From Lachnospiraceae bacterium (GTDB taxonomy: Bacteria > Bacillota > Clostridia > Lachnospirales > Lachnospiraceae), in NCBI GenBank assembly GCA_017433725.1, contig JAFRGQ010000083.1, forward strand, positions 1 through 64,000: 64,000 nucleotides of DNA, read 5' to 3'. The position numbers and the translations under genes were made by a program. Position 1 is the first letter of the stretch. Each line of letters opens with the position of its first letter. Shown here piece after piece: positions 1 through 64,000 of the stretch. Below the pieces are notes generated by a model, which saw only the letters and a program-made list of their open reading frames with translations, was not told where the DNA came from and did no database searches.

Positions 1-386
1 AGTGGGAAGGCAGCCAGCTCAATAAGGCCAAGGAGATACTTGCATACGAGCTGACAACTCTTGTTCACGGCGAAGAGGAGGCTAAAAAGGCACAGGATGC
101 CGCGAAAGCACTTTTCGGCGGCGGCGCGAAGGCAGATATACCGACTGCAGTGCTTCACGACGAGGACTTCTCGGACGGAGAAATCGGTGTGATTCAGGCA
201 CTTGTAAAAGCCGGACTGGTCACTTCCAATGGCGAGGCGCGCCGTGCAATCACGCAGGGCGGCGTAAAGGTCAACGGGGAGAAGGTCGTAGACGTGTTCG
301 CGATGCTGAAGAAGGATGACATTGCGTCCGCGGAGACAGTGCTCCAGAGGGGCAAGAAAAACTTTAAGAAGCTTGTTGTGGAATAA
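1..386 (+). CDS. tyrS: Tyrosyl-tRNA synthetase, C-terminal part (5' end outside window)
   Basis: The reading frame is open from base 3 and ends with a TAA at 384-386. The last about 65 residues form an S4 RNA-binding domain: the stretch GEARRAITQGGVKVNGEKV is the classic S4 alpha-L core, and the end FKKLVVE is typical of bacterial TyrRS. The upstream residues (AKEILAYELTTLVHGEEEA) fit the linker that joins the Rossmann catalytic domain to the S4 domain in the TyrS family. The enzyme charges tRNA-Tyr with tyrosine in the cytoplasm. The HIGH and KMSKS motifs are not in the window, so the assignment rests on the C-terminus alone. No gene follows on this strand for nearly 500 bases. Confidence 0.88.
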   Translation, partial: WEGSQLNKAKEILAYELTTLVHGEEEAKKAQDAAKALFGGGAKADIPTAVLHDEDFSDGEIGVIQALVKAGLVTSNGEARRAITQGGVKVNGEKVVDVFAMLKKDDIASAETVLQRGKKNFKKLVVE

Positions 387-529
387 AGCAATTTGAATGC
401 TAAAACTGAATTTGTGGGGCTGTTGCATTAGGAAGTGTCGTTACATTATATGGCAGACATAGGATATATTGTCTGCCGTACATTGTAGCTTCGCCCTTAA
501 TGCGGCAGCCCTAATTAAGTTAAAGGCTC

Positions 530-565
530 ATACTTCCCACTTCATATATTTCAAGTGGGAAGTAT
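530..565. repeat. Inverted repeat (hairpin), ATACTTCCCACTT arms
   Basis: Perfect 13-bp arms at 530-542 and 553-565 around a 10-base loop. No T run follows, so it is not a typical intrinsic terminator. The arm sequence ATACTTCC is shared with the hairpins at 11574-11664 and with the tandem array at 32834-33164. Confidence 0.75.
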
Positions 566-709
566 AAGTTAATGGTATTTACTCGTAAAAACAGAGTACT
601 CCATCCGCACCTGCGTGCGAGCACGATATGCGGGCAGACTTTTGGCGTTGGAACCTTATGATTAGGTCGCCAAAAGCCGATTACGGATTGTTACGTGCTT
701 ACGCACTCT

Positions 710-758
710 CACTCAAGCAAGCTTGGTGTCAGAATGATACTTGGGGCACTGTAATCAT
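710..758 (+). repeat. 49-bp dispersed hairpin repeat, copy 1
   Basis: 45 of 49 bases match 47186-47234. The inner stem is CAAGC-AA-GCTTG here and CGAGC-AA-GCTCG in the other copy. That is a compensatory A-T to G-C change, which points to selection on RNA or DNA secondary structure. This copy lacks the left outer arm found at the second locus. Confidence 0.7.
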
Positions 759-873
759 CTTATTGTTGCTTTAAAGCATGAAAGAGAGTAAAGTAGACGG
801 TATGAGTGTCAGGCGAAAGCCGCACAAGGTCACTGAAAGAATGTGTGCTTGAAGATAGAGGGAGGAGATTATT

Positions 874-2070
874 ATGATTTCTGAGAAAATGAAAGGCTAC
901 GTAGCGAACAGCTCCGTCATCAGAGCTATGTTCGAGGAAGGCAAGAAGATGGCCGCCATCTACGGCGCAGATCATGTATATGACTTCAGTCTGGGTAACC
1001 CGAATGTACCGGCTCCCGGTGCTGTAAAAGATGCAATCATAGATATAGTTACTAACGAAGATCCTGTGCTCGTTCACGGATATATGAGCAACTCCGGTTT
1101 TGAAGATGTCCGCACAAAGATTGCGGAGCATCTGAACGCACAGTATGGCACATCCTACACATTCAATAATCTTGTCATGATCGTCGGCGCAGCGGGCGGC
1201 ATGAATGTCTTCTTCAAGACACTGTTAAACGCCGGTGATGAGGTCGTAACATTCAGCCCGTATTTCGGCGAATACCGCGCATATGTTTCGAATTTCGACG
1301 GAAAGTTGGTAGAAGTGCAGACAGACCCGGTCACATTTGAGCCGGATCCGAAAGCTCTCGCAGCTGCCGTTACTCCGAAGACGAAAGCGGTTATCCTGAA
1401 TTCTCCCAACAACCCGACCGGCGTTGTCTACTCTGAAGAATGTATCCGTGAGATCGCAAGACTTCTTGAGGATAAACAGAAGGAATACGGCACGACTATT
1501 TTTATTTTCTCGGATGAGCCTTACCGCGAGATTGTCTACGGAGAGTACAAGGTCCCGTGGATCCCGAACTACTACAGAAATACGGTAGTCGGTTACTCCT
1601 ACAGCAAGTCCCTCTCCCTTCCGGGTGAGCGTATCGGTTATCTGGTCCTGCCCTCCGAGATCGATGATGCGGAGGATATGATTTCAGCAGCAAATGTCGC
1701 GAACCGCATCCTCGGATTCGTAAACGCTCCGTCTCTGCAGCAGAGAGTCGTTGCCAAGTGCCTTAACGAGAAGACGGATGTCGATTTCTATGCGGAGAAC
1801 AGACAGATGCTGATGGATGGCCTGAGAGAAGCCGGATATACATTTGTTGAACCGCAGGGTGCTTTCTACCTCTGGCTGAAGTCTCCGGAGGAGGATGAGA
1901 AGGCGTTTGTAGCAAAGTGCAAGGAAAAACAGATCCTGATCGTTCCGGGCAGCAGCTTCGGATGTGCAGGATGGACACGCGTTGCATACTGTGTATCACA
2001 TGAGACTGTCAGAAACTCGCTCCCGGGCTTCAGAGAAGTCGCGGCTTCTTACGGACTGTGCGAGATGTGA
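874..2070 (+). CDS. PLP-dependent class I/II aminotransferase
   Basis: A 398-residue fold-type I aminotransferase, transferring an amino group between an amino acid and a 2-oxo acid in the cytoplasm. Visible motifs are NSPNNPTG (about 176-183), FSDEPYRE carrying the cofactor-binding Asp, the Schiff-base lysine in SYSKSLSLPGERIG (K245) and the phosphate-binding Arg after it. Length matches the aspartate-aminotransferase-like family. Start: ATG at 874 behind GGAGGAG. It lies 25 bases before hisC in the same direction, so the two are probably co-transcribed. The amino-acid substrate cannot be read from the sequence; aromatic amino acid or aspartate transamination are both possible. Confidence 0.88.
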   Translation: MISEKMKGYVANSSVIRAMFEEGKKMAAIYGADHVYDFSLGNPNVPAPGAVKDAIIDIVTNEDPVLVHGYMSNSGFEDVRTKIAEHLNAQYGTSYTFNNLVMIVGAAGGMNVFFKTLLNAGDEVVTFSPYFGEYRAYVSNFDGKLVEVQTDPVTFEPDPKALAAAVTPKTKAVILNSPNNPTGVVYSEECIREIARLLEDKQKEYGTTIFIFSDEPYREIVYGEYKVPWIPNYYRNTVVGYSYSKSLSLPGERIGYLVLPSEIDDAEDMISAANVANRILGFVNAPSLQQRVVAKCLNEKTDVDFYAENRQMLMDGLREAGYTFVEPQGAFYLWLKSPEEDEKAFVAKCKEKQILIVPGSSFGCAGWTRVAYCVSHETVRNSLPGFREVAASYGLCEM

Positions 2071-2095
2071 AGAATATATTCTAAGGGGAAATAGT

Positions 2096-3157
2096 ATGAG
2101 CTGGGAGAACAATGTCAGAAAAGTCGTTCCCTATACACCGGGTGAGCAGCCGAAGGTGAAGGACATCGTAAAGCTGAACACCAATGAAAATCCTTATCCG
2201 CCCTCGCCGCGCGTTGCGGAGGCGTTGAAATCACTGGATGTGAACCGTATGCGGCTCTATCCGGATCCTAAAATCGAGGATCTTGTACATGCCATAGCGA
2301 CAGTCTACGGACGCAAAGACGAGGAGGTATTCGTCGGGATCGGCTCCGACGACGTCCTTGCCATGCTTTTTATGACTTTTTTCAATTCGAATAAGCCGAT
2401 TTTGTTTCCGGACATAACCTACAGCTTTTATGATGTGTGGGCTGAAATGCTCCGCATACCGTATGTGACACAGCCGCTAGATGAGAATTTCCACATACGT
2501 GTTCAGGATTACAAAAAGGATAACGGCGGAATTGTTTTCCCGAATCCGAATGCTCCGACGGGGTCAGTCCTGGCACAGGAGGCTATAAAGGAGATCGTAA
2601 AAGCGAACCCCGACAGTATTGTCATTGTCGACGAAGCCTACGTGGATTTCGGAGCTGAGAGCGCTCTGCCGCTCATCGATAAATATGATAACGTGATCGT
2701 CACACAGACGTTTTCGAAGTCAAGATCTATGGCAGGACTTCGGGTAGGATATGCATTTGCTGCACCGAAGACGATTAAATACCTGAACGATGTAAAATAC
2801 AGCTTTAACTCTTACACCATGAACTATCCGGGGATCGTTCTGGGAACAGCCGAAGTTCTTGACACGGAGAACTTCAGGAAAAACTGTGCGAAAATCATGG
2901 ATACGCGCGCGAAGGCCGCCGTCCGTTTCCGGAAAATGGGCTTTACGCTGGAGGATTCCTTCTCAAACTTCCTGTTTGTCACGCATGAGAAAGTTTCGGC
3001 TAAAAGAATATTTGATTATCTGCGTGAGAATCACATCTTTGTGCGCTGGTTCAACAAGCCGAGAATCGACAATTATCTTCGTGTGACGATCGGTACGGAC
3101 GAGGAGATGGAGAAACTTTTTGCTGCTCTCGCAAAACTGCTTGAAACGGAAGCCTGA
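2096..3157 (+). CDS. hisC: Histidinol-phosphate aminotransferase (or close paralogue)
   Basis: The 353-residue protein starts at ATG 2096 behind AAGGGGAA; a longer in-frame ORF begins at 1964 but overlaps the previous gene and has no ribosome site. HisC hallmarks: KLNTNENPYPPSP near the N-terminus, VDEAYVDFG, and the PLP lysine in TQTFSKSRSMAGLRVGY (K208). The family converts imidazole-acetol phosphate plus glutamate to histidinol phosphate in histidine synthesis. No other his gene is present in the window, and HisC-like enzymes can also act on phenylpyruvate or threonine phosphate, so the true substrate is not certain. Confidence 0.82.
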   Translation: MSWENNVRKVVPYTPGEQPKVKDIVKLNTNENPYPPSPRVAEALKSLDVNRMRLYPDPKIEDLVHAIATVYGRKDEEVFVGIGSDDVLAMLFMTFFNSNKPILFPDITYSFYDVWAEMLRIPYVTQPLDENFHIRVQDYKKDNGGIVFPNPNAPTGSVLAQEAIKEIVKANPDSIVIVDEAYVDFGAESALPLIDKYDNVIVTQTFSKSRSMAGLRVGYAFAAPKTIKYLNDVKYSFNSYTMNYPGIVLGTAEVLDTENFRKNCAKIMDTRAKAAVRFRKMGFTLEDSFSNFLFVTHEKVSAKRIFDYLRENHIFVRWFNKPRIDNYLRVTIGTDEEMEKLFAALAKLLETEA

Positions 3158-3252
3158 AATTGGTATACTCGCATACGTGCGCTGAGAGTTCAATCTCCTG
3201 CTGAGACGAAGAGAAGCAGGTACAGGTATCAGTTCGGGATACGGGAGGTTTT

Positions 3253-3741
3253 ATGCAGATTGTTGTAGATTGGGTACAGGCGAATCTTGGTTTCTTACCG
3301 CCGCAGGCTTTGGTGGTTATCTGTTCGATGCTGCCGCTCATCGAATTGCGTGGAGGAATTCCGCTCGCGAGAATTCTTATGCTGCCTCTATGGCAGGCGA
3401 TATTTTTCTCGGTATTGGGTAATATCATTCCGATACCGTTCATCCTTCTGTTCATTGAGAGGATATTTGACTGGATGAGACCGACCAAGCTGTTCGGCGG
3501 AATCGTTAAAAAACTGGAGGCGAGAGCACTTTCCAAGTCGGAAGGGATTCAGAGGGCTGAATTCATGGGACTTATGCTGTTCGTCGGAATCCCGTTGCCG
3601 GGAACCGGCGGATGGACAGGGGCGCTGGCGGCGTCACTGCTGAAAATTGATATAAAGAAGGCGTCTCTTGCAATCCTTCTCGGTATCGCGCTTGCCGCGA
3701 CGATCATGTCGCTGATTTCATACGGCATGTTCCAGATGTAA
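3253..3741 (+). CDS. Small multi-drug export family membrane protein (COG2426-like)
   Basis: A 162-residue hydrophobic protein with about four membrane segments. The motif PLIELRGGIPLARIL near residue 35 and the second block VGIPLPGTGGWTGALAASLL are the signature of the COG2426 family, annotated as putative small multi-drug export protein; its biochemical function is not well established. Start: ATG at 3253 after GGGAGG. It stands 95 bases after hisC and is followed directly by a strong terminator, so it is the last gene of this group. The transport substrate is unknown. Confidence 0.78.
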   Translation: MQIVVDWVQANLGFLPPQALVVICSMLPLIELRGGIPLARILMLPLWQAIFFSVLGNIIPIPFILLFIERIFDWMRPTKLFGGIVKKLEARALSKSEGIQRAEFMGLMLFVGIPLPGTGGWTGALAASLLKIDIKKASLAILLGIALAATIMSLISYGMFQM

Positions 3742-3756
3742 AATTATAATGAGAGA

Positions 3757-3800
3757 AAAAGAACCGGTGTGGGGGATATCATCCCGCACCGGTTCTTTTT
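3757..3800 (+). terminator. Rho-independent terminator
   Basis: Long stem AAGAACCGGTG...CACCGGTTCTT closed by GGGGGATATCATCCC and followed by T5. It lies 15 bases after the stop of the 3253-3741 gene. The stem is nearly symmetrical but the T run is only on the + strand. Confidence 0.9.
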
Positions 3801-3897
3801 GCATAGAGGTATAATTCGCCATAGAGAATATGGTCGGTGTGGGGTATAATATTAAGTACGGGAAGTTTGTGTGAATATCGGAAGTAAGGAGCAATCT

Positions 3898-4854
3898 ATG
3901 GAAACAGTATGGAAAATAGCGATCCCTGTCGTGACAGTCGCAGCTGCCGCGGGTGCGGCGGGGGTTTCCGGATACAGGATGATGGAAGGATTTCTGAGAC
4001 GTCATGAACCGTATGCGGATGATCCGCCGGCTGATGAAGAGTACACAACTTCTTCGTATCACAAGGCGTATCTTGACGGATTGAAATACAATGATGACAT
4101 TGAGGCAGAGGACTGGACCATCACGTCGAAGGACGGGCTGAAGCTCGCAGCGTCCTATATCCCTGCAGAGGGCAATGCCGTGCGCAACATTATTCTCTGC
4201 CACGGATACCACAGCTCAGGTAGAAAGGATTTCAGCGGAATTCTTCAGTATTACCATGAGAACGGGGCAAATCTGCTGATGATCGAGGAGAGAGCCCACC
4301 GCAGAAGCGAGGGTGAATATCTGACTATGGGAATCCGCGAGAGTGAAGATATTGCACTTTGGAGCCGGGAGATGGTCAGAAAACTCGGGGATGAGCTCCC
4401 GCTGTATCTGCATGGCGTATCCATGGGTGCGGCTTCTGTCCTGATGGCAGAGGGAGAGAATCTGCCGGAAAATCTCGTCGGAGTTATTGCTGACTGCGGC
4501 TTTACGGATCCGCTGGATATTGCAAAAGATGTCATGATGAAAAATTTGGGCGCCGTGACATATGTTGCGCTTCCCATCATTAATTTCTGGGCAAAGAAAA
4601 AGACAGGGCTGTCGCTTGATGACAAATCCGCGACGGAGATCCTGAGGACTGCAAAACATCCGGTACTGTTCATACACGGGACGGGAGATGATTTTGTTCC
4701 TGTCCACATGACGATTAAGAATTATCATGCGTGCGCGGCTCCGAAGAGGATCTGCCTTGTGGACGGCGCAACGCACGCGATGTCCTGGTATTTTGATACT
4801 GCGAAATACAAGAGGGCGCTGGAAAGCTTTTTTGCGGATTTTGAAAGGAGGTAA
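3898..4854 (+). CDS. Alpha/beta hydrolase, membrane-anchored
   Basis: A 318-residue serine hydrolase. Residues 7-27 form an N-terminal hydrophobic segment, suggesting a membrane anchor or signal. The core shows the oxyanion block LCHGYHSSGRKDF, the nucleophile elbow GVSMGAAS, the acid in HGTGDDFVP and the catalytic His in DGATHAMSW. This matches the family of extracytoplasmic hydrolases related to B. subtilis YqkD and to prolyl-oligopeptidase-like proteins. Start: ATG 3898 has AAGGAG six bases upstream; a GTG at 3871 is in frame but has no such site. The end lies two bases from the uppS-like gene whose ribosome site it contains, so the two are translationally close. Substrate unknown. Confidence 0.82.
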   Translation: METVWKIAIPVVTVAAAAGAAGVSGYRMMEGFLRRHEPYADDPPADEEYTTSSYHKAYLDGLKYNDDIEAEDWTITSKDGLKLAASYIPAEGNAVRNIILCHGYHSSGRKDFSGILQYYHENGANLLMIEERAHRRSEGEYLTMGIRESEDIALWSREMVRKLGDELPLYLHGVSMGAASVLMAEGENLPENLVGVIADCGFTDPLDIAKDVMMKNLGAVTYVALPIINFWAKKKTGLSLDDKSATEILRTAKHPVLFIHGTGDDFVPVHMTIKNYHACAAPKRICLVDGATHAMSWYFDTAKYKRALESFFADFERR

Positions 4855-4856
4855 CC

Positions 4857-5561
4857 ATGGGAGAAAACAGAGTGAGACACCTTGGTGTCATAATGGATGG
4901 GAACAGGCGTTGGGCGCGTCAGCATATGTTTACGTCTGTTATGCGCGGACATGAAAAAGGAGTGGATACCTTTATGGACCTGTGTACATGGTGCCAGGAT
5001 GAAGGAATTCCGTATCTGACAGTCTATGCCTTCTCCACGGAGAACTGGGAGAGAAGCCAGGAGGAAGTAGCCAGTCTTTTCAAACTCATGGAGAAATTCT
5101 TTACGGAAGAGGTCCATACCTGTATCGAGCGCGATATTCGGGTCGTTGTCGTCGGAAATCTTTCAAGGTTAGATGATGAATCAAAGGGGATTATCCGCAA
5201 AGCGGAGGAAATGACAGCACACTGCAGCAATCTACTCGTCCAGATCGCAATCAGTTACGGAGGAAGGGATGAGATCCTCAGAGCCGTAAAGCAGTATGCA
5301 AGCGAGGTGGCTGCGGGACTCAGGGATCCGGACCGCCTGACGGAAGCGGAATTTGCTTCATATCTCGATACGGACGGTGTTCCGGATATTGATCTGGTGA
5401 TTCGCACCGGAGGAAATCGAAGACTTTCGAATTTCTTCCCCTGGCAGACAGTTTACTCAGAGATCTGGTTCACGGATGTTTTGTGGCCGGATTTCTCCAG
5501 GGCGGATATGAAGAAAGCCCTGGATTATTATGAGACGATTCAGATCAATAAAGGGAAATGA
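4857..5561 (+). CDS. uppS: Isoprenyl (cis-prenyl) transferase, UppS-like
   Basis: A 234-residue cis-prenyltransferase. HLGVIMDGNRRWAR carries the catalytic Asp (about residue 14), FSTENWERSQEEV is the substrate-binding block, and RTGGNRRLSNFFPWQ plus WFTDVLWPDF form the C-terminal active-site block. Family members condense isopentenyl diphosphate in cis onto an allylic starter, making undecaprenyl diphosphate for wall synthesis. Here the usual RTSGE of the fifth motif reads RTGGN, and the protein is slightly short, so it may be a paralogue with another chain length rather than the essential UppS. Ribosome site GGAGG overlaps the stop of the hydrolase. A trans-polyprenyl synthase follows 100 bases later. 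Confidence 0.85.
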   Translation: MGENRVRHLGVIMDGNRRWARQHMFTSVMRGHEKGVDTFMDLCTWCQDEGIPYLTVYAFSTENWERSQEEVASLFKLMEKFFTEEVHTCIERDIRVVVVGNLSRLDDESKGIIRKAEEMTAHCSNLLVQIAISYGGRDEILRAVKQYASEVAAGLRDPDRLTEAEFASYLDTDGVPDIDLVIRTGGNRRLSNFFPWQTVYSEIWFTDVLWPDFSRADMKKALDYYETIQINKGK

Positions 5562-5623
5562 TACGGATGCACAAGGATTGGGACTGGAGTTATCTCAGCT
5601 GACACAGACACGAATCCTGTGTA

Positions 5624-5645
5624 AAGTCTCGCGAGAGGGACTTGA
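5624..5645. repeat. Short palindromic element, TTCAAGTC family
   Basis: Reading the minus strand gives TTCAAGTCCCTCTCGCGAG followed by ACTT. The AAGTC/GACTT arms and flanks match elements at 7141-7172, 10660-10729 and 40076-40136. It lies between the two prenyltransferase genes. Confidence 0.5.
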
Positions 5646-5660
5646 ATAGGGAGGGGAAAT

Positions 5661-6812
5661 ATGGCACAGAAAAAAATAGCGAAAGAACTCGCGGCATTCT
5701 CAACATTCTACAGTGATTCCCTGAACCGACTGACGAAAAAGACCAATGCCTACAATAAGATATTGCGAAAGGAGCCGAATCCTATTATCCGACCTTTCCG
5801 TGAGGATCTTGCGGACCTCAACACGGGCGGTAAAATGCTGCGGGGCATGCTGGTCAATCTCGGATACCAGATTGCCGTCCATATGAACGGGGAGGCGGCC
5901 TGCAATGCGGCGGAGAGCGATATGCTGGCGCTTGCATTTGAAATCTTCCAGACGGGCGTGCTGGTACATGATGACATTATTGACAACGCCGGCACCCGCC
6001 GCGGAAAGATCACCGTGCACCGCAGATATGAACACAGATTGAATGTGCGTGAGACAAAAATGGTAGCAGCAGGAGAGAAGCCCGGAAATCTGGCGAAATC
6101 CGCAGCGATCTGTGTCGGTGATCTCGGGATATACTATGCCAACAAACAGATCGTCGACAATTACGCGCAAAATGAGCATCTGGCGGCACTTATCGGTTAT
6201 TTTGATGATATCGTGCTCCAGACGATCCGCGGTGAACTGCTCGACGTTGTACTTCCCTATGAAATTCAGGATGACAAGTACAGTCCCGAGGAGAAGAAAA
6301 AACTGCTTGAAAAGTCCATCTGGGATATTTATTATCTCAAGACAGCCGGGTATTCCGTAATCGGGCCTCTTCATCTGGGCATGATCCTGGGCGGTGCGGA
6401 TGAGAAGCAGATGAAAGCGCTCGACCGTGTTGCCGAGGACATCGGAATTGCATACCAGATCATGGATGACATTCTCGGAGTCTTCGCAGATCCCGAGAAA
6501 CTCGGTAAGGACGTCGGGTCCGACATAACGGAATTCAAGCAGACGATTCTTTACATGTACGTGTGTACCATGAAACCGGAGTATGAGGAAGAACTGCTTC
6601 AGATTTACGGCAAAAAGAGGATCAGCGACGCGGAGCTTGATGAGGTCCAGAGAATATTCCGGGAATCCGGAGCGCTGGCATACGCACAGGAGATGCTGGG
6701 CGACTGCTTCGAGCGCGCCGAGAAGAGACTTGCCCGGATCAAGGGTATGAGCAAGGAGGATAAGGCGATCCTGCGCGGGTTCATTACTTACTGTAAGGGC
6801 AGGAGAAAATAA
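5661..6812 (+). CDS. Polyprenyl synthetase (trans-prenyl diphosphate synthase)
   Basis: A 383-residue protein of the all-alpha trans-prenyltransferase family. The first aspartate-rich motif is in LVHDDIIDNAGTRRGK; the second is in YQIMDDILGVFADPEKLGK, followed by VGSDITEFKQT. It condenses allylic diphosphates with isopentenyl diphosphate to give geranyl-, farnesyl-, geranylgeranyl- or longer trans-prenyl diphosphates. It is about 60-80 residues longer than a typical IspA, with extra N-terminal residues (about 1-45) and a longer tail. The ORF starts at ATG 5661 behind GGGAGGGG. Neighbouring a cis-prenyltransferase, it could provide the starter for that enzyme. Chain length cannot be predicted safely. 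Confidence 0.85.
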   Translation: MAQKKIAKELAAFSTFYSDSLNRLTKKTNAYNKILRKEPNPIIRPFREDLADLNTGGKMLRGMLVNLGYQIAVHMNGEAACNAAESDMLALAFEIFQTGVLVHDDIIDNAGTRRGKITVHRRYEHRLNVRETKMVAAGEKPGNLAKSAAICVGDLGIYYANKQIVDNYAQNEHLAALIGYFDDIVLQTIRGELLDVVLPYEIQDDKYSPEEKKKLLEKSIWDIYYLKTAGYSVIGPLHLGMILGGADEKQMKALDRVAEDIGIAYQIMDDILGVFADPEKLGKDVGSDITEFKQTILYMYVCTMKPEYEEELLQIYGKKRISDAELDEVQRIFRESGALAYAQEMLGDCFERAEKRLARIKGMSKEDKAILRGFITYCKGRRK

Positions 6813-6957
6813 GGAACAGTCAGATGGCATGACGGAATACGAAAGAGTGCGGCTCTCACGGTTATGGGTCGTTGCTCTTTGAGGTCAGCGCGGAGATTTT
6901 CGCTTTACATTCGGATTGACCGGTCGTATAATTACGTTCATCGATAAAGAGACTGAC

Positions 6958-7004
6958 AAAGGGGTCAGATTTCCGGAAAAAGTTCCGGGAATCCGGCCCT
7001 TTTT
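6958..7004 (+). terminator. Probable Rho-independent terminator
   Basis: Imperfect stem AAGGGGTCAGATTTCCGG against TTCCGGGAATCCGGCCCTT, followed by T5. It would end transcripts from the prenyltransferase pair. Confidence 0.65.
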
Positions 7005-7140
7005 GCATTTTCCGCCGCGCTATTGTATTCACGATAAAGAAGAGGAAGAACAAAACCCATTGTCCGTTTCCTCTCTCATGTGTTACTATGAACGGGAATT
7101 TTTCATAGAACCATACCTGTAAATTGTTCTCCGGGATTCG

Positions 7141-7172
7141 AGGTTCAGGTCCCGCTTGCGGGACCCGGCGTA
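7141..7172 (+). repeat. Short palindromic element, TTCAAGTC family
   Basis: Contains the perfect inverted repeat GGTCCCG-CTTG-CGGGACC. Its extended form, GGTTCAGGTCCCG...CGGGACCCGGCGTAGG, aligns base for base with the element at 40081-40113. Stem positions differ in a compensatory way between the two. Confidence 0.6.
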
Positions 7173-7211
7173 GGACTCCGGAAACAAAACAGAATGTAAG
7201 AGGAGGACAGA

Positions 7212-8063
7212 ATGCACTTCACGAAAATGCACGGCATCGGCAACGATTATGTATATGTTGACTGTACAAAAGAACAGGTAAAAGACCCCGAAGCGGTCGC
7301 GAAATATGTGAGCGATCGCCATTTCGGCATCGGCTCGGACGGTCTTATCCTGATCAAGCCATCGGACATCGCGGACTTCGAGATGGATATGTACAATGCG
7401 GACGGAAGCCGCGGCAAGATGTGCGGGAACGGCATCCGCTGCGTCGGAAAGTATGTGTACGATCACGGCCTTACGGATAAGACAACGGTGAAGATCGCAA
7501 CGGGATCCGGAATCAAGACGCTTGTTCTGACAGTTGAGAACGGCAAGGTCGCTCTCGTTCGTGTAAACATGGGCGAAGCTATTCTGAATCCGGACGACAT
7601 ACCGGTCAGGCTGAGCGATGAGAGCGGCAAAAGTGCAGTGGACACCATACTTAACGTCGATGGAGCAGACTACCGTGTTACCTGTGTATCCATGGGAAAT
7701 CCGCACTGCATAACGTTTACGGAAAGTCAGGATGACGTGGAAAATCTCGAGATTGAGAAGATCGGCCCGAAGTTCGAGAATCATGAAGTGTTCCCGGACC
7801 GTGTCAACACAGAATTCGTTTACGCGCAGGACGAACACAACATCCGTATGCGCGTCTGGGAGCGCGGCAGCGGAGAGACATGGGCCTGTGGGACCGGAGC
7901 GTGCGCCACTGCGGTGGCTGCAATCCTGTGCGGCAAGGCACAGAGCCCGGTGACGATACATCTGAACGGCGGAGATCTCTTTATCGAATGGAATCAGGAG
8001 GAAAATATCGTCTTCATGACAGGGCCCGCAACGGAGGTATTCGAGGGCGATATTGATCTGTGA
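7212..8063 (+). CDS. dapF: Diaminopimelate epimerase
   Basis: A 283-residue enzyme that converts LL-diaminopimelate to the meso form, for lysine and peptidoglycan. The N-terminus MHFTKMHGIGNDYVYVD is typical. The two catalytic cysteines are visible: C71 in MCGNGIRC and C226 in WACGTGACATA. Start: ATG 7212 behind AGGAGGA. dapL follows 15 bases after its stop, so the two form an operon covering the last steps of the diaminopimelate-aminotransferase lysine route. Confidence 0.97.
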   Translation: MHFTKMHGIGNDYVYVDCTKEQVKDPEAVAKYVSDRHFGIGSDGLILIKPSDIADFEMDMYNADGSRGKMCGNGIRCVGKYVYDHGLTDKTTVKIATGSGIKTLVLTVENGKVALVRVNMGEAILNPDDIPVRLSDESGKSAVDTILNVDGADYRVTCVSMGNPHCITFTESQDDVENLEIEKIGPKFENHEVFPDRVNTEFVYAQDEHNIRMRVWERGSGETWACGTGACATAVAAILCGKAQSPVTIHLNGGDLFIEWNQEENIVFMTGPATEVFEGDIDL

Positions 8064-8078
8064 CAGGAGGTATACACG

Positions 8079-9293
8079 ATGTTCAGAATCAACGAAAACT
8101 ATAACAAGCTCCCCGGCAGCTACCTGTTCTCAACAATAGCGAAGAAGGTATCAGCCTACAAGGAAGCCAATCCGGACAAAGAAATCATCCGTCTCGGAAT
8201 CGGTGACGTCACACTGCCGCTGTCCGCACCGGTCATCGAGGCGCTGCATAGGGCGGTGGATGAGATGGGTGATGCGGAGCATTTTCATGGGTACGCACCG
8301 GATCTCGGATATGCCTTTCTGAGGGAAAAAATCGCGGAGCAGGATTTCCGCTTGAGGGGCTGCGAGGTTTACGCAGATGAGATATTTGTCTCGGACGGCG
8401 CGAAGTGTGACTCCGGAAATATTCAGGAACTGTTCGCTGCCGACACAAAGATCGCTGTCTGCGACCCCGTTTATCCGGTTTACGTTGATTCCAATGTCAT
8501 GGCCGGCCGTACCGGCACCTATGATCCGGTGACAGGTACGTGGAGCAATGTCATCTACATGCCATGCACCGAGGAGAACGGCTTTACGGCAGAACTTCCA
8601 GAAGAGCGCCCGGATCTCATCTACCTGTGTTTCCCGAATAATCCGACCGGTGCAGCCATCACGAAGGACAGACTGCAGAAATGGGTTGATTATGCAAATG
8701 AGAACGGCGCGGTGATTATCTACGATGCAGCATACGAGGCTTATATTTCCGAGCAAAATATTCCGCACTCTATTTATGAGTGCGCAAATGCACGTACCTG
8801 TGCCATCGAGATCCGCAGTTTTTCTAAAAATGCCGGATTCACCGGGCTTCGCCTCGGATACACGGTGGTCCCGAAGGATCTGATGTGCGGAGAAGCGAGC
8901 CTTCATGATATGTGGGCGCGCCGGCACGGTACAAAGTATAACGGAGCGCCGTATATCGTGCAGCGCGCCGGAGAGGTCTGCTATTCGGAACAGGGAAAGA
9001 AAGCCATTCGCGAGCAGGTAGCTTACTATATGGAGAATGCCGCCCGTATTCGAAGCGGGCTCACTGAGATGGGCTATTCTGTGTCGGGCGGCGTGAACGC
9101 TCCGTACATATGGCTTAAGACGCCGGACGGAATGTCGAGCTGGGAGTTCTTCGACTATTTGCTTCAGAATGCAAATGTCGTCGGTACTCCGGGATCCGGA
9201 TTCGGACCGAACGGAGAAGGATATTTCCGCCTGACAGCGTTCGGAACGCATGAAAATACGTTGGAGGCTCTTTCAAGAATCAGGGGAATCTGA
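8079..9293 (+). CDS. dapL: LL-diaminopimelate aminotransferase
   Basis: A 404-residue fold-type I PLP enzyme that makes LL-diaminopimelate directly from tetrahydrodipicolinate and glutamate, bypassing the succinyl or acetyl route. Family marks: N-terminal FRINENYNKLPGSYLF, LGIGDVTLPL, CFPNNPTGA, YDAAYEAYI and the Schiff-base lysine K250 in IRSFSKNAGFTGLRLG. Length is as expected. Start: ATG 8079 behind CAGGAGG that lies just after the dapF stop. Co-transcribed with dapF. No terminator is apparent before the next gene. Confidence 0.96.
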   Translation: MFRINENYNKLPGSYLFSTIAKKVSAYKEANPDKEIIRLGIGDVTLPLSAPVIEALHRAVDEMGDAEHFHGYAPDLGYAFLREKIAEQDFRLRGCEVYADEIFVSDGAKCDSGNIQELFAADTKIAVCDPVYPVYVDSNVMAGRTGTYDPVTGTWSNVIYMPCTEENGFTAELPEERPDLIYLCFPNNPTGAAITKDRLQKWVDYANENGAVIIYDAAYEAYISEQNIPHSIYECANARTCAIEIRSFSKNAGFTGLRLGYTVVPKDLMCGEASLHDMWARRHGTKYNGAPYIVQRAGEVCYSEQGKKAIREQVAYYMENAARIRSGLTEMGYSVSGGVNAPYIWLKTPDGMSSWEFFDYLLQNANVVGTPGSGFGPNGEGYFRLTAFGTHENTLEALSRIRGI

Positions 9294-9395
9294 CGAATCC
9301 CCGGTATCTTGTTTCTGTGCCTCTTGTGTGATACAATACGCGCATACATCCAGTATTAGACATGAAAAAATACATCATGCAAGGAGGTACATAGA

Positions 9396-10652
9396 ATGAG
9401 AAAGAAATTAGCGGGTTTGATTATTGCCATGACAGCGATGGCAGCCATGGCCGCCTGTGGAAATTCAGGGGCATCGCAGACCGGCGCTCCTGCCGCGGCG
9501 ACTGCGACACCGGAGCCGGTCGTCCAGGAGTCAGCCGTCGAGACGCCGGTACCCGAAACTCCGGCAGCTGTCAGCGGAGAGATTTATCTTATATTGCCCA
9601 CGGAGACAGGCCTTTCCGCTCAGGAGGAAGCCGTCATTATGGGCGATGCAAAAAAGGAAGGATATCAGGTCACTGTCAAAACTTCCGAGGGTGACGCTGC
9701 AAAGCAGACCGAAGCCTTTGATGCCGCCATTGCGGCAAAAGCGGCAATGATCATCTGCGATAATGTTGATAATGACGCGACGACCGCCAGTATTCAGAAG
9801 GCGAGGGAAGCGGGAATACCGACTATTCTTATGAACAGAGGTATCGAGAGTCAGGAGTCCGCAGTGTCTCAGATCCTGACAGACAGGAAGCCGTGTATCG
9901 TACGCTTCGCGGAAATCTTTGCTGACCACATGGGAAAGACAGGAAATTATGCAATCGTCCATACATCTTCCAATACTGATACGGCTGCCTGCGTGGCTGC
10001 ATTTGCAGAAGCCATGAAGGGAGTCGAGTCCATGACTGCGGCAGATCAGATTGATGTGGATGAGTATAACATTGAGGCAGTAAAGGAATCGATCCGCCAA
10101 CTGCTCGCTAATAAACCTGAAATATCCGCCCTTGTATGCGGAAACGGCGTGCAGGCCCGTGCAGCTTCTGAAGTGGCGGAAGAGCTGGAAAAAGAAATGG
10201 CGGTCTTCTGCCTTGACGGAAATGATGATGCGATCAGCACCATGATCCTTTCCGGAAAAATAGCTGCAGCAATCGTGAAGCCTTCCGAGGATATCGCGAG
10301 GTCAGCAATCCGTGATGCAATTGCTTACCTGAAGAACGGTGCGACCGGAACGAATGCGAACATGTATTATGTCGGTGCGATCCTCACACAGAAGGAGACG
10401 ATCCTTGTCGTATCCCCGACGCCGACGGAAGGCCAGACAGGAACTCCTACACCGATCCCGTCGGCAACGGCTGCACCCGATGATTCGCTGACCGAAATCG
10501 AACTCGACGACAGTGATACCTCTGGGGCGGATACTTCCGAAGAGGATTACTCCGAGCCGGAAGTGGACGAGAACGGACGTGAACCGGGCAGCTTTGAGGT
10601 GGAAATTATTGACGAGAGCTTTGATGAGGGCGGAGAAGGAAGACCGCAGTGA
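9396..10652 (+). CDS. Periplasmic-binding-type lipoprotein (sugar ABC substrate-binding family)
   Basis: A 418-residue protein with a lipoprotein signal ending in the lipobox AMAAC (C21). Residues about 60-330 show the RbsB-like type 1 periplasmic-binding fold (IYLILPTETG; AAMIICDNVDNDATTASIQKA; IPTILMNRGI; ALVCGNGVQARAA). N- and C-terminal tails are low complexity: Pro/Thr-rich before the domain, and after it a PTPTEGQTGTPTPIP linker and a strongly acidic tail (about 370-418). It would sit on the outer face of the membrane and bind a sugar or similar ligand. No permease or ATPase genes are nearby, so it is an orphan that may serve a sensor or a distant transporter. Start: ATG behind AAGGAGG. 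Confidence 0.8.
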   Translation: MRKKLAGLIIAMTAMAAMAACGNSGASQTGAPAAATATPEPVVQESAVETPVPETPAAVSGEIYLILPTETGLSAQEEAVIMGDAKKEGYQVTVKTSEGDAAKQTEAFDAAIAAKAAMIICDNVDNDATTASIQKAREAGIPTILMNRGIESQESAVSQILTDRKPCIVRFAEIFADHMGKTGNYAIVHTSSNTDTAACVAAFAEAMKGVESMTAADQIDVDEYNIEAVKESIRQLLANKPEISALVCGNGVQARAASEVAEELEKEMAVFCLDGNDDAISTMILSGKIAAAIVKPSEDIARSAIRDAIAYLKNGATGTNANMYYVGAILTQKETILVVSPTPTEGQTGTPTPIPSATAAPDDSLTEIELDDSDTSGADTSEEDYSEPEVDENGREPGSFEVEIIDESFDEGGEGRPQ

Positions 10653-10659
10653 TTCGGTC

Positions 10660-10729
10660 AGGAGTGATGCCAGCGGACGCTGACCTTGAATCCCGCACCG
10701 AATTTTACGAGCGGGACTTGAACTCACGC
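10660..10729 (-). repeat. Palindromic element of the TTCAAGTC family, long copy
   Basis: The arms TCCCGC (10691-10696) and GCGGGA (10711-10716) form a hairpin. Read on the minus strand, GAGTTCAAGTCCCG... continues to TTCAAGGTCAGCGTCCGCTGG, which matches the segment TTTCAGGTCAGCGTCAGCTGA at 40113-40134. It sits between the binding-protein gene and proC. Confidence 0.6.
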
Positions 10730-10771
10730 GGAGTTTTCCTTATGTAAGTCTATGATGAAAGAGGTCTTATT

Positions 10772-11566
10772 ATGAAATTAGCGGTGATTGGATGCGGCAA
10801 CATGGCCAGCGCAATAATCGGAGGGATTATCGCGGAAGGGTCAGTGAAAGCGGAGGATATTACAGCTTCCGACAAGTATGCTGCGGCAAGAAAGAAAGCT
10901 TCCGATGCTTTCGGTATCCGGACAACGGAGGATAACAAAGAATGTGTAAAGGGAGCGGACATGGTGCTCTTCGCAATAAAGCCCAATGTTTTCCAGGTCG
11001 CGGGTGCAGAGCTTGCGGATGTCATCACGGACAGCCAGCTTGTTCTCTCCATTATGGCAGGCAAATCGATTGCGGATCTCGAGTCGGTCCTCGGCACAGA
11101 TAAAAAGATCGTTCGCTGCATGCCGAATACGCCGGCCCTTGTCGGTGAGGGTATCACAGGTTACTGCCCGAATCAGAATATCACAGCGGATGAGCTTAAG
11201 ATCTGTGCAGACGTGATCGCTTCCTTCAGCGAAGCCGAGCAGGTCCCGGAAAGTCTCATGGGCGTTGTCACCTCCCTAAGCGGAAGCTCACCGGCTTATG
11301 TTTATATGTTCATCGAGGCTATGGCAGATGCAGCTGTGGCTGATGGGATGCCACGGGCACAGGCATATCATTTTGCGGCGCAGACCGTGCTTGGCAGCGC
11401 GAAGATGGTCCTCGAGACCGGAAAGCATCCGGGAGAGCTCAAGGATATGGTATGCTCGCCGGGCGGTACCACGATCGAAGGAGTGACAACGCTGGAGCAG
11501 CTTGGTTTCAGGTCAGCCGTGATCGAGGCTGTCAGGGCGTGTACGGATAAGGCGCTCAACATGTGA
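10772..11566 (+). CDS. proC: Pyrroline-5-carboxylate reductase
   Basis: A 264-residue NAD(P)H-dependent enzyme for the last step of proline synthesis. The N-terminal Rossmann motif is AVIGCGNMASAIIGG (residues 4-18). VRCMPNTPALVGEG is the substrate-side motif, and the C-terminal domain has VTSLSGSSPAYVYMFIEAM and SPGGTTIEGV, both characteristic of ProC. Start: ATG 10772, with a weak GAGG site. It is a single gene followed by a convergent CYTH gene. Confidence 0.95.
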   Translation: MKLAVIGCGNMASAIIGGIIAEGSVKAEDITASDKYAAARKKASDAFGIRTTEDNKECVKGADMVLFAIKPNVFQVAGAELADVITDSQLVLSIMAGKSIADLESVLGTDKKIVRCMPNTPALVGEGITGYCPNQNITADELKICADVIASFSEAEQVPESLMGVVTSLSGSSPAYVYMFIEAMADAAVADGMPRAQAYHFAAQTVLGSAKMVLETGKHPGELKDMVCSPGGTTIEGVTTLEQLGFRSAVIEAVRACTDKALNM

Positions 11567-11573
11567 CAAATCG

Positions 11574-11664
11574 ATACTTCCCGCACAGAGAGAAGTCCGG
11601 TCATTACGTAAAAATGCATGGAAGGAATCCTGCGACCGGACTATCTGCCTGAAACGGGAAGTAT
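11574..11664. repeat. Large intergenic hairpin between convergent genes
   Basis: The outer arms ATACTTCCCG (11574-11583) and CGGGAAGTAT (11655-11664) are perfect. An inner pair AGTCCGGTC / GACCGGACT is also perfect. It could end transcription in both directions, but there is no clear T run. Its outer arm resembles that of the hairpin at 530-565. Confidence 0.65.
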
Positions 11665-11671
11665 GAGCGGC

Positions 11672-12115
11672 TCACATCTTTGACATTACGGAATTGTGGT
11701 ATCTCGGATCGTACGTGACGTCGCGGCCGAACCATGCAGGCGGCGTATATGCTTCAGCCTGTTCCACGGATTCGAACTCGATCTCAGCCAGATAAAGATC
11801 CTTGATCGGCGATGAAAAGTGGTCGAGTTCGATCTTCAGTCCGTCATCCAGAGGTATGATATAGCGAACTTTCGAGATAATGTGTCCGTCTGCTTTTGCT
11901 ACGAGATGCTGATAGGATTCCGCATCCAGCGGAAGATTGTACTCTTCACGTGCCATCATTCCGCCGCCTTTATATGTGAGGACGTACAGTTCATCCTGCC
12001 TGCGTACACGGACTACAGGGGTCGTATTGAGGTAGCCCTGCTCGATGATGTGATGAGGGTATTGCTCAAGATCGGAGGGGATGGTGTTTATGAGCCATTT
12101 GCGTTCGATTTCCAT
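11672..12115 (-). CDS. CYTH domain protein
   Basis: A 147-residue protein made of a single CYTH (triphosphate tunnel) domain. The diagnostic EIERKW at residues 2-7 is the ExExK metal/phosphate motif. Further charged tunnel strands include VRVRRQ, YVLTYKGG, KVRYIIPL, IELDHF and LAEIEFES. Family members bind or hydrolyse triphosphorylated substrates (thiamine triphosphate, inorganic triphosphate or nucleotides). It is small but complete for the bacterial stand-alone form. It is divergent from the DJ-1-like gene across a 17-bp palindrome. Substrate unknown. Confidence 0.85.
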   Translation of the reverse strand: MEIERKWLINTIPSDLEQYPHHIIEQGYLNTTPVVRVRRQDELYVLTYKGGGMMAREEYNLPLDAESYQHLVAKADGHIISKVRYIIPLDDGLKIELDHFSSPIKDLYLAEIEFESVEQAEAYTPPAWFGRDVTYDPRYHNSVMSKM

Positions 12116-12192
12116 ATATTTTCCTTCCTTAATAATGAATTATGCGGATGCTTGAGACCGCAAGTTCGGCATGAAACGGAAAGTTTTCATTA

Positions 12193-12209
12193 TTAATACT
12201 TAGTATTAA
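12193..12209. promoter_or_regulatory. 17-bp palindrome in a divergent intergenic region, possible operator
   Basis: TTAATACTTAGTATTAA is an inverted repeat with one central base. It lies 77 bases upstream of the CYTH start and 95 bases upstream of the DJ-1 start, in the AT-rich stretch where both promoters must lie. A repressor or activator could act on both genes. No binding protein can be named. Confidence 0.4.
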
Positions 12210-12303
12210 AAATGATCGGTTTAAGCATATCATATTGTAGTGAATATTTGTAGAAACGATATAAAAATGTAAATATGTAATCTAAGAAATGAGGTATTTC
12301 ATT

Positions 12304-12861
12304 ATGAGCAGAGTATGTATTTTTCTTGCAGACGGTTTCGAGGAAGTCGAGGCGCTTACCGTTGTAGATTTACTGCGCAGGGCTGAAATCAAGATTGATA
12401 TGGTTTCCATCAGTGACACACTTCTGGTGCGCGGCCGCAGCAATATCGAGGTGACTGCTGATTTTATGTGGGATGATGCGAGACCGGAGCTCTCGGATAT
12501 GCTGATCCTCCCGGGTGGAATGCCGGGAGTTACTTATCTCGGTGAGCACAAGGGTCTCACAGATCTGATCAAAGAATATGCCAAAGACGGAAAGCTTCTC
12601 GCAGCAATCTGCGCAGCACCGACAGTTTTCGGACAGCTCGGGATTCTCGAGGGGAAGAAAGCGACCTGCTATCCGGGACTCGAGGATAAGTTGCTCGGCG
12701 CAGATGTCATCACAGATGAGCGCGTCGTGACAGACGGGAACATCACGACGAGCAGGGGAGTGGGAACGGCTATTTCATTTGCGCTCCGCCTGATTGCGAT
12801 CCTTAAGGATGAGGCGACTGCTAACAGAGTAAAACGGGGAATTGTTTACGGACATCAGTGA
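12304..12861 (+). CDS. DJ-1/PfpI family protein
   Basis: A 185-residue single-domain protein of the DJ-1/ThiJ/PfpI superfamily. VCIFLADGFEEVEALTVVDLLRR carries the conserved Glu, and AICAAPTVFGQLG carries the nucleophile-elbow cysteine. The block KATCYPGLEDKL and the end TSRGVGTAISFALRLI are DJ-1-type. Proteins of this branch act as protein or nucleotide deglycases, chaperones or oxidative-stress proteins; the exact role is not readable. Start: ATG 12304 with GAGGT eight bases upstream is preferred over the in-frame ATG at 12289. Confidence 0.87.
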   Translation: MSRVCIFLADGFEEVEALTVVDLLRRAEIKIDMVSISDTLLVRGRSNIEVTADFMWDDARPELSDMLILPGGMPGVTYLGEHKGLTDLIKEYAKDGKLLAAICAAPTVFGQLGILEGKKATCYPGLEDKLLGADVITDERVVTDGNITTSRGVGTAISFALRLIAILKDEATANRVKRGIVYGHQ

Positions 12862-12874
12862 TAAAGAATAGATC

Positions 12875-12901
12875 GGGAGAGGGTGAGAAGAACCCTCTCC
12901 C
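12875..12901 (+). terminator. Hairpin after DJ-1 gene, probable terminator
   Basis: GGGAGAGGGT and ACCCTCTCCC make a perfect 10-bp GC-rich stem with a 7-base loop. Only a weak T run follows, so termination may be partial. Confidence 0.6.
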
Positions 12902-12902
12902 T

Positions 12903-13020
12903 GTTACTATTCAGCAGCCTGTCAACGTATGCATATTCTGCGGCACCGGTATGCGTATTCATCGGTAAACTCTTGTCCTGCCTGATAAGTTTTTGTATCG
13001 GAAGGCAGCTGAATAGAAAC
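12903..13020. repeat. Fold-back repeat element, short copy
   Basis: It begins with GTTACTATTCAGC and ends with GCTGAATAGAAAC, an imperfect terminal inverted repeat. The inside shares GCACCGGTAT-CGTATTCATCGGTAAA-TCTTGTCC-TGCC with the element at 27701-27959. This copy looks like the left half plus the right end of that longer element. It carries no gene. Confidence 0.7.
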
Positions 13021-13060
13021 CCTCTCCTTTTTATGTCACAGAAATATTTGTAAAAAGGGA

Positions 13061-13090
13061 TTGTGATTTAATATACCCTTGTGCTATACT
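13061..13090 (+). promoter_or_regulatory. SigmaA-type promoter for tig
   Basis: TTGTGA at 13061-13066 and TATACT at 13085-13090 are 18 bases apart. This lies 84 bases upstream of the trigger-factor start. It probably drives tig and perhaps clpP. Confidence 0.6.
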
Positions 13091-13173
13091 GTCTAAATGT
13101 CTGTGAGATGCCACAGGGTGATATTATGTGAATAAGGAAAGACGAAGCAAACGTCTTTCATATAGGAGGAGTC

Positions 13174-14457
13174 ATGAGCACAAAGGTAGAAAAACTTGAG
13201 CATAGTATGGTCAAACTTACGGTTGATGTAGCAGCTGATAAGTTCATCAATGCAATTCAGACAGCATATAAAAGGAACAGAAAGAAAATCTCCGTTCCGG
13301 GATTCCGCAAGGGTAAAGCTCCGCTTCAGCTTATCGAGCGTATGTACGGACCGGAAATCTTTTATGAAGATGCTGCCAATATCGTAATTAATGAGACATA
13401 CGGAGATGAAGCCGACTCCACAGGTCTTGTATTCACATCCCGCCCGGAATTCGACGTTGATCAGATGGAGAAGGGTAAGGATTTCATCTATACGGCAACT
13501 GTAGCGGTTCGCCCGGACGTCAAGCTCGGCAATTACAAAGCGCTCGAAATCAAGAAACAGGAAATCAATGTGACAGACGCGGACGTTGATGCAGAGCTTG
13601 AGAAAGAGCAGAAGAAGATGTCCCGCAGAATCGACGTTACAGACCGTGCTGTTCTCGATGGCGACACAGTCGACATCGACTATGAAGGCAAGGTCGACGG
13701 CGTGGCATTTGACGGCGGCACAGCCAAGGGACAGAAGCTTACAATCGGTTCCGGCACATTCATTCCGGGATTCGAGGAGAAGCTTGTAGGAACGGAAATC
13801 GGTGAGACAAAAGACATTACCGTAACATTCCCGGCTGATTATCATGCAACGGAACTCGCAGGTAAGGAAGCAGTTTTCACATGCACGATCAATGCGATCA
13901 CAGCAGAAGAGCTTCCGGAGATCGATGATGAGTTTGCGGCAGATGCTGGCTTTGATTCCCTCGATGAGTACAAAGAGGACCTGAAGAAGCAGATTACAGA
14001 GAGAAGAGAGAAGGCAGCTCAGACCGATCGCGAGAATGAAGCTGTAGAGAAGCTGGTCGAGGCTTCCGAAATGGATATTCCGGACGCTATGCTGGATTAC
14101 GAAGCTGAGCGTATGTTCGACGAATACGCAAATCAGCTCCAGAGCCAGGGCATCCCGGTCGACATGTATCTGCAGTATCAGGGATTTGACAGAGAGAAGT
14201 TCATGGATACTCTGAAGCCGCAGGCAGAGAAGAGAATCCAGTCCCGTCTTGTACTGGAGGAAGTTGTTAAGGCTGAGAATATCGAGGCTTCTGACGAAGA
14301 TATCGAGAAGGAAATCGCTGATATGGCAACACAGTATTCTATGGAAGCCGATAGGATCAGAGAACTGGTCGGCGAGACGGGCTTAGAGCAGATGAAGAAA
14401 GACATTGCTGTTCAGAATGCTCTCACATTCCTGGTAGAGAATGCAATCGAGATCTGA
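13174..14457 (+). CDS. tig: Trigger factor
   Basis: A 427-residue ribosome-associated chaperone and peptidyl-prolyl isomerase. The N-terminal ribosome-docking signature is VPGFRKGKAP (about 48-57). An FKBP-type isomerase domain follows (VDIDYEGKVDGVAFDGG; FIPGFEEKLVG), then the long helical C-terminal domain that cradles nascent chains. The strongly acidic, helical C-terminus and overall length are as in other Firmicutes. Start: ATG behind AGGAGG. It heads the tig-clpP-clpX-lon group, 33 bases before clpP. Confidence 0.98.
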   Translation: MSTKVEKLEHSMVKLTVDVAADKFINAIQTAYKRNRKKISVPGFRKGKAPLQLIERMYGPEIFYEDAANIVINETYGDEADSTGLVFTSRPEFDVDQMEKGKDFIYTATVAVRPDVKLGNYKALEIKKQEINVTDADVDAELEKEQKKMSRRIDVTDRAVLDGDTVDIDYEGKVDGVAFDGGTAKGQKLTIGSGTFIPGFEEKLVGTEIGETKDITVTFPADYHATELAGKEAVFTCTINAITAEELPEIDDEFAADAGFDSLDEYKEDLKKQITERREKAAQTDRENEAVEKLVEASEMDIPDAMLDYEAERMFDEYANQLQSQGIPVDMYLQYQGFDREKFMDTLKPQAEKRIQSRLVLEEVVKAENIEASDEDIEKEIADMATQYSMEADRIRELVGETGLEQMKKDIAVQNALTFLVENAIEI

Positions 14458-14490
14458 TAACGCATCTGCTTTCCCCAAGGAGGTGAACAC

Positions 14491-15078
14491 ATGAACAATG
14501 TACTTGTACCTTACGTCATTGAGCAGACCCCGCAGGGCGAGAGAAGCTATGATATTTATTCCCGTCTTCTGAAAGAGAGAATCATCTTTCTGGGAGACGA
14601 GGTGAATGATGCAACTGCACAGATCATTGTTGCGCAGCTGCTTTTCCTGGAGGCTGAGGATCCGGGTAAGGATATCAACCTCTATATCAACAGTCCGGGC
14701 GGCTCGGTAACAGCCGGCTGGGCAATCTACGACACAATGCAGTATATAAAGTGCGATGTGGCTACGATCTGCGTAGGCATGGCTGCCAGCATGGGAGCAT
14801 TCCTCCTCGCCGGCGGAGCAAAGGGCAAGAGACAGGCTCTTCCGAATGCTGAGATCATGATACATCAGCCGTCAGGCGGAACGAGAGGCCAGGCGTCCGA
14901 TATCAAGATTGAAGCAGAGCACATCCTGAAGATCAAGAAAAGGCTGAATGAGACGCTTGCAGCGAACACAGGGCAGCCGCTCGACATCATTGAGCGCGAT
15001 ACTGACCGTGATAACTGGATGTCCGCAGAGGAAGCCGTCGCATATGGTCTGATTGACAGCGTTGTGACAAATCGATAA
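14491..15078 (+). CDS. clpP: ATP-dependent Clp protease proteolytic subunit
   Basis: A 195-residue serine protease that forms the two-ring ClpP barrel and degrades substrates unfolded by ClpX. The catalytic Ser is in [13 protein letters not shown], the His in IMIHQPSGG, and the Asp follows in the C-terminal part (RDTDRDNWM). The N-terminus [23 protein letters not shown] is canonical. Start: ATG 14491 behind AAGGAGG. A terminator follows it, so clpX must have its own promoter or depend on read-through. Confidence 0.98.
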
Positions 15079-15087
15079 GGTAACTTT

Positions 15088-15122
15088 AAGACTCCTGTTC
15101 TCATTCAGACAGGAGTCTTTTA
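15088..15122 (+). terminator. Rho-independent terminator after clpP
   Basis: A perfect stem AAGACTCCTGT / ACAGGAGTCTT with a 10-base loop, followed by TTTTA. Confidence 0.92.
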
Positions 15123-15166
15123 TCGCATTTTACTGAATTATTGTATTTATCGCTTAAGGAGTAATT

Positions 15167-16468
15167 ATGGCAGGAAGAACACAGCACAAATTACGCTGCA
15201 GCTTCTGCGGTAAAGCAGAAGACCAGGTCAGAAGAATGATAAACGGCCCGGCAGGGGTCAATATCTGTGAAGATTGTGTACAGATCTGCTCGGAGATCAT
15301 CGCAGAGGAGAACGAAGAGGAGGATAAGGCTCCTGTTGAAGGCATTCACCTGATGAAGCCGCAGGAAATAAAGGCTTATCTCGATGACTATGTCATTGGT
15401 CAGGACGAGGCCAAGAAAGTCCTTTCCGTCGCTGTATACAACCATTATAAGAGACTGCTCGCTCCAAAGGACCTTGGCGTCGAGCTTCAGAAATCCAATG
15501 TCATGATGCTTGGACCGACCGGTTCCGGCAAGACGCTTCTTGCACAGACACTTGCAAAGCTCTTGAACGTGCCGTTCGCAATCGCAGACGCAACGACGTT
15601 GACAGAAGCCGGTTATGTCGGTGAGGATGTTGAAAATATTCTGCTCAAGCTGATCCAGGCAGCGGACTTTGATCTGAGCCGTGCAAAGCGCGGAATTATC
15701 TACATAGATGAGATCGATAAGATCGGAAGAAAATCCGAAAATGCCTCCATCACGCGCGATGTTTCCGGTGAAGGCGTTCAGCAGGCACTCCTGAAGATCA
15801 TCGAAGGAACGGTTGCATCCGTTCCCCCGCAGGGAGGAAGAAAGCATCCGCAGCAGGAGATGATCCAGCTTGATACGACTGAGATCCTGTTCATCTGCGG
15901 CGGCGCCTTTGTAGGAATCGAAAAGCAGATCGAGAGACGTATGGAGTCCAAATCCATCGGTTTCGGCGCTGAGATCAAGAAGACCGAGAAGGAGAAGAAC
16001 GTCGGTGAGATCTTAAAGAGCGTCATGCCGGAAGATTTTGTAAAATTCGGACTCATTCCCGAGCTGATCGGCCGTATTCCGGTCGTGGTATCTCTGGATG
16101 GTCTCGATGAGGACGCGCTTGTACGGATCCTGAAGGAGCCGAAGAACTCGCAGATCAAACAGTATACGGCGCTTTTCGAGATGGACGGCGTAAAGCTTAC
16201 CGTCGAGGAAGATGCTATGCGCGAGATCGCTCACGAAGCTGTTATCCGCAAGACAGGTGCGCGCGGTCTGCGTGCGATCATGGAAAAGACTATGATCAAC
16301 GCCATGTATAATGTTCCTTCAGATGATACGATCACGGAGGTCATTATCACCAAAGAATCCGTGGACGGAAAAGCGGACCCGGATTATATCAGAGGAAAAA
16401 AGCCTTCAAAAGACGGAAAGCGTATTCTCAGGCAGAAAGAGCCTAAGGGAAAAATAAGCGAAATCTGA
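15167..16468 (+). CDS. clpX: ATP-dependent Clp protease ATP-binding subunit ClpX
   Basis: A 433-residue AAA+ unfoldase partner of ClpP. The N-terminal zinc-binding domain is visible ([11 protein letters not shown], then CEDCVQIC). The Walker A is GPTGSGKT, Walker B is [11 protein letters not shown], and the sensor and pore regions ([22 protein letters not shown]) are typical. Start: ATG 15167 after AAGGAG. It lies downstream of the clpP terminator and 60 bases before lon, so clpX and lon are probably co-transcribed. Confidence 0.98.
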
Positions 16469-16528
16469 GAAGGTTCGCAGGAAGAAACGAAAGATGAAGG
16501 AAGCCCCGCGCGGGCAGGAGATTTATAT

Positions 16529-18862
16529 TTGGAAAACAATTCAACAGTTAAGACAATGCCGGCGGTGGCGCTGAGAGGCACCAGCATTCTGCCGGGGATG
16601 ATTGTTCACTTTGATATCAGCCGGAAGGTCTCATCAGCGTCGATCGACAGAGCGATGCTGCTCGATGAGAAGATATTTCTTATCACACAGAGAGACCCGC
16701 ACGTTGAGAATCCCGAGATCGATGATCTCTGGAATGTCGGAACGATTTCAAGGATCAAGCAGGTCGTGAGACTCCCCAAGAACATGATCAGAGTCCTGGT
16801 CGAGGGGGAGACGAGAGCGGAGATCCTTTCATTTGAAAAAGTTGAAGATTACTCGGAGGCGGTCATAAACATACCCGCCGAAGAACCGCAGGAAATGTAT
16901 CCCGAGTCGCTGCGCGAAGCGATGATGCGGAATATCCGCCAGCTTCTTCGCGGCTACATGGAGGAGAATAACAATATCAGCCGTGATCTTGCAAGTCAGA
17001 TCATGGAGGCGACCGATATCAGCAAAATGATGGATCAGGTCGCCATCAATCTGCCGCTTTCTTACGAACAGAGACAGCAGATCCTCGAGGCTGTCACGCT
17101 GATCGAGCGCTATGACGCCATCGGTGTCCTGCTTACGAATGAGACGGACATTTATCGCATTCGACGCGAGCTCCAGGACAAAGTCCGTGAGCGTGTTGAC
17201 AAGAATCAGAGAGAATATATTCTTCGCGAGCAGATGAAGGTCATCCGCGAAGAACTGGGAGAAGATACGACGCTCTCCGATATCGACCGATTCAAGGAGG
17301 GCGTGGACAAGCTCAAGGCAAGTAAGGAAGTCAAGGAGAGAATTCTCGAGGAGATCCGCCGTTTCCAGAATCTTCCCGGACAGTCGCCGGAAAGCGCGGT
17401 CACAAGAGGCTATATCGAGACGCTTCTGGCCATGCCATGGGACAAGGCGAGCCGTGACCGCAAAGATTTAAAGCGCGCGAAAGATATACTGGAACGCGAC
17501 CATTACGGACTTGAGAAAGTTAAGGAACGCATTCTGGAATTTCTGGCTGTCCGGCAGCTGACGGGTAAGGGCGAAGGTCCGATTCTCTGTCTCGTGGGAC
17601 CGCCCGGAACAGGCAAGACATCCATAGGAAGATCGATCGCGGAAGCGCTCGGCAAAAAATATATCCGCATGTCGCTCGGCGGCGTGCGTGACGAAGCAGA
17701 GATCCGCGGCCATCGCCGCACGTATGTCGGAGCTCTGCCGGGCCGGATTGCGAGCGGCATGAAAAAGGCGGGCGTCAAGAATCCGCTGATCATGCTGGAC
17801 GAGATCGATAAGGTCAGCAGCGACTACAAGGGAGATACGGCTTCGGCACTTCTCGAAGTCCTGGATTCCGAACAGAACAGTCATTTCGAGGACCATTATA
17901 TTGAGATCCCGCTTGACCTGTCTGAGGTGCTTTTTATCGCAACGGCAAATGACGCCAACACGATCCCCCGTCCGCTCCTTGACCGTATGGAAGTCATCGA
18001 AATCACTTCCTACACGGAGAACGAGAAGTTCCATATTGCGAAGGATCATCTGATTCCGAAGCAGATCAAGGCCAACGGTCTCAAAGAGCGTCAGCTCATA
18101 ATCAGCGACGGCGCAATCAGCGATATGATCACCAGGTACACACGCGAGGCCGGTGTGAGGTCGCTTGAGAGGCAGATCGCGGGCATTTGCAGAAAGGCAG
18201 CCCGTAAGGTCCTTGAGGAGAAGCAAAAACAGGTGGATGTCACGGAGGAAAATCTGAAGGATTTCCTCGGCAATGAAAAGTATACGGTCGATCCCGCAAA
18301 TGATACCGATGAGATCGGCATCGTCCGCGGCCTCGCATGGACCGCGGTCGGCGGCGTCACCCTGCAGGTCGAGGTAAATCTGATGCCTGGTAAAGGGGAG
18401 TTCAACCTTACCGGACAGCTCGGCAATGTCATGAAGGAATCTGCACAGGCGGGAATAAGCTATATCCGTTCGGTTGCAGAAAACTATGAAATTCCGGCTG
18501 ATTTCTTCCAGCAGAATGATATTCATATCCACATCCCCGAGGGAGCAGTACCGAAGGACGGTCCTTCTGCAGGCGTCACAATGGCAACAGCTATGATGTC
18601 AGCCATCACAAAGCGCCCGGTGCGCTGCGATGTTGCAATGACAGGTGAAATCACACTTCGCGGACGAGTTCTTCCGATCGGAGGTCTCAAGGAGAAACTG
18701 CTTGCAGCAAAGAAGGCGGGGATTCGGAAGGTGCTTGTTCCGGAGAAGAACAGGAATGATATGGTAGATATCTCCGAGGAGATTACGGACGGTCTTGAGA
18801 TCGTGTATGTCTCTTCAATGGACCAGGTGCTGCAGGAGAGTCTCAGACAGGAAGAAGCCTGA
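16529..18862 (+). CDS. lon: ATP-dependent protease Lon
   Basis: A 777-residue Lon protease with the three standard parts: an N-terminal substrate domain (residues 1-200), a AAA+ module with Walker A GPPGTGKT and Walker B PLIMLDEIDKV, and a C-terminal protease domain with the Ser of PKDGPSAG and the Lys of GGLKEKLLAAKKAG. Start: TTG at 16529, eight bases after CAGGAG; the first in-frame ATG (16556) has no such site. The gene precedes ysxC by 17 bases, the usual lon-ysxC order of Firmicutes. Confidence 0.97.
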   Translation: MENNSTVKTMPAVALRGTSILPGMIVHFDISRKVSSASIDRAMLLDEKIFLITQRDPHVENPEIDDLWNVGTISRIKQVVRLPKNMIRVLVEGETRAEILSFEKVEDYSEAVINIPAEEPQEMYPESLREAMMRNIRQLLRGYMEENNNISRDLASQIMEATDISKMMDQVAINLPLSYEQRQQILEAVTLIERYDAIGVLLTNETDIYRIRRELQDKVRERVDKNQREYILREQMKVIREELGEDTTLSDIDRFKEGVDKLKASKEVKERILEEIRRFQNLPGQSPESAVTRGYIETLLAMPWDKASRDRKDLKRAKDILERDHYGLEKVKERILEFLAVRQLTGKGEGPILCLVGPPGTGKTSIGRSIAEALGKKYIRMSLGGVRDEAEIRGHRRTYVGALPGRIASGMKKAGVKNPLIMLDEIDKVSSDYKGDTASALLEVLDSEQNSHFEDHYIEIPLDLSEVLFIATANDANTIPRPLLDRMEVIEITSYTENEKFHIAKDHLIPKQIKANGLKERQLIISDGAISDMITRYTREAGVRSLERQIAGICRKAARKVLEEKQKQVDVTEENLKDFLGNEKYTVDPANDTDEIGIVRGLAWTAVGGVTLQVEVNLMPGKGEFNLTGQLGNVMKESAQAGISYIRSVAENYEIPADFFQQNDIHIHIPEGAVPKDGPSAGVTMATAMMSAITKRPVRCDVAMTGEITLRGRVLPIGGLKEKLLAAKKAGIRKVLVPEKNRNDMVDISEEITDGLEIVYVSSMDQVLQESLRQEEA

Positions 18863-18879
18863 TTGAAACGGAGTGCAAC

Positions 18880-19557
18880 ATGATTAAAATTCGAAACGTG
18901 AACCTGGAAACCGTCTGCGGAATCACCAGCAAGATTCCGCAGAAGGAAAAAATCGAGGTGGCATTTGCGGGCAAATCCAATGTCGGCAAAAGCTCTCTGA
19001 TCAACAGTCTGGTCATGCGTAAAGCTCTTGCCCGCACGTCCAGTCAACCGGGAAAGACACAGACAATCAACTATTACAGGGTGAATGAAGGGACTCCGAT
19101 CGAGGATACGAGATTGGAGGAACCGTTCGCACCGGACTGTTATCTGGTCGACCTGCCCGGCTACGGTTATGCCAATGCGGGCGTGGAGATCAAGGCAAAA
19201 TGGGGCCGCATGATAGAAAACTATCTGCAGACATCGGAAAAGCTGCGCACCGTGTTCCTGCTCGTCGATATCCGACATGCACCGTCGGGAAATGATAAGA
19301 TGATGCATGACTGGATCGTTGCGAACGGGATGGAGCCGGTCATCATCGCCACAAAGAAGGATAAGCTGAAAAAATCCCAGATCCAGAAGGCGCTGAAAGT
19401 CATCCGCACGGATCTTAAGGTGAAACCGGGAACGCCGGTCATCGCATTTTCCGCAGAGACGAAGGAAGGCCGTGAGGAAATCTGGAAACTGATCCTGGAT
19501 ATGGCCAATGCGGAGATTCCGGAACTTATAGATGAGGAGACGGCAGAGGAGAGCTGA
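18880..19557 (+). CDS. ysxC: Ribosome biogenesis GTP-binding protein YsxC/EngB
   Basis: A 225-residue TRAFAC GTPase for late assembly of the large ribosomal subunit. G1 is [10 protein letters not shown], the G2 region is [17 protein letters not shown]3 is DLPGYGYA, and G4 is ATKKDKL. The length is slightly above average because of an acidic C-terminal tail. Start: ATG 18880 with a GGAG site. It ends 19 bases before ecfA1. Confidence 0.96.
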
Positions 19558-19576
19558 ATCTTTCAAAGGAGACAAA

Positions 19577-20545
19577 ATGGGAATTATCAAGTCGGTAAAG
19601 CTTGCATTTGATTATCTGAAATACGGTGAGGATGAGAGCGACGTTCAGAAGGTGCGGGCGATTGATGATGTCACGATTGACATCGAAAAAGGAGATTTCA
19701 TCGCGATCCTCGGACATAACGGATCCGGAAAATCCACACTCGCCAAGCACATGAACGCGCTACTCCTCCCGACCGAGGGGACTATGTGGGTCGACGGGAT
19801 CGACACCGCCAAGGAGCCTGAGCTCTGGAAAGTCCGCCAGAAGGCAGGTATGGTCTTTCAAAATCCGGATAACCAGATCATCGGATCGATCGTCGAGGAG
19901 GATGTCGGATTCGGCCCTGAAAATATGGGCGTTCCGACAGATGAAATCTGGACGAGAGTGGAGGAATCCCTGACAAAGGTCGGTATGATCAAGCACCGGG
20001 ACAAATCCCCGAACCGCCTTTCCGGCGGTCAGAAGCAGCGCGTGGCGATTGCAGGCGTCGTGGCCATGAGACCGGATTGTATCGTGCTGGATGAGCCGAC
20101 CGCCATGCTTGATCCGAACGGACGGCAGGAGGTCCTCCGGACAGTCAGTGAATTGAATGAGAAGGAAAATGTAACTGTCATCCTGATCACCCACTACATG
20201 GAGGAAGTCATCCATGCGGACCATGTCTTCGTCATGGATTCAGGCCATGTTGTTATGCAGGGAACGCCGAGGGAGATCTTTTCGCAGGTCGACCGCCTGA
20301 AAAAGCTGCATCTCGATGTGCCGCAGGTGACGGAACTGGCTTATGAACTGAAGAAATCCGGTATAGATCTTCCGGATGGAATCCTCACGAAGGAAGAACT
20401 GGTGGAAGAACTACTGCGGGTCTCTGAGAAAATGAAATCAAAACCGCAGAGCAAAGGCACGCGGAGTGAAAAGACTTCCGGCGGGAATAAGGCTTCCGGA
20501 AAAGCACGGAAAAAATCAAATGAACGGGAGGGTACTAAGAAATGA
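19577..20545 (+). CDS. ecfA1: ECF transporter ATPase EcfA1
   Basis: A 322-residue ABC ATPase of the energy-coupling module that powers vitamin and metal uptake with interchangeable S-subunits. Walker A is GHNGSGKST, the signature is [13 protein letters not shown], and Walker B is [11 protein letters not shown]. Start: ATG 19577 behind AAAGGAG, which is better than the in-frame start at 19532 inside ysxC. The last about 45 residues are an unusual Lys/Ser/Gly-rich tail ([19 protein letters not shown]). Its stop overlaps the ecfA2 start by four bases (ATGA), giving translational coupling. Confidence 0.95.
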
Positions 20546-21468
20546 TTCTGGAACTTAAAAATGTATCCTTCACTTACAGCCGGGGAACGACCTACTCCGT
20601 CAAAGCCCTCGATAATATTAATCTCAGCATTGATGAAGGCCAGTTCATCGGCGTCATCGGGCATACCGGCAGCGGAAAGTCTACCCTGATCCAGCACCTG
20701 AACGGCCTCATGCAGCCGACAGAAGGGCAGGTCTTCTATGAGGGGCAGGATATCTGGGGCAGCACGAATCCGGCCGAGCAGGGCAAGAAGAAAGTATCGA
20801 AAAAGAACAGATATGACCTTCGCAGTCTTCGCACGCATGTCGGACTGGTATTCCAGTATCCGGAAAATCAGCTGTTCGAGACAGATGTTATATCGGATGT
20901 CTCATTCGGACCGAAAAATCAGGGACTCGATGAGACCGAAATCCGCCGGAGAGCCGAGGAAGCGCTTCGGCAGACAGGTGTTGCTGAGAAATTCTGGAAG
21001 GTGTCGCCTTTTGAATTATCCGGCGGACAGAAGAGACGAGTAGCCATCGCGGGCGTCCTTGCGATGAATCCGAAGGTCCTCATCCTCGATGAGCCGACAG
21101 CGGGACTTGATCCGCAGGGGCGGGATGATATTCTCGACCAGATCAAAAAGCTTCATGACGAGAGAGGTATTACGATCCTTCTCGTCTCCCACAGCATGGA
21201 AGACGTGGCCAATTACGCGGACCGCATCATCGTCGTGAACGACGGGAAAATTGCCTACGACGGAACCCCGAAAGAGGTTTTTTCGCATTACAGAGAACTT
21301 GAGCAAATGGGTCTCGCCGCTCCTCAGACCACCTACATCGTTAATGAGCTGGCTGAGAGGGGAATGGACGTCGATACGACAGCCACCACGATTACCGAGG
21401 CGAAAGAAAGCATTCTGAAAGCACTGCTGGAAAAAAGGCAGTTACGGAAGGGAGAAACCTTTGTTTAA
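20542..21468 (+). CDS. ecfA2: ECF transporter ATPase EcfA2
   Basis: A 308-residue ABC ATPase that pairs with EcfA1 on EcfT. Walker A is GHTGSGKST, the signature is [13 protein letters not shown], and Walker B is [12 protein letters not shown]. An insert rich in Lys ([13 protein letters not shown]) sits before the Q-loop, as is common in EcfA2. The start overlaps ecfA1 and the end overlaps ecfT by eight bases, so the three genes are one translational unit. Confidence 0.95.
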
Positions 21469-22264
21469 AGATGTTACGATCGGCCAGTATTATCCGGCGG
21501 ATTCAATCCTCCATAAACTGGACCCCAGAGTCAAATTTTTAGGAACCGTAATCTTTATCGTATCGGTGTTCCTGGTCAGGGGATTTGCCGGCTATGCGTT
21601 CGTTACGGCTGTTCTGGTAACGCTCATAGCGCTGTCGAAAGTGCCGTTCCGCTTTATGCTGAAGGGTCTTAGGGCAATCCTGATCATTCTGTGCATAACC
21701 ATGATTTTCAATATGTTCCTGACGCCCGGTGAAGTTATCTTCCAGAAGTGGATTTTTAAGATAACCCGGGAAGGCGTGATCCAGGCTGTCCGTATGGGCG
21801 TACGTCTTGCATATCTGGTCATCGGGTCCTCCATTATGACTCTTACGACCACACCAAATCAGCTGACAGACGCGATGGAATCGCTGTTTTCACCGTTGAA
21901 AGTTGTGCATGCTCCGGTCCACGAGATCGCCATGATGATGTCGATCGCGCTGCGATTCATACCTATCCTTATGGAGGAGACGGATAAGATCATGAAGGCC
22001 CAGATAGCCAGAGGCGCTGATTTTGAGAGCGGCGGCATCGTTAAGAGGATCATGAATATGATACCTCTGCTTGTCCCGCTGTTCGTCTCCGCATTCCGCA
22101 GGGCAAACGACCTGGCTATGGCTATGGAGGCAAGGTGCTACCACGGCGGAGAGGGCAGGACGCAGATGAAGCCACTGAAATACTCCGGACGTGATATCGT
22201 TGCCTATATCCTTATTTTCGGATTTCTGGCAGCCTGCATATTCTTCCGGATAACCAGGCTTTAA
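21461..22264 (+). CDS. ecfT: ECF transporter transmembrane subunit EcfT
   Basis: A 267-residue membrane protein that couples the two Ecf ATPases to S-subunits. The N-terminus [22 protein letters not shown] is typical. There are about five to six membrane segments. The two cytoplasmic coupling motifs with Ala-Arg-Gly are visible as KAQIARGADF and MAMEARCYHGGEGR. Start: TTG at 21461 behind GGGAG, overlapping the end of ecfA2. No S-subunit gene is in the window. Confidence 0.95.
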   Translation: MFKDVTIGQYYPADSILHKLDPRVKFLGTVIFIVSVFLVRGFAGYAFVTAVLVTLIALSKVPFRFMLKGLRAILIILCITMIFNMFLTPGEVIFQKWIFKITREGVIQAVRMGVRLAYLVIGSSIMTLTTTPNQLTDAMESLFSPLKVVHAPVHEIAMMMSIALRFIPILMEETDKIMKAQIARGADFESGGIVKRIMNMIPLLVPLFVSAFRRANDLAMAMEARCYHGGEGRTQMKPLKYSGRDIVAYILIFGFLAACIFFRITRL

Positions 22265-22375
22265 TCTTTGACACAGAATTCTCGCGATTTAGGCGTGAGA
22301 TGAAAGAGTATGATGAAACTCGTCTCTGACATGTGATACATATTTGTGTCAGAGGTTAACAACGGAAATAGGAAC

Positions 22376-23137
22376 ATGAGAATAAAATTAATCGTCGCCT
22401 ATGACGGCACGAATTACAACGGCTACCAGAGCCAGGTGAACGGCATCGCCGTTCAGGATGTTCTGGAGAAAGCGATCGAAGATCTCTTCGGACAGAAGAT
22501 CCGGACGCTCGGTGCAAGCCGCACGGACACCGGAGTCCACGCCGAGGGAAATGTCGCTGTATTCGATGTGGAATCGAGAATTGAGCCTTCGAGGATCGCA
22601 TTTGCACTCAACGCAAGGCTGCCGCAGGATATACGGATCCTTGATTCCTCGCAGGTGGCGGATGATTTTCATCCGAGATTTCAGAGGACGATCAAGACGT
22701 ATCAGTACCATGTGCTGAACCGCAAATTTCCGGATCCTCTCAGCCGCAACACGGAGATGCACTTTTATTATGATCTCAATGAGAAAGCCATGCATGAGGC
22801 GGCACAGATGCTGATAGGAGAACACGATTTCGCATCTTTCGCGGCAGCAGGGTATTCCTCAAAGACTACGGTACGGGAAATCTACGATGCCCGTGTGGAG
22901 CGGAACGGCGACAGGGTCACGTTCACGATCACGGGTAACGGGTTCCTCTACAATATGGTCAGGATCATTACCGGGACACTGCTTGAAATAGGTGCCGGAA
23001 AGTATGACCCCGGCCATATGCAGACTGTTCTGGATGCAAAGAACCGCAAGGCAGCGGGACCGACGGCTATCTCGAAGGGACTCGTGCTGGTCAGGATCGA
23101 GTATCCTGACTATAAGGAATTTACACTTGAAAAGTGA
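22376..23137 (+). CDS. truA: tRNA pseudouridine(38-40) synthase TruA
   Basis: A 253-residue enzyme that isomerises uridines 38-40 in the anticodon arm of tRNAs. The catalytic Asp is in GASRTDTGVHA, and the N-terminus MRIKLIVAYDGTNYNGYQ is canonical. I chose ATG 22376, with AGGAAC just upstream, over an in-frame GTG at 22346 that adds ten non-family residues. It follows ecfT as in other clostridia, with a small hairpin (arms CTCTGAC/GTCAGAG, about 22323-22354) in between. Confidence 0.94.
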   Translation: MRIKLIVAYDGTNYNGYQSQVNGIAVQDVLEKAIEDLFGQKIRTLGASRTDTGVHAEGNVAVFDVESRIEPSRIAFALNARLPQDIRILDSSQVADDFHPRFQRTIKTYQYHVLNRKFPDPLSRNTEMHFYYDLNEKAMHEAAQMLIGEHDFASFAAAGYSSKTTVREIYDARVERNGDRVTFTITGNGFLYNMVRIITGTLLEIGAGKYDPGHMQTVLDAKNRKAAGPTAISKGLVLVRIEYPDYKEFTLEK

Positions 23138-23187
23138 GGCTTATGTGCATAGAATAGTCTTTGTACTGTGGCCGGAGGAGGGAGATT

Positions 23188-24543
23188 ATGGAAAGAGAGA
23201 ATTTTAAATCGCGTCTCGGATTCCTGCTGGTGTCCGCCGGATGTGCGATCGGTATCGGTAATGTGTGGAAGTTCCCGTTCATTACGGGTCAGAACGGCGG
23301 AGGAGTGTTCGTCCTCTTTTATCTGATCTTCCTGGTCATTATGGGCGTTCCGGTCCTCACGATGGAGCTGGCTGTCGGACGCGCAAGTCGTCAGAGTGCC
23401 GTCAAGGGCTATAAGGCACTGGAACCGGAGGGAAGCAAGTGGCATATTCACGGTTGGTTCTGCATCATCGGATGCTATCTGCTCATGATGTACTACACGA
23501 CCGTATCCGGTTGGATGTTCGATTACTTCGTAAAATTCCTTACGGGCACATTTGACGGAATGGCTTCTGAAAGTGTCGGCGATGTGTTCGGAAACATGCT
23601 CGGCAATACAAAGGAAATGGCACTTTTTATGTGCATCATGGTTGTAGCAGGCGTGTTTGTCTGCAGTATCGGAATTCAGGATGGTCTTGAGAAGATTTCC
23701 AAGTTCATGATGCTGGCCCTTATGGTCCTCATTCTGGTTCTTGCCGTTCACTCACTGAGTTTGTCCGGCGCTGCGGAAGGTATTAAATTCTACCTGCTCC
23801 CGGATTTCAGCCGTGCAGCGGATGTCGGTCTCGGAAATGTCATTACCGCGGCGATGAATCAGGCGTTCTTCACGCTGTCGCTCGGTATAGCATCGATGGA
23901 AATCTTCGGCAGTTACATGACACGAGAATTTACACTCGGCGGCGAAGCGATCCGTATCTGTGTACTCGATACATTTGTCGCGATCGTTTCCGGTCTTATC
24001 ATTTTCCCGGCATGTTTCTCATATGGCGTCGAGACAACTGCGGGACCGGCACTCATTTTCATCACGCTGCCGCAGGTATTTATCCATATGGCAGGCGGAA
24101 GGATATGGGGAACGCTGTTCTTCCTGTTCATGACATTTGCAAGCTTCTCGACCGTTATCGCGGTATTCGAGAACCTGATCGCAGCCGGTATCGACAACTT
24201 CGGCTGGAGCCGCAAGCAGTCATCTTTAATCAATCTGTTCATCCTGCTGATCGGCAGTCTGCCCTGCGTATTCGGCTACAATATCTGGAGCAACCTGCAT
24301 CTGATCGGCGGCCGCGATGTGCTGGACAGCGAGGACTTTATCGTTAGTAACCTGCTGCTCCCGATCGGCGCGATGATTTATGTCCTGTTCTGCACATCCA
24401 AGTGGGGATGGGGATTTGACAAGTATCTGCGCGAGTGCAACTACGGCGGCGGGTATAAGATGAAGAAGTGGCTGAAGCCGTACTTCATGTATGTTCTTCC
24501 GATTTTGACGCTGGTGATCCTGATACAGGGTCTGCTTGCCTGA
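23188..24543 (+). CDS. Neurotransmitter:sodium symporter family transporter
   Basis: A 451-residue membrane protein with about 11-12 membrane segments. The first helix FLLVSAGCAIGIGNVWKFPF carries the unwound Na+/substrate site of NSS proteins (LeuT-like), and QNGGGVFVLFYLIFL and ELAVGRASRQS follow as expected. Bacterial members import amino acids with sodium. Start: ATG 23188 behind GGAGGAGGG; the longer in-frame ORF lacks a site. It ends with a strong terminator. It interrupts the usual truA-rplM neighbourhood. The amino acid is unknown. Confidence 0.9.
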   Translation: MERENFKSRLGFLLVSAGCAIGIGNVWKFPFITGQNGGGVFVLFYLIFLVIMGVPVLTMELAVGRASRQSAVKGYKALEPEGSKWHIHGWFCIIGCYLLMMYYTTVSGWMFDYFVKFLTGTFDGMASESVGDVFGNMLGNTKEMALFMCIMVVAGVFVCSIGIQDGLEKISKFMMLALMVLILVLAVHSLSLSGAAEGIKFYLLPDFSRAADVGLGNVITAAMNQAFFTLSLGIASMEIFGSYMTREFTLGGEAIRICVLDTFVAIVSGLIIFPACFSYGVETTAGPALIFITLPQVFIHMAGGRIWGTLFFLFMTFASFSTVIAVFENLIAAGIDNFGWSRKQSSLINLFILLIGSLPCVFGYNIWSNLHLIGGRDVLDSEDFIVSNLLLPIGAMIYVLFCTSKWGWGFDKYLRECNYGGGYKMKKWLKPYFMYVLPILTLVILIQGLLA

Positions 24544-24613
24544 GTTATAGAAAGCATACTCACTCAAGGTTTCCGTTTCGTATCTGAGCTGCAGTCGATA
24601 TCATTGTTAATAT

Positions 24614-24642
24614 GTGGGAATATGAGTACGTATATTTCCCAC
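24614..24642. repeat. Small hairpin downstream of the symporter gene
   Basis: Arms GTGGGAA / TTCCCAC with an inner TACGTA palindrome. It lies upstream of the real terminator. Confidence 0.5.
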
Positions 24643-24658
24643 CGGATAACAGCATTAA

Positions 24659-24698
24659 CGCCGCATGCGTTTCCGTAGAGGAACGTATGCGGCTTTTT
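24659..24698 (+). terminator. Rho-independent terminator after the symporter gene
   Basis: GCCGCATGCGTTTCC and GGAACGTATGCGGC form a long stem, followed by T5. Confidence 0.9.
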
Positions 24699-24784
24699 CT
24701 GATTGTAGTCACGATGAAGAATAATAATTTGCCGGTAAGACGTTAAATTTTCAAAAAATAATATCAATTCCTCTCCATTTTTGC

Positions 24785-24790
24785 TATTAT
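24785..24790 (+). promoter_or_regulatory. Possible extended -10 promoter of the flavodiiron gene
   Basis: TGCTATTAT is an extended -10 (TG-N-TATTAT), 52 bases before the start, in an AT-rich stretch after a terminator. No good -35 is visible. Confidence 0.4.
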
Positions 24791-24842
24791 ATAAATCATA
24801 AGTGCCGAAAGAGCAGTTCGGCAAATAGCAAAGGAGGTTATT

Positions 24843-27359
24843 ATGCAGGCTTTAAAAATCAAGAAGGATTTGTACTGGACAGGCGTACTCGATCCCGACC
24901 TTCGTGTGTTCGACATCATTATGGAAACGAAGTACGGCACATCCTACAACTCATATCTTCTCGAGGGCAGTGAGAAGAATGCTCTTTTTGAGACCTCAAA
25001 GCTTTCCTTCTTCGGAGATATGAAGGAGTATATCGAGTCGGTCGAATCTGTGAAGAATATCGACTATCTGATCATGGATCACACAGAGCCGGATCACGCC
25101 GGATCCATCGAAAAGCTGTTGGAAGTCAATCCCTCGTTGACGATCGTCGCGACAGGTACGGCACTGCAGTTCCTGAAACACATCATCAATACCGATTTCA
25201 ACAGCATCGCTGTAAAAGAGGGCGATACCCTGAGCCTTGGCGACAAGACCCTTGAGTTCATGGTTCTTCCGAACCTGCACTGGCCGGACACAATGTACAC
25301 ATACTGTCCGGAGATAAAGACGCTGTTCACATGCGACTCATTCGGTTCACACTATGCGGCGGAGGGAGTTCTTCGCTCGACCGTTACGGATGAGGAGGGC
25401 TATGCGGAAGCGACGAAGTATTACTTTGACTGTATCATCGGACCATTTGCATATCCATACATGAACACGGCTCTGAAACGCATCGAGAATCTCGACATAG
25501 AGACGATCTGCTGCGGACACGGTCCGGTCCTTGATTCCCATTTCGACCAGATCTTCGGTTGGTACAATGAGTGGTGCAAGGCCCCTGCAAAGAAGGCTAA
25601 AAAACTTGTCGTTATGCCCTATGTCAGCGCTTATGGATATACGAAGCAGCTCTCTGAGGAGATCGCAAAAGGTGTAGAAGATGCAGGCGCGGAAGTTCAC
25701 CGTTATGATCTTATTTTCGATGATAAGACCAATCTTGCCGCGGACATGGCGGCGGCAGACGGCTACCTTTTCGGTACGCCGACTATCCTCGGCGAGGCTC
25801 TGGAACCTGTCTACAACCTGACGCTGGGTATGTATCCGCCGGTATTCAAGGGCAGACTTGCAAGTGCATTCGGAAGCTACGGCTGGTCCGGCGAGGGAGT
25901 TCCGCACATCATTGAGAGGCTGAAACAGGTCAGACTGAAAGTTCTGGATGGCTTCCGCGTACGTTTCAAACCGAGTGAAAATCAGCTGACAGACGCTTAT
26001 GACTTCGGCTATAACTTCGGATGTGTGCTTCTCAAGAAGGAAGCGAAACCGAAGGCAAAGGGTGCGAGAACTCTGGTCAAATGTCTTGTCTGCGGCGCCA
26101 TATTCGACTCCTCGATCGATGTATGTCCGGTCTGCGGCGTCGGCAAGGAGAACTTCGTCGAGGCAGAGGAACCGGGTGAGATCGAGCTGAACAACACATC
26201 CAACAAATATCTTATTCTCGGAGGCGGCGTTGCAGCCCTGGAGGCGGCAAGAGCAATACGGGAGAGAGACAAGACGGGCGGCGTGACCATTATCACCGAG
26301 GAAGAACATCTTCCGTACAACCGCCCGATGCTGACCAAGGCAATGCTCTCAGACTTCAGCGAGAATCAGATGGCTGTCGAGCAGCAGTCCTGGTATGATG
26401 AGAACGGCGTCTCTATTGTCACCGGCACGAAGGTGCTTTCCATTGATCCGGCCGAAAAGACGGTCGCATGTGAAGGTTTCAGCCTTGTATATGACAAGCT
26501 GATCTATGCTATGGGAGCTCACTGCTTTGTTCCGCCGATCAAGGGACATGAGCTCTCCAAGGTCGTGGCGATCCGCACGATAGAGGATGCAGCCAAGGTC
26601 AAGGCGATGCTTCCGAACATCCGGACAGCCGCTGTCATCGGAGGCGGTGTGCTTGGTCTTGAGGCCGCCTGGTCCTTAAAGCGCGCGAAACTCGACGTTA
26701 CGGTCATCGAGGGAGCACCTGCTCTTATGTCGAGACAGCTGAATCCTGCCGCATCCGATACACTGAAGAAGATTATCGAGGCAGCGGGCGTCAGGGTATT
26801 TACAGCCGCCAGCACCGCCGAGATCAATGAGGACGGCGTTCTTCTTGCGGACGGCACGGCAATCCCTGCGGAGCTCGTTATCGTCTCCACTGGCGTTCGC
26901 GGCAATCTGGATATTGCAAAGGCAGCCGGTATCGAAATCAACCGTTCCATCCTGGTCAACGAGAAGATGGAAACCAATATCCCGGATATCTACGCTGCCG
27001 GTGACTGCGCGGAGTTCAACGGAATCAATTATGCACTTTGGAGCCAGTCCGTTGAGCAGGGCAAGACAGCCGGTGCAAATGCAGCCGGTGGCGATCTCAC
27101 ATATGAGACCGTTGACGGAGCACTGAATTTCAACGGTATGGGAACATCCCTGTTTGCGATCGGTGATAACGGATCCAATCCGAATAAGGTCTATCGCACG
27201 GTCGAGATCAAGGATGACAGGAAAAAGCAGTACGAGAAGTATACATTTGAAAATAACCGTCTGGTAGGCGTCATCCTCATCGGAGATACGACGAGACTTG
27301 CAGAGCTGACAACTAAGGTCAAAGATCACGCGAAGTTCAATGAGGTGCTGAAGCTGTGA
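24843..27359 (+). CDS. Class F flavodiiron protein: diiron, flavodoxin, rubredoxin and NADH oxidoreductase fused
   Basis: An 838-residue fusion with four modules in order. The metallo-lactamase-like diiron domain (1-245) has ligands H80, E82, D84 and H85 in HTEPDHAGS, H146, D165 and H226 in CGHGPV. A flavodoxin domain follows (about 255-395). A short rubredoxin (about 410-440) has CLVCG and CPVCG iron-binding pairs. The last part is a rubredoxin-reductase-like FAD/NAD(P)H domain (about 450-838), with LILGGGVAALEAARAI, AVIGGGVLGLEAAWSL and IYAAGDCAEF. This matches class F flavodiiron proteins of clostridia, which carry electrons from NADH through FAD and rubredoxin to FMN and the diiron site to reduce O2 to water. 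All expected ligands are present, so it should work as a one-polypeptide oxygen-detoxifying enzyme. Start: ATG behind AAAGGAGG. Confidence 0.95.
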   Translation: MQALKIKKDLYWTGVLDPDLRVFDIIMETKYGTSYNSYLLEGSEKNALFETSKLSFFGDMKEYIESVESVKNIDYLIMDHTEPDHAGSIEKLLEVNPSLTIVATGTALQFLKHIINTDFNSIAVKEGDTLSLGDKTLEFMVLPNLHWPDTMYTYCPEIKTLFTCDSFGSHYAAEGVLRSTVTDEEGYAEATKYYFDCIIGPFAYPYMNTALKRIENLDIETICCGHGPVLDSHFDQIFGWYNEWCKAPAKKAKKLVVMPYVSAYGYTKQLSEEIAKGVEDAGAEVHRYDLIFDDKTNLAADMAAADGYLFGTPTILGEALEPVYNLTLGMYPPVFKGRLASAFGSYGWSGEGVPHIIERLKQVRLKVLDGFRVRFKPSENQLTDAYDFGYNFGCVLLKKEAKPKAKGARTLVKCLVCGAIFDSSIDVCPVCGVGKENFVEAEEPGEIELNNTSNKYLILGGGVAALEAARAIRERDKTGGVTIITEEEHLPYNRPMLTKAMLSDFSENQMAVEQQSWYDENGVSIVTGTKVLSIDPAEKTVACEGFSLVYDKLIYAMGAHCFVPPIKGHELSKVVAIRTIEDAAKVKAMLPNIRTAAVIGGGVLGLEAAWSLKRAKLDVTVIEGAPALMSRQLNPAASDTLKKIIEAAGVRVFTAASTAEINEDGVLLADGTAIPAELVIVSTGVRGNLDIAKAAGIEINRSILVNEKMETNIPDIYAAGDCAEFNGINYALWSQSVEQGKTAGANAAGGDLTYETVDGALNFNGMGTSLFAIGDNGSNPNKVYRTVEIKDDRKKQYEKYTFENNRLVGVILIGDTTRLAELTTKVKDHAKFNEVLKL

Positions 27360-27427
27360 TCTTTGGCGGGAGAGCATGATGTGTCCGAATGGGCAGAAAT
27401 TAAGGGAAATCGTGCTGAAGCTGTGAT
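27345..27427 (+). repeat. Direct repeat of the flavodiiron gene 3' end
   Basis: GTGCTGAAGCTGTGAT occurs at 27345-27360, as the last codons and stop of the flavodiiron gene, and again exactly at 27412-27427 before the next small gene. The following bases are also similar (GGCGGGAGAGCATG against GCAGGAGGGAATGCATATG). It looks like a short tandem duplication that also copied a ribosome site. Confidence 0.7.
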
Positions 27428-27450
27428 TTGTGCGGCAGGAGGGAATGCAT

Positions 27451-27678
27451 ATGTTTGGAAGAAAGAAAAAAGCGGAAGAGATAAAGTTCCCGTATGACCC
27501 GGCTCTGCATGAGCCGGTGATACGGGCAAGCATATGTACCGGTGAAAAAGTAGCGGGTTTTCGGGACAGGAAGGGCGGCACGCTGCACGAGGTGAGCGTT
27601 GTCAACGATTACTCTGTTTTTCAGAAGTTCCTGAAGACTTACGGGCTAAGGGAGGAGGATGTCAAGACGATTTACTGA
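27451..27678 (+). CDS. Small conserved-looking hypothetical protein
   Basis: A 75-residue protein starting MFGRKKKAEEIKFPYDP. The first ATG with a good ribosome site (CAGGAGGG) is at 27451; in-frame starts at 27430 and 27445 overlap or precede that site. It is basic at the N-terminus, has no membrane segment or Cys motif, and looks soluble. I do not recognise a family. It lies 90 bases after the flavodiiron fusion in the same direction and may be co-transcribed with it, which could suggest a link to redox or oxygen response, but nothing in the residues supports a function. Confidence 0.65.
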   Translation: MFGRKKKAEEIKFPYDPALHEPVIRASICTGEKVAGFRDRKGGTLHEVSVVNDYSVFQKFLKTYGLREEDVKTIY

Positions 27679-27700
27679 GACCGTGTATAAAAAATACCTG

Positions 27701-27959
27701 GTTACTATTCAGCTGAGTCTCAGAAAGTGCATAACCTACGGCACCGGTATACATATTCATCGGTAAATTCTTGTCCCTGCCTTGCGAAACGAAAAACCAT
27801 AACTGCACTCTGTGTTCCCGCGTGTCGCTAATGCATACACTTGGTCACACAGAGTGCAATGGTTTTTGTTTCTCGGCAGGACTGCGAATGTTTACCGATT
27901 GAATAGTATACCGTTGCCTTAGGACTGCTGACTAATTAACGAGGCAACTGAATGGTAAC
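27701..27959. repeat. Fold-back repeat element, long copy
   Basis: The whole segment folds on itself. The ends GTTACTATTCAGCTG and CAACTGAATGGTAAC pair, then ACCGGTATAC with GTATACCGTT, ATCGGTAAA with TTTACCGAT, CCTGCC with GGCAGG, and GAAACGAAAAACCAT...GCACTCTGTGT with ACACAGAGTGCAATGGTTTTTGTTTC. The loop is about 30 bases. The left half is shared with 12903-13020. There is no ORF of note, so it is either a non-autonomous mobile element or a long hairpin RNA. Confidence 0.8.
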
Positions 27960-27997
27960 AATAGCTGCGTCACAACTACATTTTTTAAAAACGGCAC

Positions 27998-28026
27998 TTG
28001 ACATCAAATTCTGATTTCTTTATAAT
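27998..28026 (+). promoter_or_regulatory. SigmaA promoter of rplM-rpsI
   Basis: TTGACA (27998-28003), a 17-base spacer, and TATAAT (28021-28026): a perfect consensus promoter. Transcription should start near 28033. Confidence 0.9.
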
Positions 28027-28032
28027 AATGCG

Positions 28033-28275
28033 TGCGGCATTCCCGGCCGCACGTTATTTTTATGTCTTATGAAAAGTCCCGAGTTCGCAAATCGGGATAT
28101 CAAAGATATAAGCAGGAAGAGCGTGGAAGAGAAGGTAATCGGAAGCGCATCGGCCTGCAGGCATTCGAATTTCCTGCGGAGGAAAAACGGATGAGGCAGA
28201 GTTCATGCCATGCCCCGGAATGACAGGCTGCCATGTATATATTCATTTTGACAATTTCATCAGGAGGAAATATCC
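28033..28275 (+). promoter_or_regulatory. rplM 5' leader, possible L13-type autoregulatory RNA
   Basis: About 240 bases of untranslated leader. It opens with the stem GTGCGGC/GCCGCAC followed by TTATTTTTAT, then a second hairpin around GCAGG...CCTGC (about 28159-28178). L13 leaders are known in Firmicutes, but I cannot confirm a match to that motif by eye. Confidence 0.45.
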
Positions 28276-28710
28276 ATGAGCACATTTATGGCGAAGGCGA
28301 ATGAAGTTGAGCGTAAATGGTATGTGATTGACGCTGAAGGCGTTACGCTCGGCCATCTGGCTTCAGAAGTCGCCACCATTCTCAGAGGCAAAAAGAAGCC
28401 GATTTTCACACCGCATGTTGATACAGGCGATTATGTAATCATTGTCAACGCTGCTAAGATCAAAGTCACAGGCAAGAAGATGGATCAGAAGATCTACTTC
28501 CGTCATTCAGAGTATGTAGGCGGCGTAAAGACTGCTACTCTTCGTGAGATGCTTGAGAAGCATCCGGAGAGAGTTGTCGAGCACGCAGTTCGCGGCATGC
28601 TCCCGAAGGGCGCTCTTGGCAAGCAGATGTATTCGAAACTTCATGTCTATGCAGGTCCGGAACATGAGCAGGCAGCTCAGAAACCGGAAGTCCTTGACCT
28701 TAAATTCTGA
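28276..28710 (+). CDS. rplM: 50S ribosomal protein L13
   Basis: A 144-residue ribosomal protein of the large subunit. Diagnostic blocks are [49 protein letters not shown] and the end [17 protein letters not shown]. Full length. Start: ATG 28276 behind AGGAGG. Driven by the strong promoter at 27998-28026 and followed 15 bases later by rpsI, the universal rplM-rpsI pair. Confidence 0.98.
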
Positions 28711-28725
28711 TAGGAGGGTAAGACG

Positions 28726-29118
28726 TTGGCAAGCGAAAAGTTTTATGGTACAGGTAGAAGAAAGAGCTCTGTAGCTAGAGTTTATCTTACACCGGGCAAT
28801 GGCAAGATTACAATTAACAAGCGCGATATCGACGACTTCTTCGGTATGGAGACACTGAAGGTCGTTGTTCGTCAGCCGCTCGTAGCAATCGATGGCGTTG
28901 GCAAGTATGATGTGATCGTTACCGTACACGGCGGCGGATATACAGGTCAGGCCGGTGCAATCCGTCACGGACTTGCACGTGCACTCTGCAAAATGGATGC
29001 AGATTTCCGCCCGACACTTAAGAAGGCAGGATACCTCACACGTGATCCGCGTATGAAGGAGAGAAAGAAATACGGTCTCAAAGGAGCACGTCGCGCTCCG
29101 CAGTTCAGCAAGCGCTGA
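28726..29118 (+). CDS. rpsI: 30S ribosomal protein S9
   Basis: A 130-residue small-subunit protein. [33 protein letters not shown] and the C-terminal [18 protein letters not shown], ending QFSKR, are canonical; the basic tail contacts P-site tRNA. Start: TTG at 28726 behind AGGAGG. A terminator lies 22 bases after the stop. Confidence 0.98.
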
Positions 29119-29140
29119 TCTCGAGTCAAAGACATTCAGA

Positions 29141-29174
29141 AAAGCCCGGAAATTCAACGTTTCCGGGCTTTTTC
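29141..29174 (+). terminator. Rho-independent terminator after rpsI
   Basis: AAAGCCCGGAAA and TTTCCGGGCTTT form a perfect 12-bp stem, with the T run at the end. Confidence 0.93.
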
Positions 29175-29208
29175 ATGCCCAAAATTTTATTGAAGGAGGC
29201 CTTTTAGT

Positions 29209-29793
29209 ATGGCAAACATTACTCTTTCCCGGCTTACTGAGGATGACCGGGAACAATTCATCCTCGACAACCAATTGGCGTTCAAGTATGGAGCAATGGA
29301 AGAATTCGGGGAACGGGATAACCATTTTGAAAAAGATGGTGAGATCATTTCCCGAAAAACAATAGAAAACAGTATCGATAATGGTGTTGCTTACCGTATA
29401 AGAGAAGATGGCAAGATTGTCGGGGGGCTGGTACTGACGATAAATGAAGAGACGCAGCATAACCATCTGGATCTGTTGTTTGTCACACCGGCAGTCCACA
29501 GCAAGGGTGTCGGCACGGCTGCCTGGAAGGAAGTGGAACGCCTCTATCCGGATACGAAGGTCTGGGAGACCTGTACGCCTTACTTCGAGACCAGGAATAT
29601 CCATTTCTATGTCAACAAGTGCGGCTTCCATATCGTCGAGTTCTTTAACAGTCATCATCCGGATCCCCACGATCCCGAGACCGGTGAAGAAAACAGCTAT
29701 GAGGGCGAAGATTTCGACGGTATGTTCCGTTTTGAAAAGCTGATGATGACAGATGTAATCAGGAAGCGGCTGCCCGAAAAGATCGGAGGCTGA
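29209..29793 (+). CDS. GNAT family N-acetyltransferase
   Basis: A 194-residue acetyltransferase of the GNAT superfamily. Motif A for acetyl-CoA is LLFVTPAVHSKGVGTAAWKE (about 87-106), preceded by the beta strand IVGGLVLTINE and followed by YFETRNIHFYVNKCGFHIVEF, which is the usual motif B. A C-terminal extension of about 35 residues with HHPDPHDPETGEE is less common. Start: ATG behind AAGGAGG. Its stop is four bases from the ATG of the following membrane-protein gene. Substrate unknown. Confidence 0.85.
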   Translation: MANITLSRLTEDDREQFILDNQLAFKYGAMEEFGERDNHFEKDGEIISRKTIENSIDNGVAYRIREDGKIVGGLVLTINEETQHNHLDLLFVTPAVHSKGVGTAAWKEVERLYPDTKVWETCTPYFETRNIHFYVNKCGFHIVEFFNSHHPDPHDPETGEENSYEGEDFDGMFRFEKLMMTDVIRKRLPEKIGG

Positions 29794-29797
29794 TGAT

Positions 29798-30294
29798 ATG
29801 CTGCTGACTGTTTTTTATCGATCGTGTTTTGTGCTGCGATAACACTGATGCTGTTATCAGCAGTGGCTTTTATTCAGGATAAGAAATTTTTCACTTCTGC
29901 ACCGAAAGAAGCGCAGGAAGTACTTCTTCAAAGAGATAACGAACTGTTCTACGGGGCAAGAACCATCGGATGGACACTTATGGTGTTCAGCATTCTTATG
30001 ATCCTGGGAGTAGGGGTGGTCTCGATCTGGGATGGATTTAGAAACGATTTTACATTCCGGCAGTTCTTCACAAGATTTGTGACGATATTTACCATATATA
30101 AGCTGTACGACATGATCTGCTTCGACTACTTCCTGCTGATGAAGTTTCATTTCTTTCAGTACTACTATCCGGAAGTAGCGAGTGTGTATCCTCTTAAAAA
30201 GTACGGCTATAACATTAAAACCCAGTTGCTGAAGCTTTTGGTCATATTTCCGGCGATATCTGCGCTCGCGGCATGGATCTGCACCTTGGTTTGA
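29798..30294 (+). CDS. Small membrane protein, frame broken near its N-terminus
   Basis: The ATG at 29798 has GGAGG eight bases upstream but its frame stops after 14 codons. The long frame begins only at a GTG at 29824 without a site. One base added in the T6 run at 29811-29816 joins them and yields a natural hydrophobic N-terminus, MLLTVFLSIVFCAAITLMLL. So either the sequence lacks a base here or the ribosome shifts back one at the run. The joined protein is about 165 residues with three to four membrane segments and the block RFVTIFTIYKLYDMICFDYF. I do not recognise a named family. It follows the GNAT gene closely. Confidence 0.6.
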
Positions 30295-30321
30295 AAGTGC
30301 ATTCGGATTGGAGGCAGGCTT

Positions 30322-30378
30322 ATGTTTCTAATCGGTGAAAATCCGGAATCCGCCCGGCAGTGGGATGGATATAGCCGA
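30322..30378 (+). CDS. Very small ORF, doubtful
   Basis: A 19-codon ORF (MFLIGENPESARQW and five more) with GGAGG eight bases upstream of its ATG. A second frame, 30365-30481, of 38 codons (DIADDKVEELKSSQDSKYY...) overlaps its end. The two could be one protein of about 52 residues with a one-base frame change near 30367. No family recognised. Confidence 0.25.
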
Positions 30379-30518
30379 TGACAAGGTAGAAGAATTGAAG
30401 TCGTCGCAGGATTCGAAATATTACAGCGTACAGCTCTCAGTTCTGGTATACGGTGGGCTGCAAAAGAGTTATAATAGATGAAAGCGTTTTCGTACATTTT
30501 ATTTATGCAGAGAGGTGA

Positions 30519-31948
<1,430 letters not shown>

Positions 31949-32064
31949 GGGATTAAAACTTCCACACTTTAGTACGCCAGTGCTCCTCATCGAAAATGAC
32001 AGTGCGAATTTAGGATTATTATGCAGTTTCGCTTGCAACCGTGAGTAGAGAAGAAGGGAGATTC

Positions 32065-32808
32065 ATGATCATATTTATTGTGCTTGCAGTCCTGAGTATT
32101 ACGTACGGCTTCATAGTCGTTTCCGTCGCCTCGGGAAGTAAATTCTTTCTTTTCTGGTTCCTGCTCGGAGCAATCTTCATGCTCTGCGGAGTCGGTGTTA
32201 AGCGAAACTGGTATCTTCTGTTGCCGAAATGGCTCATGGGGATTCTCGGTACACTCGTGCTTGTCGGTATGGCAGTCTTCCTGTTTCTGATGGTCAAAAT
32301 CGGAGCCTGTTTTGAGTGCACTTGCGATACCCCTCTTGACTATATCATCGTCCTGGGGGCGCAGGTCAAGGATGACGGTCCGAGCGTGGTGCTGAAATAC
32401 CGGCTGGATTGTGCGACCGAATACCTTGAGAAGAATCCCGGGACAGTCTGTATCGTCACCGGGGCTAAGGGTTCAAATGAACGCGTGACGGAAGCACGCG
32501 GTATGGCGGACTATCTGATTTCCGCAGGAATAGCCGAAGAACGCATAATTCTGGAGGAACAGGCGACAAATACATCCGAGAATATTCGCTACAGCAAGGC
32601 TCTGCTGCCTTCCGAGGATGTGACAGTGGGTATAGTGACGAACAATTTCCATGTGTATCGGGCTCTGGGAATAGCGAAGAAGCAGGGAATAGAGGATGCG
32701 ACGGGGCTGGCAGCCGGTTCGTCGCTGTCATTCCTCCCCAACAATATGACGAGGGAGGCCATCGGGGTGCTGAAGGATTTGGCTTTCGGGAATATGGCAT
32801 TCTGGTGA
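32065..32808 (+). CDS. YdcF/SanA-like DUF218 membrane protein
   Basis: A 247-residue protein. The first about 85 residues hold three hydrophobic segments. The rest is a DUF218 domain: DYIIVLGAQVKDDGPS, RLDCATEYLEKNPGTVCIVTGAKG, E-A-R-GMADYLISAGI, ATNTSENIRYSKALL and VTNNFHVYRALGIAKKQG. Relatives (YdcF, SanA, ElyC) are linked to envelope functions such as polyprenyl-carrier or wall metabolism. Start: I prefer ATG 32065, behind AAGGGAG, over an in-frame GTG at 32041. The 73-bp tandem array begins directly after the stop. Confidence 0.82.
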   Translation: MIIFIVLAVLSITYGFIVVSVASGSKFFLFWFLLGAIFMLCGVGVKRNWYLLLPKWLMGILGTLVLVGMAVFLFLMVKIGACFECTCDTPLDYIIVLGAQVKDDGPSVVLKYRLDCATEYLEKNPGTVCIVTGAKGSNERVTEARGMADYLISAGIAEERIILEEQATNTSENIRYSKALLPSEDVTVGIVTNNFHVYRALGIAKKQGIEDATGLAAGSSLSFLPNNMTREAIGVLKDLAFGNMAFW

Positions 32809-33216
32809 TATATTAAGGAAATCATGACAGGGGTACGGAAGTGTGAGCGAAAAGTGAAGATACTTCCGTAAAATGAAGTCTGCCGGCAAGGAAATCAGGA
32901 CAGGATTACGGAAGTAAGAGCGAAAAGTGAAGATACTTCCGTAAAAAGGAGTCTGCCGGCAAGGAAATCAGGACAGGATTACGGAAGTAAGAGCGAAAAG
33001 TGAAGATACTTCCGTAAAAAGAAGTCTTCTGGCAAGGAAATCAGAGTCAGGGATTACGGAAGTAAGAGCGAAAAGTGAAGATACTTCCGTAAAAAGAAGT
33101 CTACTGGCAAGAGAATCAGGACAGGGTTACGGAAGTGTGAGTAAAAAGTGGGGCAGCTACCGTAATTAAGAGGTACAGTGAAAAAGGGAAGCCGGATAAC
33201 GGCGTAAAGGAGTGTC
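32809..33216 (+). other. Intergenic region filled by a tandem repeat array
   Basis: No gene. Almost the whole gap is the five-copy 73-bp array; the remaining about 50 bases lead to the next gene. Confidence 0.85.
32834..33164. repeat. Five tandem about 73-bp repeats, each with an inverted repeat
   Basis: Copies begin at 32834, 32907, 32980, 33055 and 33128, with periods of 73, 73, 75 and 73. Each starts with a 37-base hairpin, TACGGAAGT...ACTTCCGTA, then a spacer GAAGTCTGCCGGCAAGGAAATC. Copies 2-4 are almost identical; copies 1 and 5 are more diverged, as expected for an array that grew from the middle. The spacer is as conserved as the hairpin, so this is not a CRISPR. Confidence 0.93.
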
Positions 33217-33651
33217 ATGAAATATACAATCGCTCATGAATCAAAAAACAGTATAAGGGTCAGATGTGAAAGCCTGAGAAATATGACGGCTGACGAGGCG
33301 GATATCCTCCGATTTGAGCTTATGAATGATCCTGGAATTCAAAAAGTTGACCTGTACCGCAAGACGGGTGGCGTTCGCATTACATATGACTGTCCCAGAA
33401 GCGAAATCATAAAGCTCTTAAATATACTCGATATAGAAGATATTGAAATTGTCAAAGATTATCTTATTAGACACCCTGAAGAGGAAGATTACCTTGGGTC
33501 TGAGGAACTCCTGAGGAGACACTTAGCCCCCGAACTGAAGAGAGACCTCAGAAAGAGAATCGTGATGGAGGCGGTGGCAGATCTTGTTATGCCGACTCCG
33601 ATTCAGTTGGGATACCATCTGTACCAGTTCGTGACCTTGAAAAAACTGTAA
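33217..33651 (+). CDS. Stand-alone HMA-like (metal ATPase N-terminal) protein
   Basis: A 144-residue soluble protein. Residues 1-75 (KYTIAHESKNSIRVRCESLR; DPGIQKVDLYRKTGGVRITYD) resemble the degenerate heavy-metal-associated ferredoxin-like domain at the start of some clostridial metal-transporting P-type ATPases. Residues 100-144 (LRKRIVMEAVADLVMPTPIQ) resemble the linker into the first ATPase helices. The CxxC of true HMA domains is missing. It could be a separated N-terminal piece or a small partner protein. No P-type ATPase is in the window, but a Fur/Zur gene and a metal ABC pair follow. Start: ATG behind AAAGGAG. Confidence 0.5.
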   Translation: MKYTIAHESKNSIRVRCESLRNMTADEADILRFELMNDPGIQKVDLYRKTGGVRITYDCPRSEIIKLLNILDIEDIEIVKDYLIRHPEEEDYLGSEELLRRHLAPELKRDLRKRIVMEAVADLVMPTPIQLGYHLYQFVTLKKL

Positions 33652-33664
33652 TACAATTATTAGA

Positions 33665-33704
33665 AGCCGCTGCTGTTCATTAACCTGATCAGCAGCGGCT
33701 TTTT
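33665..33704 (+). terminator. Rho-independent terminator
   Basis: AGCCGCTGCTG and CAGCAGCGGCT form an 11-bp GC-rich stem with a 14-base loop, followed by T5. Confidence 0.93.
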
Positions 33705-33739
33705 ATCGTATAGGATATTGCTCAAATTTCCTATACGAT
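33705..33739. repeat. Perfect hairpin abutting the terminator
   Basis: ATCGTATAGGA (33705-33715) pairs with TCCTATACGAT (33729-33739). AAAAGCC follows it. Confidence 0.75.
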
Positions 33740-33990
33740 AAAAGCCTCCGGCAGGATGCGTACTCGCACGATATGGAAGAAATAGCTGCGCGACCATGCT
33801 CGGCGCGCAAAGTCTTGCTGCAATCCACCGTGCCTAAGCATGCGTAACAATACTTAGGCATGCGAGGATGAGATTGGCGCGTAGATGAAGATATAAGCCG
33901 ACGCTTGCACACCAGCATGCAAAGAGTCAAGGCGCACACTTTTTTAGCTGAAAAGGCAGCGCAAAAATGAAAACGATTTCCAAAATCATG

Positions 33991-34018
33991 TTGACAAAGC
34001 ACCGAAGAGTGATAAAAT
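33991..34018 (+). promoter_or_regulatory. SigmaA promoter of fur-family gene
   Basis: TTGACA (33991-33996), 16 bases, TAAAAT (34013-34018). It lies 42 bases before the start codon. The ATGAAAACGATTT stretch just upstream could be part of a metalloregulator box, but I see no clean palindrome. Confidence 0.6.
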
Positions 34019-34059
34019 GAAAAAGCTTTTCAATTTGGCAATCTTTCCGGAGGAATAGA

Positions 34060-34503
34060 ATGGCAAAATCACAGTATAAAACAAAACAGTACACCGAGAT
34101 GCTGGCCTTCATGGCATCTGTGCCCGGGCAGCAGATGACGGTACAGGAAATCTTTGAAGGGATGAAGAACAGGGGAAGCCGGATCGGTATGACGACGGTC
34201 TACCGCCAGCTTGAAAGACTGGTCGAGGCGGGCGAAGTGAACCGTTATGTTCTTGACAGCAACGGCGGAGCCCTTTTTGAGTATATAGACAGGCAGACCA
34301 ATTGCCATAAACCGGCGTGCTTTCATTGCAAATGCGAAAGCTGCGGCCGCCTCATCCACCTTGAATGTGATGAAATTGCCAATCTTCAGGAGCACATGCT
34401 CGCGCACCATGGATTCTCACTGGATCCGGTGAGAACCGTATTTTACGGCGTGTGTGAGGAGTGCAGGTCGAAAATCATGGGAATTCCTGTGACCGGCGTA
34501 TGA
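34060..34503 (+). CDS. Fur family transcriptional repressor, probably Zur-like
   Basis: A 147-residue metalloregulator. The N-terminal winged helix includes MTVQEIFEGMKNRGSRIGMTTVYRQLERLVEAGEV. The C-terminal dimer domain has the structural zinc cysteines C92-x-x-C95 (CESCGRL) and C132-x-x-C135 (CEECRSK), and the HHGF regulatory region. An extra HKPACFHC just before the first pair is notable. Fur-family proteins repress metal-uptake genes when metal-loaded. The znuC-like and znuB-like genes downstream favour zinc or manganese sensing. Start: ATG behind GGAGG. The 3' end merges into degenerate tandem repeats that run to znuC. Confidence 0.88.
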   Translation: MAKSQYKTKQYTEMLAFMASVPGQQMTVQEIFEGMKNRGSRIGMTTVYRQLERLVEAGEVNRYVLDSNGGALFEYIDRQTNCHKPACFHCKCESCGRLIHLECDEIANLQEHMLAHHGFSLDPVRTVFYGVCEECRSKIMGIPVTGV

Positions 34504-34760
34504 AACGAAAGGGAAGTAAAAGACGGCTCGACTGTACCGGTCAAAATCACGGGAATCTCTATGAATGGTGGAAACGGAAGGGAAGTAAAAGTCGTCTCTA
34601 CTGTACATACCAAAACTACGTGAAGCAATATGAGAGGTGATAACCGGCAGCGGAGTGAAAGACGGTCTACTTTACAGACATAAAACCACCGGAACCCCTA
34701 TGAAAAGTGTGTAAACCGAAAGAGGAAGTAAAAGATGGCTCAACTATCATGCAAAAATCT
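34480..34760 (+). repeat. Decayed tandem duplications of the znuC translation start
   Basis: About 70-bp units are repeated from the end of the repressor gene into the start of the ABC ATPase gene. The live ribosome site and start GAGGAAGTAAAAGATGGCTC (ATG 34735) has earlier copies GGAAGTAAAAGACGGCTC (ACG 34523), GGAAGTAAAAGTCGTCTC (TCG 34592) and GGAGTGAAAGACGGTCT (ACG 34662). Spacings are 69, 70 and 73. Flanking blocks such as AAAATCACGGGAAT, like AAAATCATGGGAAT at the repressor end, are also repeated. Confidence 0.8.
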
Positions 34761-35688
34761 GACACTCGGTTACGAAGGAGATGTCCTTGTCCGCGACCTG
34801 AGTTTTGAAGTGAATAAAGGTGATTATCTGTGCATCGTCGGCGAGAACGGATCGGGAAAATCCACGCTGATGAAAACCATTCTGAACCTGAAGAGTCCGA
34901 TGTCCGGGACCATCACGACAGGTGACGGTGTAACTGCCAGAGAAATCGGATATCTGCCGCAGCAGACGATCGTGCAGAGAGATTTTCCTGCCTCGGTCTG
35001 GGAAATTGTACTTTCCGGATGCCAGGCGAGGGGGAAGTTCCATCCATTTTACACGAAAGAGGAAAAGCGGATGGCCCGCGAGAACATAGAACGCATGGGA
35101 ATCACGGAATACACAGACCGCTGCTATCGTGAGCTCTCCGGCGGACAGCAGCAGAGAGTTCTGCTTGCACGCGCACTCTGTGCGACGCGGAAAATATTGC
35201 TGCTCGACGAACCTGTCTCCGGACTCGATCCGAAAGTGACAAATGATATGTACACCCTCATCGAGCACCTGAACAAGGAAGAGGGAGTTACGATTATCAT
35301 GGTCTCCCACGATGTACAGGCTGCAGTGCGTTACGCTACCCATATTCTCCACGTCGGAAGTACGATCTTTTTCGGAACGAAGGAGAAGTATCTTCAGAGC
35401 CGTGAAGGCAGACTGTTCACTGCAAGTATAGAAAGTGAGGAGAATCTGACGATTAAGAATCCTGCGCAGCAGGATATTAGAAATGAGTCTGAGAACATCG
35501 CAGCCGGAAATGTTTCTGCCAGCCGGAAAGAAAAAAACGACAGGAACACACAAGAAGCGAAGAAAGATTCTTATGATGGAGATATGAGTTCAGATAAACA
35601 AAGGGAAAATGAGCAACCGAAAGCAGGAGGTCTGCAGAACGAATCAGGTGATGTAATACCGCAGACAGGAGAGGAGGCCGGAAAATGA
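34735..35688 (+). CDS. Metal ABC transporter ATP-binding protein (ZnuC-like)
   Basis: A 317-residue ABC ATPase. Walker A is GENGSGKST, the signature LSGGQQQRVLLARAL, Walker B LLLDEPVSGLD, and the switch His is in VSHDV. Closest in style to ZnuC/MntB-type zinc or manganese importers. The ATPase core ends near residue 230; the last about 85 residues are a charged, disordered tail (RNESENIAAGN; KEKNDRNTQEAKKDS) not typical of the family. Start: ATG 34735 with GAGGAAG; this initiation region is the last of four tandem copies. It overlaps the permease start by four bases (ATGA). Confidence 0.9.
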   Translation: MAQLSCKNLTLGYEGDVLVRDLSFEVNKGDYLCIVGENGSGKSTLMKTILNLKSPMSGTITTGDGVTAREIGYLPQQTIVQRDFPASVWEIVLSGCQARGKFHPFYTKEEKRMARENIERMGITEYTDRCYRELSGGQQQRVLLARALCATRKILLLDEPVSGLDPKVTNDMYTLIEHLNKEEGVTIIMVSHDVQAAVRYATHILHVGSTIFFGTKEKYLQSREGRLFTASIESEENLTIKNPAQQDIRNESENIAAGNVSASRKEKNDRNTQEAKKDSYDGDMSSDKQRENEQPKAGGLQNESGDVIPQTGEEAGK

Positions 35689-36524
35689 TAGATACGCTCG
35701 TATACTACTTTGAATTTCCGTTTGTCCGGTACGCCTTGGTCGTCGGTGTGCTCATCGCACTCTGCTCGTCGCTTCTGGGGGTTACACTGGTATTGAAACG
35801 TTTTTCATTTATCGGAGACGGACTTTCCCACGTTGCTTTTGGTGCTATAGCAATCGCTTCAGTACTCAATCTCTCGAATGATATGTTCTTTGTACTGCCG
35901 GCAACAGTGATCTGTGCGGTCCTGCTCCTTCGGACCGGTCAGAACACCAAAATCAAGGGAGACGCTGCCGTCGCAATGATTTCAGTCGGAGCATTGGCGG
36001 TAGGTTATCTGCTGATGAATATCTTTTCGACATCCGCAAATCTGTCAGGTGATGTCTGCAGCACCTTGTTCGGATCGACCTCAATCCTGACGCTGTCCAT
36101 ATCGGAAGTGTGGCTTTGCGTGGTATTATCGATTGCGGTCGTGGTGATATTTGTCGTATTCTACAACAAGATTTTCGCGGTCACCTTCGACGAGGACTTC
36201 GCGAAAGCAGTCGGGACAAATGTTAATACCTACAACCTCCTCATCGCCGTGACCATCGCAATCATAATCGTGCTTGCGATGAATCTGGTCGGATCTCTCC
36301 TGATATCCGCGCTGGTCATTTTCCCGGCACTGTCGGCAATGCGCGTGTTCAGGAGCTTCAAGACAGTGACGATCTGTTCGGCGGTCGTGTCGGTCATCTG
36401 CGCGACGCTGGGAATTCTCATCTCGATCCTCGCGGGGACGCCGGTCGGATCAACGATCGTGGTCATAGATATCCTTGCTTTCTTTGCCGCATGCGTTGTA
36501 GGCAGAGTGCGCTATGGAGCATGA
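35685..36524 (+). CDS. Metal ABC transporter permease (ZnuB-like)
   Basis: A 279-residue membrane protein of the ABC-3 (ZnuB/MntC) family, with about eight membrane segments. FIGDGLSHVAFGAIAIA is the classic periplasmic-to-membrane block, and AMNLVGSLLISALVIFPALSAM is the EAA-like coupling region. It forms the channel with the preceding ATPase. The matching solute-binding lipoprotein (ZnuA) is absent from this window, so it must be encoded elsewhere. The gene converges with the minus-strand cobalamin operon. Confidence 0.92.
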   Translation: MIDTLVYYFEFPFVRYALVVGVLIALCSSLLGVTLVLKRFSFIGDGLSHVAFGAIAIASVLNLSNDMFFVLPATVICAVLLLRTGQNTKIKGDAAVAMISVGALAVGYLLMNIFSTSANLSGDVCSTLFGSTSILTLSISEVWLCVVLSIAVVVIFVVFYNKIFAVTFDEDFAKAVGTNVNTYNLLIAVTIAIIIVLAMNLVGSLLISALVIFPALSAMRVFRSFKTVTICSAVVSVICATLGILISILAGTPVGSTIVVIDILAFFAACVVGRVRYGA

Positions 36525-36553
36525 GAGCAGCTTTCTGACGATATTCGAAGTTT

Positions 36554-36579
36554 CTGACACAGGATTCAAATTGTGTCAG
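36554..36579. terminator. Hairpin between convergent operons
   Basis: CTGACACA and TGTGTCAG arms with a 10-base loop. No clear T run on either strand, so its strength is uncertain. Confidence 0.45.
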
Positions 36580-36582
36580 GGA

Positions 36583-37674
36583 TTAATGATGAGATCGCTT
36601 AGAAAAATGCATGAATAACTCCCGATTCCTCGCATTCAGTGTCCCGAACTTTGTAAGACAGCAGATGACATCATCGCAGGAACTCGCGAGCGCTTTTGCA
36701 TTTTCAAATGCCTCATCGCCGATCGGTTCAAACGCCTCCTCCACGATGACTTCCGAAGCGAGTGCACACGCAATCGGGTACTCAAGATCATTTTTATGAA
36801 GTACGCCCGCAGCAAATGCAACCCCCTGCCGATGCAGTCTCCGGTATGTCGGAATCCCGCTTCCGCCGCCGCCTATTACAAACACGCTCGGTTTCCCGCC
36901 GGATTTCGGAAGCTCCGGAGAGCCGCAATATGTCAGATAACAGCCCTGTTCGATATCGAACAGGGTTTTTATATATTCATCTGAGAATATCTCTTCCGGC
37001 GTCCCCATCCTGTCAATCTGCCCGTTCTTTATGCACACTACGACATCGGAAACCTTCTGCGCCAGATCGATTTCATGGAGCGACATGATAACCGTGAGAT
37101 TCTTCTCCTTTACCAGTCTTCGGAGAAGGTCGAGAAGATCCAGCTTGTGATGAATATCGAGGTAAGAGGTCGGTTCATCCATCAGAAGAACGCCGGGATC
37201 CTGGCACAATGCTCGTGCAAGCAGGATGCGCTGCCTCTGACCGTCGCTGATTGCCCGGAAGGAACGTTCGGAAAGCTCCGTGGCATGTGTCAGTGCCATC
37301 GCTTCGTCAACTTTGAAATGATCTTCTGCCGAAAGGATTCCGAGACGGCCTGTATAGGGGTACCTGCCTGTCGCGACCACGTCGCGGCAGGTCATGAGTT
37401 CCGGATCGATCCTCTCTGTCAGAAGAAGGGACATACTTTTGGCTATTTCATTGGCGGAGAGAGATTTTATCGGATCTTTGCCGAGAAATACTGTGCCGCC
37501 GAGGGGCTCGAGCTGCTGAGCAAGCGTCTTTAGGAGAGTGGACTTGCCGGCTCCGTTGGGACCGATCAGAGTGAGAATCTGCCCCGGCCGGGCGTTCAGG
37601 GATATATTCCTGATGACGGGGCTTCGGTCATATCCGGCAGACAGGTCTTCGGTTCTGAGGGATAGATTTTTCAT
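36583..37674 (-). CDS. Cobalamin/heme-type ABC ATPase with extra C-terminal Rossmann-like domain
   Basis: A 363-residue protein. Residues 1-250 are a FecE/BtuD-type ABC ATPase: Walker A GPNGAGKST, signature AISDGQRQRILLARAL (the usual LSGGQ is ISDGQ), Walker B VLLMDEPTSYLD. Residues about 258-363 are an additional domain opening with SVFVIGGGGSGIPTYRRL, a dinucleotide-binding-like Gly-rich loop, and ending near FGTLNARNRELF. This tail is not part of canonical BtuD; it may sense or bind a ligand. Third gene of the uptake set: 31 bases after the permease. Start: ATG at 37674. An unusual palindrome with T5 on the + strand lies inside (36944-36970). Confidence 0.88.
   Translation of the reverse strand: MKNLSLRTEDLSAGYDRSPVIRNISLNARPGQILTLIGPNGAGKSTLLKTLAQQLEPLGGTVFLGKDPIKSLSANEIAKSMSLLLTERIDPELMTCRDVVATGRYPYTGRLGILSAEDHFKVDEAMALTHATELSERSFRAISDGQRQRILLARALCQDPGVLLMDEPTSYLDIHHKLDLLDLLRRLVKEKNLTVIMSLHEIDLAQKVSDVVVCIKNGQIDRMGTPEEIFSDEYIKTLFDIEQGCYLTYCGSPELPKSGGKPSVFVIGGGGSGIPTYRRLHRQGVAFAAGVLHKNDLEYPIACALASEVIVEEAFEPIGDEAFENAKALASSCDDVICCLTKFGTLNARNRELFMHFSKRSHH
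36944..36970 (+). terminator. Intragenic palindrome with T run, antisense terminator
   Basis: CCCTGTTCGATATCGAACAGGG is a 22-bp perfect palindrome, followed by TTTTTAT on the + strand. It lies within the minus-strand ATPase gene and would stop + transcripts running out of the metal-transport genes. Confidence 0.6.
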
Positions 37675-37705
37675 GAATAAAATCCTCGTTTAAAAGTGTA
37701 GGTAT

Positions 37706-38710
37706 TTACTTCCGATGAAGCAGCATCCAAATCACTACCGGAGCTCCGAACACTGCTGTCACAGAGCTGATCGAGAGCTCAGTGGGTGCAAATGCACACC
37801 TCGCAATCACATCGCACATGAGACAGAAGCAGGCTCCGCCGAGGAATGAAGCCGGTATGATAACGAGCGGTTTTGCCGTCCCGAAGAGATTCTTGACAAG
37901 ATGCGGGACCGCAATTCCCACGAAGGAAATCGGTCCTGCAAATGCCGTCACGCACGCCGACAGCATGCTCGACAGCAGGATAAGTTCCAGCCGGAACACA
38001 CGCACATTCACTCCCATATTTTGTGCATAGCCCTCGCCGAGCTGATATACGCTCATCGGTTTCGAGAGAAGAAAACTGAATAGCAGGCAGGGAAGAACGA
38101 TGAGAGTGAGGGTGCGTACATTTTCCCAACCGGTGCCCGAAAAGCTGCCGAGCGCCCAGTTGTGCAGGTTCACAATGTTCGAGTCATCCGCGAAAGTCAC
38201 CACAAAATCCGTGATTGCGGAACAGATATATCCGATCATGACGCCGCACACGACGAGAAGAGCCATATTGCGCACTTTGAGCGAGATGAGAAGCACGAAC
38301 CCCATGGAGAGAATTGCGCCTGCAAATGCTGCCGCCACCATCCCCCCGCTGCTCACCGTCAGGCCGGACCCGAGAAAGAAAATCATGGTCAGGGCAACCG
38401 TTAGTTTTGCACCGGATGAAATGCCAAGCACGAACGGTCCTGCAATTGGGTTATTGAAAAATGTCTGGAGAAGAAAACCGGAGACCGAGAGTGCTCCGCC
38501 GAGGATTGCTGCAGCTATCAGCCGCGGCAGCCGGATTTCCCAGATGATCTGCCCCTGTGTATCGGTAGATTCCCGGGATGTGAGCACGTGCAGGATTTCT
38601 CCCGGACTCAGACGTATGCTTCCGGTATTGATATTTAATAGTAAGAGAAGGACAAGCAGAAGAGCAAGGGAAAGAAAACATGCTGTCTGCCGTTTGGTTC
38701 TGTGTGACAT
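37706..38710 (-). CDS. FecCD/BtuC family ABC permease
   Basis: A 334-residue permease with about nine to ten membrane segments. Family blocks are IWEIRLPRLIAAAILGGALSVSG, NPIAGPFVLGISSGAKLT, and AGPISFVGIAVPHLVKNLFG (the cytoplasmic coupling helix). It transports corrinoids, heme or ferric siderophores with its partner ATPase and lipoprotein. It sits 24 bases after the binding-protein gene and 31 bases before the ATPase, all on the minus strand. Regulation by the upstream cobalamin riboswitch supports corrinoids or related tetrapyrroles. Confidence 0.93.
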   Translation of the reverse strand: MSHRTKRQTACFLSLALLLVLLLLLNINTGSIRLSPGEILHVLTSRESTDTQGQIIWEIRLPRLIAAAILGGALSVSGFLLQTFFNNPIAGPFVLGISSGAKLTVALTMIFFLGSGLTVSSGGMVAAAFAGAILSMGFVLLISLKVRNMALLVVCGVMIGYICSAITDFVVTFADDSNIVNLHNWALGSFSGTGWENVRTLTLIVLPCLLFSFLLSKPMSVYQLGEGYAQNMGVNVRVFRLELILLSSMLSACVTAFAGPISFVGIAVPHLVKNLFGTAKPLVIIPASFLGGACFCLMCDVIARCAFAPTELSISSVTAVFGAPVVIWMLLHRK

Positions 38711-38734
38711 GGTTATGTCTCCGTTATATGTCAG

Positions 38735-40033
38735 CTATTTTAATTTATGGAGAAATATCAGCTCATCCTCGTCCGCATGCCCGGTAACCACGGCATGGAG
38801 CTCCAGCATCATCTCTGCGACCGCAGTAGACTGCTGATACATGTTTTTGCCTGTGCCCCAGATATTTCCGTCGGATGCTGCCTTGCTCTGTTTCAGCATG
38901 GGTGCCTTTTTAAACAGTTCTTCCGCAGAATGCATCTCCCCGTCGATGGAGGTGCTGTAAATAAGTATATCGGAAACGAGAGCGCGGTCAAGAAAAGCTT
39001 CCATTTGCATGTTCATAGTCGCTTTGGCACTGTCCTCGGAGACAGAGACATCTGCAAATGCATAGGATCCGCCGGCCATCTCAATCATCTTAGAAATGTA
39101 ATCGCCGGGACTCCGCACATTGGCGTAGCCTGAAGAAGTGATGTAGAAGTAGGCTACAGTGGGAGAATCCTGCGAAGCGACGGGATTTTGTGCTGAGCCG
39201 GTAGAGGACAGCATTTTCGAAAGCTCCGGTACCGCCGTAAGTGATGCAAGCTGATCGTTGTAAAAAGCGTCCGCCTCATCTGTCTTACCGAGCAGGAGAC
39301 CGTAAAGTCTGATCCACTCCATCCTGCCGAGCGGGTGCGGCTCATAACTGGATTTATCTACAAGAACGGGAACTCCGAGCTTTTCTATTTTTTCTTTCGT
39401 GTCGGGAGTATGGTAGATCATGGTCGACTCAATAGCCAGATCGATTCCTTCGCGCAGCAGCAGCTCGTAGTCGGGGGCGCTGTACTTGCCTGCATAGAGC
39501 ATTTTTTCTGAGTCGAGAGCCTGCACAACTTCGGGTAGGCTCCAGTTCACTGCCTGTGTGCTGGTCATGCGAACTGTATCAAGAGCTTTGAGTACCCGGA
39601 AATAATCCATTCCGGCTGATGCTGCAAGATAGATTGTATCCGGTTTTTGTATCGGGATTATGTCTGTGTCGAGATCTGCCGGGGCTTTGGCATTTTCAGG
39701 AATGAGAAGATAGCGGTCTGTGCCGCCGATGGTAATGAGTGCAAAGTCGTCATAATAGTCGACAGAAAACTCGGTTGCATAGTCAAGCGGCATGTGACCC
39801 GTAGGCTCCGTAGCATTCCAGGAAGTGGCATGGGAATCAGTTATAGCCGAATCTGCCGCGCCACGTGAGGACGTTTGGGAACCGATTTGTTCCGATGATG
39901 CTATATCGGATGAGGTTACCCGGGATTCAGTCTGTGCCGGAGAGGATGCATTAGATGCACAACCTCCGATAATCCACATACAGAGCAGAAGAGCAGAAAT
40001 TATTAGTGAAAGTCGATGTCCGGAAATGTGCAT
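38735..40033 (-). CDS. FecB/BtuF-type ABC substrate-binding lipoprotein
   Basis: A 432-residue lipoprotein. The signal peptide ends with the lipobox WIIGGC (about C25), followed by a Ser/Thr-rich linker to about residue 90. The rest is the helical-backbone PF01497 domain: PDTIYLAASAGMDYFRVLKAL, KMLYAGKYSAPDYELLLREG and LVDKSSYEPHPLGRMEWI. It captures the ligand outside the membrane and passes it to the FecCD permease. The gene is separated from the upstream lipoprotein gene by 303 bases that hold a hairpin and a palindromic repeat, so expression may be attenuated there. Confidence 0.9.
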   Translation of the reverse strand: MHISGHRLSLIISALLLCMWIIGGCASNASSPAQTESRVTSSDIASSEQIGSQTSSRGAADSAITDSHATSWNATEPTGHMPLDYATEFSVDYYDDFALITIGGTDRYLLIPENAKAPADLDTDIIPIQKPDTIYLAASAGMDYFRVLKALDTVRMTSTQAVNWSLPEVVQALDSEKMLYAGKYSAPDYELLLREGIDLAIESTMIYHTPDTKEKIEKLGVPVLVDKSSYEPHPLGRMEWIRLYGLLLGKTDEADAFYNDQLASLTAVPELSKMLSSTGSAQNPVASQDSPTVAYFYITSSGYANVRSPGDYISKMIEMAGGSYAFADVSVSEDSAKATMNMQMEAFLDRALVSDILIYSTSIDGEMHSAEELFKKAPMLKQSKAASDGNIWGTGKNMYQQSTAVAEMMLELHAVVTGHADEDELIFLHKLK

Positions 40034-40075
40034 AGCCGGTTCCCTCCTTTTCAGACGATGGAGTCATACAATACC

Positions 40076-40136
40076 GTCCGGGTTCAAGTCACGTTTTCGA
40101 GACTTGGCGTGGGTTTCAGGTCAGCGTCAGCTGACA
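40076..40136 (+). repeat. Palindromic element, TTCAAGTC family
   Basis: GGTTCAAGTCACG-TTTT-CGAGACTTGGCGTGGG, then TTTCAGGTCAGCGTCAGCTGA. The first part aligns with 7141-7172 and the second with the reverse of 10660-10690. Confidence 0.6.
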
Positions 40137-40212
40137 TAAATCTAAACGGAAGCCTGTACATCTTTATGAACCCATTTATGCGAAAAACTTCGGTGGAGCA
40201 TTATGTAACAGA

Positions 40213-40264
40213 GTAGCAAATTCCCGGCAGGAACACTGTGAGAGTCTGCCGGGAACTGGCTACT
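40213..40264. terminator. Stable hairpin, possible attenuator within the operon
   Basis: GTAGC...TTCCCGGCAG pairs with CTGCCGGGAA...GCTAC. On the minus strand no T5 follows, so termination is likely partial. Confidence 0.45.
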
Positions 40265-40336
40265 GTTTGTTTTGTCTACGAACGTAAGCACGGAACGATA
40301 CGTAATCGACTTGTGGCTTCTTAATCAAAAATGTGC

Positions 40337-41374
40337 TTATGCAGCCGGTGTCAGTGATGCACTGTCAAATGTAAGCTTGTAATCAATAAGATGCGGCGTG
40401 CTCATCGCAGTCGTATCCGCACTGACCGGCATCTTATAGTCAAATCCGGTCACCGGGATTTCGAAAGTCGAGTTTCCATCTGAGTTTACCGGGTCGAAAC
40501 GTTCTCCATTTACTACCATAAAGTCGTAGTTGGAACTGCTCCAGATAATCTCTGCAGTTACACTTCCGTCTTTAACGGTAACTTTTGCAGGAGATGTCAC
40601 GGAGGCTTTTCCGGAACCGCCTTCGAGAGTGACCTCGGCAGTATACGTACCGTCAGCAAGATTCAAGTCTGCCGGATCCGTGAAAGAATTGTTCTTAAGC
40701 GCTTCCTGCGGAAGAGAATCCGCACGGAAGAGGAGTGTGCGGTCATACCATTGCTCTTTGCGTTTGCTGTAAGCCGCGCAGGGAATTCCTTCATCGAGCG
40801 CTTCGACAGGTACCGTGAAGGTGTAAGCTCCGTCCGGTGTTTCTTCATATGAAATATAGTCCGATTCGCTGGCAGAGACTGCTTCTTTTCCGGTTCCCAT
40901 GAAGAGATAGAGATAACCGGTGCCGGACATAGTCATCACTGCGCTCATAGAGTCGTCGGAAACGGCAAGAGTGCAGTTCGTGATCTTGAACATTGAGGAG
41001 CTGGAATCTACAGTGATGGGGTAGACGCCATTTTCAATTTCATCCGCGTGGATCGGCACCATTCCTTTTTCAACTACATCCACAATATCTGTCATCTCAT
41101 CAGCCGAGGCGACACCTTCTACCTTCGATTCCTCATTCTGTGAGTCTGAAGTATCGGCAGCAGCAGTTTTGCCGACTGCAGAGTCACCCGGTTCCGCACT
41201 TGCAGATTGATCTGCTTTGGAAGAAGCTGCATCACTATCATCGTGTGCGGTTGAGCTATCTGTGGCAGCAATGTTAGCATTTGTATTTCCTGCTCCGGTA
41301 TTGCCGCATCCGGTCATGATACTCTGGGAAAGAATTGCGGCAAGTACAAGGGCAAGCGTTCTTTTATGAATCAT
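40337..41374 (-). CDS. Lipoprotein of unknown function in the cobalamin-controlled operon
   Basis: A 345-residue lipoprotein. Start: ATG 41374 behind CGGAG gives a signal peptide ending in MTGC; the longer start at 41401 has no site. After a low-complexity Ser/Asp/Ala linker (to about residue 90) come two beta-rich halves. The first has MFKITNCTLAVSDDSMSAVMT and GYLYLFMGTGKEA. The second has DGTYTAEVTLEGGSGKASV and MVVNGERFDPV. The halves have the strand pattern of a cell-surface ligand-binding beta-sandwich, perhaps NEAT-like, but I cannot assign a family. It lies between the exported CbiK and the uptake ABC genes, so a role in binding or relaying a tetrapyrrole outside the cell is plausible. 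Confidence 0.75.
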   Translation of the reverse strand: MIHKRTLALVLAAILSQSIMTGCGNTGAGNTNANIAATDSSTAHDDSDAASSKADQSASAEPGDSAVGKTAAADTSDSQNEESKVEGVASADEMTDIVDVVEKGMVPIHADEIENGVYPITVDSSSSMFKITNCTLAVSDDSMSAVMTMSGTGYLYLFMGTGKEAVSASESDYISYEETPDGAYTFTVPVEALDEGIPCAAYSKRKEQWYDRTLLFRADSLPQEALKNNSFTDPADLNLADGTYTAEVTLEGGSGKASVTSPAKVTVKDGSVTAEIIWSSSNYDFMVVNGERFDPVNSDGNSTFEIPVTGFDYKMPVSADTTAMSTPHLIDYKLTFDSASLTPAA

Positions 41375-41440
41375 AGCATAATCTCCGTTTGCAGCAGCCA
41401 AGACCGCTGCATTATTTTCATCAAATACTTCGACTGATTC

Positions 41441-42538
41441 TCAGGAAAGTGCCTCGTCAACAGCTTTCTGCGCATGTGCAACATAGATCTCATGGATAGC
41501 ATCAACCGAACCGAGACCCTCGAGAACACACTCAACGTTATATCCGGCTGCCTCAAAGATGCTCTTCCAGGAATCGTCTTCATCACCCGCCATATCGTTA
41601 TTGGCGTGATCACCTGCGACGACCATGAGAGGTCTCAGCACAACACGTTTGTAATCACCGGCTTTGACCTGTTCAAGGACGTCCGTGACGGACGGCGTTG
41701 CTTCCACCGTTCCGATATAATAGTTGTCATACTTATCTGCCTTGAGATTCTCCTGCATCTTGCTGTAAATCGCGTTAGAGTCCGCTTCGGTGCCGTGACC
41801 CATGAAGACGATTGCGGTCTGTCCGTCATCATAGGATGCAGTGGCTCCTGTGATAGCTTCCTCTACAGATTTGAAGTCCTCATCCGTGCTGAGGAGCGGT
41901 TCACCGATGGAGATTTTGTCAAATGCATCCGCATACTGGGATACTTCTTCCGTGAGATCCGTGTATTCAAGGCCGTTCATCAGGTGGGTAGGCTGAACAA
42001 CAAGCCTCTTAACGCCGTTTGCGACAGCGCGGTCGAGAGCCTGCTTCACATTGTCAATCTCTTCTCCGTCACGGCTCTTTACATGATCGATAATGATCTG
42101 GCTGGTAAACGCTCTTCGTACGCTCCAGTCCGGGAAAGCTTTCTCCAGAGCATCTTCGATAGCTCCGATCGTATTGCGGCGGTTATCGTTAAAGCTTGTT
42201 CCGAAACTTACCACTAAGAGCTCATTTTCTCCGATGTCATCCTGATTTCTCGGATTGTCGAGGGAAGCGTCTCCTGTCTCATAATTTTCTTCCTCAGCTT
42301 CTTCTGCTACGGAAGAATCGGCGGCGGAAGTTTCAGCTTTAGTGTCCTGAGAAACGGATGTATCCGTATTGCTTTCGGCGAGAGCAGATTCTTCTGCTGA
42401 TATAGTATTATCGTAAACCGAAGATTCATCAACAGCTGTTTCTGTAGTTCCTGTACCGGAAGTAGTTGTTCCTCCGCATGCTGCCAGAGATGCAATCGCC
42501 ATGGATGCGATGAGAAGTGTTGCAAGTGCCTTTTTCAT
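41441..42538 (-). CDS. cbiK: Exported CbiK-type sirohydrochlorin cobaltochelatase lipoprotein
   Basis: A 365-residue protein with a lipoprotein signal (lipobox SLAAC, C21) and an acidic linker to about residue 100, then a full CbiK domain. The metal-site residues fit the spacing known for Salmonella CbiK (H145, E175, H207): here H248 in MGHGTEADS, E279 in TVEATPS and H311 in VAGDHANNDMAGD. QPTHLMNGLEY is also typical. Cytosolic CbiK inserts cobalt into sirohydrochlorin; exported forms are known in Desulfovibrio, where the periplasmic one also binds heme. Being outside the cell, it is more likely a tetrapyrrole or metal binding or chelating protein than a step of cytosolic B12 synthesis. First gene of the riboswitch operon; ribosome site AGGAGG. 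Confidence 0.92.
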   Translation of the reverse strand: MKKALATLLIASMAIASLAACGGTTTSGTGTTETAVDESSVYDNTISAEESALAESNTDTSVSQDTKAETSAADSSVAEEAEEENYETGDASLDNPRNQDDIGENELLVVSFGTSFNDNRRNTIGAIEDALEKAFPDWSVRRAFTSQIIIDHVKSRDGEEIDNVKQALDRAVANGVKRLVVQPTHLMNGLEYTDLTEEVSQYADAFDKISIGEPLLSTDEDFKSVEEAITGATASYDDGQTAIVFMGHGTEADSNAIYSKMQENLKADKYDNYYIGTVEATPSVTDVLEQVKAGDYKRVVLRPLMVVAGDHANNDMAGDEDDSWKSIFEAAGYNVECVLEGLGSVDAIHEIYVAHAQKAVDEALS

Positions 42539-42655
42539 TGTGTCCTCCTGAAAAGATTTTTAGTGGGTCGACAGTTACAGCAGAGGCGTTGGCCAACCAT
42601 GCGAATAAGGCTGCGTATTAGCGGAACCGCTTCGCGAACCCGATAATCATAATTC

Positions 42656-42676
42656 GGCGCATATCTGCGCCTTTTT
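42656..42676 (+). terminator. Hairpin with T run on the + strand
   Basis: GGCGCA-TATC-TGCGCC followed by T5. On the minus strand it is simply a stem in the cbiK leader. Right beside it is a second stem, AAGTTGCTGCGCAACTT. Confidence 0.5.
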
Positions 42677-42789
42677 ATCGAAAGTTGCTGCGCAACTTCC
42701 GATAAGATATATTACCGAGTTTTGTCAGTCTGATTATCTAGTGCCCCGGAGAGGCATAAATGCCGGCGTCAGCTGACATTTTCACACTG

Positions 42790-42819
42790 AAAAACGCCTC
42801 CATCGAATAGATGGGGCGC
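42790..42819 (-). terminator. Intrinsic terminator downstream of the riboswitch
   Basis: Read on the minus strand: CGCCCCATC-TATTC-GATGGAGGCG, a nine-pair stem with one bulged A, followed by T5. It lies about 140 bases after the riboswitch and 250 bases before cbiK. It is a good candidate for the expression platform. Confidence 0.7.
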
Positions 42820-42957
42820 TGTGCAGGACTCGTTTTCAAACGAGTGAAAGCAGCCGTCTCCTTTGGGAACTTTTCCATCAAGAAAAAGCCGTCCGGGACG
42901 ACATGTGATAGCGCAACCAAATCCGCGTGGCCTTGGGACAAAAACATCCCTGCACTG

Positions 42958-43144
42958 ATAACCGGCAGGTTTCCTGGCTTATGGGTACGCGGTATCTCCG
43001 CACGCTTCAAGCTGCCTTCCCGGCGATTGCCAGTGACCGTGCATATGCGCATTGCTTCAAGCTCCCCATTCACAGTGACGGGTTCGTACAGGAATCTCAC
43101 CTGTTTCTCTTTTACCCTGATGCTGAAGATCAGGCACCGGTTAT
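42958..43144 (-). promoter_or_regulatory. Cobalamin riboswitch
   Basis: On the minus strand the P1 stem is ATAACCGG at the 5' side and CCGGTTAT at the 3' side (perfect). Conserved core parts follow in order: GAGAAACAGGTGAGATTCC, GAACCCGTCACTGTGAA, GGTCACTGG, GGGAAGGC, and the B12 box AGCCAGGAAACCTGCC. The element binds adenosyl- or methyl-type cobalamin and normally switches off the genes behind it when the vitamin is plentiful. All genes down to 36583 lie on the same strand behind it. Confidence 0.95.
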
Positions 43145-43184
43145 ACTCATATTGATGCTGTCTGCAATGACAGATATCTGCTTT

Positions 43185-43190
43185 ATTATA
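43185..43190 (-). promoter_or_regulatory. Extended -10 promoter of the riboswitch operon
   Basis: On the minus strand: TGCTATAAT (extended -10) about 40 bases upstream of the riboswitch P1. The -35 is poor, which an extended -10 tolerates. Confidence 0.6.
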
Positions 43191-43323
43191 GCATTGCTCA
43201 GCTGATAATGACAGTGAGAATCGCATTTTCGGAAGTCTTGAATAAATATGAAGGGAGTGGTATGCTTTTTTATGAAGAGTGTGTTCTGCACATATGTAAA
43301 TTTCAAGGAAGGAGGCATGGATC

Positions 43324-44994
43324 ATGGCAATCAAACTGGCTGTCGGAGATGAAAGTTTTGATGAGATCAGAAAAACCGGCCTCTACTATGTGGATAAAAC
43401 GGAACTGCTCTACGATTTGGCAGGGCAGACGATTAATAAGGTCACGCTGTTCACCAGACCACGCAGGTTCGGTAAGACACTCAATATGAGTATGATGGAG
43501 AGCTTCTTCGATATCAATCGCGACAGCAGGGATGTATTTGAGGGACTTGATATTTCGAAGCATCAGACGTTTTGTTCCGAATGGATGAACCGATATCCTG
43601 TTTTGTTCATATCTTTTAAAGATGTAGACGGGCTGAATTTTGAGAGTGCGTATGGGCAATTGCAGGCTATCCTGGCGGACTATTGCAAGACGATTATCTC
43701 CTGTTTTGAAAATAAATCTATTGATTCCGCTGATGCTGAAATCTTTGAACGGCTCAGGTACCAGAATGGTTCCCTGTCAGATGTGAAGGGGAGTCTGAAA
43801 ACCATAATGCGCATGATGAATGCAGTGTATGGTAAACCTGTGATTCTCCTGATTGATGAGTATGATGTTCCGCTGGCAAAGGCAAGCGAGAAAAACACTA
43901 TGCAAAACCGCTACTATGAGCAGATGCTTGACGTCATCAAGGGAATGCTGGGTGTTGCGCTTAAGACAAATGAATATCTGAAGCTTGCTGTGGTCACGGG
44001 GTGTCTGCGTATAGCCAAGGAGAGTATCTTTACCGGGACAAACAACTTTGCATCATATTCTGTGACAGATGAAGATTTTTCGGAGTACTTTGGGTTTTCC
44101 CGGGAAGAAGTTAATCTGCTGCTTGCTGATGCAGGCTGCATGGATAAAGCGGATATCATCCGGGAATGGTATGATGGATATGTATTCGGTAATAGCCGGG
44201 TATATTGCCCGTGGGATGTAGCAAGCTATGTGGCCGCCCTCATGCGCCGCAAAGACGCCGAGCCGAAAAACTACTGGCGCAATACAAGCAGCAACGGAGT
44301 TATCAGGGATTTTGTAAGTCATTCTGACTGGGGAATTCCGGATAGATTCGAGACTATTATGAACGGCGGTACGATCACAGTAACAGTTTCTGATGAGTTG
44401 ACATACGATACGCTCCATGAGTCAGAGCAAAATCTATGGAGCATACTCCTGATGACCGGGTACCTGACGAAGGCAGATACGGCTGCCGGGGGTCAGAAAG
44501 TAGCATTGAAGATACCTAATGCGGAAATTGCCGGGATATTTGAGGATACTGTGGTGAAGCTGTTCACCGATACTCTCGATACCGGTAGACAGAAAGAATT
44601 GATGGAGGCATTCTGGGACGAAGATATCGAGAGTGCCACAAAACTGCTAAGTGACTTCCTGTGGGATACCATCAGCTACCATGATTATCACGAGGATTAC
44701 TATCACGCTTTTATGGCCGGCTTGTTCGTCGGTCTCGGTTACTCGGTGGATTCCAATAAGGAAAGCGGTTTAGGGAGATTTGATATCCGTGCAAAGGATC
44801 GTAAGAATCGCCGTATCATGATTATTGAGGTAAAAAAAGCAGATACCGCGGACCGGATGAATGCAGCCTGTGACGAGGCGATTCAACAGATCGTAGATAA
44901 GGGATATGCGAAAACGATAGAACCCGGATATGAGAAAACCATCTGTTATGGTATCTCTTTCTTCAAAAAGTCCGCACAAATCAAAAAAGTATAA
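43324..44994 (+). CDS. AAA ATPase-like protein with C-terminal PD-(D/E)XK nuclease domain
   Basis: A 556-residue protein of the PF09820/PF08011 type, common in gut anaerobes. The N-terminal third has a Walker-A-like FTRPRRFGKTLNMSMM and later a Walker B-like VILLIDEYDVPLAKA. The C-terminal domain (about 455-545) carries GLGRFDIRAK and IMIIEVKKAD, the PD-(D/E)XK nuclease core (D, E, K). Function is not established; suggestions include a mobile or defence-related role because the family is highly multi-copy. Start: ATG 43324 behind GGAGG. It is a single gene ending in a bidirectional terminator. Confidence 0.9.
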   Translation: MAIKLAVGDESFDEIRKTGLYYVDKTELLYDLAGQTINKVTLFTRPRRFGKTLNMSMMESFFDINRDSRDVFEGLDISKHQTFCSEWMNRYPVLFISFKDVDGLNFESAYGQLQAILADYCKTIISCFENKSIDSADAEIFERLRYQNGSLSDVKGSLKTIMRMMNAVYGKPVILLIDEYDVPLAKASEKNTMQNRYYEQMLDVIKGMLGVALKTNEYLKLAVVTGCLRIAKESIFTGTNNFASYSVTDEDFSEYFGFSREEVNLLLADAGCMDKADIIREWYDGYVFGNSRVYCPWDVASYVAALMRRKDAEPKNYWRNTSSNGVIRDFVSHSDWGIPDRFETIMNGGTITVTVSDELTYDTLHESEQNLWSILLMTGYLTKADTAAGGQKVALKIPNAEIAGIFEDTVVKLFTDTLDTGRQKELMEAFWDEDIESATKLLSDFLWDTISYHDYHEDYYHAFMAGLFVGLGYSVDSNKESGLGRFDIRAKDRKNRRIMIIEVKKADTADRMNAACDEAIQQIVDKGYAKTIEPGYEKTICYGISFFKKSAQIKKV

Positions 44995-45007
44995 AAATGT
45001 GCCGCGC

Positions 45008-45043
45008 AAGCCCGACGAAGCTAACACTTCGCCGGGCTTTTTC
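45008..45043. terminator. Terminator between convergent genes
   Basis: AAGCCCG-ACGAAG / CTTCG-CCGGGCTT stem followed by T5 on the + strand. It touches the stop codon of the kinase gene on the other strand. Confidence 0.88.
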
Positions 45044-46303
45044 TCACGGGATTATTATTCTGACCACAGTTCCACCACGTTCCCGCTTCGAAATACTCAT
45101 CTTACCGCCGCACATCATCTTGAGGCGCTGCCTGATATTTGCCAGCGCAATGTGAGGCTTATTGTCATCTATCTCTTCATATCCGGGACCGTTATCCTCC
45201 ACGGTGATTTCATTTCCGGAATCAGTAGAACAAGTCCGAATTACGATATGCAGCGGCTCAGAGTCCGGATCACAGCCATACTTGACGGAATTTTCTACGA
45301 TCGGCTGCAACGTCAGCGGCGGTATACGAAAATGCGTATGCGGCGTATCGTAATCGACAGAAAGGATGTCTTCAAACTGCGCCATCTCTACGGCAAGATA
45401 TGCACGGGTATGTTCCAGTTCCTCGGAAAACGGAACAGTATCTTCGCTGGCAATCGCGGTAAAGTTTTTCCTGAGGTATGTAGTGAAATCAAGTGTGACC
45501 TGTTTGGCTTTTTCGGGATCCTGGTCGCAGAGGTAGTAGATGCTGGTCATAGTATTGTAGATAAAATGAGGACGCATCTGCAGCACTGCGATGCTGGCGC
45601 GCTGTCTGGCAATTTCCTCCTGCTGATGTATATAATACTCGATCAGGTCAAACAGATTGATCATAAACATCATGAGTACAGTGAGCATCAGACTGAGTCC
45701 TACCAGCGCAAACACCGTTACAAATAAATGCAGGCAAGAAAAGACGGTCAGAGGAATAAGACAGGTGGTGAAGGCAATGAAATGTTTCCCGGTGAGCTTA
45801 TTTCTTCTGAGAATCAAACCTCGCAGAGTGACTGCTACGGTCAGGATTGAGGGGACACAAAGCAGCGGGTATAAGGGACCGCGGATAAAATAGTTATCAT
45901 CGGTAATAATATAGAAGATATCCGTAAATAAAGAGGCGTGCAGCAATATCATGCTCATGATCCAGAGGAAGAAAGCTGCATGAAAAAGTCTGCTTGTCCT
46001 CCATTCTTCTCCGCAGCTGTTCAGCAGGTAAATGGATAACATGGGCAATATAATCGAAAAAGATAATGATTCAAAATAGCTGACGATTTTTTGTGCCTGC
46101 ACCATGTTCGGATCATTGTACGTTATCACATCAGCAACGCAGAAAATGACATATATAAGAAGTACTGAAAAAAAGGGTATGAAGAAGTGCCGGGTATGTT
46201 GGTCAATTCCCGGCATAATTATAGTGATGATAATCCCCAGTATAGACAGCATCAGTGTCCCGCCGCATAGGAAGAAAGCGAGCTCATTAATCCAAGCGTC
46301 CAT
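45044..46303 (-). CDS. LytS-like membrane sensor histidine kinase
   Basis: A 419-residue kinase. Residues 1-225 hold about six to seven membrane segments and act as the sensor. The His_kinase domain (PF06580) starts at the phospho-acceptor H246 in QMRPHFIYNTMTSIYYL. The GHKL ATPase has the N box PIVENSVKYGC and the G box VEDNGPGYEEI, ending with ANIRQRLKMMCGG. This is the LytS/AgrC-like branch. It is 13 bases downstream of its response regulator, and the pair is divergent from the pilus genes, so it may control them. The ligand is unknown. Confidence 0.9.
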   Translation of the reverse strand: MDAWINELAFFLCGGTLMLSILGIIITIIMPGIDQHTRHFFIPFFSVLLIYVIFCVADVITYNDPNMVQAQKIVSYFESLSFSIILPMLSIYLLNSCGEEWRTSRLFHAAFFLWIMSMILLHASLFTDIFYIITDDNYFIRGPLYPLLCVPSILTVAVTLRGLILRRNKLTGKHFIAFTTCLIPLTVFSCLHLFVTVFALVGLSLMLTVLMMFMINLFDLIEYYIHQQEEIARQRASIAVLQMRPHFIYNTMTSIYYLCDQDPEKAKQVTLDFTTYLRKNFTAIASEDTVPFSEELEHTRAYLAVEMAQFEDILSVDYDTPHTHFRIPPLTLQPIVENSVKYGCDPDSEPLHIVIRTCSTDSGNEITVEDNGPGYEEIDDNKPHIALANIRQRLKMMCGGKMSISKRERGGTVVRIIIP

Positions 46304-46316
46304 ATGTACCTCCTTG

Positions 46317-46916
46317 TTATAAGGGATACCGCAGAGTTTTGAGTTGTGCCTTTACACCTTCCGGAGTAATCGGCTTCAACATGAAACCGCTGGCCCCGGT
46401 GCTCCATGCGTCGAAGGAATAGTCGATGTATGCGGTCAGGAAAACGACATTTGTGCAGGGATTGATACTGAGAAGTGTACGGCAGAGATCGAATCCGCTC
46501 GTTTTTCCGAGCTCAATATCCAGAAAGGCCAGGGAAACTGTGTGGGTTTCAGCATACTCAATGGCCTGCGAAGGACTCGTGAATCCGTTGATCGTGGCAT
46601 CAGGCATTACTCTCTTGAGAATGGGAAGTCCTCCGGAGAGGATAATTTTCCTGTCGTCGACCATGATCACATGTGGGGAACTATCTGTCTTTACTGTGAT
46701 GGAGAGCAGAGTGTTGACATTCACGTCCAGAATTCTGGATAGCCGGGCAATCATTAATGCGTCCGGGAGACGGGTGCCATTTTCCCATCTGGCTACAGTG
46801 GATCTGTTGACATATAACTGTTCGCTCAGCTGAGCTTGGGACAGTCCTTTTTCAACCCTTAGCTTGCGCAGGGTTTCCGCAAAAAGAGTATTTGTTTGTT
46901 CGTAGGATTCTTTCAT
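46317..46916 (-). CDS. Response regulator with N-terminal XRE-type HTH and C-terminal receiver
   Basis: A 199-residue protein in reverse domain order. Residues about 10-65 are an XRE/Cro helix-turn-helix (LRVEKGLSQAQLSEQLYVNRSTVARWENG). Residues 82-199 are a receiver: acidic pair D87-D88 in MVDDRK, phospho-site D133 in AFLDIELG, T in VFLTAYID and K in LKPITPEG. Regulators paired with LytS-type kinases normally have receiver then LytTR. Here the DNA-binding domain comes first and is of the phage-repressor type, so phosphorylation would act on an N-terminal HTH. Start: ATG 46916; upstream is the promoter at 47003-47008. Confidence 0.88.
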   Translation of the reverse strand: MKESYEQTNTLFAETLRKLRVEKGLSQAQLSEQLYVNRSTVARWENGTRLPDALMIARLSRILDVNVNTLLSITVKTDSSPHVIMVDDRKIILSGGLPILKRVMPDATINGFTSPSQAIEYAETHTVSLAFLDIELGKTSGFDLCRTLLSINPCTNVVFLTAYIDYSFDAWSTGASGFMLKPITPEGVKAQLKTLRYPL

Positions 46917-47002
46917 GCTTTGATCTTAGGCGTATAGTTTTGTGCGTACGTGGAGTCGCCGATTGTATGCAATGGAGTAAAAAATAATGTTTGATTTCAA
47001 GT

Positions 47003-47008
47003 ATTATA
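47003..47008 (-). promoter_or_regulatory. -10 box of the response-regulator/kinase operon
   Basis: On the minus strand TATAAT, with GTTGCT/TTGCTG about 15-16 bases further upstream as a weak -35. The transcript leader would be about 80 bases. Confidence 0.5.
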
Positions 47009-47173
47009 CTATATCGCAAAAATCAGCAACGAACAAGGAATTGTGACAAAGTGGAACATTGGGTTGTTTGACACGGCAATGTGATATAAATTTGGGCTAA
47101 AACTTAATCGGCTTGAGGGATTGCCTTCAAGCATTACCTGAGTTTTGTGGCGAACAGAGTATTATACAGATGA

Positions 47174-47234
47174 GTATCATTCTCCCACTCGAGCAAGCTC
47201 GGTGTCAGAATGATACTTTAGGCACTGTAATCAT
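47174..47234 (+). repeat. 49-bp dispersed hairpin repeat, copy 2, with full hairpin
   Basis: GTATCATTCT (47174-47183) pairs with AGAATGATAC (47207-47216). An inner CGAGC-AA-GCTCG stem is present. Bases 47186-47234 match 710-758 in 45 of 49 positions. It lies just before the first pilus-island gene. Confidence 0.8.
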
Positions 47235-47265
47235 ACAGATTATAGATTTATATAAAGGGAACTTC

Positions 47266-47688
47266 ATGCTTGAGAAAGATCTGAAAAAACTGAGAAGAAC
47301 TGAACTTCTCGAAATTATGCTGGATCAAAGTTATGAGATAGACCAGCTGCGTAAAAGAGTAAAGGAACTGGAGGAACAGTTGGAAGACCGGAGAATAAAG
47401 ATTGAAAATGCCGGCTCCATCGCTGAAGCTTCCCTTCAATTAACAAAAGTATTTGAGGAAGCCCAGAAAGCGGCAGACCTTTATCTGGAAAATGTCAGAA
47501 ACCAGAGTAAAAGCGGCGTTACAAAGAAAAAGAAGCCTCGTCGGAAAGCCGAAGATTCGACAGAGTATCCGGTACCGACAGACTTCCCGACACCGGCAGG
47601 ATATACTGGACCGACAATTTACCCGGCTGAAAAAGGGCAGCCGATTCCTGCAGAATTTATATCCGGTAATTTAGAGGAAAATGAATGA
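47266..47688 (+). CDS. Small coiled-coil protein of the pilus island
   Basis: A 140-residue protein. Residues 1-85 are a heptad-rich coiled coil (IDQLRKRVKELEEQLEDRR), then a Lys-rich stretch (GVTKKKKPRRK), then a Pro/Tyr-rich tail (PTDFPTPAGYTGPTIYP). There is no signal peptide or membrane segment. Start: ATG 47266 behind AAGGGAAC; the ORF is open from 47113 but has no site there. It overlaps the signal-peptidase start by four bases (ATGA). Its place ahead of the signal peptidase suggests a role in pilus export or assembly, perhaps as a cytoplasmic scaffold. Function unknown. Confidence 0.75.
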   Translation: MLEKDLKKLRRTELLEIMLDQSYEIDQLRKRVKELEEQLEDRRIKIENAGSIAEASLQLTKVFEEAQKAADLYLENVRNQSKSGVTKKKKPRRKAEDSTEYPVPTDFPTPAGYTGPTIYPAEKGQPIPAEFISGNLEENE

Positions 47689-48263
47689 GAAGACCGAAAG
47701 AACTTCCAACGACTGACTGTATTAAAAAGGAGTTGGACAGACATACATATAGAAGGAATTTTTTAAGGACGCTTCGCAACACTGCTTTTACACTCGTAGT
47801 TGTTGCCGCACTGGCTATCCTTGTAGCCGTTCTTCTTATGCCGATTCTTCGTATTTACGGCTCGTCGATGAGCGGAACGGTAGACAACGGCGATCTTGTC
47901 GCCTCGATTAAAACATCCGACATGAAGACCGGTGATGTTATAGCGTTCTACTATAACAACAATATCCTGGTGAAGCGTGTGATTGCCGTATCCGGGGATT
48001 TTGTAGATATTGACGAGGAAGGAAATGTTTATGTTAATCAGACATTACTTAATGAGCCTTATCTTTCCTCGAAGGCATTTGGAGAAACTAATATCGAGCT
48101 GCCGTATCAGGTTCCCGAGGATCGCATCTTTGTGATGGGTGATAACAGGGAGGTCTCTATCGACTCCAGAAATACGGCAGTCGGGTGTGTCGCGGGAGAG
48201 CAGGTCGTCGGGAAAATAGTTTTCAGGATATGGCCGCTTTCGTTAATAGGGTTTGTAAGTTAA
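47685..48263 (+). CDS. lepB: Signal peptidase I of the pilus island
   Basis: A 192-residue type I signal peptidase. One membrane anchor (about 36-55), then the catalytic Ser in YGSSMSGTV (S61), the catalytic Lys in ILVKRVIAV (K97), GDFVDIDEEGNVYVN and MGDNREVSIDSR. It removes signal peptides from exported proteins at the outer membrane face. The SGT after the Ser differs from the usual SMxPT. Being inside a pilus locus, as in other Gram-positive pilus islands, it may be dedicated to the adhesins that follow and may assist pilus assembly. It is translationally coupled to the coiled-coil gene. Confidence 0.93.
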   Translation: MRRPKELPTTDCIKKELDRHTYRRNFLRTLRNTAFTLVVVAALAILVAVLLMPILRIYGSSMSGTVDNGDLVASIKTSDMKTGDVIAFYYNNNILVKRVIAVSGDFVDIDEEGNVYVNQTLLNEPYLSSKAFGETNIELPYQVPEDRIFVMGDNREVSIDSRNTAVGCVAGEQVVGKIVFRIWPLSLIGFVS

Positions 48264-48388
48264 TGCCCTATAAATCTGTTTTCCTGCTTACATAAAGGAG
48301 CGGAACAGGTTTTTAGTAGAATCGAGCTGTATAGGCGAATGACCCGATGATTGACAGACATAATAATCGATTCATGAGGAGGTTCTGA

Positions 48389-51300
48389 ATGGATTTTCTG
48401 CTGAAAAGAATAGAGCAGATATTGCGATATCAGAAACGATGGAAGAAGTGGCAAAAGGTGGTAGCATCTCTTGCCTGTGTTGTTGTGTTTATAACAACAT
48501 ATGCACTCATCCTGCCTGCCATAACCATGGACCGGGATGAGGCTCAGAGCCAGGGCGGCATTTTCTGGGAAGAATCGCAGGAGGCGGAGGAGACAGTGGC
48601 GTCCGCAGATGAGCAGGGAACGTCGCAGGATGGCATATTAAGTGCCGAACAAGCGAACTTGACAGAAGAACCTGTTGAGGACGGCAACGAGGATCAAGTT
48701 ATAGATAATAATGAGCAGTACCCCTCTGATGGAACCGAAGAGCAGGTTGGGACGGGTATCGCTTTAGGAGAAAACCCTGCTGAGGGAAGCACTCCGGATT
48801 CTGACGTGAATATTGAGAAACCTGCTGCAGTTTTTGATGAAGTGGCAGGAGATGTAACGGTCCATGTAGAGGCTCCGGAAGGTGCATTCCCGGCCGGGAC
48901 TACTATGATAGTAGAACCAGTCGCAGAAGAACAGGTCATAGATGCGGTGCAGGAGGCTGTCGAAGAGTCTGTCACCAAGGTGAGCGCAGTCGACATCATT
49001 TTCCTTGATGCACTCGGCAACGAGATTGAACCGGAGGCGGAGATCAGGGTTTCCATGTCCTCTTCCGTTATGGAGAGTGTGGAGCAGCCGATGATCGTGC
49101 ACGTGGACGAGGAGGGCGTCGCAGAGACGGTCGAGTCGGAGCAGGTTGACGGTTCGGTGGTGTTCGAGTCGGATCGGTTCTCGGTGTATGTGTTGGTGGA
49201 GACGATTTCGACAAGAGTTATTGCAGCAAGCGGAGAAACATATGAGATCAGCGTGAGCTTTGGACCGGAGGCACAGATTCCGGAAGAATCTCAATTATAT
49301 GCATCAGAAATAACGGATGAAGAGCTCCATGGCGCTTATATGGAGCAGGCATCCCAGGCATTAAAAGAAAAATACGGGCATGACAATCTGCTTTCGGGAA
49401 GGTTTTTTGAAATCGAGATTCGAAACGGTGAAGATATCATTGAGCCGAAGGCGCCTGTCACAGTTACGATTGAATATGTAGAACCGGTATATCTGAATAC
49501 AGATGATGCGCTGTCAGCGATCCACTTTGGAGCAGACGGGATTGAGCTCACAGGTGTCGAGCCGGCAACAAATGAAAGCGGGAAGACAGAGGTAGTTTTT
49601 GAGCAGAGTGGATTTTCTGTAACAGGGACTATTATAACCAGTGGAACGATTTCTAATGGGAATTACTGTATTCTCTATAAAAACGGAGAAAATTATTATG
49701 CAGTAAATAATGATGGCTCTGCGACTTTGGTCACGGTAACGAACGGAGTTATCAATAACCCCTCCACAGATATCATTTGGACAAAGACAAATGATTATTG
49801 GAGAGGTGCTAAGGGTAGTGGCTATTATCTCAGTCCTGGAAACAATACTTATCGATCGAATAGTAGTGCTTCTGTGACCGTTAGTAGCACAGGAAACGGA
49901 ACATACAAATTATATAGAAGTTCATACTCTGGTTACAGATATTATCTTCGGTATAACAATGGATTTACAGGGGGAACGCCTAATTCAAATAACACTTTCT
50001 ATTTGGCCAGAGTCGATCAAACTATTGATGTTCATTATGGTTATCTGAACGATGACGGTGATTATGTCGAATGGGATGATCGACTTGTCAAAAATCTTGC
50101 TAATCCTATCAGAGACGGAGATCAGCATGACGTTCGTATCGATATCAGTGGTTATGATTATGTGACGACCCGATTGGAAACTGCAACAGGGAAGGATATA
50201 ATCAATCTTTTGCAAACACCTGTTAACGGTCATGGCTATTGGAAATACCGAGAATTAACAACGGATAACGAATATCATACATGGAACGTTGGAGATAAGG
50301 CTTTCGACTATAACGCAGATACACGATTGGAGGATGATATATATGTAATTTACCGGAAGACAAAAATGTCATCTGGCAGCGAGCCTTCTCCCGGCGATGA
50401 ACCTCAGGATATAGATGCACCGAAAATTGAGAAAGAGAAGCATAGTAATGACGATGGTACGTACGATATTGATTTAAGCATCACAGGTGAAGCTGTATCG
50501 AGTAGCATGTCTTCTCATGCAAATGTTGTTGTGGTTCTTGATACATCAGATAGTATGAAACAATATGTTGACGGACAAACAAAATGGATGCTTGCAACAG
50601 AAGCAGTTAAGAATTTGTCTACTCAGCTATTGGGATTGAATGATTCTTCCGGAGATGCAAGTAAAGTTGAATTCGCCTTCGTTAATTTTTCAAACTATGT
50701 GAAAAATGAAAAATGGATCTATAGTGTCGGTGACGAAAATGAAAACAAGTATATTTATCAAAATGCAAATAAATTCAATGAAATGATCGATGGTCTTGAT
50801 CGTGAAGCATACGGTGGTGGCACTTGCTGGGATAAGGCTATGGCAGCTGCCAACAGCATTCTGTGGAATGATAGTGATCCTATATATGTAATCTTTATTT
50901 CTGATGGCGATACTAATTCCAGAGCCTATGCCAACGGCGTTTATGACTACTGGGATGGAGGTACATATGTTAATACATATGGGGGCACTTATCCTACGGA
51001 CTATGATAACCCAGCACATATTGAAGTCAAATACAACGTAGATTCTGCAACTGGATTTGCAGACAAGATAAAGGAAAAAGGAGGCACACTCTATACAATT
51101 GGAATCGATGGCGGTGGAAATATTGCAAATCTGCATAGGTTACATCAAGGGGAAGTAAATTATATTGATGATCCTGAAGCTGCAGGGTTGCATTTTAATG
51201 CTACTGATTCAATTAAACTTACGGACGCATTTGAATCAATTATGAAAGATATCTTCAGTGCTATCGGTTATCAAGACGTAGAAATGGTAGACGGTCTGAC

Positions 51301-54300
51301 CGGAATGACATCGACCGCGTTGATCAACGGCACTGCCGGAAATTTCAGTTATACAATTGCAAAGTACACAATAACCGAAGAGAAACTGGAGGAGCTTCCT
51401 GAAGGTATTGAGCTTGGATCCAAGAAGGATGCAAATGGGAATATCACAGAGTATAGCAGGAATGATGACGGCACTTACACTAAGACTGTGAAAAATGTGG
51501 TTGAAGGAACAAAGGCGACCGTGACGAAAAACAGTAATGGGACGTTATCGGTGCTGTTTCCGGGAGAGACTATTCCGGATACTGTTTCTCAGGCTGCGTA
51601 CGACACAGATAGTAAAGAAATCACATGGAATCTCGGAGAGAATTACCAACTTCGAGACGGTTACACCTATACGGTCACATTTACAGTATGGCCGAATCAG
51701 GCATCTTACGATATCATTGCTGCACTTCGAAACGATTTATTAAGCTGGGAAGACGAGGAGACTTATTACTATGTTGATGAAAACGGTGATGAACAGTCGA
51801 TTCCCTTCAGTGATTACAGCGAGCAGATCGTAAAAGCAGGTAATTCGTACTCTCTCAGGTCCAATGTCAGAGATGGGAATACTGTCACCTATTATAAGGT
51901 CAGCACACAGACATTGACGCATGAACCTTCCGGTTTGACGAATGAACAAAAGAGTGCACTTAATCATGGCGAAACCGTAACTATTACAGAATATGATCCT
52001 GATAATCCGGATGTTATCACGAAGATTACAGTCTATCAAAAAGAAAACAACGGCACATATACACGCATTGAAAAGGTGCCCGGAAGTACCGCCTTCGTCA
52101 ATCCCGATCCTATGCCGCTAACCGGGACCACTGTTTCGATGACGAAAAAGTGGGAAGATTCGCTGAATCCAAGCCAGTTGGTTGAATTAATCGAATCGCA
52201 GGGGTTTGACGAGAATAATAATCCAAAGTATTTTGTTGAATTGAATATTTTGGAGGGCGAGACTCCATATAAGTCATACCGGTTTTATCCGGTGAAGCAG
52301 GAAGGAAAATATGTATGGCCTGTGCATACAGTCAACATATCTCCGGCATTGCTTGTCAGTGAGATTCCGGAGGGAAAATCTGCTTCGGATTACAAAACGG
52401 TAACGCTTAACAATACGACATATTATGTGCTGAATGACGGCCATACATATAGCATTACTGAGTCGAATTCTGACTACCATTTCGAATTTCAGGCGGATCC
52501 CTATCATCCTGCTTTAGTCGATTCCGTATTGACGAATGTCGCATTTGTGACGGATGAGCAAGGTGCAATCATAAGCGGAACGGAAGCAACAATAAGAGAA
52601 GATGTTCCTGTCGAGACGATAGAGGCACGTAACAGCCTGACATCGGAGCTTGATATTACGAAAAAAGTTCAGGATAACACTCATACGATGTCGCAGGCGG
52701 AGATGGACGCGGAGACATTCACATACAAAGTGACTCTGACAATACCTTATACTGCAAAGAAACCTGATGAAACAGAGGAACCTTTCAACTATGCGAAATA
52801 CATGAACGCTTTTGAATTTGTTCCTCGCTATAATGACAGTCTGGACAGACCGAACCGGTATATAATTCATGGATATCAGAATGAGGATGGTGATAAAGGA
52901 TTTAACGATGATGTAACTTACTTTAATGGAAAAGTTTATGGAAGATATACTGTTTCGTATCCGGGAGGTACAGCTACTCTTGATGAAATCTTTACGCCGG
53001 ACCAGTCAGGCGATGGTACGCAGACCGGAAGTATCTATGTAACCCTGAAAAGGAATGAAGTACTTCGATTTACAAATCTTCCTTATGGGACAGAATATGC
53101 TATCGAGGAAGTCTATGCGAACATGAAGCAAGCAGATCCAAGTAAGGACGCAGATGCGATACCTTCAGATGGAGATCCCGATAATAACCTTGCTGCGCAG
53201 GGGTATACATCCGTTACCGTTAAAACAAAGCATGGGGAAGACACCGGAACTGTTACGGGAAATCGAGTGGAAGGTACGATATCCGCACTGAATTCCCGAT
53301 TCTACAATCAGTTCACAAATGTCAGGACATCAGTAACAAATGATGTGTATGCTGAATTCAAGGTGAAGAAGGTCGTTGATGGATACGAATGGGGATCAGA
53401 GTATTATAACATGCGACTTACGGCAGGCGTTGCTACATATACAGACTCGGAGGGTGGAACTTCAACTTCTCCTATGCCGGGTCTTGATTCGGTGAATATC
53501 TATAACGACACTGATTCTCATACATTATCTTTTGGCAATGTATTATATACAAGGCCCGGAGTATATAAGTACACAGTCAGTGAATATAATAATTCGGCGA
53601 ATATGCCATATGTAGTATTTGCTGATCCTGTGGAAGTTACGGTTACCGTTACAGCGGATAATAGCGGCAAACTGCATGTGTCAGAGGTTACGGACAATAG
53701 CGGAATTGAGAATAACAGCGTTCTCATTCCGGCGACACAAACGTCCCTGGACACAATATTGACTACATTGACCAACTATAGCAAGCCGATCGATATCGTT
53801 AAGGTAAGCGGAAAAACAGGCAATGTTATTGAGGGTGCTGTGTTCGAGATTCATCAGGGTAGTGAAAAGCTGTATTTTGATGATAACGGTCAGGTATTAA
53901 CTGCTGCACAGGTTCTTTCAAGGATTAGTTCTGATGGCGCCATTACTGATATCTTATCAGATGAGGCAATACGTGCCATGGCGGCTCAGGGAATTAAATC
54001 AACGATAACAATCGGCGAAATGTCTCTGAAAGGACTGATGGTTACGGGATATTCCTATACTGATGGAGAATTTATTGAAAACACTCCGGTTGTTTATGAG
54101 TTAGTGGAGATCAAACCGGCAGATGGTTTCATGATAACCGAAAACAACAACTATTTTAAAGTAGCAGGGATCAGAGATACTACTCAGACGACCAGAGTCA
54201 GATATACAGACATTGCAATTCGTCTGACAGATGCGGACGGTCATGATCTTGTTGATGAAGAGGGAAATCCGAAGACTTCAAATAAAAATGCAGAATTGAT

Positions 54301-54466
54301 CGACAACGCAATGACCATAACTCTGGAAAATCAACCGGGAGAAGAACTGCCGCATACAGGCGGGTCGGGTTCATTACTATATACATTAAGCGGTATGATT
54401 CTGATATTCACATCCGCTTTGATGTACGGCTTCAGGATGAGGCGTAGAGAAAGGAGGTCAAGTTGA
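48389..54466 (+). CDS. Giant sortase-anchored adhesin with vWA and CnaB domains
   Basis: A 2025-residue surface protein. Residues 1-48 are a signal or anchor segment with a basic start and LPAIT. After an acidic linker come beta-rich modules. A Tyr/Asn-rich module (about 410-545) has YCILYKNGENYYAVNNDG, a ricin-like strand pattern. A von Willebrand A domain (about 705-960) has the MIDAS motif VVVLDTSDS and FISDGDTNS. Several CnaB-like units follow (SMTKKWEDS about 1250; ELDITKKVQ about 1430; AEFKVKKVVDGYEW about 1655; PIDIVKVSGKTGNVIEGAVFEI about 1795). The sortase signal is LPHTGG near 1987, with a hydrophobic helix and RRRERR tail. It resembles pilus-tip adhesins. Ribosome site AGGAGG. Confidence 0.93.
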   Translation: MDFLLKRIEQILRYQKRWKKWQKVVASLACVVVFITTYALILPAITMDRDEAQSQGGIFWEESQEAEETVASADEQGTSQDGILSAEQANLTEEPVEDGNEDQVIDNNEQYPSDGTEEQVGTGIALGENPAEGSTPDSDVNIEKPAAVFDEVAGDVTVHVEAPEGAFPAGTTMIVEPVAEEQVIDAVQEAVEESVTKVSAVDIIFLDALGNEIEPEAEIRVSMSSSVMESVEQPMIVHVDEEGVAETVESEQVDGSVVFESDRFSVYVLVETISTRVIAASGETYEISVSFGPEAQIPEESQLYASEITDEELHGAYMEQASQALKEKYGHDNLLSGRFFEIEIRNGEDIIEPKAPVTVTIEYVEPVYLNTDDALSAIHFGADGIELTGVEPATNESGKTEVVFEQSGFSVTGTIITSGTISNGNYCILYKNGENYYAVNNDGSATLVTVTNGVINNPSTDIIWTKTNDYWRGAKGSGYYLSPGNNTYRSNSSASVTVSSTGNGTYKLYRSSYSGYRYYLRYNNGFTGGTPNSNNTFYLARVDQTIDVHYGYLNDDGDYVEWDDRLVKNLANPIRDGDQHDVRIDISGYDYVTTRLETATGKDIINLLQTPVNGHGYWKYRELTTDNEYHTWNVGDKAFDYNADTRLEDDIYVIYRKTKMSSGSEPSPGDEPQDIDAPKIEKEKHSNDDGTYDIDLSITGEAVSSSMSSHANVVVVLDTSDSMKQYVDGQTKWMLATEAVKNLSTQLLGLNDSSGDASKVEFAFVNFSNYVKNEKWIYSVGDENENKYIYQNANKFNEMIDGLDREAYGGGTCWDKAMAAANSILWNDSDPIYVIFISDGDTNSRAYANGVYDYWDGGTYVNTYGGTYPTDYDNPAHIEVKYNVDSATGFADKIKEKGGTLYTIGIDGGGNIANLHRLHQGEVNYIDDPEAAGLHFNATDSIKLTDAFESIMKDIFSAIGYQDVEMVDGLTGMTSTALINGTAGNFSYTIAKYTITEEKLEELPEGIELGSKKDANGNITEYSRNDDGTYTKTVKNVVEGTKATVTKNSNGTLSVLFPGETIPDTVSQAAYDTDSKEITWNLGENYQLRDGYTYTVTFTVWPNQASYDIIAALRNDLLSWEDEETYYYVDENGDEQSIPFSDYSEQIVKAGNSYSLRSNVRDGNTVTYYKVSTQTLTHEPSGLTNEQKSALNHGETVTITEYDPDNPDVITKITVYQKENNGTYTRIEKVPGSTAFVNPDPMPLTGTTVSMTKKWEDSLNPSQLVELIESQGFDENNNPKYFVELNILEGETPYKSYRFYPVKQEGKYVWPVHTVNISPALLVSEIPEGKSASDYKTVTLNNTTYYVLNDGHTYSITESNSDYHFEFQADPYHPALVDSVLTNVAFVTDEQGAIISGTEATIREDVPVETIEARNSLTSELDITKKVQDNTHTMSQAEMDAETFTYKVTLTIPYTAKKPDETEEPFNYAKYMNAFEFVPRYNDSLDRPNRYIIHGYQNEDGDKGFNDDVTYFNGKVYGRYTVSYPGGTATLDEIFTPDQSGDGTQTGSIYVTLKRNEVLRFTNLPYGTEYAIEEVYANMKQADPSKDADAIPSDGDPDNNLAAQGYTSVTVKTKHGEDTGTVTGNRVEGTISALNSRFYNQFTNVRTSVTNDVYAEFKVKKVVDGYEWGSEYYNMRLTAGVATYTDSEGGTSTSPMPGLDSVNIYNDTDSHTLSFGNVLYTRPGVYKYTVSEYNNSANMPYVVFADPVEVTVTVTADNSGKLHVSEVTDNSGIENNSVLIPATQTSLDTILTTLTNYSKPIDIVKVSGKTGNVIEGAVFEIHQGSEKLYFDDNGQVLTAAQVLSRISSDGAITDILSDEAIRAMAAQGIKSTITIGEMSLKGLMVTGYSYTDGEFIENTPVVYELVEIKPADGFMITENNNYFKVAGIRDTTQTTRVRYTDIAIRLTDADGHDLVDEEGNPKTSNKNAELIDNAMTITLENQPGEELPHTGGSGSLLYTLSGMILIFTSALMYGFRMRRRERRSS

Positions 54467-54756
54467 AAAGCCTCTGATCTCGACGAATAACCGGCGCCGA
54501 TATCTGAAGACGCATAGAGCCGGAACTGCAGAGAGTGACTAACCTGTGACTCGGATGCGGGGAAGGAACAATCAATGGAAACGGGCTGTTTGATGCTGAT
54601 CGGTCGAGACGGCGGATGGACAGCCATCCGGACCTCCTGCCATCGGAGGCTGAATGATGGCAATCGGCTGTGGATCTCACAGCGAACGCCCTTCACGGGC
54701 AGAAACTATTACTAGAGCCCTTGAAGGGACGGAAGAACAAGAAAGGATGAAAGAAT
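54467..54756 (+). promoter_or_regulatory. Structured leader before the major pilin
   Basis: 290 bases without a gene but rich in stems: GGATGG-ACAG-CCATCC, CCTCC-TGCCATC-GGAGG and GCCC-TTCAC-GGGC. CCCTTCA (inside the last) can instead pair with TGAAGGG near 54721-54727, just before the ribosome site, so two mutually exclusive folds are possible. It may be a regulatory leader, but I do not recognise a known class. Confidence 0.4.
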
Positions 54757-56805
54757 ATGAAGAAAATGAAAAAGATCTTCGCTCTTCTCATTGCCATGGT
54801 CATGGTGCTCGGCACAATGAACATGACAGTGTATGCTGCAACAAATCAGCATACTATAACCATCAACAACACTGATGCAAACGGAACTCATACATATGAA
54901 GGTTATCAGGTGTTTACCGGCAACTTGAATGCCGCAGAAGACGTAATGTCTGATATTGCATGGGGAAATGGCGTTAACAGCACAGATATCATTAATGCAC
55001 TCGTTGCAGCGAATACGAATAATGACAGCCCGCTAAAAGGCAAATTCGATGGCATTACTGCAGGCGATTCAAGCGCTACTCCTGCTGTACCGACATCATC
55101 AGCAGCTGATGTGGCAAAGAAAGTCGCAGCACTTGGAGATAACTCAGCAGAAATAGACGCTTTTGCTGCAATTATCAGTGCAAATCTGACAAGCAATAAA
55201 ATTGAATTTGCCGAGACTACGACAGGTTCAATGAAATATACCGCCACAGTTAGCTCAGACGGATATTATTTCATTAAGGATACAACTGAAACTTTGCCGG
55301 AAGGCGATACCTCTTCAAAGTATATTCTGAACGTAGTAAAAGATGTTACTATCAACGCAAAGGACACTTCTCTTACTCCCGATAAGGAAATACTCGGCGC
55401 AGAAACAAATGTAAAAGCAGGCACCGCAGCTATCGGTGATACCGTCACATTCCAGGTGGCAATCGATGTCCCGGATACGACAAATTACAAGGATCATTTC
55501 GTTTTTGTTATGAACGATAAGCTGGACCCGGGTATGACATTCATGAGCGTTAAGGATGTAAAAATCTATAACCCGAACGATGTTGACAAAACAGCTAATT
55601 ATAAAGTAAAAGCGGATGCAACACCGCTGACAACACTTATAGCCAATCCGACAGGGAATGCTTCCGGGTATACAGTTACCGCAAAGACAGGAGATGGTGA
55701 ATATTCTCAGTATACAGCTCCTGCAACAACAAAAGATGCTGTAGAGGCAGCCGGTGGCCAGAATATCAAGGTCGTTTTTAACAATTTTAAGACACTTGCC
55801 GAGACACCGATTCCCAATTCTGAGCCTGCCGTGAACTATATCGGAAAGGTATTAGTTGTTACGTACACAGCAGTAGTAAATGATGACGCTACTTTCGGAC
55901 CAACTGCTAACAAGAACGAAGTAGAATTTGTATACTCGAATAATCCCAACCATGATTATAAAGGTGACGAGCCGGGCAGCAGTGATCCGACAGGCACCTC
56001 TCCGGAGAGCATCACTAAGACTTATGTCTCAGCACTTGAGATTTATAAGTATGAGACGGAGAACGGAACTCAAAAGGCTCTTCCCGGTGCAACATTTAAG
56101 GTTACGGGAACCGATGTACTTAATTTTGTGAAAGTCACGGGTGAGACCTATATTATGAAAACCGTTTTCGATGCTGCAGAAGAGGGCACTTATACCAGAG
56201 TCGATACTGACGTTTATTACAAGCTTCTGGATGGTAACTATACTACGACTGTTGCAGGCAGCACAGCCCCAGACGGAACAAAAATTAATGACACTCAGTA
56301 TGTGACACCAATTGAAGCATATGTTAAAGTTAAGGTCGATGATGTAGTCACCGAAAAGGCAGAAGACTATTCGGCCACCGCAACATCTAATGATCAGGGC
56401 TTCATTGAGTTCAAGGGTCTTAACGCCGGAACATACACTATTGTGGAGACAATAGCACCGGACGGTTATAATAAGATTGAAGGAGAATCAACACTTGTTA
56501 TAGCCTGGACAGATCCTGCTGCAATAGAAGCTATTGACGTGAGTGAACGCAACGATGAACAGAAAGCACAGCTTGTAAACGGTGGCTTCTATCTCAGCGG
56601 AACGGAAGCAGGAAAATACACGATCACCACTAGCAGCGATGGTGATAACGTTGCGACAGTTCACTTTGAGATTGAAAATAATAAAGGCACAAATCTGCCG
56701 AGTACCGGTGGTATTGGTACAACCATCTTCTACATAATCGGAGCAATCCTTGTGATTGGTTCCGGCATAGTTCTGGTAACTCGCCGCCGCATGAGTGCGA
56801 ACTAA
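54757..56805 (+). CDS. Major pilin, LPxTG-anchored, with isopeptide D2 and CnaB domains
   Basis: A 682-residue pilus shaft subunit. A signal peptide of about 27 residues ends in VYA. A fimbrial D2-type isopeptide domain spans about 205-390 (AIGDTVTFQVAIDVPD; DKLDPGMTFMSVKDV). A CnaB domain starts near 424 (EIYKYETENGTQKALPGATF) and a later strand ends at TIVETIAPDGYNKIEG, whose Glu is the usual isopeptide catalyst. The sorting signal is LPSTGG near 647, then a hydrophobic helix and TRRRM. The class C sortase that follows would polymerise it. Start: ATG 54757, AAAGGA upstream. Pilin overexpression is typical and the leader is structured. Confidence 0.94.
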   Translation: MKKMKKIFALLIAMVMVLGTMNMTVYAATNQHTITINNTDANGTHTYEGYQVFTGNLNAAEDVMSDIAWGNGVNSTDIINALVAANTNNDSPLKGKFDGITAGDSSATPAVPTSSAADVAKKVAALGDNSAEIDAFAAIISANLTSNKIEFAETTTGSMKYTATVSSDGYYFIKDTTETLPEGDTSSKYILNVVKDVTINAKDTSLTPDKEILGAETNVKAGTAAIGDTVTFQVAIDVPDTTNYKDHFVFVMNDKLDPGMTFMSVKDVKIYNPNDVDKTANYKVKADATPLTTLIANPTGNASGYTVTAKTGDGEYSQYTAPATTKDAVEAAGGQNIKVVFNNFKTLAETPIPNSEPAVNYIGKVLVVTYTAVVNDDATFGPTANKNEVEFVYSNNPNHDYKGDEPGSSDPTGTSPESITKTYVSALEIYKYETENGTQKALPGATFKVTGTDVLNFVKVTGETYIMKTVFDAAEEGTYTRVDTDVYYKLLDGNYTTTVAGSTAPDGTKINDTQYVTPIEAYVKVKVDDVVTEKAEDYSATATSNDQGFIEFKGLNAGTYTIVETIAPDGYNKIEGESTLVIAWTDPAAIEAIDVSERNDEQKAQLVNGGFYLSGTEAGKYTITTSSDGDNVATVHFEIENNKGTNLPSTGGIGTTIFYIIGAILVIGSGIVLVTRRRMSAN

Positions 56806-56868
56806 GAGTTATCTATTCAAGAAAAATGCTATTGGTGAAACTATAGATGAAGATAGGGCACTGCCGTA

Positions 56869-56945
56869 GCGGTTGCTCCTGGATAGAAAACTATTTCATG
56901 ATCGGCAACCGCCACTTTCAAAGAGGAGTGGCGGTTGCTGTGTCT
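56869..56945 (+). terminator. Terminator or attenuator between pilin and sortase
   Basis: GCAACCGCCACT (56904-56915) and AGTGGCGGTTGC (56927-56938) form a perfect 12-bp stem, followed by TGTGTCTTTTA. GCGGTTGC at 56869-56876 can pair with the same left arm and so form an alternative structure. The T run is weak, so some read-through into the sortase gene is likely. Confidence 0.65.
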
Positions 56946-57002
56946 TTTATAATGATTACGATAGATATTCCGTCGATTTTGGATTGTTAGGAGTGCTAAT
57001 AA

Positions 57003-57881
57003 ATGAAATGGTTCCGTCAGAACTTGGTCACAATATTACTTGTTAGTGTTATGGCTGTCGGTCTATGCCTGATTTTATATCCATCATTTAGTGACTATTG
57101 GAATTCATTCACGCAAAGCCGCATCATTATGGAATATGCGGATAATATCGCCAATATGAATACAGAAGAGTATAAAAGGATAATATCCTCTGCCAAGCAG
57201 TATAACGACGAACTGCATTCCAAATCAAACAGATGGAGCATGACCGAGAGTGAACTTAACGCTTATATGGCTGAACTTAATATTGATGGAAAAGGCAGTA
57301 TGGGTTATATATCAATTCCCAAAATTGACCAAAGGCTCCCCATTTATCATGGAACAAGTGATAATACTCTCAATTCAGCTATCGGTCACCTTGAAGGGAC
57401 TTCTCTTCCGGTAGGCGGGGCGGGAACGCACTGTGTGCTGTCCGGGCACCGGGGGCTTCCATCCGCCAGACTGTTCACTGATCTGGATAAAATGAAAGAG
57501 GGCGATACATTTACCATGACTATACTGAATGAGATGCTCACATACGAAGTGGATCAGATAAAGATTATTGAACCGTACGATTACGCTCCGCTTCAGATCT
57601 ATGAAGGAGGCGACTACTGCACCCTGATGACCTGTACTCCGTACGGAATTAATACGCAGCGACTCTTAGTTCGTGGCAGAAGGATAGAGAACCCGAACGG
57701 AGAGGCGAAGGTCATTGCGGATGCGATACAGATCGAGGCATCTTATGTGGCGCCGTTCATAGCGGTTCCGATGGTATTGGTGCTGCTGTTTTGGATGTTC
57801 CTTGCGGAGAGGGCAAGGCGACAGGACAAGATACTGGTGGAGAGAACGAGGAAGAGTCTGAATCTCCATAGTCATAAGTAA
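57003..57881 (+). CDS. Class C sortase (pilin polymerase)
   Basis: A 292-residue sortase. Membrane helices near the N-terminus (8-27) and C-terminus (about 246-267). The active site has H149 in VLSGHRGLPSA, C211 in TLMTCTPYGINTQR, and R220. Residues 104-116 (SIPKIDQRLPIYH) are the class C beta strand. Class C sortases cut LPxTG and link it to a lysine of the next pilin. The usual DPW-type lid before the domain is not evident; the region reads WSMTESELNAYM. Start: ATG 57003 with TAGGAG upstream. It follows the pilin and precedes another giant adhesin. Confidence 0.94.
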   Translation: MKWFRQNLVTILLVSVMAVGLCLILYPSFSDYWNSFTQSRIIMEYADNIANMNTEEYKRIISSAKQYNDELHSKSNRWSMTESELNAYMAELNIDGKGSMGYISIPKIDQRLPIYHGTSDNTLNSAIGHLEGTSLPVGGAGTHCVLSGHRGLPSARLFTDLDKMKEGDTFTMTILNEMLTYEVDQIKIIEPYDYAPLQIYEGGDYCTLMTCTPYGINTQRLLVRGRRIENPNGEAKVIADAIQIEASYVAPFIAVPMVLVLLFWMFLAERARRQDKILVERTRKSLNLHSHK

Positions 57882-58259
57882 TCTCATTTTCGACGGTTTA
57901 TAACGACCTTTAGTCGGTCTCTTCTATTGAATGTTTCCTGCTTCAGCACCCCGGAAAGCTTCTTAAATAGTTGTTTTACTGATGTCATCTATATTTTTTT
58001 TGACGACCATATGACAATATGCTATTCTGAGCATAGTATATCTTATGAATGTAGACAAGTGAGTATTGGTATTTTGCACAGATACGACATCAATAATCAT
58101 AGCAAAAAGAGAACTCCATGTCGAAGGAACTCTTTCACGCTGACCCGCTGGCAATGATACAGATAAATTTTCAGCGCCGGCGCTTGATACATTATTGTAG
58201 CGGCAGAATACAATTTTAAATAATGAGATGTCTTTCCGATGCGATAAGCAGGTGAAAAC
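57882..58259 (+). other. Intergenic region before the second giant adhesin
   Basis: No gene. It contains a good promoter (58000-58028) and small inverted repeats such as AGAG...TC/GA...CTCTTTC at 58107-58136. Confidence 0.6.
58000..58028 (+). promoter_or_regulatory. SigmaA promoter of the second giant adhesin
   Basis: TTGACG (58000-58005), a 17-base spacer, and TATTCT (58023-58028). It leaves a leader of about 225 bases before the ATG. Confidence 0.65.
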
Positions 58260-61200
58260 ATGATAACTGTGATAAAGAAGTTAAAAGAAATTTCGGCTTT
58301 ATGCATGCAGCGTCAGATCTGGAGAAGAATAGTAATGACGCTGTCCTGTATAGTAGTATTTGTAACGACCTATATGATGATTCTTCCGGCAATTACTTTG
58401 GAGAGGAATGCAGCCGAGGCGGAGAACGGCATAGAAATTGATGCCGGCACGATAAATTTTTCGGAGAATGAGTTATCGAATAATGCTGGGGAAGAATACC
58501 GGGAATATGGATATGGAGAAGCAGATTATACGGAGAATGCCGCAGCGGAAGACATCGGCGAAGGCTATTTGAAGAATGATGAGGCGGAAGACGACAAACA
58601 GAATATAAAGTCAGTTGCCGGAACACAGGCTTTTATGACCGGAATCCAGACCGTGATTGGATCAGACTATGTTATTTCGGCAGAAGTTTCGGAAAATGCC
58701 CGGATTCCCGCGGATGCAAATCTGGTTGTCGATGAACTCACAGGTGAAATGTATGAATCATACTATGCTCAGGTTCTTTCGAACTTGGGCGCTTCTGAGA
58801 TGCCTTTTGCGAGGTTTTTTGATATCCGTTTTGAGATAAACGGTGACGAAATCCAGCCGGCAGCGGATGTAAATGTAACGATAGAACTGGCTGAAGTGCT
58901 AGAAGATGATGTGAAGGCGGTGCATTTTGAGCATGAGGTAGATACATTGGTTTCGGACTCCGATGATTTGAGAAGATCTGTAGACGATGAAGATTTATCG
59001 AATGCGCTTGATGTGGAACCTGAGGATGATGAGAACAGGACTGAAACGAATAAAGCGGCCCTAATAGATTCGGAGAGGGTAGTTGCGGAGCATTTAAGCA
59101 GCGCTGTTTCCTTTACGGCAAACAGCTTCTCCGTATATGGAATCGTCGGAACAGTGATCGAAAAGAATGTACTGGCAAGCGACGGGAAGAATTATAAGGT
59201 TACCGTGACGTATGGGGCGGAGACTGGGATTCCGGAGGGGGCAGAACTGGAGGTAGAGGAGATACTGCCGGACGAAAATGGCAATGCAAGTACATCCTCT
59301 GCTTACGATGAGTATGTAGCGAAGACTGAGAATGCGTTTGGAATGGAAGAGGGAAGCGCGGGGTATATCCGACTGTTTGATATCAAGATCATGGATAAGG
59401 ATGATCATGAGATTAAGTACCAGCCGGCAGAGGGGACAACGGTCGATGTAAAGATTGAACTGGCGGACATGGAAGAAGATTCTACAGCTTCTGTAGTCCA
59501 CTTTGATGAAAATGAAAAGGCAGTTCGTCTGGATAATACTGTTGATGGAGATACTGTTTCATTTGAAACAGGCTCATTCAGCGTATTCGCAGTTGCTGTT
59601 TTTGACGATATTATTGAAAGCACGCCTTACATGAATATCCGAGTGCATTCAGCTGTTCCGATGGTTAAGGCTTTGAAGAATGCCGAAGCTACGCTATTTG
59701 AGGGCATGGATGTTGTTGAGGCTTATGAGGTCATTCCTCACTCATCCCTGGTTCAGATCACGGTGGATATTACTAGTCTGCCGGAAAGCAATCCAGAGGA
59801 GACATATGAACTCTGCATTATTAAAGATGGAAGTGTTTCTTCGATTGGAGAAGCAGCTTTAGATTCTGTCTTTACCTTCTGGGCTGATGAGGCAGATGCT
59901 TTTGCCTTGGTTAAAGCGCAGACATCTTCCCATACACTTACTGGAGCATATGGTATTAAGCTTTCTGGCAATTTTCCGGAAGGTGCTTATGCTGTTGTAA
60001 AGGAAGCCGAGCCGGTTGAAATGGAGGATAGTCTTCCTGAAATATCGTTCGCTTACGATATAAAGATTTATGATGCTAATGATAAGGAATGGCAACCCAA
60101 TGCTGGTGAGACAGTTGAGTGTTTTATTCCATATGAAGGAACACAGGAAGAACTGGAAGAGTACTACTGGGTGGTTCTGCACACTTCTGACGTTGTAACC
60201 GAGCAACTGTATGATGCATGCCCGGTGAATAACGGAATTCGCTTTACTACAGGGTCGTTTTCCACATTTACGGCACAGGCCAGGATATCAGGTACAACGT
60301 ATGGGAGGCCTACAACTGTTCATTTCGTAGATCATTTTGGGAATGAAATACAGGGAATGACGTCAGGGTCTGTTAGCTATACTTATCAGCAATACTATGA
60401 TTTGTATCAGTATCAGGATGACCTGAACTCTGATATTGCGGATGAGTATGAGTTTTCACGCGTGTATGTTCAGTTGAGTGGAATTCAGAAAGATATACGA
60501 TACCTGTATCTCGGAACAGTCGCGGAAGTGGATGGAAGCGGAAGCGGTTATCGTGTTTATATGTTTATGAACAATCTGGATGAATGTAAATCCGGGGGGA
60601 CATATGCCGGAACATATTATACCGGAACGGGAAATTCAGCGACAAACGATGTATATATTGTTTTTAACCATGTAGAAGATATTTCTTTCAGAAAGGTAGA
60701 TGATGACGGCGAGCCTCTGTCAGGAGCCGGATTTACTCTGTATACAGATAATAATTGTGTAAATGTGTTCACATACAATGGAACTACTGTCACTGCGACA
60801 TCGGATGAAAGCGGCGAGGTGTCTTTTGGGAGGATTCCATATGGAACATACTATATGAAGGAAACAACGACACCCGCGGGTCTCAAAGAGACTGGAACAG
60901 TATATACCGTGAATGTTAATGGTAATACATCGATTGGCGATATCGTGAACGAAGACGATGATGGCAGTGTAATCGTTAAGGAAACAAAAATGATGAATAT
61001 CACGAAAGAGTGGAGTGACGGAGAAGACCACTCCAATGATTCCGTGACGATTAAACTGTTTGATCAGGGCACAGAAGCGGGAAGTGTCACATTAAATGCG
61101 GGTAATAGCTGGAGCCAGTCGATTTCTAATCTTGATCCGACTGCATCTTATATGGTGTCTGAAACCGCTGTTACTTCATCCGGAGAGGATGTCACTAACG

Positions 61201-64000
61201 GATGGATCCCGGAAATCAGTTCAAGGACAACAAGCACATCGACCGGTTATTATCAGACTGACGTGTTTCAGCAGGGAGAGCAGTATGTACTTGTTTATAA
61301 CGGGAATACGGCATTGCGATATAATTCAAGTGTATACAGATACTATCTTGGAACCGATTCGGTAACCGTACAAGGCAACATGATTTCTTCAACTGTGAAC
61401 AATAATATGCTTTGGCAGGTAGACAGTGTAAGCGATGACGGTGTAATCGTTCTCAAAAATGTGGCAAGCAACAGATACCTGAATTATCCGTATTCGAGTA
61501 ATTATCAAAGATGGTGCCTGAATACTTCTGTTCCGCAGTTTATCCGTTATACAAAGAATGGCAGCAATATACAGCTTTTTTACCGGCAGAACATTAACGA
61601 TTCCTCAGCCGTATACCTAAATGGAACGAGCACATCTTCAGGAAGCGGCACAAATTTCACTCTCTACAAGAAAGTCAATGTCAGAACCGAAAATGTTACC
61701 GTCACCAACAAGCCTGCCGAGTACCCGGTCATGATACAAAAGTTGGAGTACAGCAGTAATGCGGCTATTCCTGGGACGACTTTTAGTCTTTATACAGAGG
61801 ATGAATATAATAACGGGAATCTTGGAACACCTACATTTACGGGTTTGACATCCGGTTCAAATGGTTATCTGACGACAGATGGATCGACGCATATCCAACT
61901 GCTTGCGGGCACTTATTATCTGGTAGAAACTAATGCGGCCACCGGGTATGTGGACTTGTCTAAGCCAGTGAAATTTATGATCTCCCGTGGCGGCCGCTTT
62001 ACAGCCAGAAGCGCCGATCAAGAGTTCACCGATTACACTTATGCGTCCACAGTGACGGACGGTGGTACATCATATCCTCTTCTGAAAGTGCCGAACCAGA
62101 AGAAAATCACCTTGACCTTTAAGGCTGAGGATGGAGTTGATATAGTTCAGTTTGTATCCGGTGCTTATATTGAGATGACCGGTGATGGTACAAAGGAACT
62201 GAAAGTCGTGATTCCGGAAGTGACGGGATCTTCTATCAAAGTCATTGGCGTTGGCGAAAACGGGAAAGTTATCAATGGCTGGACAATCAATGACGAAACG
62301 GTGAAACTTACCACTGCGAACACAATCAGTACAGCAATAAATGATGATGCGGACGCTTCAAACACATGGACAGATAGGACATATCATGTCTGGGCTGAAA
62401 CCGAGAAAAAGGTGAATATCACGAAGGAGGTTAATGTCCTTGGATCGGTTGGTCTGGATGATATTGACACGACAGTCTATTTCGTGGTTTGGGATCATAC
62501 CGCCAACAGAAATGTTTTGGATGAAAATGGTGATATCCTGATCAAGAGCATTCAGATTATAAATGGAGTACCACAGGGAACTGTTACTTTTGACGGTCTT
62601 ACAAGCGGCACATATTCTGTATGGGAGGTTGACGCAAGTGGAAACGACCTTGCAGCTGGCACGGTCGTGATCGGAGATGATATTGCAGTCTCAAAAATAA
62701 CGACTGCACATGGCGAGGACAGCGGTAATCGGGTTACATTGACAGAAGATCTGACTACAGATGGGATTACTGTTACGAATACTTATAATCATGAGTCCGA
62801 TGTAGTAGACTGGACGATTTCAAAGGAGTGGTATACGACAAAGAACCTGATCGATTCCAGCGAAGCAAATAAAAACATCCCTGCAAATGCGACATCTACC
62901 CTGAGTCTCTTCAGGGAGGATGATCCTGACACGCCGATCCAGACGATCGTCCTTGATGGAACAACAGATGAAAACGGCGAGGATGTAGCGTGGAAGGCGA
63001 CATTTACCGATATTCCGATAAAGGACAGTAGTGGTGATACAATTAAATATATTGTCAAGGAAACAGCCTTTACGCCGGAGACCACATCGGATGGACTGTA
63101 TATAACAGCTTATACAGATCAGACCGATCACGATGGCGGCACCATCAGGAATGCGGTTCTTTATGGGGATATCAATATTTATAAGGAATTTGTGGTTCAG
63201 CCGGAGAGGGATCTTTCTGGTGTGATCGGTGATCTCGATATTACCGTAACAGGCCCGCATGGATATAATCAGACCTTTACACTTACAGGCAGCGGGAATA
63301 ATTATTCGCTAAACATCCCAAACCTTCCCGCAGGTACATACCATGTGAAGGAAACCGGTTATGAAAATCTGATCGAAGGAAGAAAGTGGAATGCCGACGG
63401 ATCCTATATCATGGCAAATATTATGCCGTCTGATCAAAGCAGCAGCCAGGGACAGATGCGTTATGGAGAAACGGAAACCGATGCTTTGGTGGGTACATTG
63501 GATCAGAGCGGGGCGTCCACAGCACCTGTGGAAATCAGGATGAAGAATGATTATTCCAAAATGGACATCACGGCAGCTAAAGTATGGTCTGATTCTGATG
63601 ATGTTGAAACCCACGAAGATGTTACGTTCACATTGTATCGAGTGGACGGAGATACCAGAACGCAGGCCGGGGAACCGCAGACAATCGCTGGGGATGCTGC
63701 AGGAGAAGATCTAACGGTTGTCTGGGAACAGATGGACCAGCAATACACTTATATTGTGGAGGAGAATCCTGTCTATGGATATACAACGCAGGTGACCGGT
63801 GATGCTCTGACTGGATTTACGGTAACTAACACGCCGAAGGAGCAAACCGAGCTGACAGTTGTAAAAATAGTTGAAGGTACAGAATATGCCAAACAGAAAA
63901 CATACAAGGTAAAAGTCACGCCGGAGGGGTTTGCGGATGAGGCGCAGATTTTGGAGCTGCAGCCTGTGAATGGAGAAGATTCGAAAACCATTCAGGTTCC
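58260..64000 (+). CDS. Second giant CnaB-type surface adhesin (3' end outside window)
   Basis: Start: ATG 58260 behind CAGGTG; I followed the frame by eye from here to the last base and found no stop, giving at least 1913 residues. The N-terminal segment (RRIVMTLSCIVVFVTTYMMI, then LPAIT) matches that of the adhesin at 48389, so the two are paralogues at this end. After acidic linkers come repeated beta modules (PARFFDIRFEINGDEIQPA-type, and SFTANSFSVYGIVG), a Tyr/Asn-rich ricin-like module (about 1000-1140), and CnaB-like units with ISFRKVDDDGEPLSGAGFTL, MNITKEWSDGEDH, VNITKEVNVLG, DWTISKEWYTTKN and INIYKEFVVQP. The C-terminal sorting signal is beyond the window. Confidence 0.92.
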   Translation, partial: MITVIKKLKEISALCMQRQIWRRIVMTLSCIVVFVTTYMMILPAITLERNAAEAENGIEIDAGTINFSENELSNNAGEEYREYGYGEADYTENAAAEDIGEGYLKNDEAEDDKQNIKSVAGTQAFMTGIQTVIGSDYVISAEVSENARIPADANLVVDELTGEMYESYYAQVLSNLGASEMPFARFFDIRFEINGDEIQPAADVNVTIELAEVLEDDVKAVHFEHEVDTLVSDSDDLRRSVDDEDLSNALDVEPEDDENRTETNKAALIDSERVVAEHLSSAVSFTANSFSVYGIVGTVIEKNVLASDGKNYKVTVTYGAETGIPEGAELEVEEILPDENGNASTSSAYDEYVAKTENAFGMEEGSAGYIRLFDIKIMDKDDHEIKYQPAEGTTVDVKIELADMEEDSTASVVHFDENEKAVRLDNTVDGDTVSFETGSFSVFAVAVFDDIIESTPYMNIRVHSAVPMVKALKNAEATLFEGMDVVEAYEVIPHSSLVQITVDITSLPESNPEETYELCIIKDGSVSSIGEAALDSVFTFWADEADAFALVKAQTSSHTLTGAYGIKLSGNFPEGAYAVVKEAEPVEMEDSLPEISFAYDIKIYDANDKEWQPNAGETVECFIPYEGTQEELEEYYWVVLHTSDVVTEQLYDACPVNNGIRFTTGSFSTFTAQARISGTTYGRPTTVHFVDHFGNEIQGMTSGSVSYTYQQYYDLYQYQDDLNSDIADEYEFSRVYVQLSGIQKDIRYLYLGTVAEVDGSGSGYRVYMFMNNLDECKSGGTYAGTYYTGTGNSATNDVYIVFNHVEDISFRKVDDDGEPLSGAGFTLYTDNNCVNVFTYNGTTVTATSDESGEVSFGRIPYGTYYMKETTTPAGLKETGTVYTVNVNGNTSIGDIVNEDDDGSVIVKETKMMNITKEWSDGEDHSNDSVTIKLFDQGTEAGSVTLNAGNSWSQSISNLDPTASYMVSETAVTSSGEDVTNGWIPEISSRTTSTSTGYYQTDVFQQGEQYVLVYNGNTALRYNSSVYRYYLGTDSVTVQGNMISSTVNNNMLWQVDSVSDDGVIVLKNVASNRYLNYPYSSNYQRWCLNTSVPQFIRYTKNGSNIQLFYRQNINDSSAVYLNGTSTSSGSGTNFTLYKKVNVRTENVTVTNKPAEYPVMIQKLEYSSNAAIPGTTFSLYTEDEYNNGNLGTPTFTGLTSGSNGYLTTDGSTHIQLLAGTYYLVETNAATGYVDLSKPVKFMISRGGRFTARSADQEFTDYTYASTVTDGGTSYPLLKVPNQKKITLTFKAEDGVDIVQFVSGAYIEMTGDGTKELKVVIPEVTGSSIKVIGVGENGKVINGWTINDETVKLTTANTISTAINDDADASNTWTDRTYHVWAETEKKVNITKEVNVLGSVGLDDIDTTVYFVVWDHTANRNVLDENGDILIKSIQIINGVPQGTVTFDGLTSGTYSVWEVDASGNDLAAGTVVIGDDIAVSKITTAHGEDSGNRVTLTEDLTTDGITVTNTYNHESDVVDWTISKEWYTTKNLIDSSEANKNIPANATSTLSLFREDDPDTPIQTIVLDGTTDENGEDVAWKATFTDIPIKDSSGDTIKYIVKETAFTPETTSDGLYITAYTDQTDHDGGTIRNAVLYGDINIYKEFVVQPERDLSGVIGDLDITVTGPHGYNQTFTLTGSGNNYSLNIPNLPAGTYHVKETGYENLIEGRKWNADGSYIMANIMPSDQSSSQGQMRYGETETDALVGTLDQSGASTAPVEIRMKNDYSKMDITAAKVWSDSDDVETHEDVTFTLYRVDGDTRTQAGEPQTIAGDAAGEDLTVVWEQMDQQYTYIVEENPVYGYTTQVTGDALTGFTVTNTPKEQTELTVVKIVEGTEYAKQKTYKVKVTPEGFADEAQILELQPVNGEDSKTIQV

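Follow-up and report, generated by a model that had tools for sequence, protein, structure and literature searches.

Known systems related to the operon

The systems closest to the operon addressed here, which was found in DNA from a Lachnospiraceae bacterium, are those of Desulfovibrio and Porphyromonas gingivalis and the NEAT heme relays. CbiK proteins, whose role is cobalt insertion, include in Desulfovibrio a periplasmic protein (PDB 2xvx-2xvz), i.e. one outside the cytoplasm; no NEAT protein is known in that system. The canonical Isd systems are linked to heme and iron, and NEAT domains and importers made of a class III substrate-binding protein (SBP) and a FecCD permease carry large ligands as a rule. 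The Isd NEAT heme relay (IsdB/IsdH, IsdX1, IsdE) shares with the operon a NEAT fold, a class III SBP and a FecCD-type permease, but the operon displays a lipid-anchored tandem NEAT-like protein, mostly with an HxxxY motif, a chelatase partner and a cobalamin riboswitch. A TonB-dependent receptor is not expected in a cell of the Lachnospiraceae type.

In Desulfovibrio, according to PMC545781, a B12 element governs cbiK-cbiL together with btuCDF; this cbiK may or may not be the periplasmic copy. The Iht system of P. gingivalis, in the available part of PMC10913741, includes a CbiK-like lipoprotein (IhtB) and its own SBP, permease and ATPase, a combination also found in the operon; unlike the operon, it includes a TonB receptor, is presented as a heme/iron uptake system and is described in that part with no NEAT protein. 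The two P. gingivalis papers searched for the word do not mention a riboswitch. A further parallel comes from the HmuS de-chelatase of Bacteroidota, an extracytoplasmic chelatase involved in tetrapyrrole scavenging (PMC13227078; see also PMC12583661), which belongs however to the CobN/ChlH class and is dissimilar to CbiK (PMC13227078).

On the physiological side, a genome survey by Shelton et al. (PMC6461909) detected bacteria that have the corrin pathway without early tetrapyrrole genes, and defined tetrapyrrole precursor salvagers, which are primarily Firmicutes; use of ALA was verified in three species, use of a ring precursor was not, and the sections consulted name no ring-precursor importer. 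They also indicate that P. gingivalis is devoid of the steps leading to precorrin-2, like some carriers of the operon (see below). The operon is partly anticipated by Iht and by the Desulfovibrio system. Its NEAT component, its gene fusions and its link with precursor loss are undescribed in the literature found, most subscription journals lying outside the search, and no paper retrieved there connects NEAT proteins with cobalamin or deals with a CbiK exported by Clostridia.

Organization of the locus and its leader

The window, i.e. the whole stretch of 64,000 nucleotides analysed, carries on its minus strand, between 36583 and 43214, the following features, given in the order in which they are read:

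43185..43214, minus strand: promoter-like site with an extended -10 (TATAAT, TG preceding), consensus match 10/12
42947..43156, minus strand: cobalamin riboswitch aptamer (RF00174, 91.4 bits, E 2.4e-21)
42888..42902, minus strand: terminator-like hairpin plus UUUUU directly past the aptamer, candidate attenuator
41441..42538, minus strand: CbiK, a class II chelatase in the form of an exported lipoprotein of 365 aa (PF06180, E 1e-82)
40337..41374, minus strand: tandem NEAT-like lipoprotein, 345 aa from an ATG at 41374 (lipobox MTGC, predicted fold)
38735..40033, minus strand: substrate-binding lipoprotein of class III (Peripla_BP_2; PF01497, E 4e-20)
37706..38710, minus strand: FecCD/BtuC-type permease (FecCD, E 4e-81)
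36583..37674, minus strand: ABC ATPase, extended at its C terminus by some 100 aa (family match)

The three leader elements proposed by the sequence-only reading were all recovered. The putative promoter has an extended -10 that ends at 43185 and a -35-like CTGTCA at 43214. A covariance-model search matched the aptamer over the full model (1-189), far above the gathering score of 31.5 bits, and this is the sole cobalamin riboswitch match in the window's genome. The attenuator-like terminator corresponds to a stem followed by UUUUU (42902-42888), and the 421 nt past the aptamer are more structured than shuffled sequence (z -6.3). The five genes probably form one transcript; the 303-nt gap between the NEAT-like and SBP genes displays neither a promoter-like nor a terminator-like site on the operon strand.

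An exported chelatase and a NEAT-like lipoprotein

The claim that the first gene encodes a lipoprotein CbiK with intact metal-site residues held throughout. The protein reaches 277.8 bits against PF06180 (cut-off 26.2) and carries a textbook lipoprotein signal, with a lipobox LAAC at Cys21, and a long acidic/Ser-rich linker. His248, Glu279 and His311, the catalytic residues known from Salmonella CbiK, are conserved in 169/169, 165/169 and 169/169 CbiK domains, respectively. As its score against the equivalog for sirohydrochlorin cobaltochelatase (NF047852) is 237.4 bits for a cut-off of 400, the window CbiK is not filed as a proven cobaltochelatase. Production of a cytosolic CbiK from an internal start was also considered; the sole in-frame start between residues 22 and 135 is a GTG at 109, which lies within the first strand of the domain and makes such a start unlikely. 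A quick tree of a sample of 92 of the 169 domains, with 39 of its 89 inner branches open and nine export labels corrected by hand, displays a single change of state between exported and cytosolic CbiK and is taken as supportive only.

The second lipoprotein, left unassigned by the sequence-only reading, can now be described as NEAT-like. It is predicted to adopt the NEAT fold, and it is filed only as NEAT-like because it scores 27.3 bits against PF05031, below the gathering score of 32.8 (E 5e-6); a fused homologue from Roseburia reaches 33.6 bits. Its domain 2 carries HxxxY at the presumed place of the YxxxY motif of NEAT domains, this place being equated by motif; of the 61 sequences compared, 55 have HxxxY there and 6 have YxxxY. 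Sequence alignments of the protein to PDB chains were too weak to extend to the heme motif.

The transporter and the nature of its ligand

The assignment of the three remaining genes to a BtuFCD-type transporter stands for their components, i.e. an SBP, a FecCD permease and an ATPase, but does not extend to a specific substrate. Indeed, the permease is best matched by the BtuC equivalog, at 224.2 bits for a cut-off of 334, and the predicted fold of the SBP matches B12, heme and siderophore binders equally. PRK09536, a corrinoid ATPase model of 402 residues, aligns with residues 7-339 of the ATPase at a score under the model's cut-off, and the C-terminal extension of the ATPase matches nothing in Pfam and nothing convincingly in the PDB.

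These data bear on a first alternative, which we consider rather unlikely: CbiK and the NEAT-like protein would have turned into corrinoid-binding surface proteins, from which a BtuFCD-like importer would receive cobamides or cobinamide. This uptake of finished or late corrinoids would fit the cobalamin riboswitch, the similarity of the ATPase and permease to corrinoid transport models (both below cut-off) and the His at the place expected for a metal ligand in the NEAT-like protein. However, binding alone would not require the conserved His/Glu/His of CbiK.

Other matches point to heme. CbiK matches Salmonella CbiK (166 bits) and, almost as well, the PDB entry 'Heme-binding protein FetB' (158 bits), FetB presumably being another name for IhtB. 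The SBP profile best matches Lmo2184 (E 3e-9), and its third PDB match is IsdE (E 0.001), a heme protein. The exported CbiK could accordingly be a reverse ferrochelatase, as has been suggested for the IhtB of P. gingivalis (PMC10913741), and the NEAT-like protein and ABC transporter would import heme or the freed ring; the NEAT fold also agrees with this proposal, both NEAT domains and the IhtB relative being heme-linked. Heme acquisition with iron removal is nevertheless improbable in the light of the genomic context, i.e. the cobalamin riboswitch, the linkage to cbi genes and the fusions detailed below; the riboswitch and the cbi links leave a plain heme system only as a rival.

Conservation, fusions and linkage to cobamide synthesis

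A profile search with the NEAT-like protein found at least 589 relatives among 597 candidate genome-contig stretches, and the best 80 of these at least 589 were analysed. The operon has a wide distribution among the Lachnospiraceae and further Clostridia: among the matches listed, record titles include Lachnospiraceae, Oscillospiraceae and Ruminococcus flavefaciens, and carriers in culture include Agathobaculum butyriciproducens, Evtepia gabavorous and R. flavefaciens. In the survey of gene neighbourhoods suggested along with the sequence-only reading, CbiK adjoins the NEAT gene in 78 of these best 80 loci: two are fusions, and in the other 76 no more than 552 nt separate the genes. One of the two others (L082) lies at a contig end; the other (L062) has upstream DNA in which no CbiK match was found even at E 1. 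Among 20 further CbiK loci chosen for long frames, NEAT adjoins CbiK in 17. The common order in the carriers among the best 80 is CbiK, NEAT, SBP, permease and ATPase, and conservation in 80 loci rules out chance or artefact.

The riboswitch is similarly conserved. It was found in 70 of the 74 loci of the best 80 that have at least 356 nt upstream: the B12-box alone detected 66 and missed eight, four of which were rescued by Rfam, and neither method found a riboswitch in L081, L099, L119 and L132. It was also found in 15 of 16 further NEAT loci for which 356 nt or more of upstream DNA were available (not in L050). For comparison, the B12-box occurs in 48 of 2000 random 700-nt stretches.

Fusions join CbiK to NEAT (L085, L110, L186, L187, L219, L220 and a Roseburia plasmid), NEAT to SBP (L058, L091, L112, L125, L126, L040 and L049), and the ATPase to CbiP or CbiD (L096, L101 and L105). 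Furthermore, cbi/cob genes lie inside 34 of the best 80 loci, one of which (L122) is counted on CobC alone. In genome G066, the operon leads directly into cbiP, cobT, cobU, cobS, cobC, cbiB, cobD, cbiC, D, F, G, H, J-E, T and A, ten of these genes being verified by NCBIfam and cobU, cobS, cobC, cobD and cbiA being named by eye. One RefSeq plasmid record annotates parts of the operon as 'sirohydrochlorin cobaltochelatase' and 'iron ABC transporter permease'; a plasmid search returned 24 records, none with 80% query coverage. Among 12 carriers, ten have one CbiK match and two have two.

Taken together, the conserved order, the riboswitch (70/74 loci of the best 80 of at least 589), the fusions and the cbi linkage provide good contextual support for a surface system under B12 control in which a tetrapyrrole is captured or metallated prior to uptake.

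Co-occurrence with genes for precursor synthesis

The P. gingivalis parallel prompted an analysis of HemC and SUMT, and does not count as a confirmation of its outcome. The sample comprised 299 family genomes, with close to a single genome for each genus and without phylogenetic independence, among which CbiK was found in 171, the NEAT profile in 113, CbiC in 171, HemC in 129 and SUMT (above cut-off) in 134. CbiC is present in 106 of the 113 NEAT-positive genomes, which also argues against the heme proposal. HemC and SUMT are both absent from 48 of the 106 NEAT-positive genomes with CbiC versus 6 of the 65 NEAT-negative ones (Fisher 4.8e-7, kinship ignored). Their status is concordant in 168 of the 171 CbiC-positive genomes, and in CbiC-positive genomes with completeness of at least 95%, HemC is absent from 33 of 70 with NEAT versus 3 of 51 without.

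The number and location of CbiK follow the same division. More than one CbiK match is present in 35 of 55 NEAT-positive genomes with HemC and SUMT versus none of the 48 without, of which 44 have a single CbiK and four, all with CbiC, have none. All 35 CbiKs inspected from NEAT-positive genomes lacking both genes are exported (32 by pattern and three by eye; one of these genomes, G256, is devoid of CbiC), versus 0 of 20 from NEAT-negative genomes having both, four of these 20 matching the lipobox pattern only within a fused ABC ATPase. Export status and copy counts thus indicate that, where the precursor pathway is lost, the cytosolic chelatase is lost too and the exported one is kept.

The clusters read in carriers devoid of HemC and SUMT, e.g. 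G297 and G174, retain CbiC together with CbiD, F, G, H, J, E, T and A, genes that would be superfluous if the operon imported finished or late corrinoids. Among 15 genomes lacking HemC and SUMT, scanned on stretches that are part of each genome, only two (G190 and G232) gave CbiL, which was confirmed in both. The window's own genome, at 76.8% completeness, is devoid of HemC and SUMT but has cbiC and, by similarity, cbiP; the earlier statement that no cytosolic corrin-pathway gene is present therefore applies to the operon alone. G209, of the same genus, has HemC and SUMT, and its inspected CbiK has no lipobox.

The association is not uniform among carriers. Type-I, the operon type of the window, denotes the 27 genomes that match the NEAT profile best (E 9.3e-104 or less, a limit set arbitrarily). 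Among the 26 type-I carriers with CbiC, 19 have HemC and SUMT and seven have neither, a weak contrast with the 6/65 of non-carriers (p 0.045); the strong link with HemC/SUMT loss comes from the NEAT-positive genomes outside type-I (41/80). Nine type-I carriers having both genes (G002, G049, G119, G147, G172, G255, G276, G280 and G289) have an exported protein as sole CbiK match, and no other CbiX and no CobN were found in them; simple salvage leaves these nine unexplained. Another type-I carrier, G003, has NEAT and no CbiK. Other chelatases were sought in the type-I carriers: CobN (PF02514) has no match in any of the 27, and the PF01903 matches lie in CbiK genes, except in G053 and G048, where they lie in frames of CbiK size and where a second CbiK match exists.

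A last alternative, which appears very improbable, involves no ring: the exported CbiK would concentrate cobalt, as Co2+ or in a complex, which would then be imported. The role of its family is cobalt insertion, and cobalt transport is also under cobamide riboswitches (PMC7689651). However, this cobalt scavenging would leave the link with HemC/SUMT loss unexplained, and would not fit the large ligands usually carried by NEAT proteins and class III SBP/FecCD importers.

A putative importer of ring precursors

As the operon goes with the loss of precursor synthesis in genomes that retain corrin genes, an early precursor, e.g. sirohydrochlorin, replaces finished corrinoids as the likeliest substrate. 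The surface tetrapyrrole system put forward by the sequence-only reading is thus upheld by context, with the difference that its likeliest ligand is no longer a finished corrinoid. Where the corrin pathway, whose starting point is cobalt-sirohydrochlorin, is kept, no route to sirohydrochlorin is seen and the sole chelatase is exported beside a NEAT-like protein and an importer, the simplest reading is capture, external metallation and import. We tentatively favour, with slightly less than even confidence, the view that the operon encodes a surface machine, repressed by B12, for the scavenging of a tetrapyrrole that precedes cobamides at an early stage of their synthesis, sirohydrochlorin being the most likely one; from the context, we infer its substrate, direction, activity and B12 response.

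When B12 is low, the riboswitch, whose class is known, would allow read-through of the leader. The lipid-anchored CbiK, exported according to its signal, would then take sirohydrochlorin outside the membrane and insert Co2+. The metallated ring would pass to the tandem NEAT-like protein, in which the His/Tyr at the place of the heme ligand may hold the metal, and, as gene order and fusions suggest, the class III SBP and the FecCD/BtuC-type ABC transporter would import it. CbiL and the remaining Cbi enzymes would convert the imported ring to a cobamide. The corrin pathway would thereby be usable by bacteria that make neither uroporphyrinogen III nor precorrin-2.

The operon, which is commonest where the pathway for the B12 ring is kept but its starting material is apparently not made, may therefore collect that material. 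A broader proposal, more doubtful than the preceding one, is that many Clostridia of the gut and rumen insert cobalt, which is among the early committed steps of the anaerobic B12 pathway, on the outside of the cell: CbiK would metallate sirohydrochlorin shed by neighbours, the NEAT-like protein and the ABC transporter would import cobalt-sirohydrochlorin, and the carriers would be ring-precursor salvagers, while sirohydrochlorin makers whose only CbiK is exported might send it out for metallation. The operon is a widespread candidate ring-precursor importer with cultured carriers. If the proposal is true, the question of precursor salvage would become testable and a new kind of cross-feeding would enter the B12 economics of the gut and rumen.

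Surroundings, leader and ATPase of the operon

Features in the window (gene calling and family searches; alignment with relatives; folding, respectively):
34060-36524, plus strand: genes for a Fur-family regulator, a ZnuC/AztA-like ATPase and a ZnuB/AztB-like permease
36586-36885, minus strand: C-terminal extension of the operon ATPase
42540-42946, minus strand: leader of about 400 nt, from the aptamer to cbiK

The regulator, ATPase and permease genes of the plus strand lie immediately downstream of the operon, in convergent orientation. The leader contains several palindromes and has a folding z of -6.3. The C-terminal extension is kept in the nine relatives aligned with the window ATPase, and a Pfam search of it gave no match; the corrinoid ATPase model PRK09536 seems to have a similar extension.

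Fused and plasmid-borne forms of CbiK and NEAT

In several genomes of the family, six loci (L010, L012, L021, L022, L024 and L029) encode an ABC ATPase followed by CbiK in one fused frame. The ATPase part carries the Walker motif GANGSGKST and looks CbiO-like by eye, and no export signal was seen in the fusion sequences inspected. On a 243-kb plasmid of Roseburia sp. 831b (L241), CbiK and NEAT are naturally fused in one protein of 642 aa; its NEAT portion scores above the Pfam cut-off, and genes for the SBP, the permease and the ATPase follow. Plasmid pNP174 of the rumen methanogen Methanosphaera sp. ISO3-F5 carries, near a transposase, a CbiK (L242) that is 55.5% identical to that of the window across the domain and that, with about 260 aa, leaves no room for an export signal plus linker.

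The profile search of genomes also placed NEAT matches inside open frames of about 1000 aa (L191 in G291:C98; L192 in G232:C1), the latter adjoining binding-protein, permease and cbi genes. Both products are possibly multi-NEAT surface proteins.

Carriers without a CbiK match

Four genomes (G040, G094, G142 and G293) have CbiC and NEAT, yet searches for HemC, SUMT and CbiK gave no match. Either a CbiK gene may have been overlooked, or these bacteria may take up a ring already carrying its metal.
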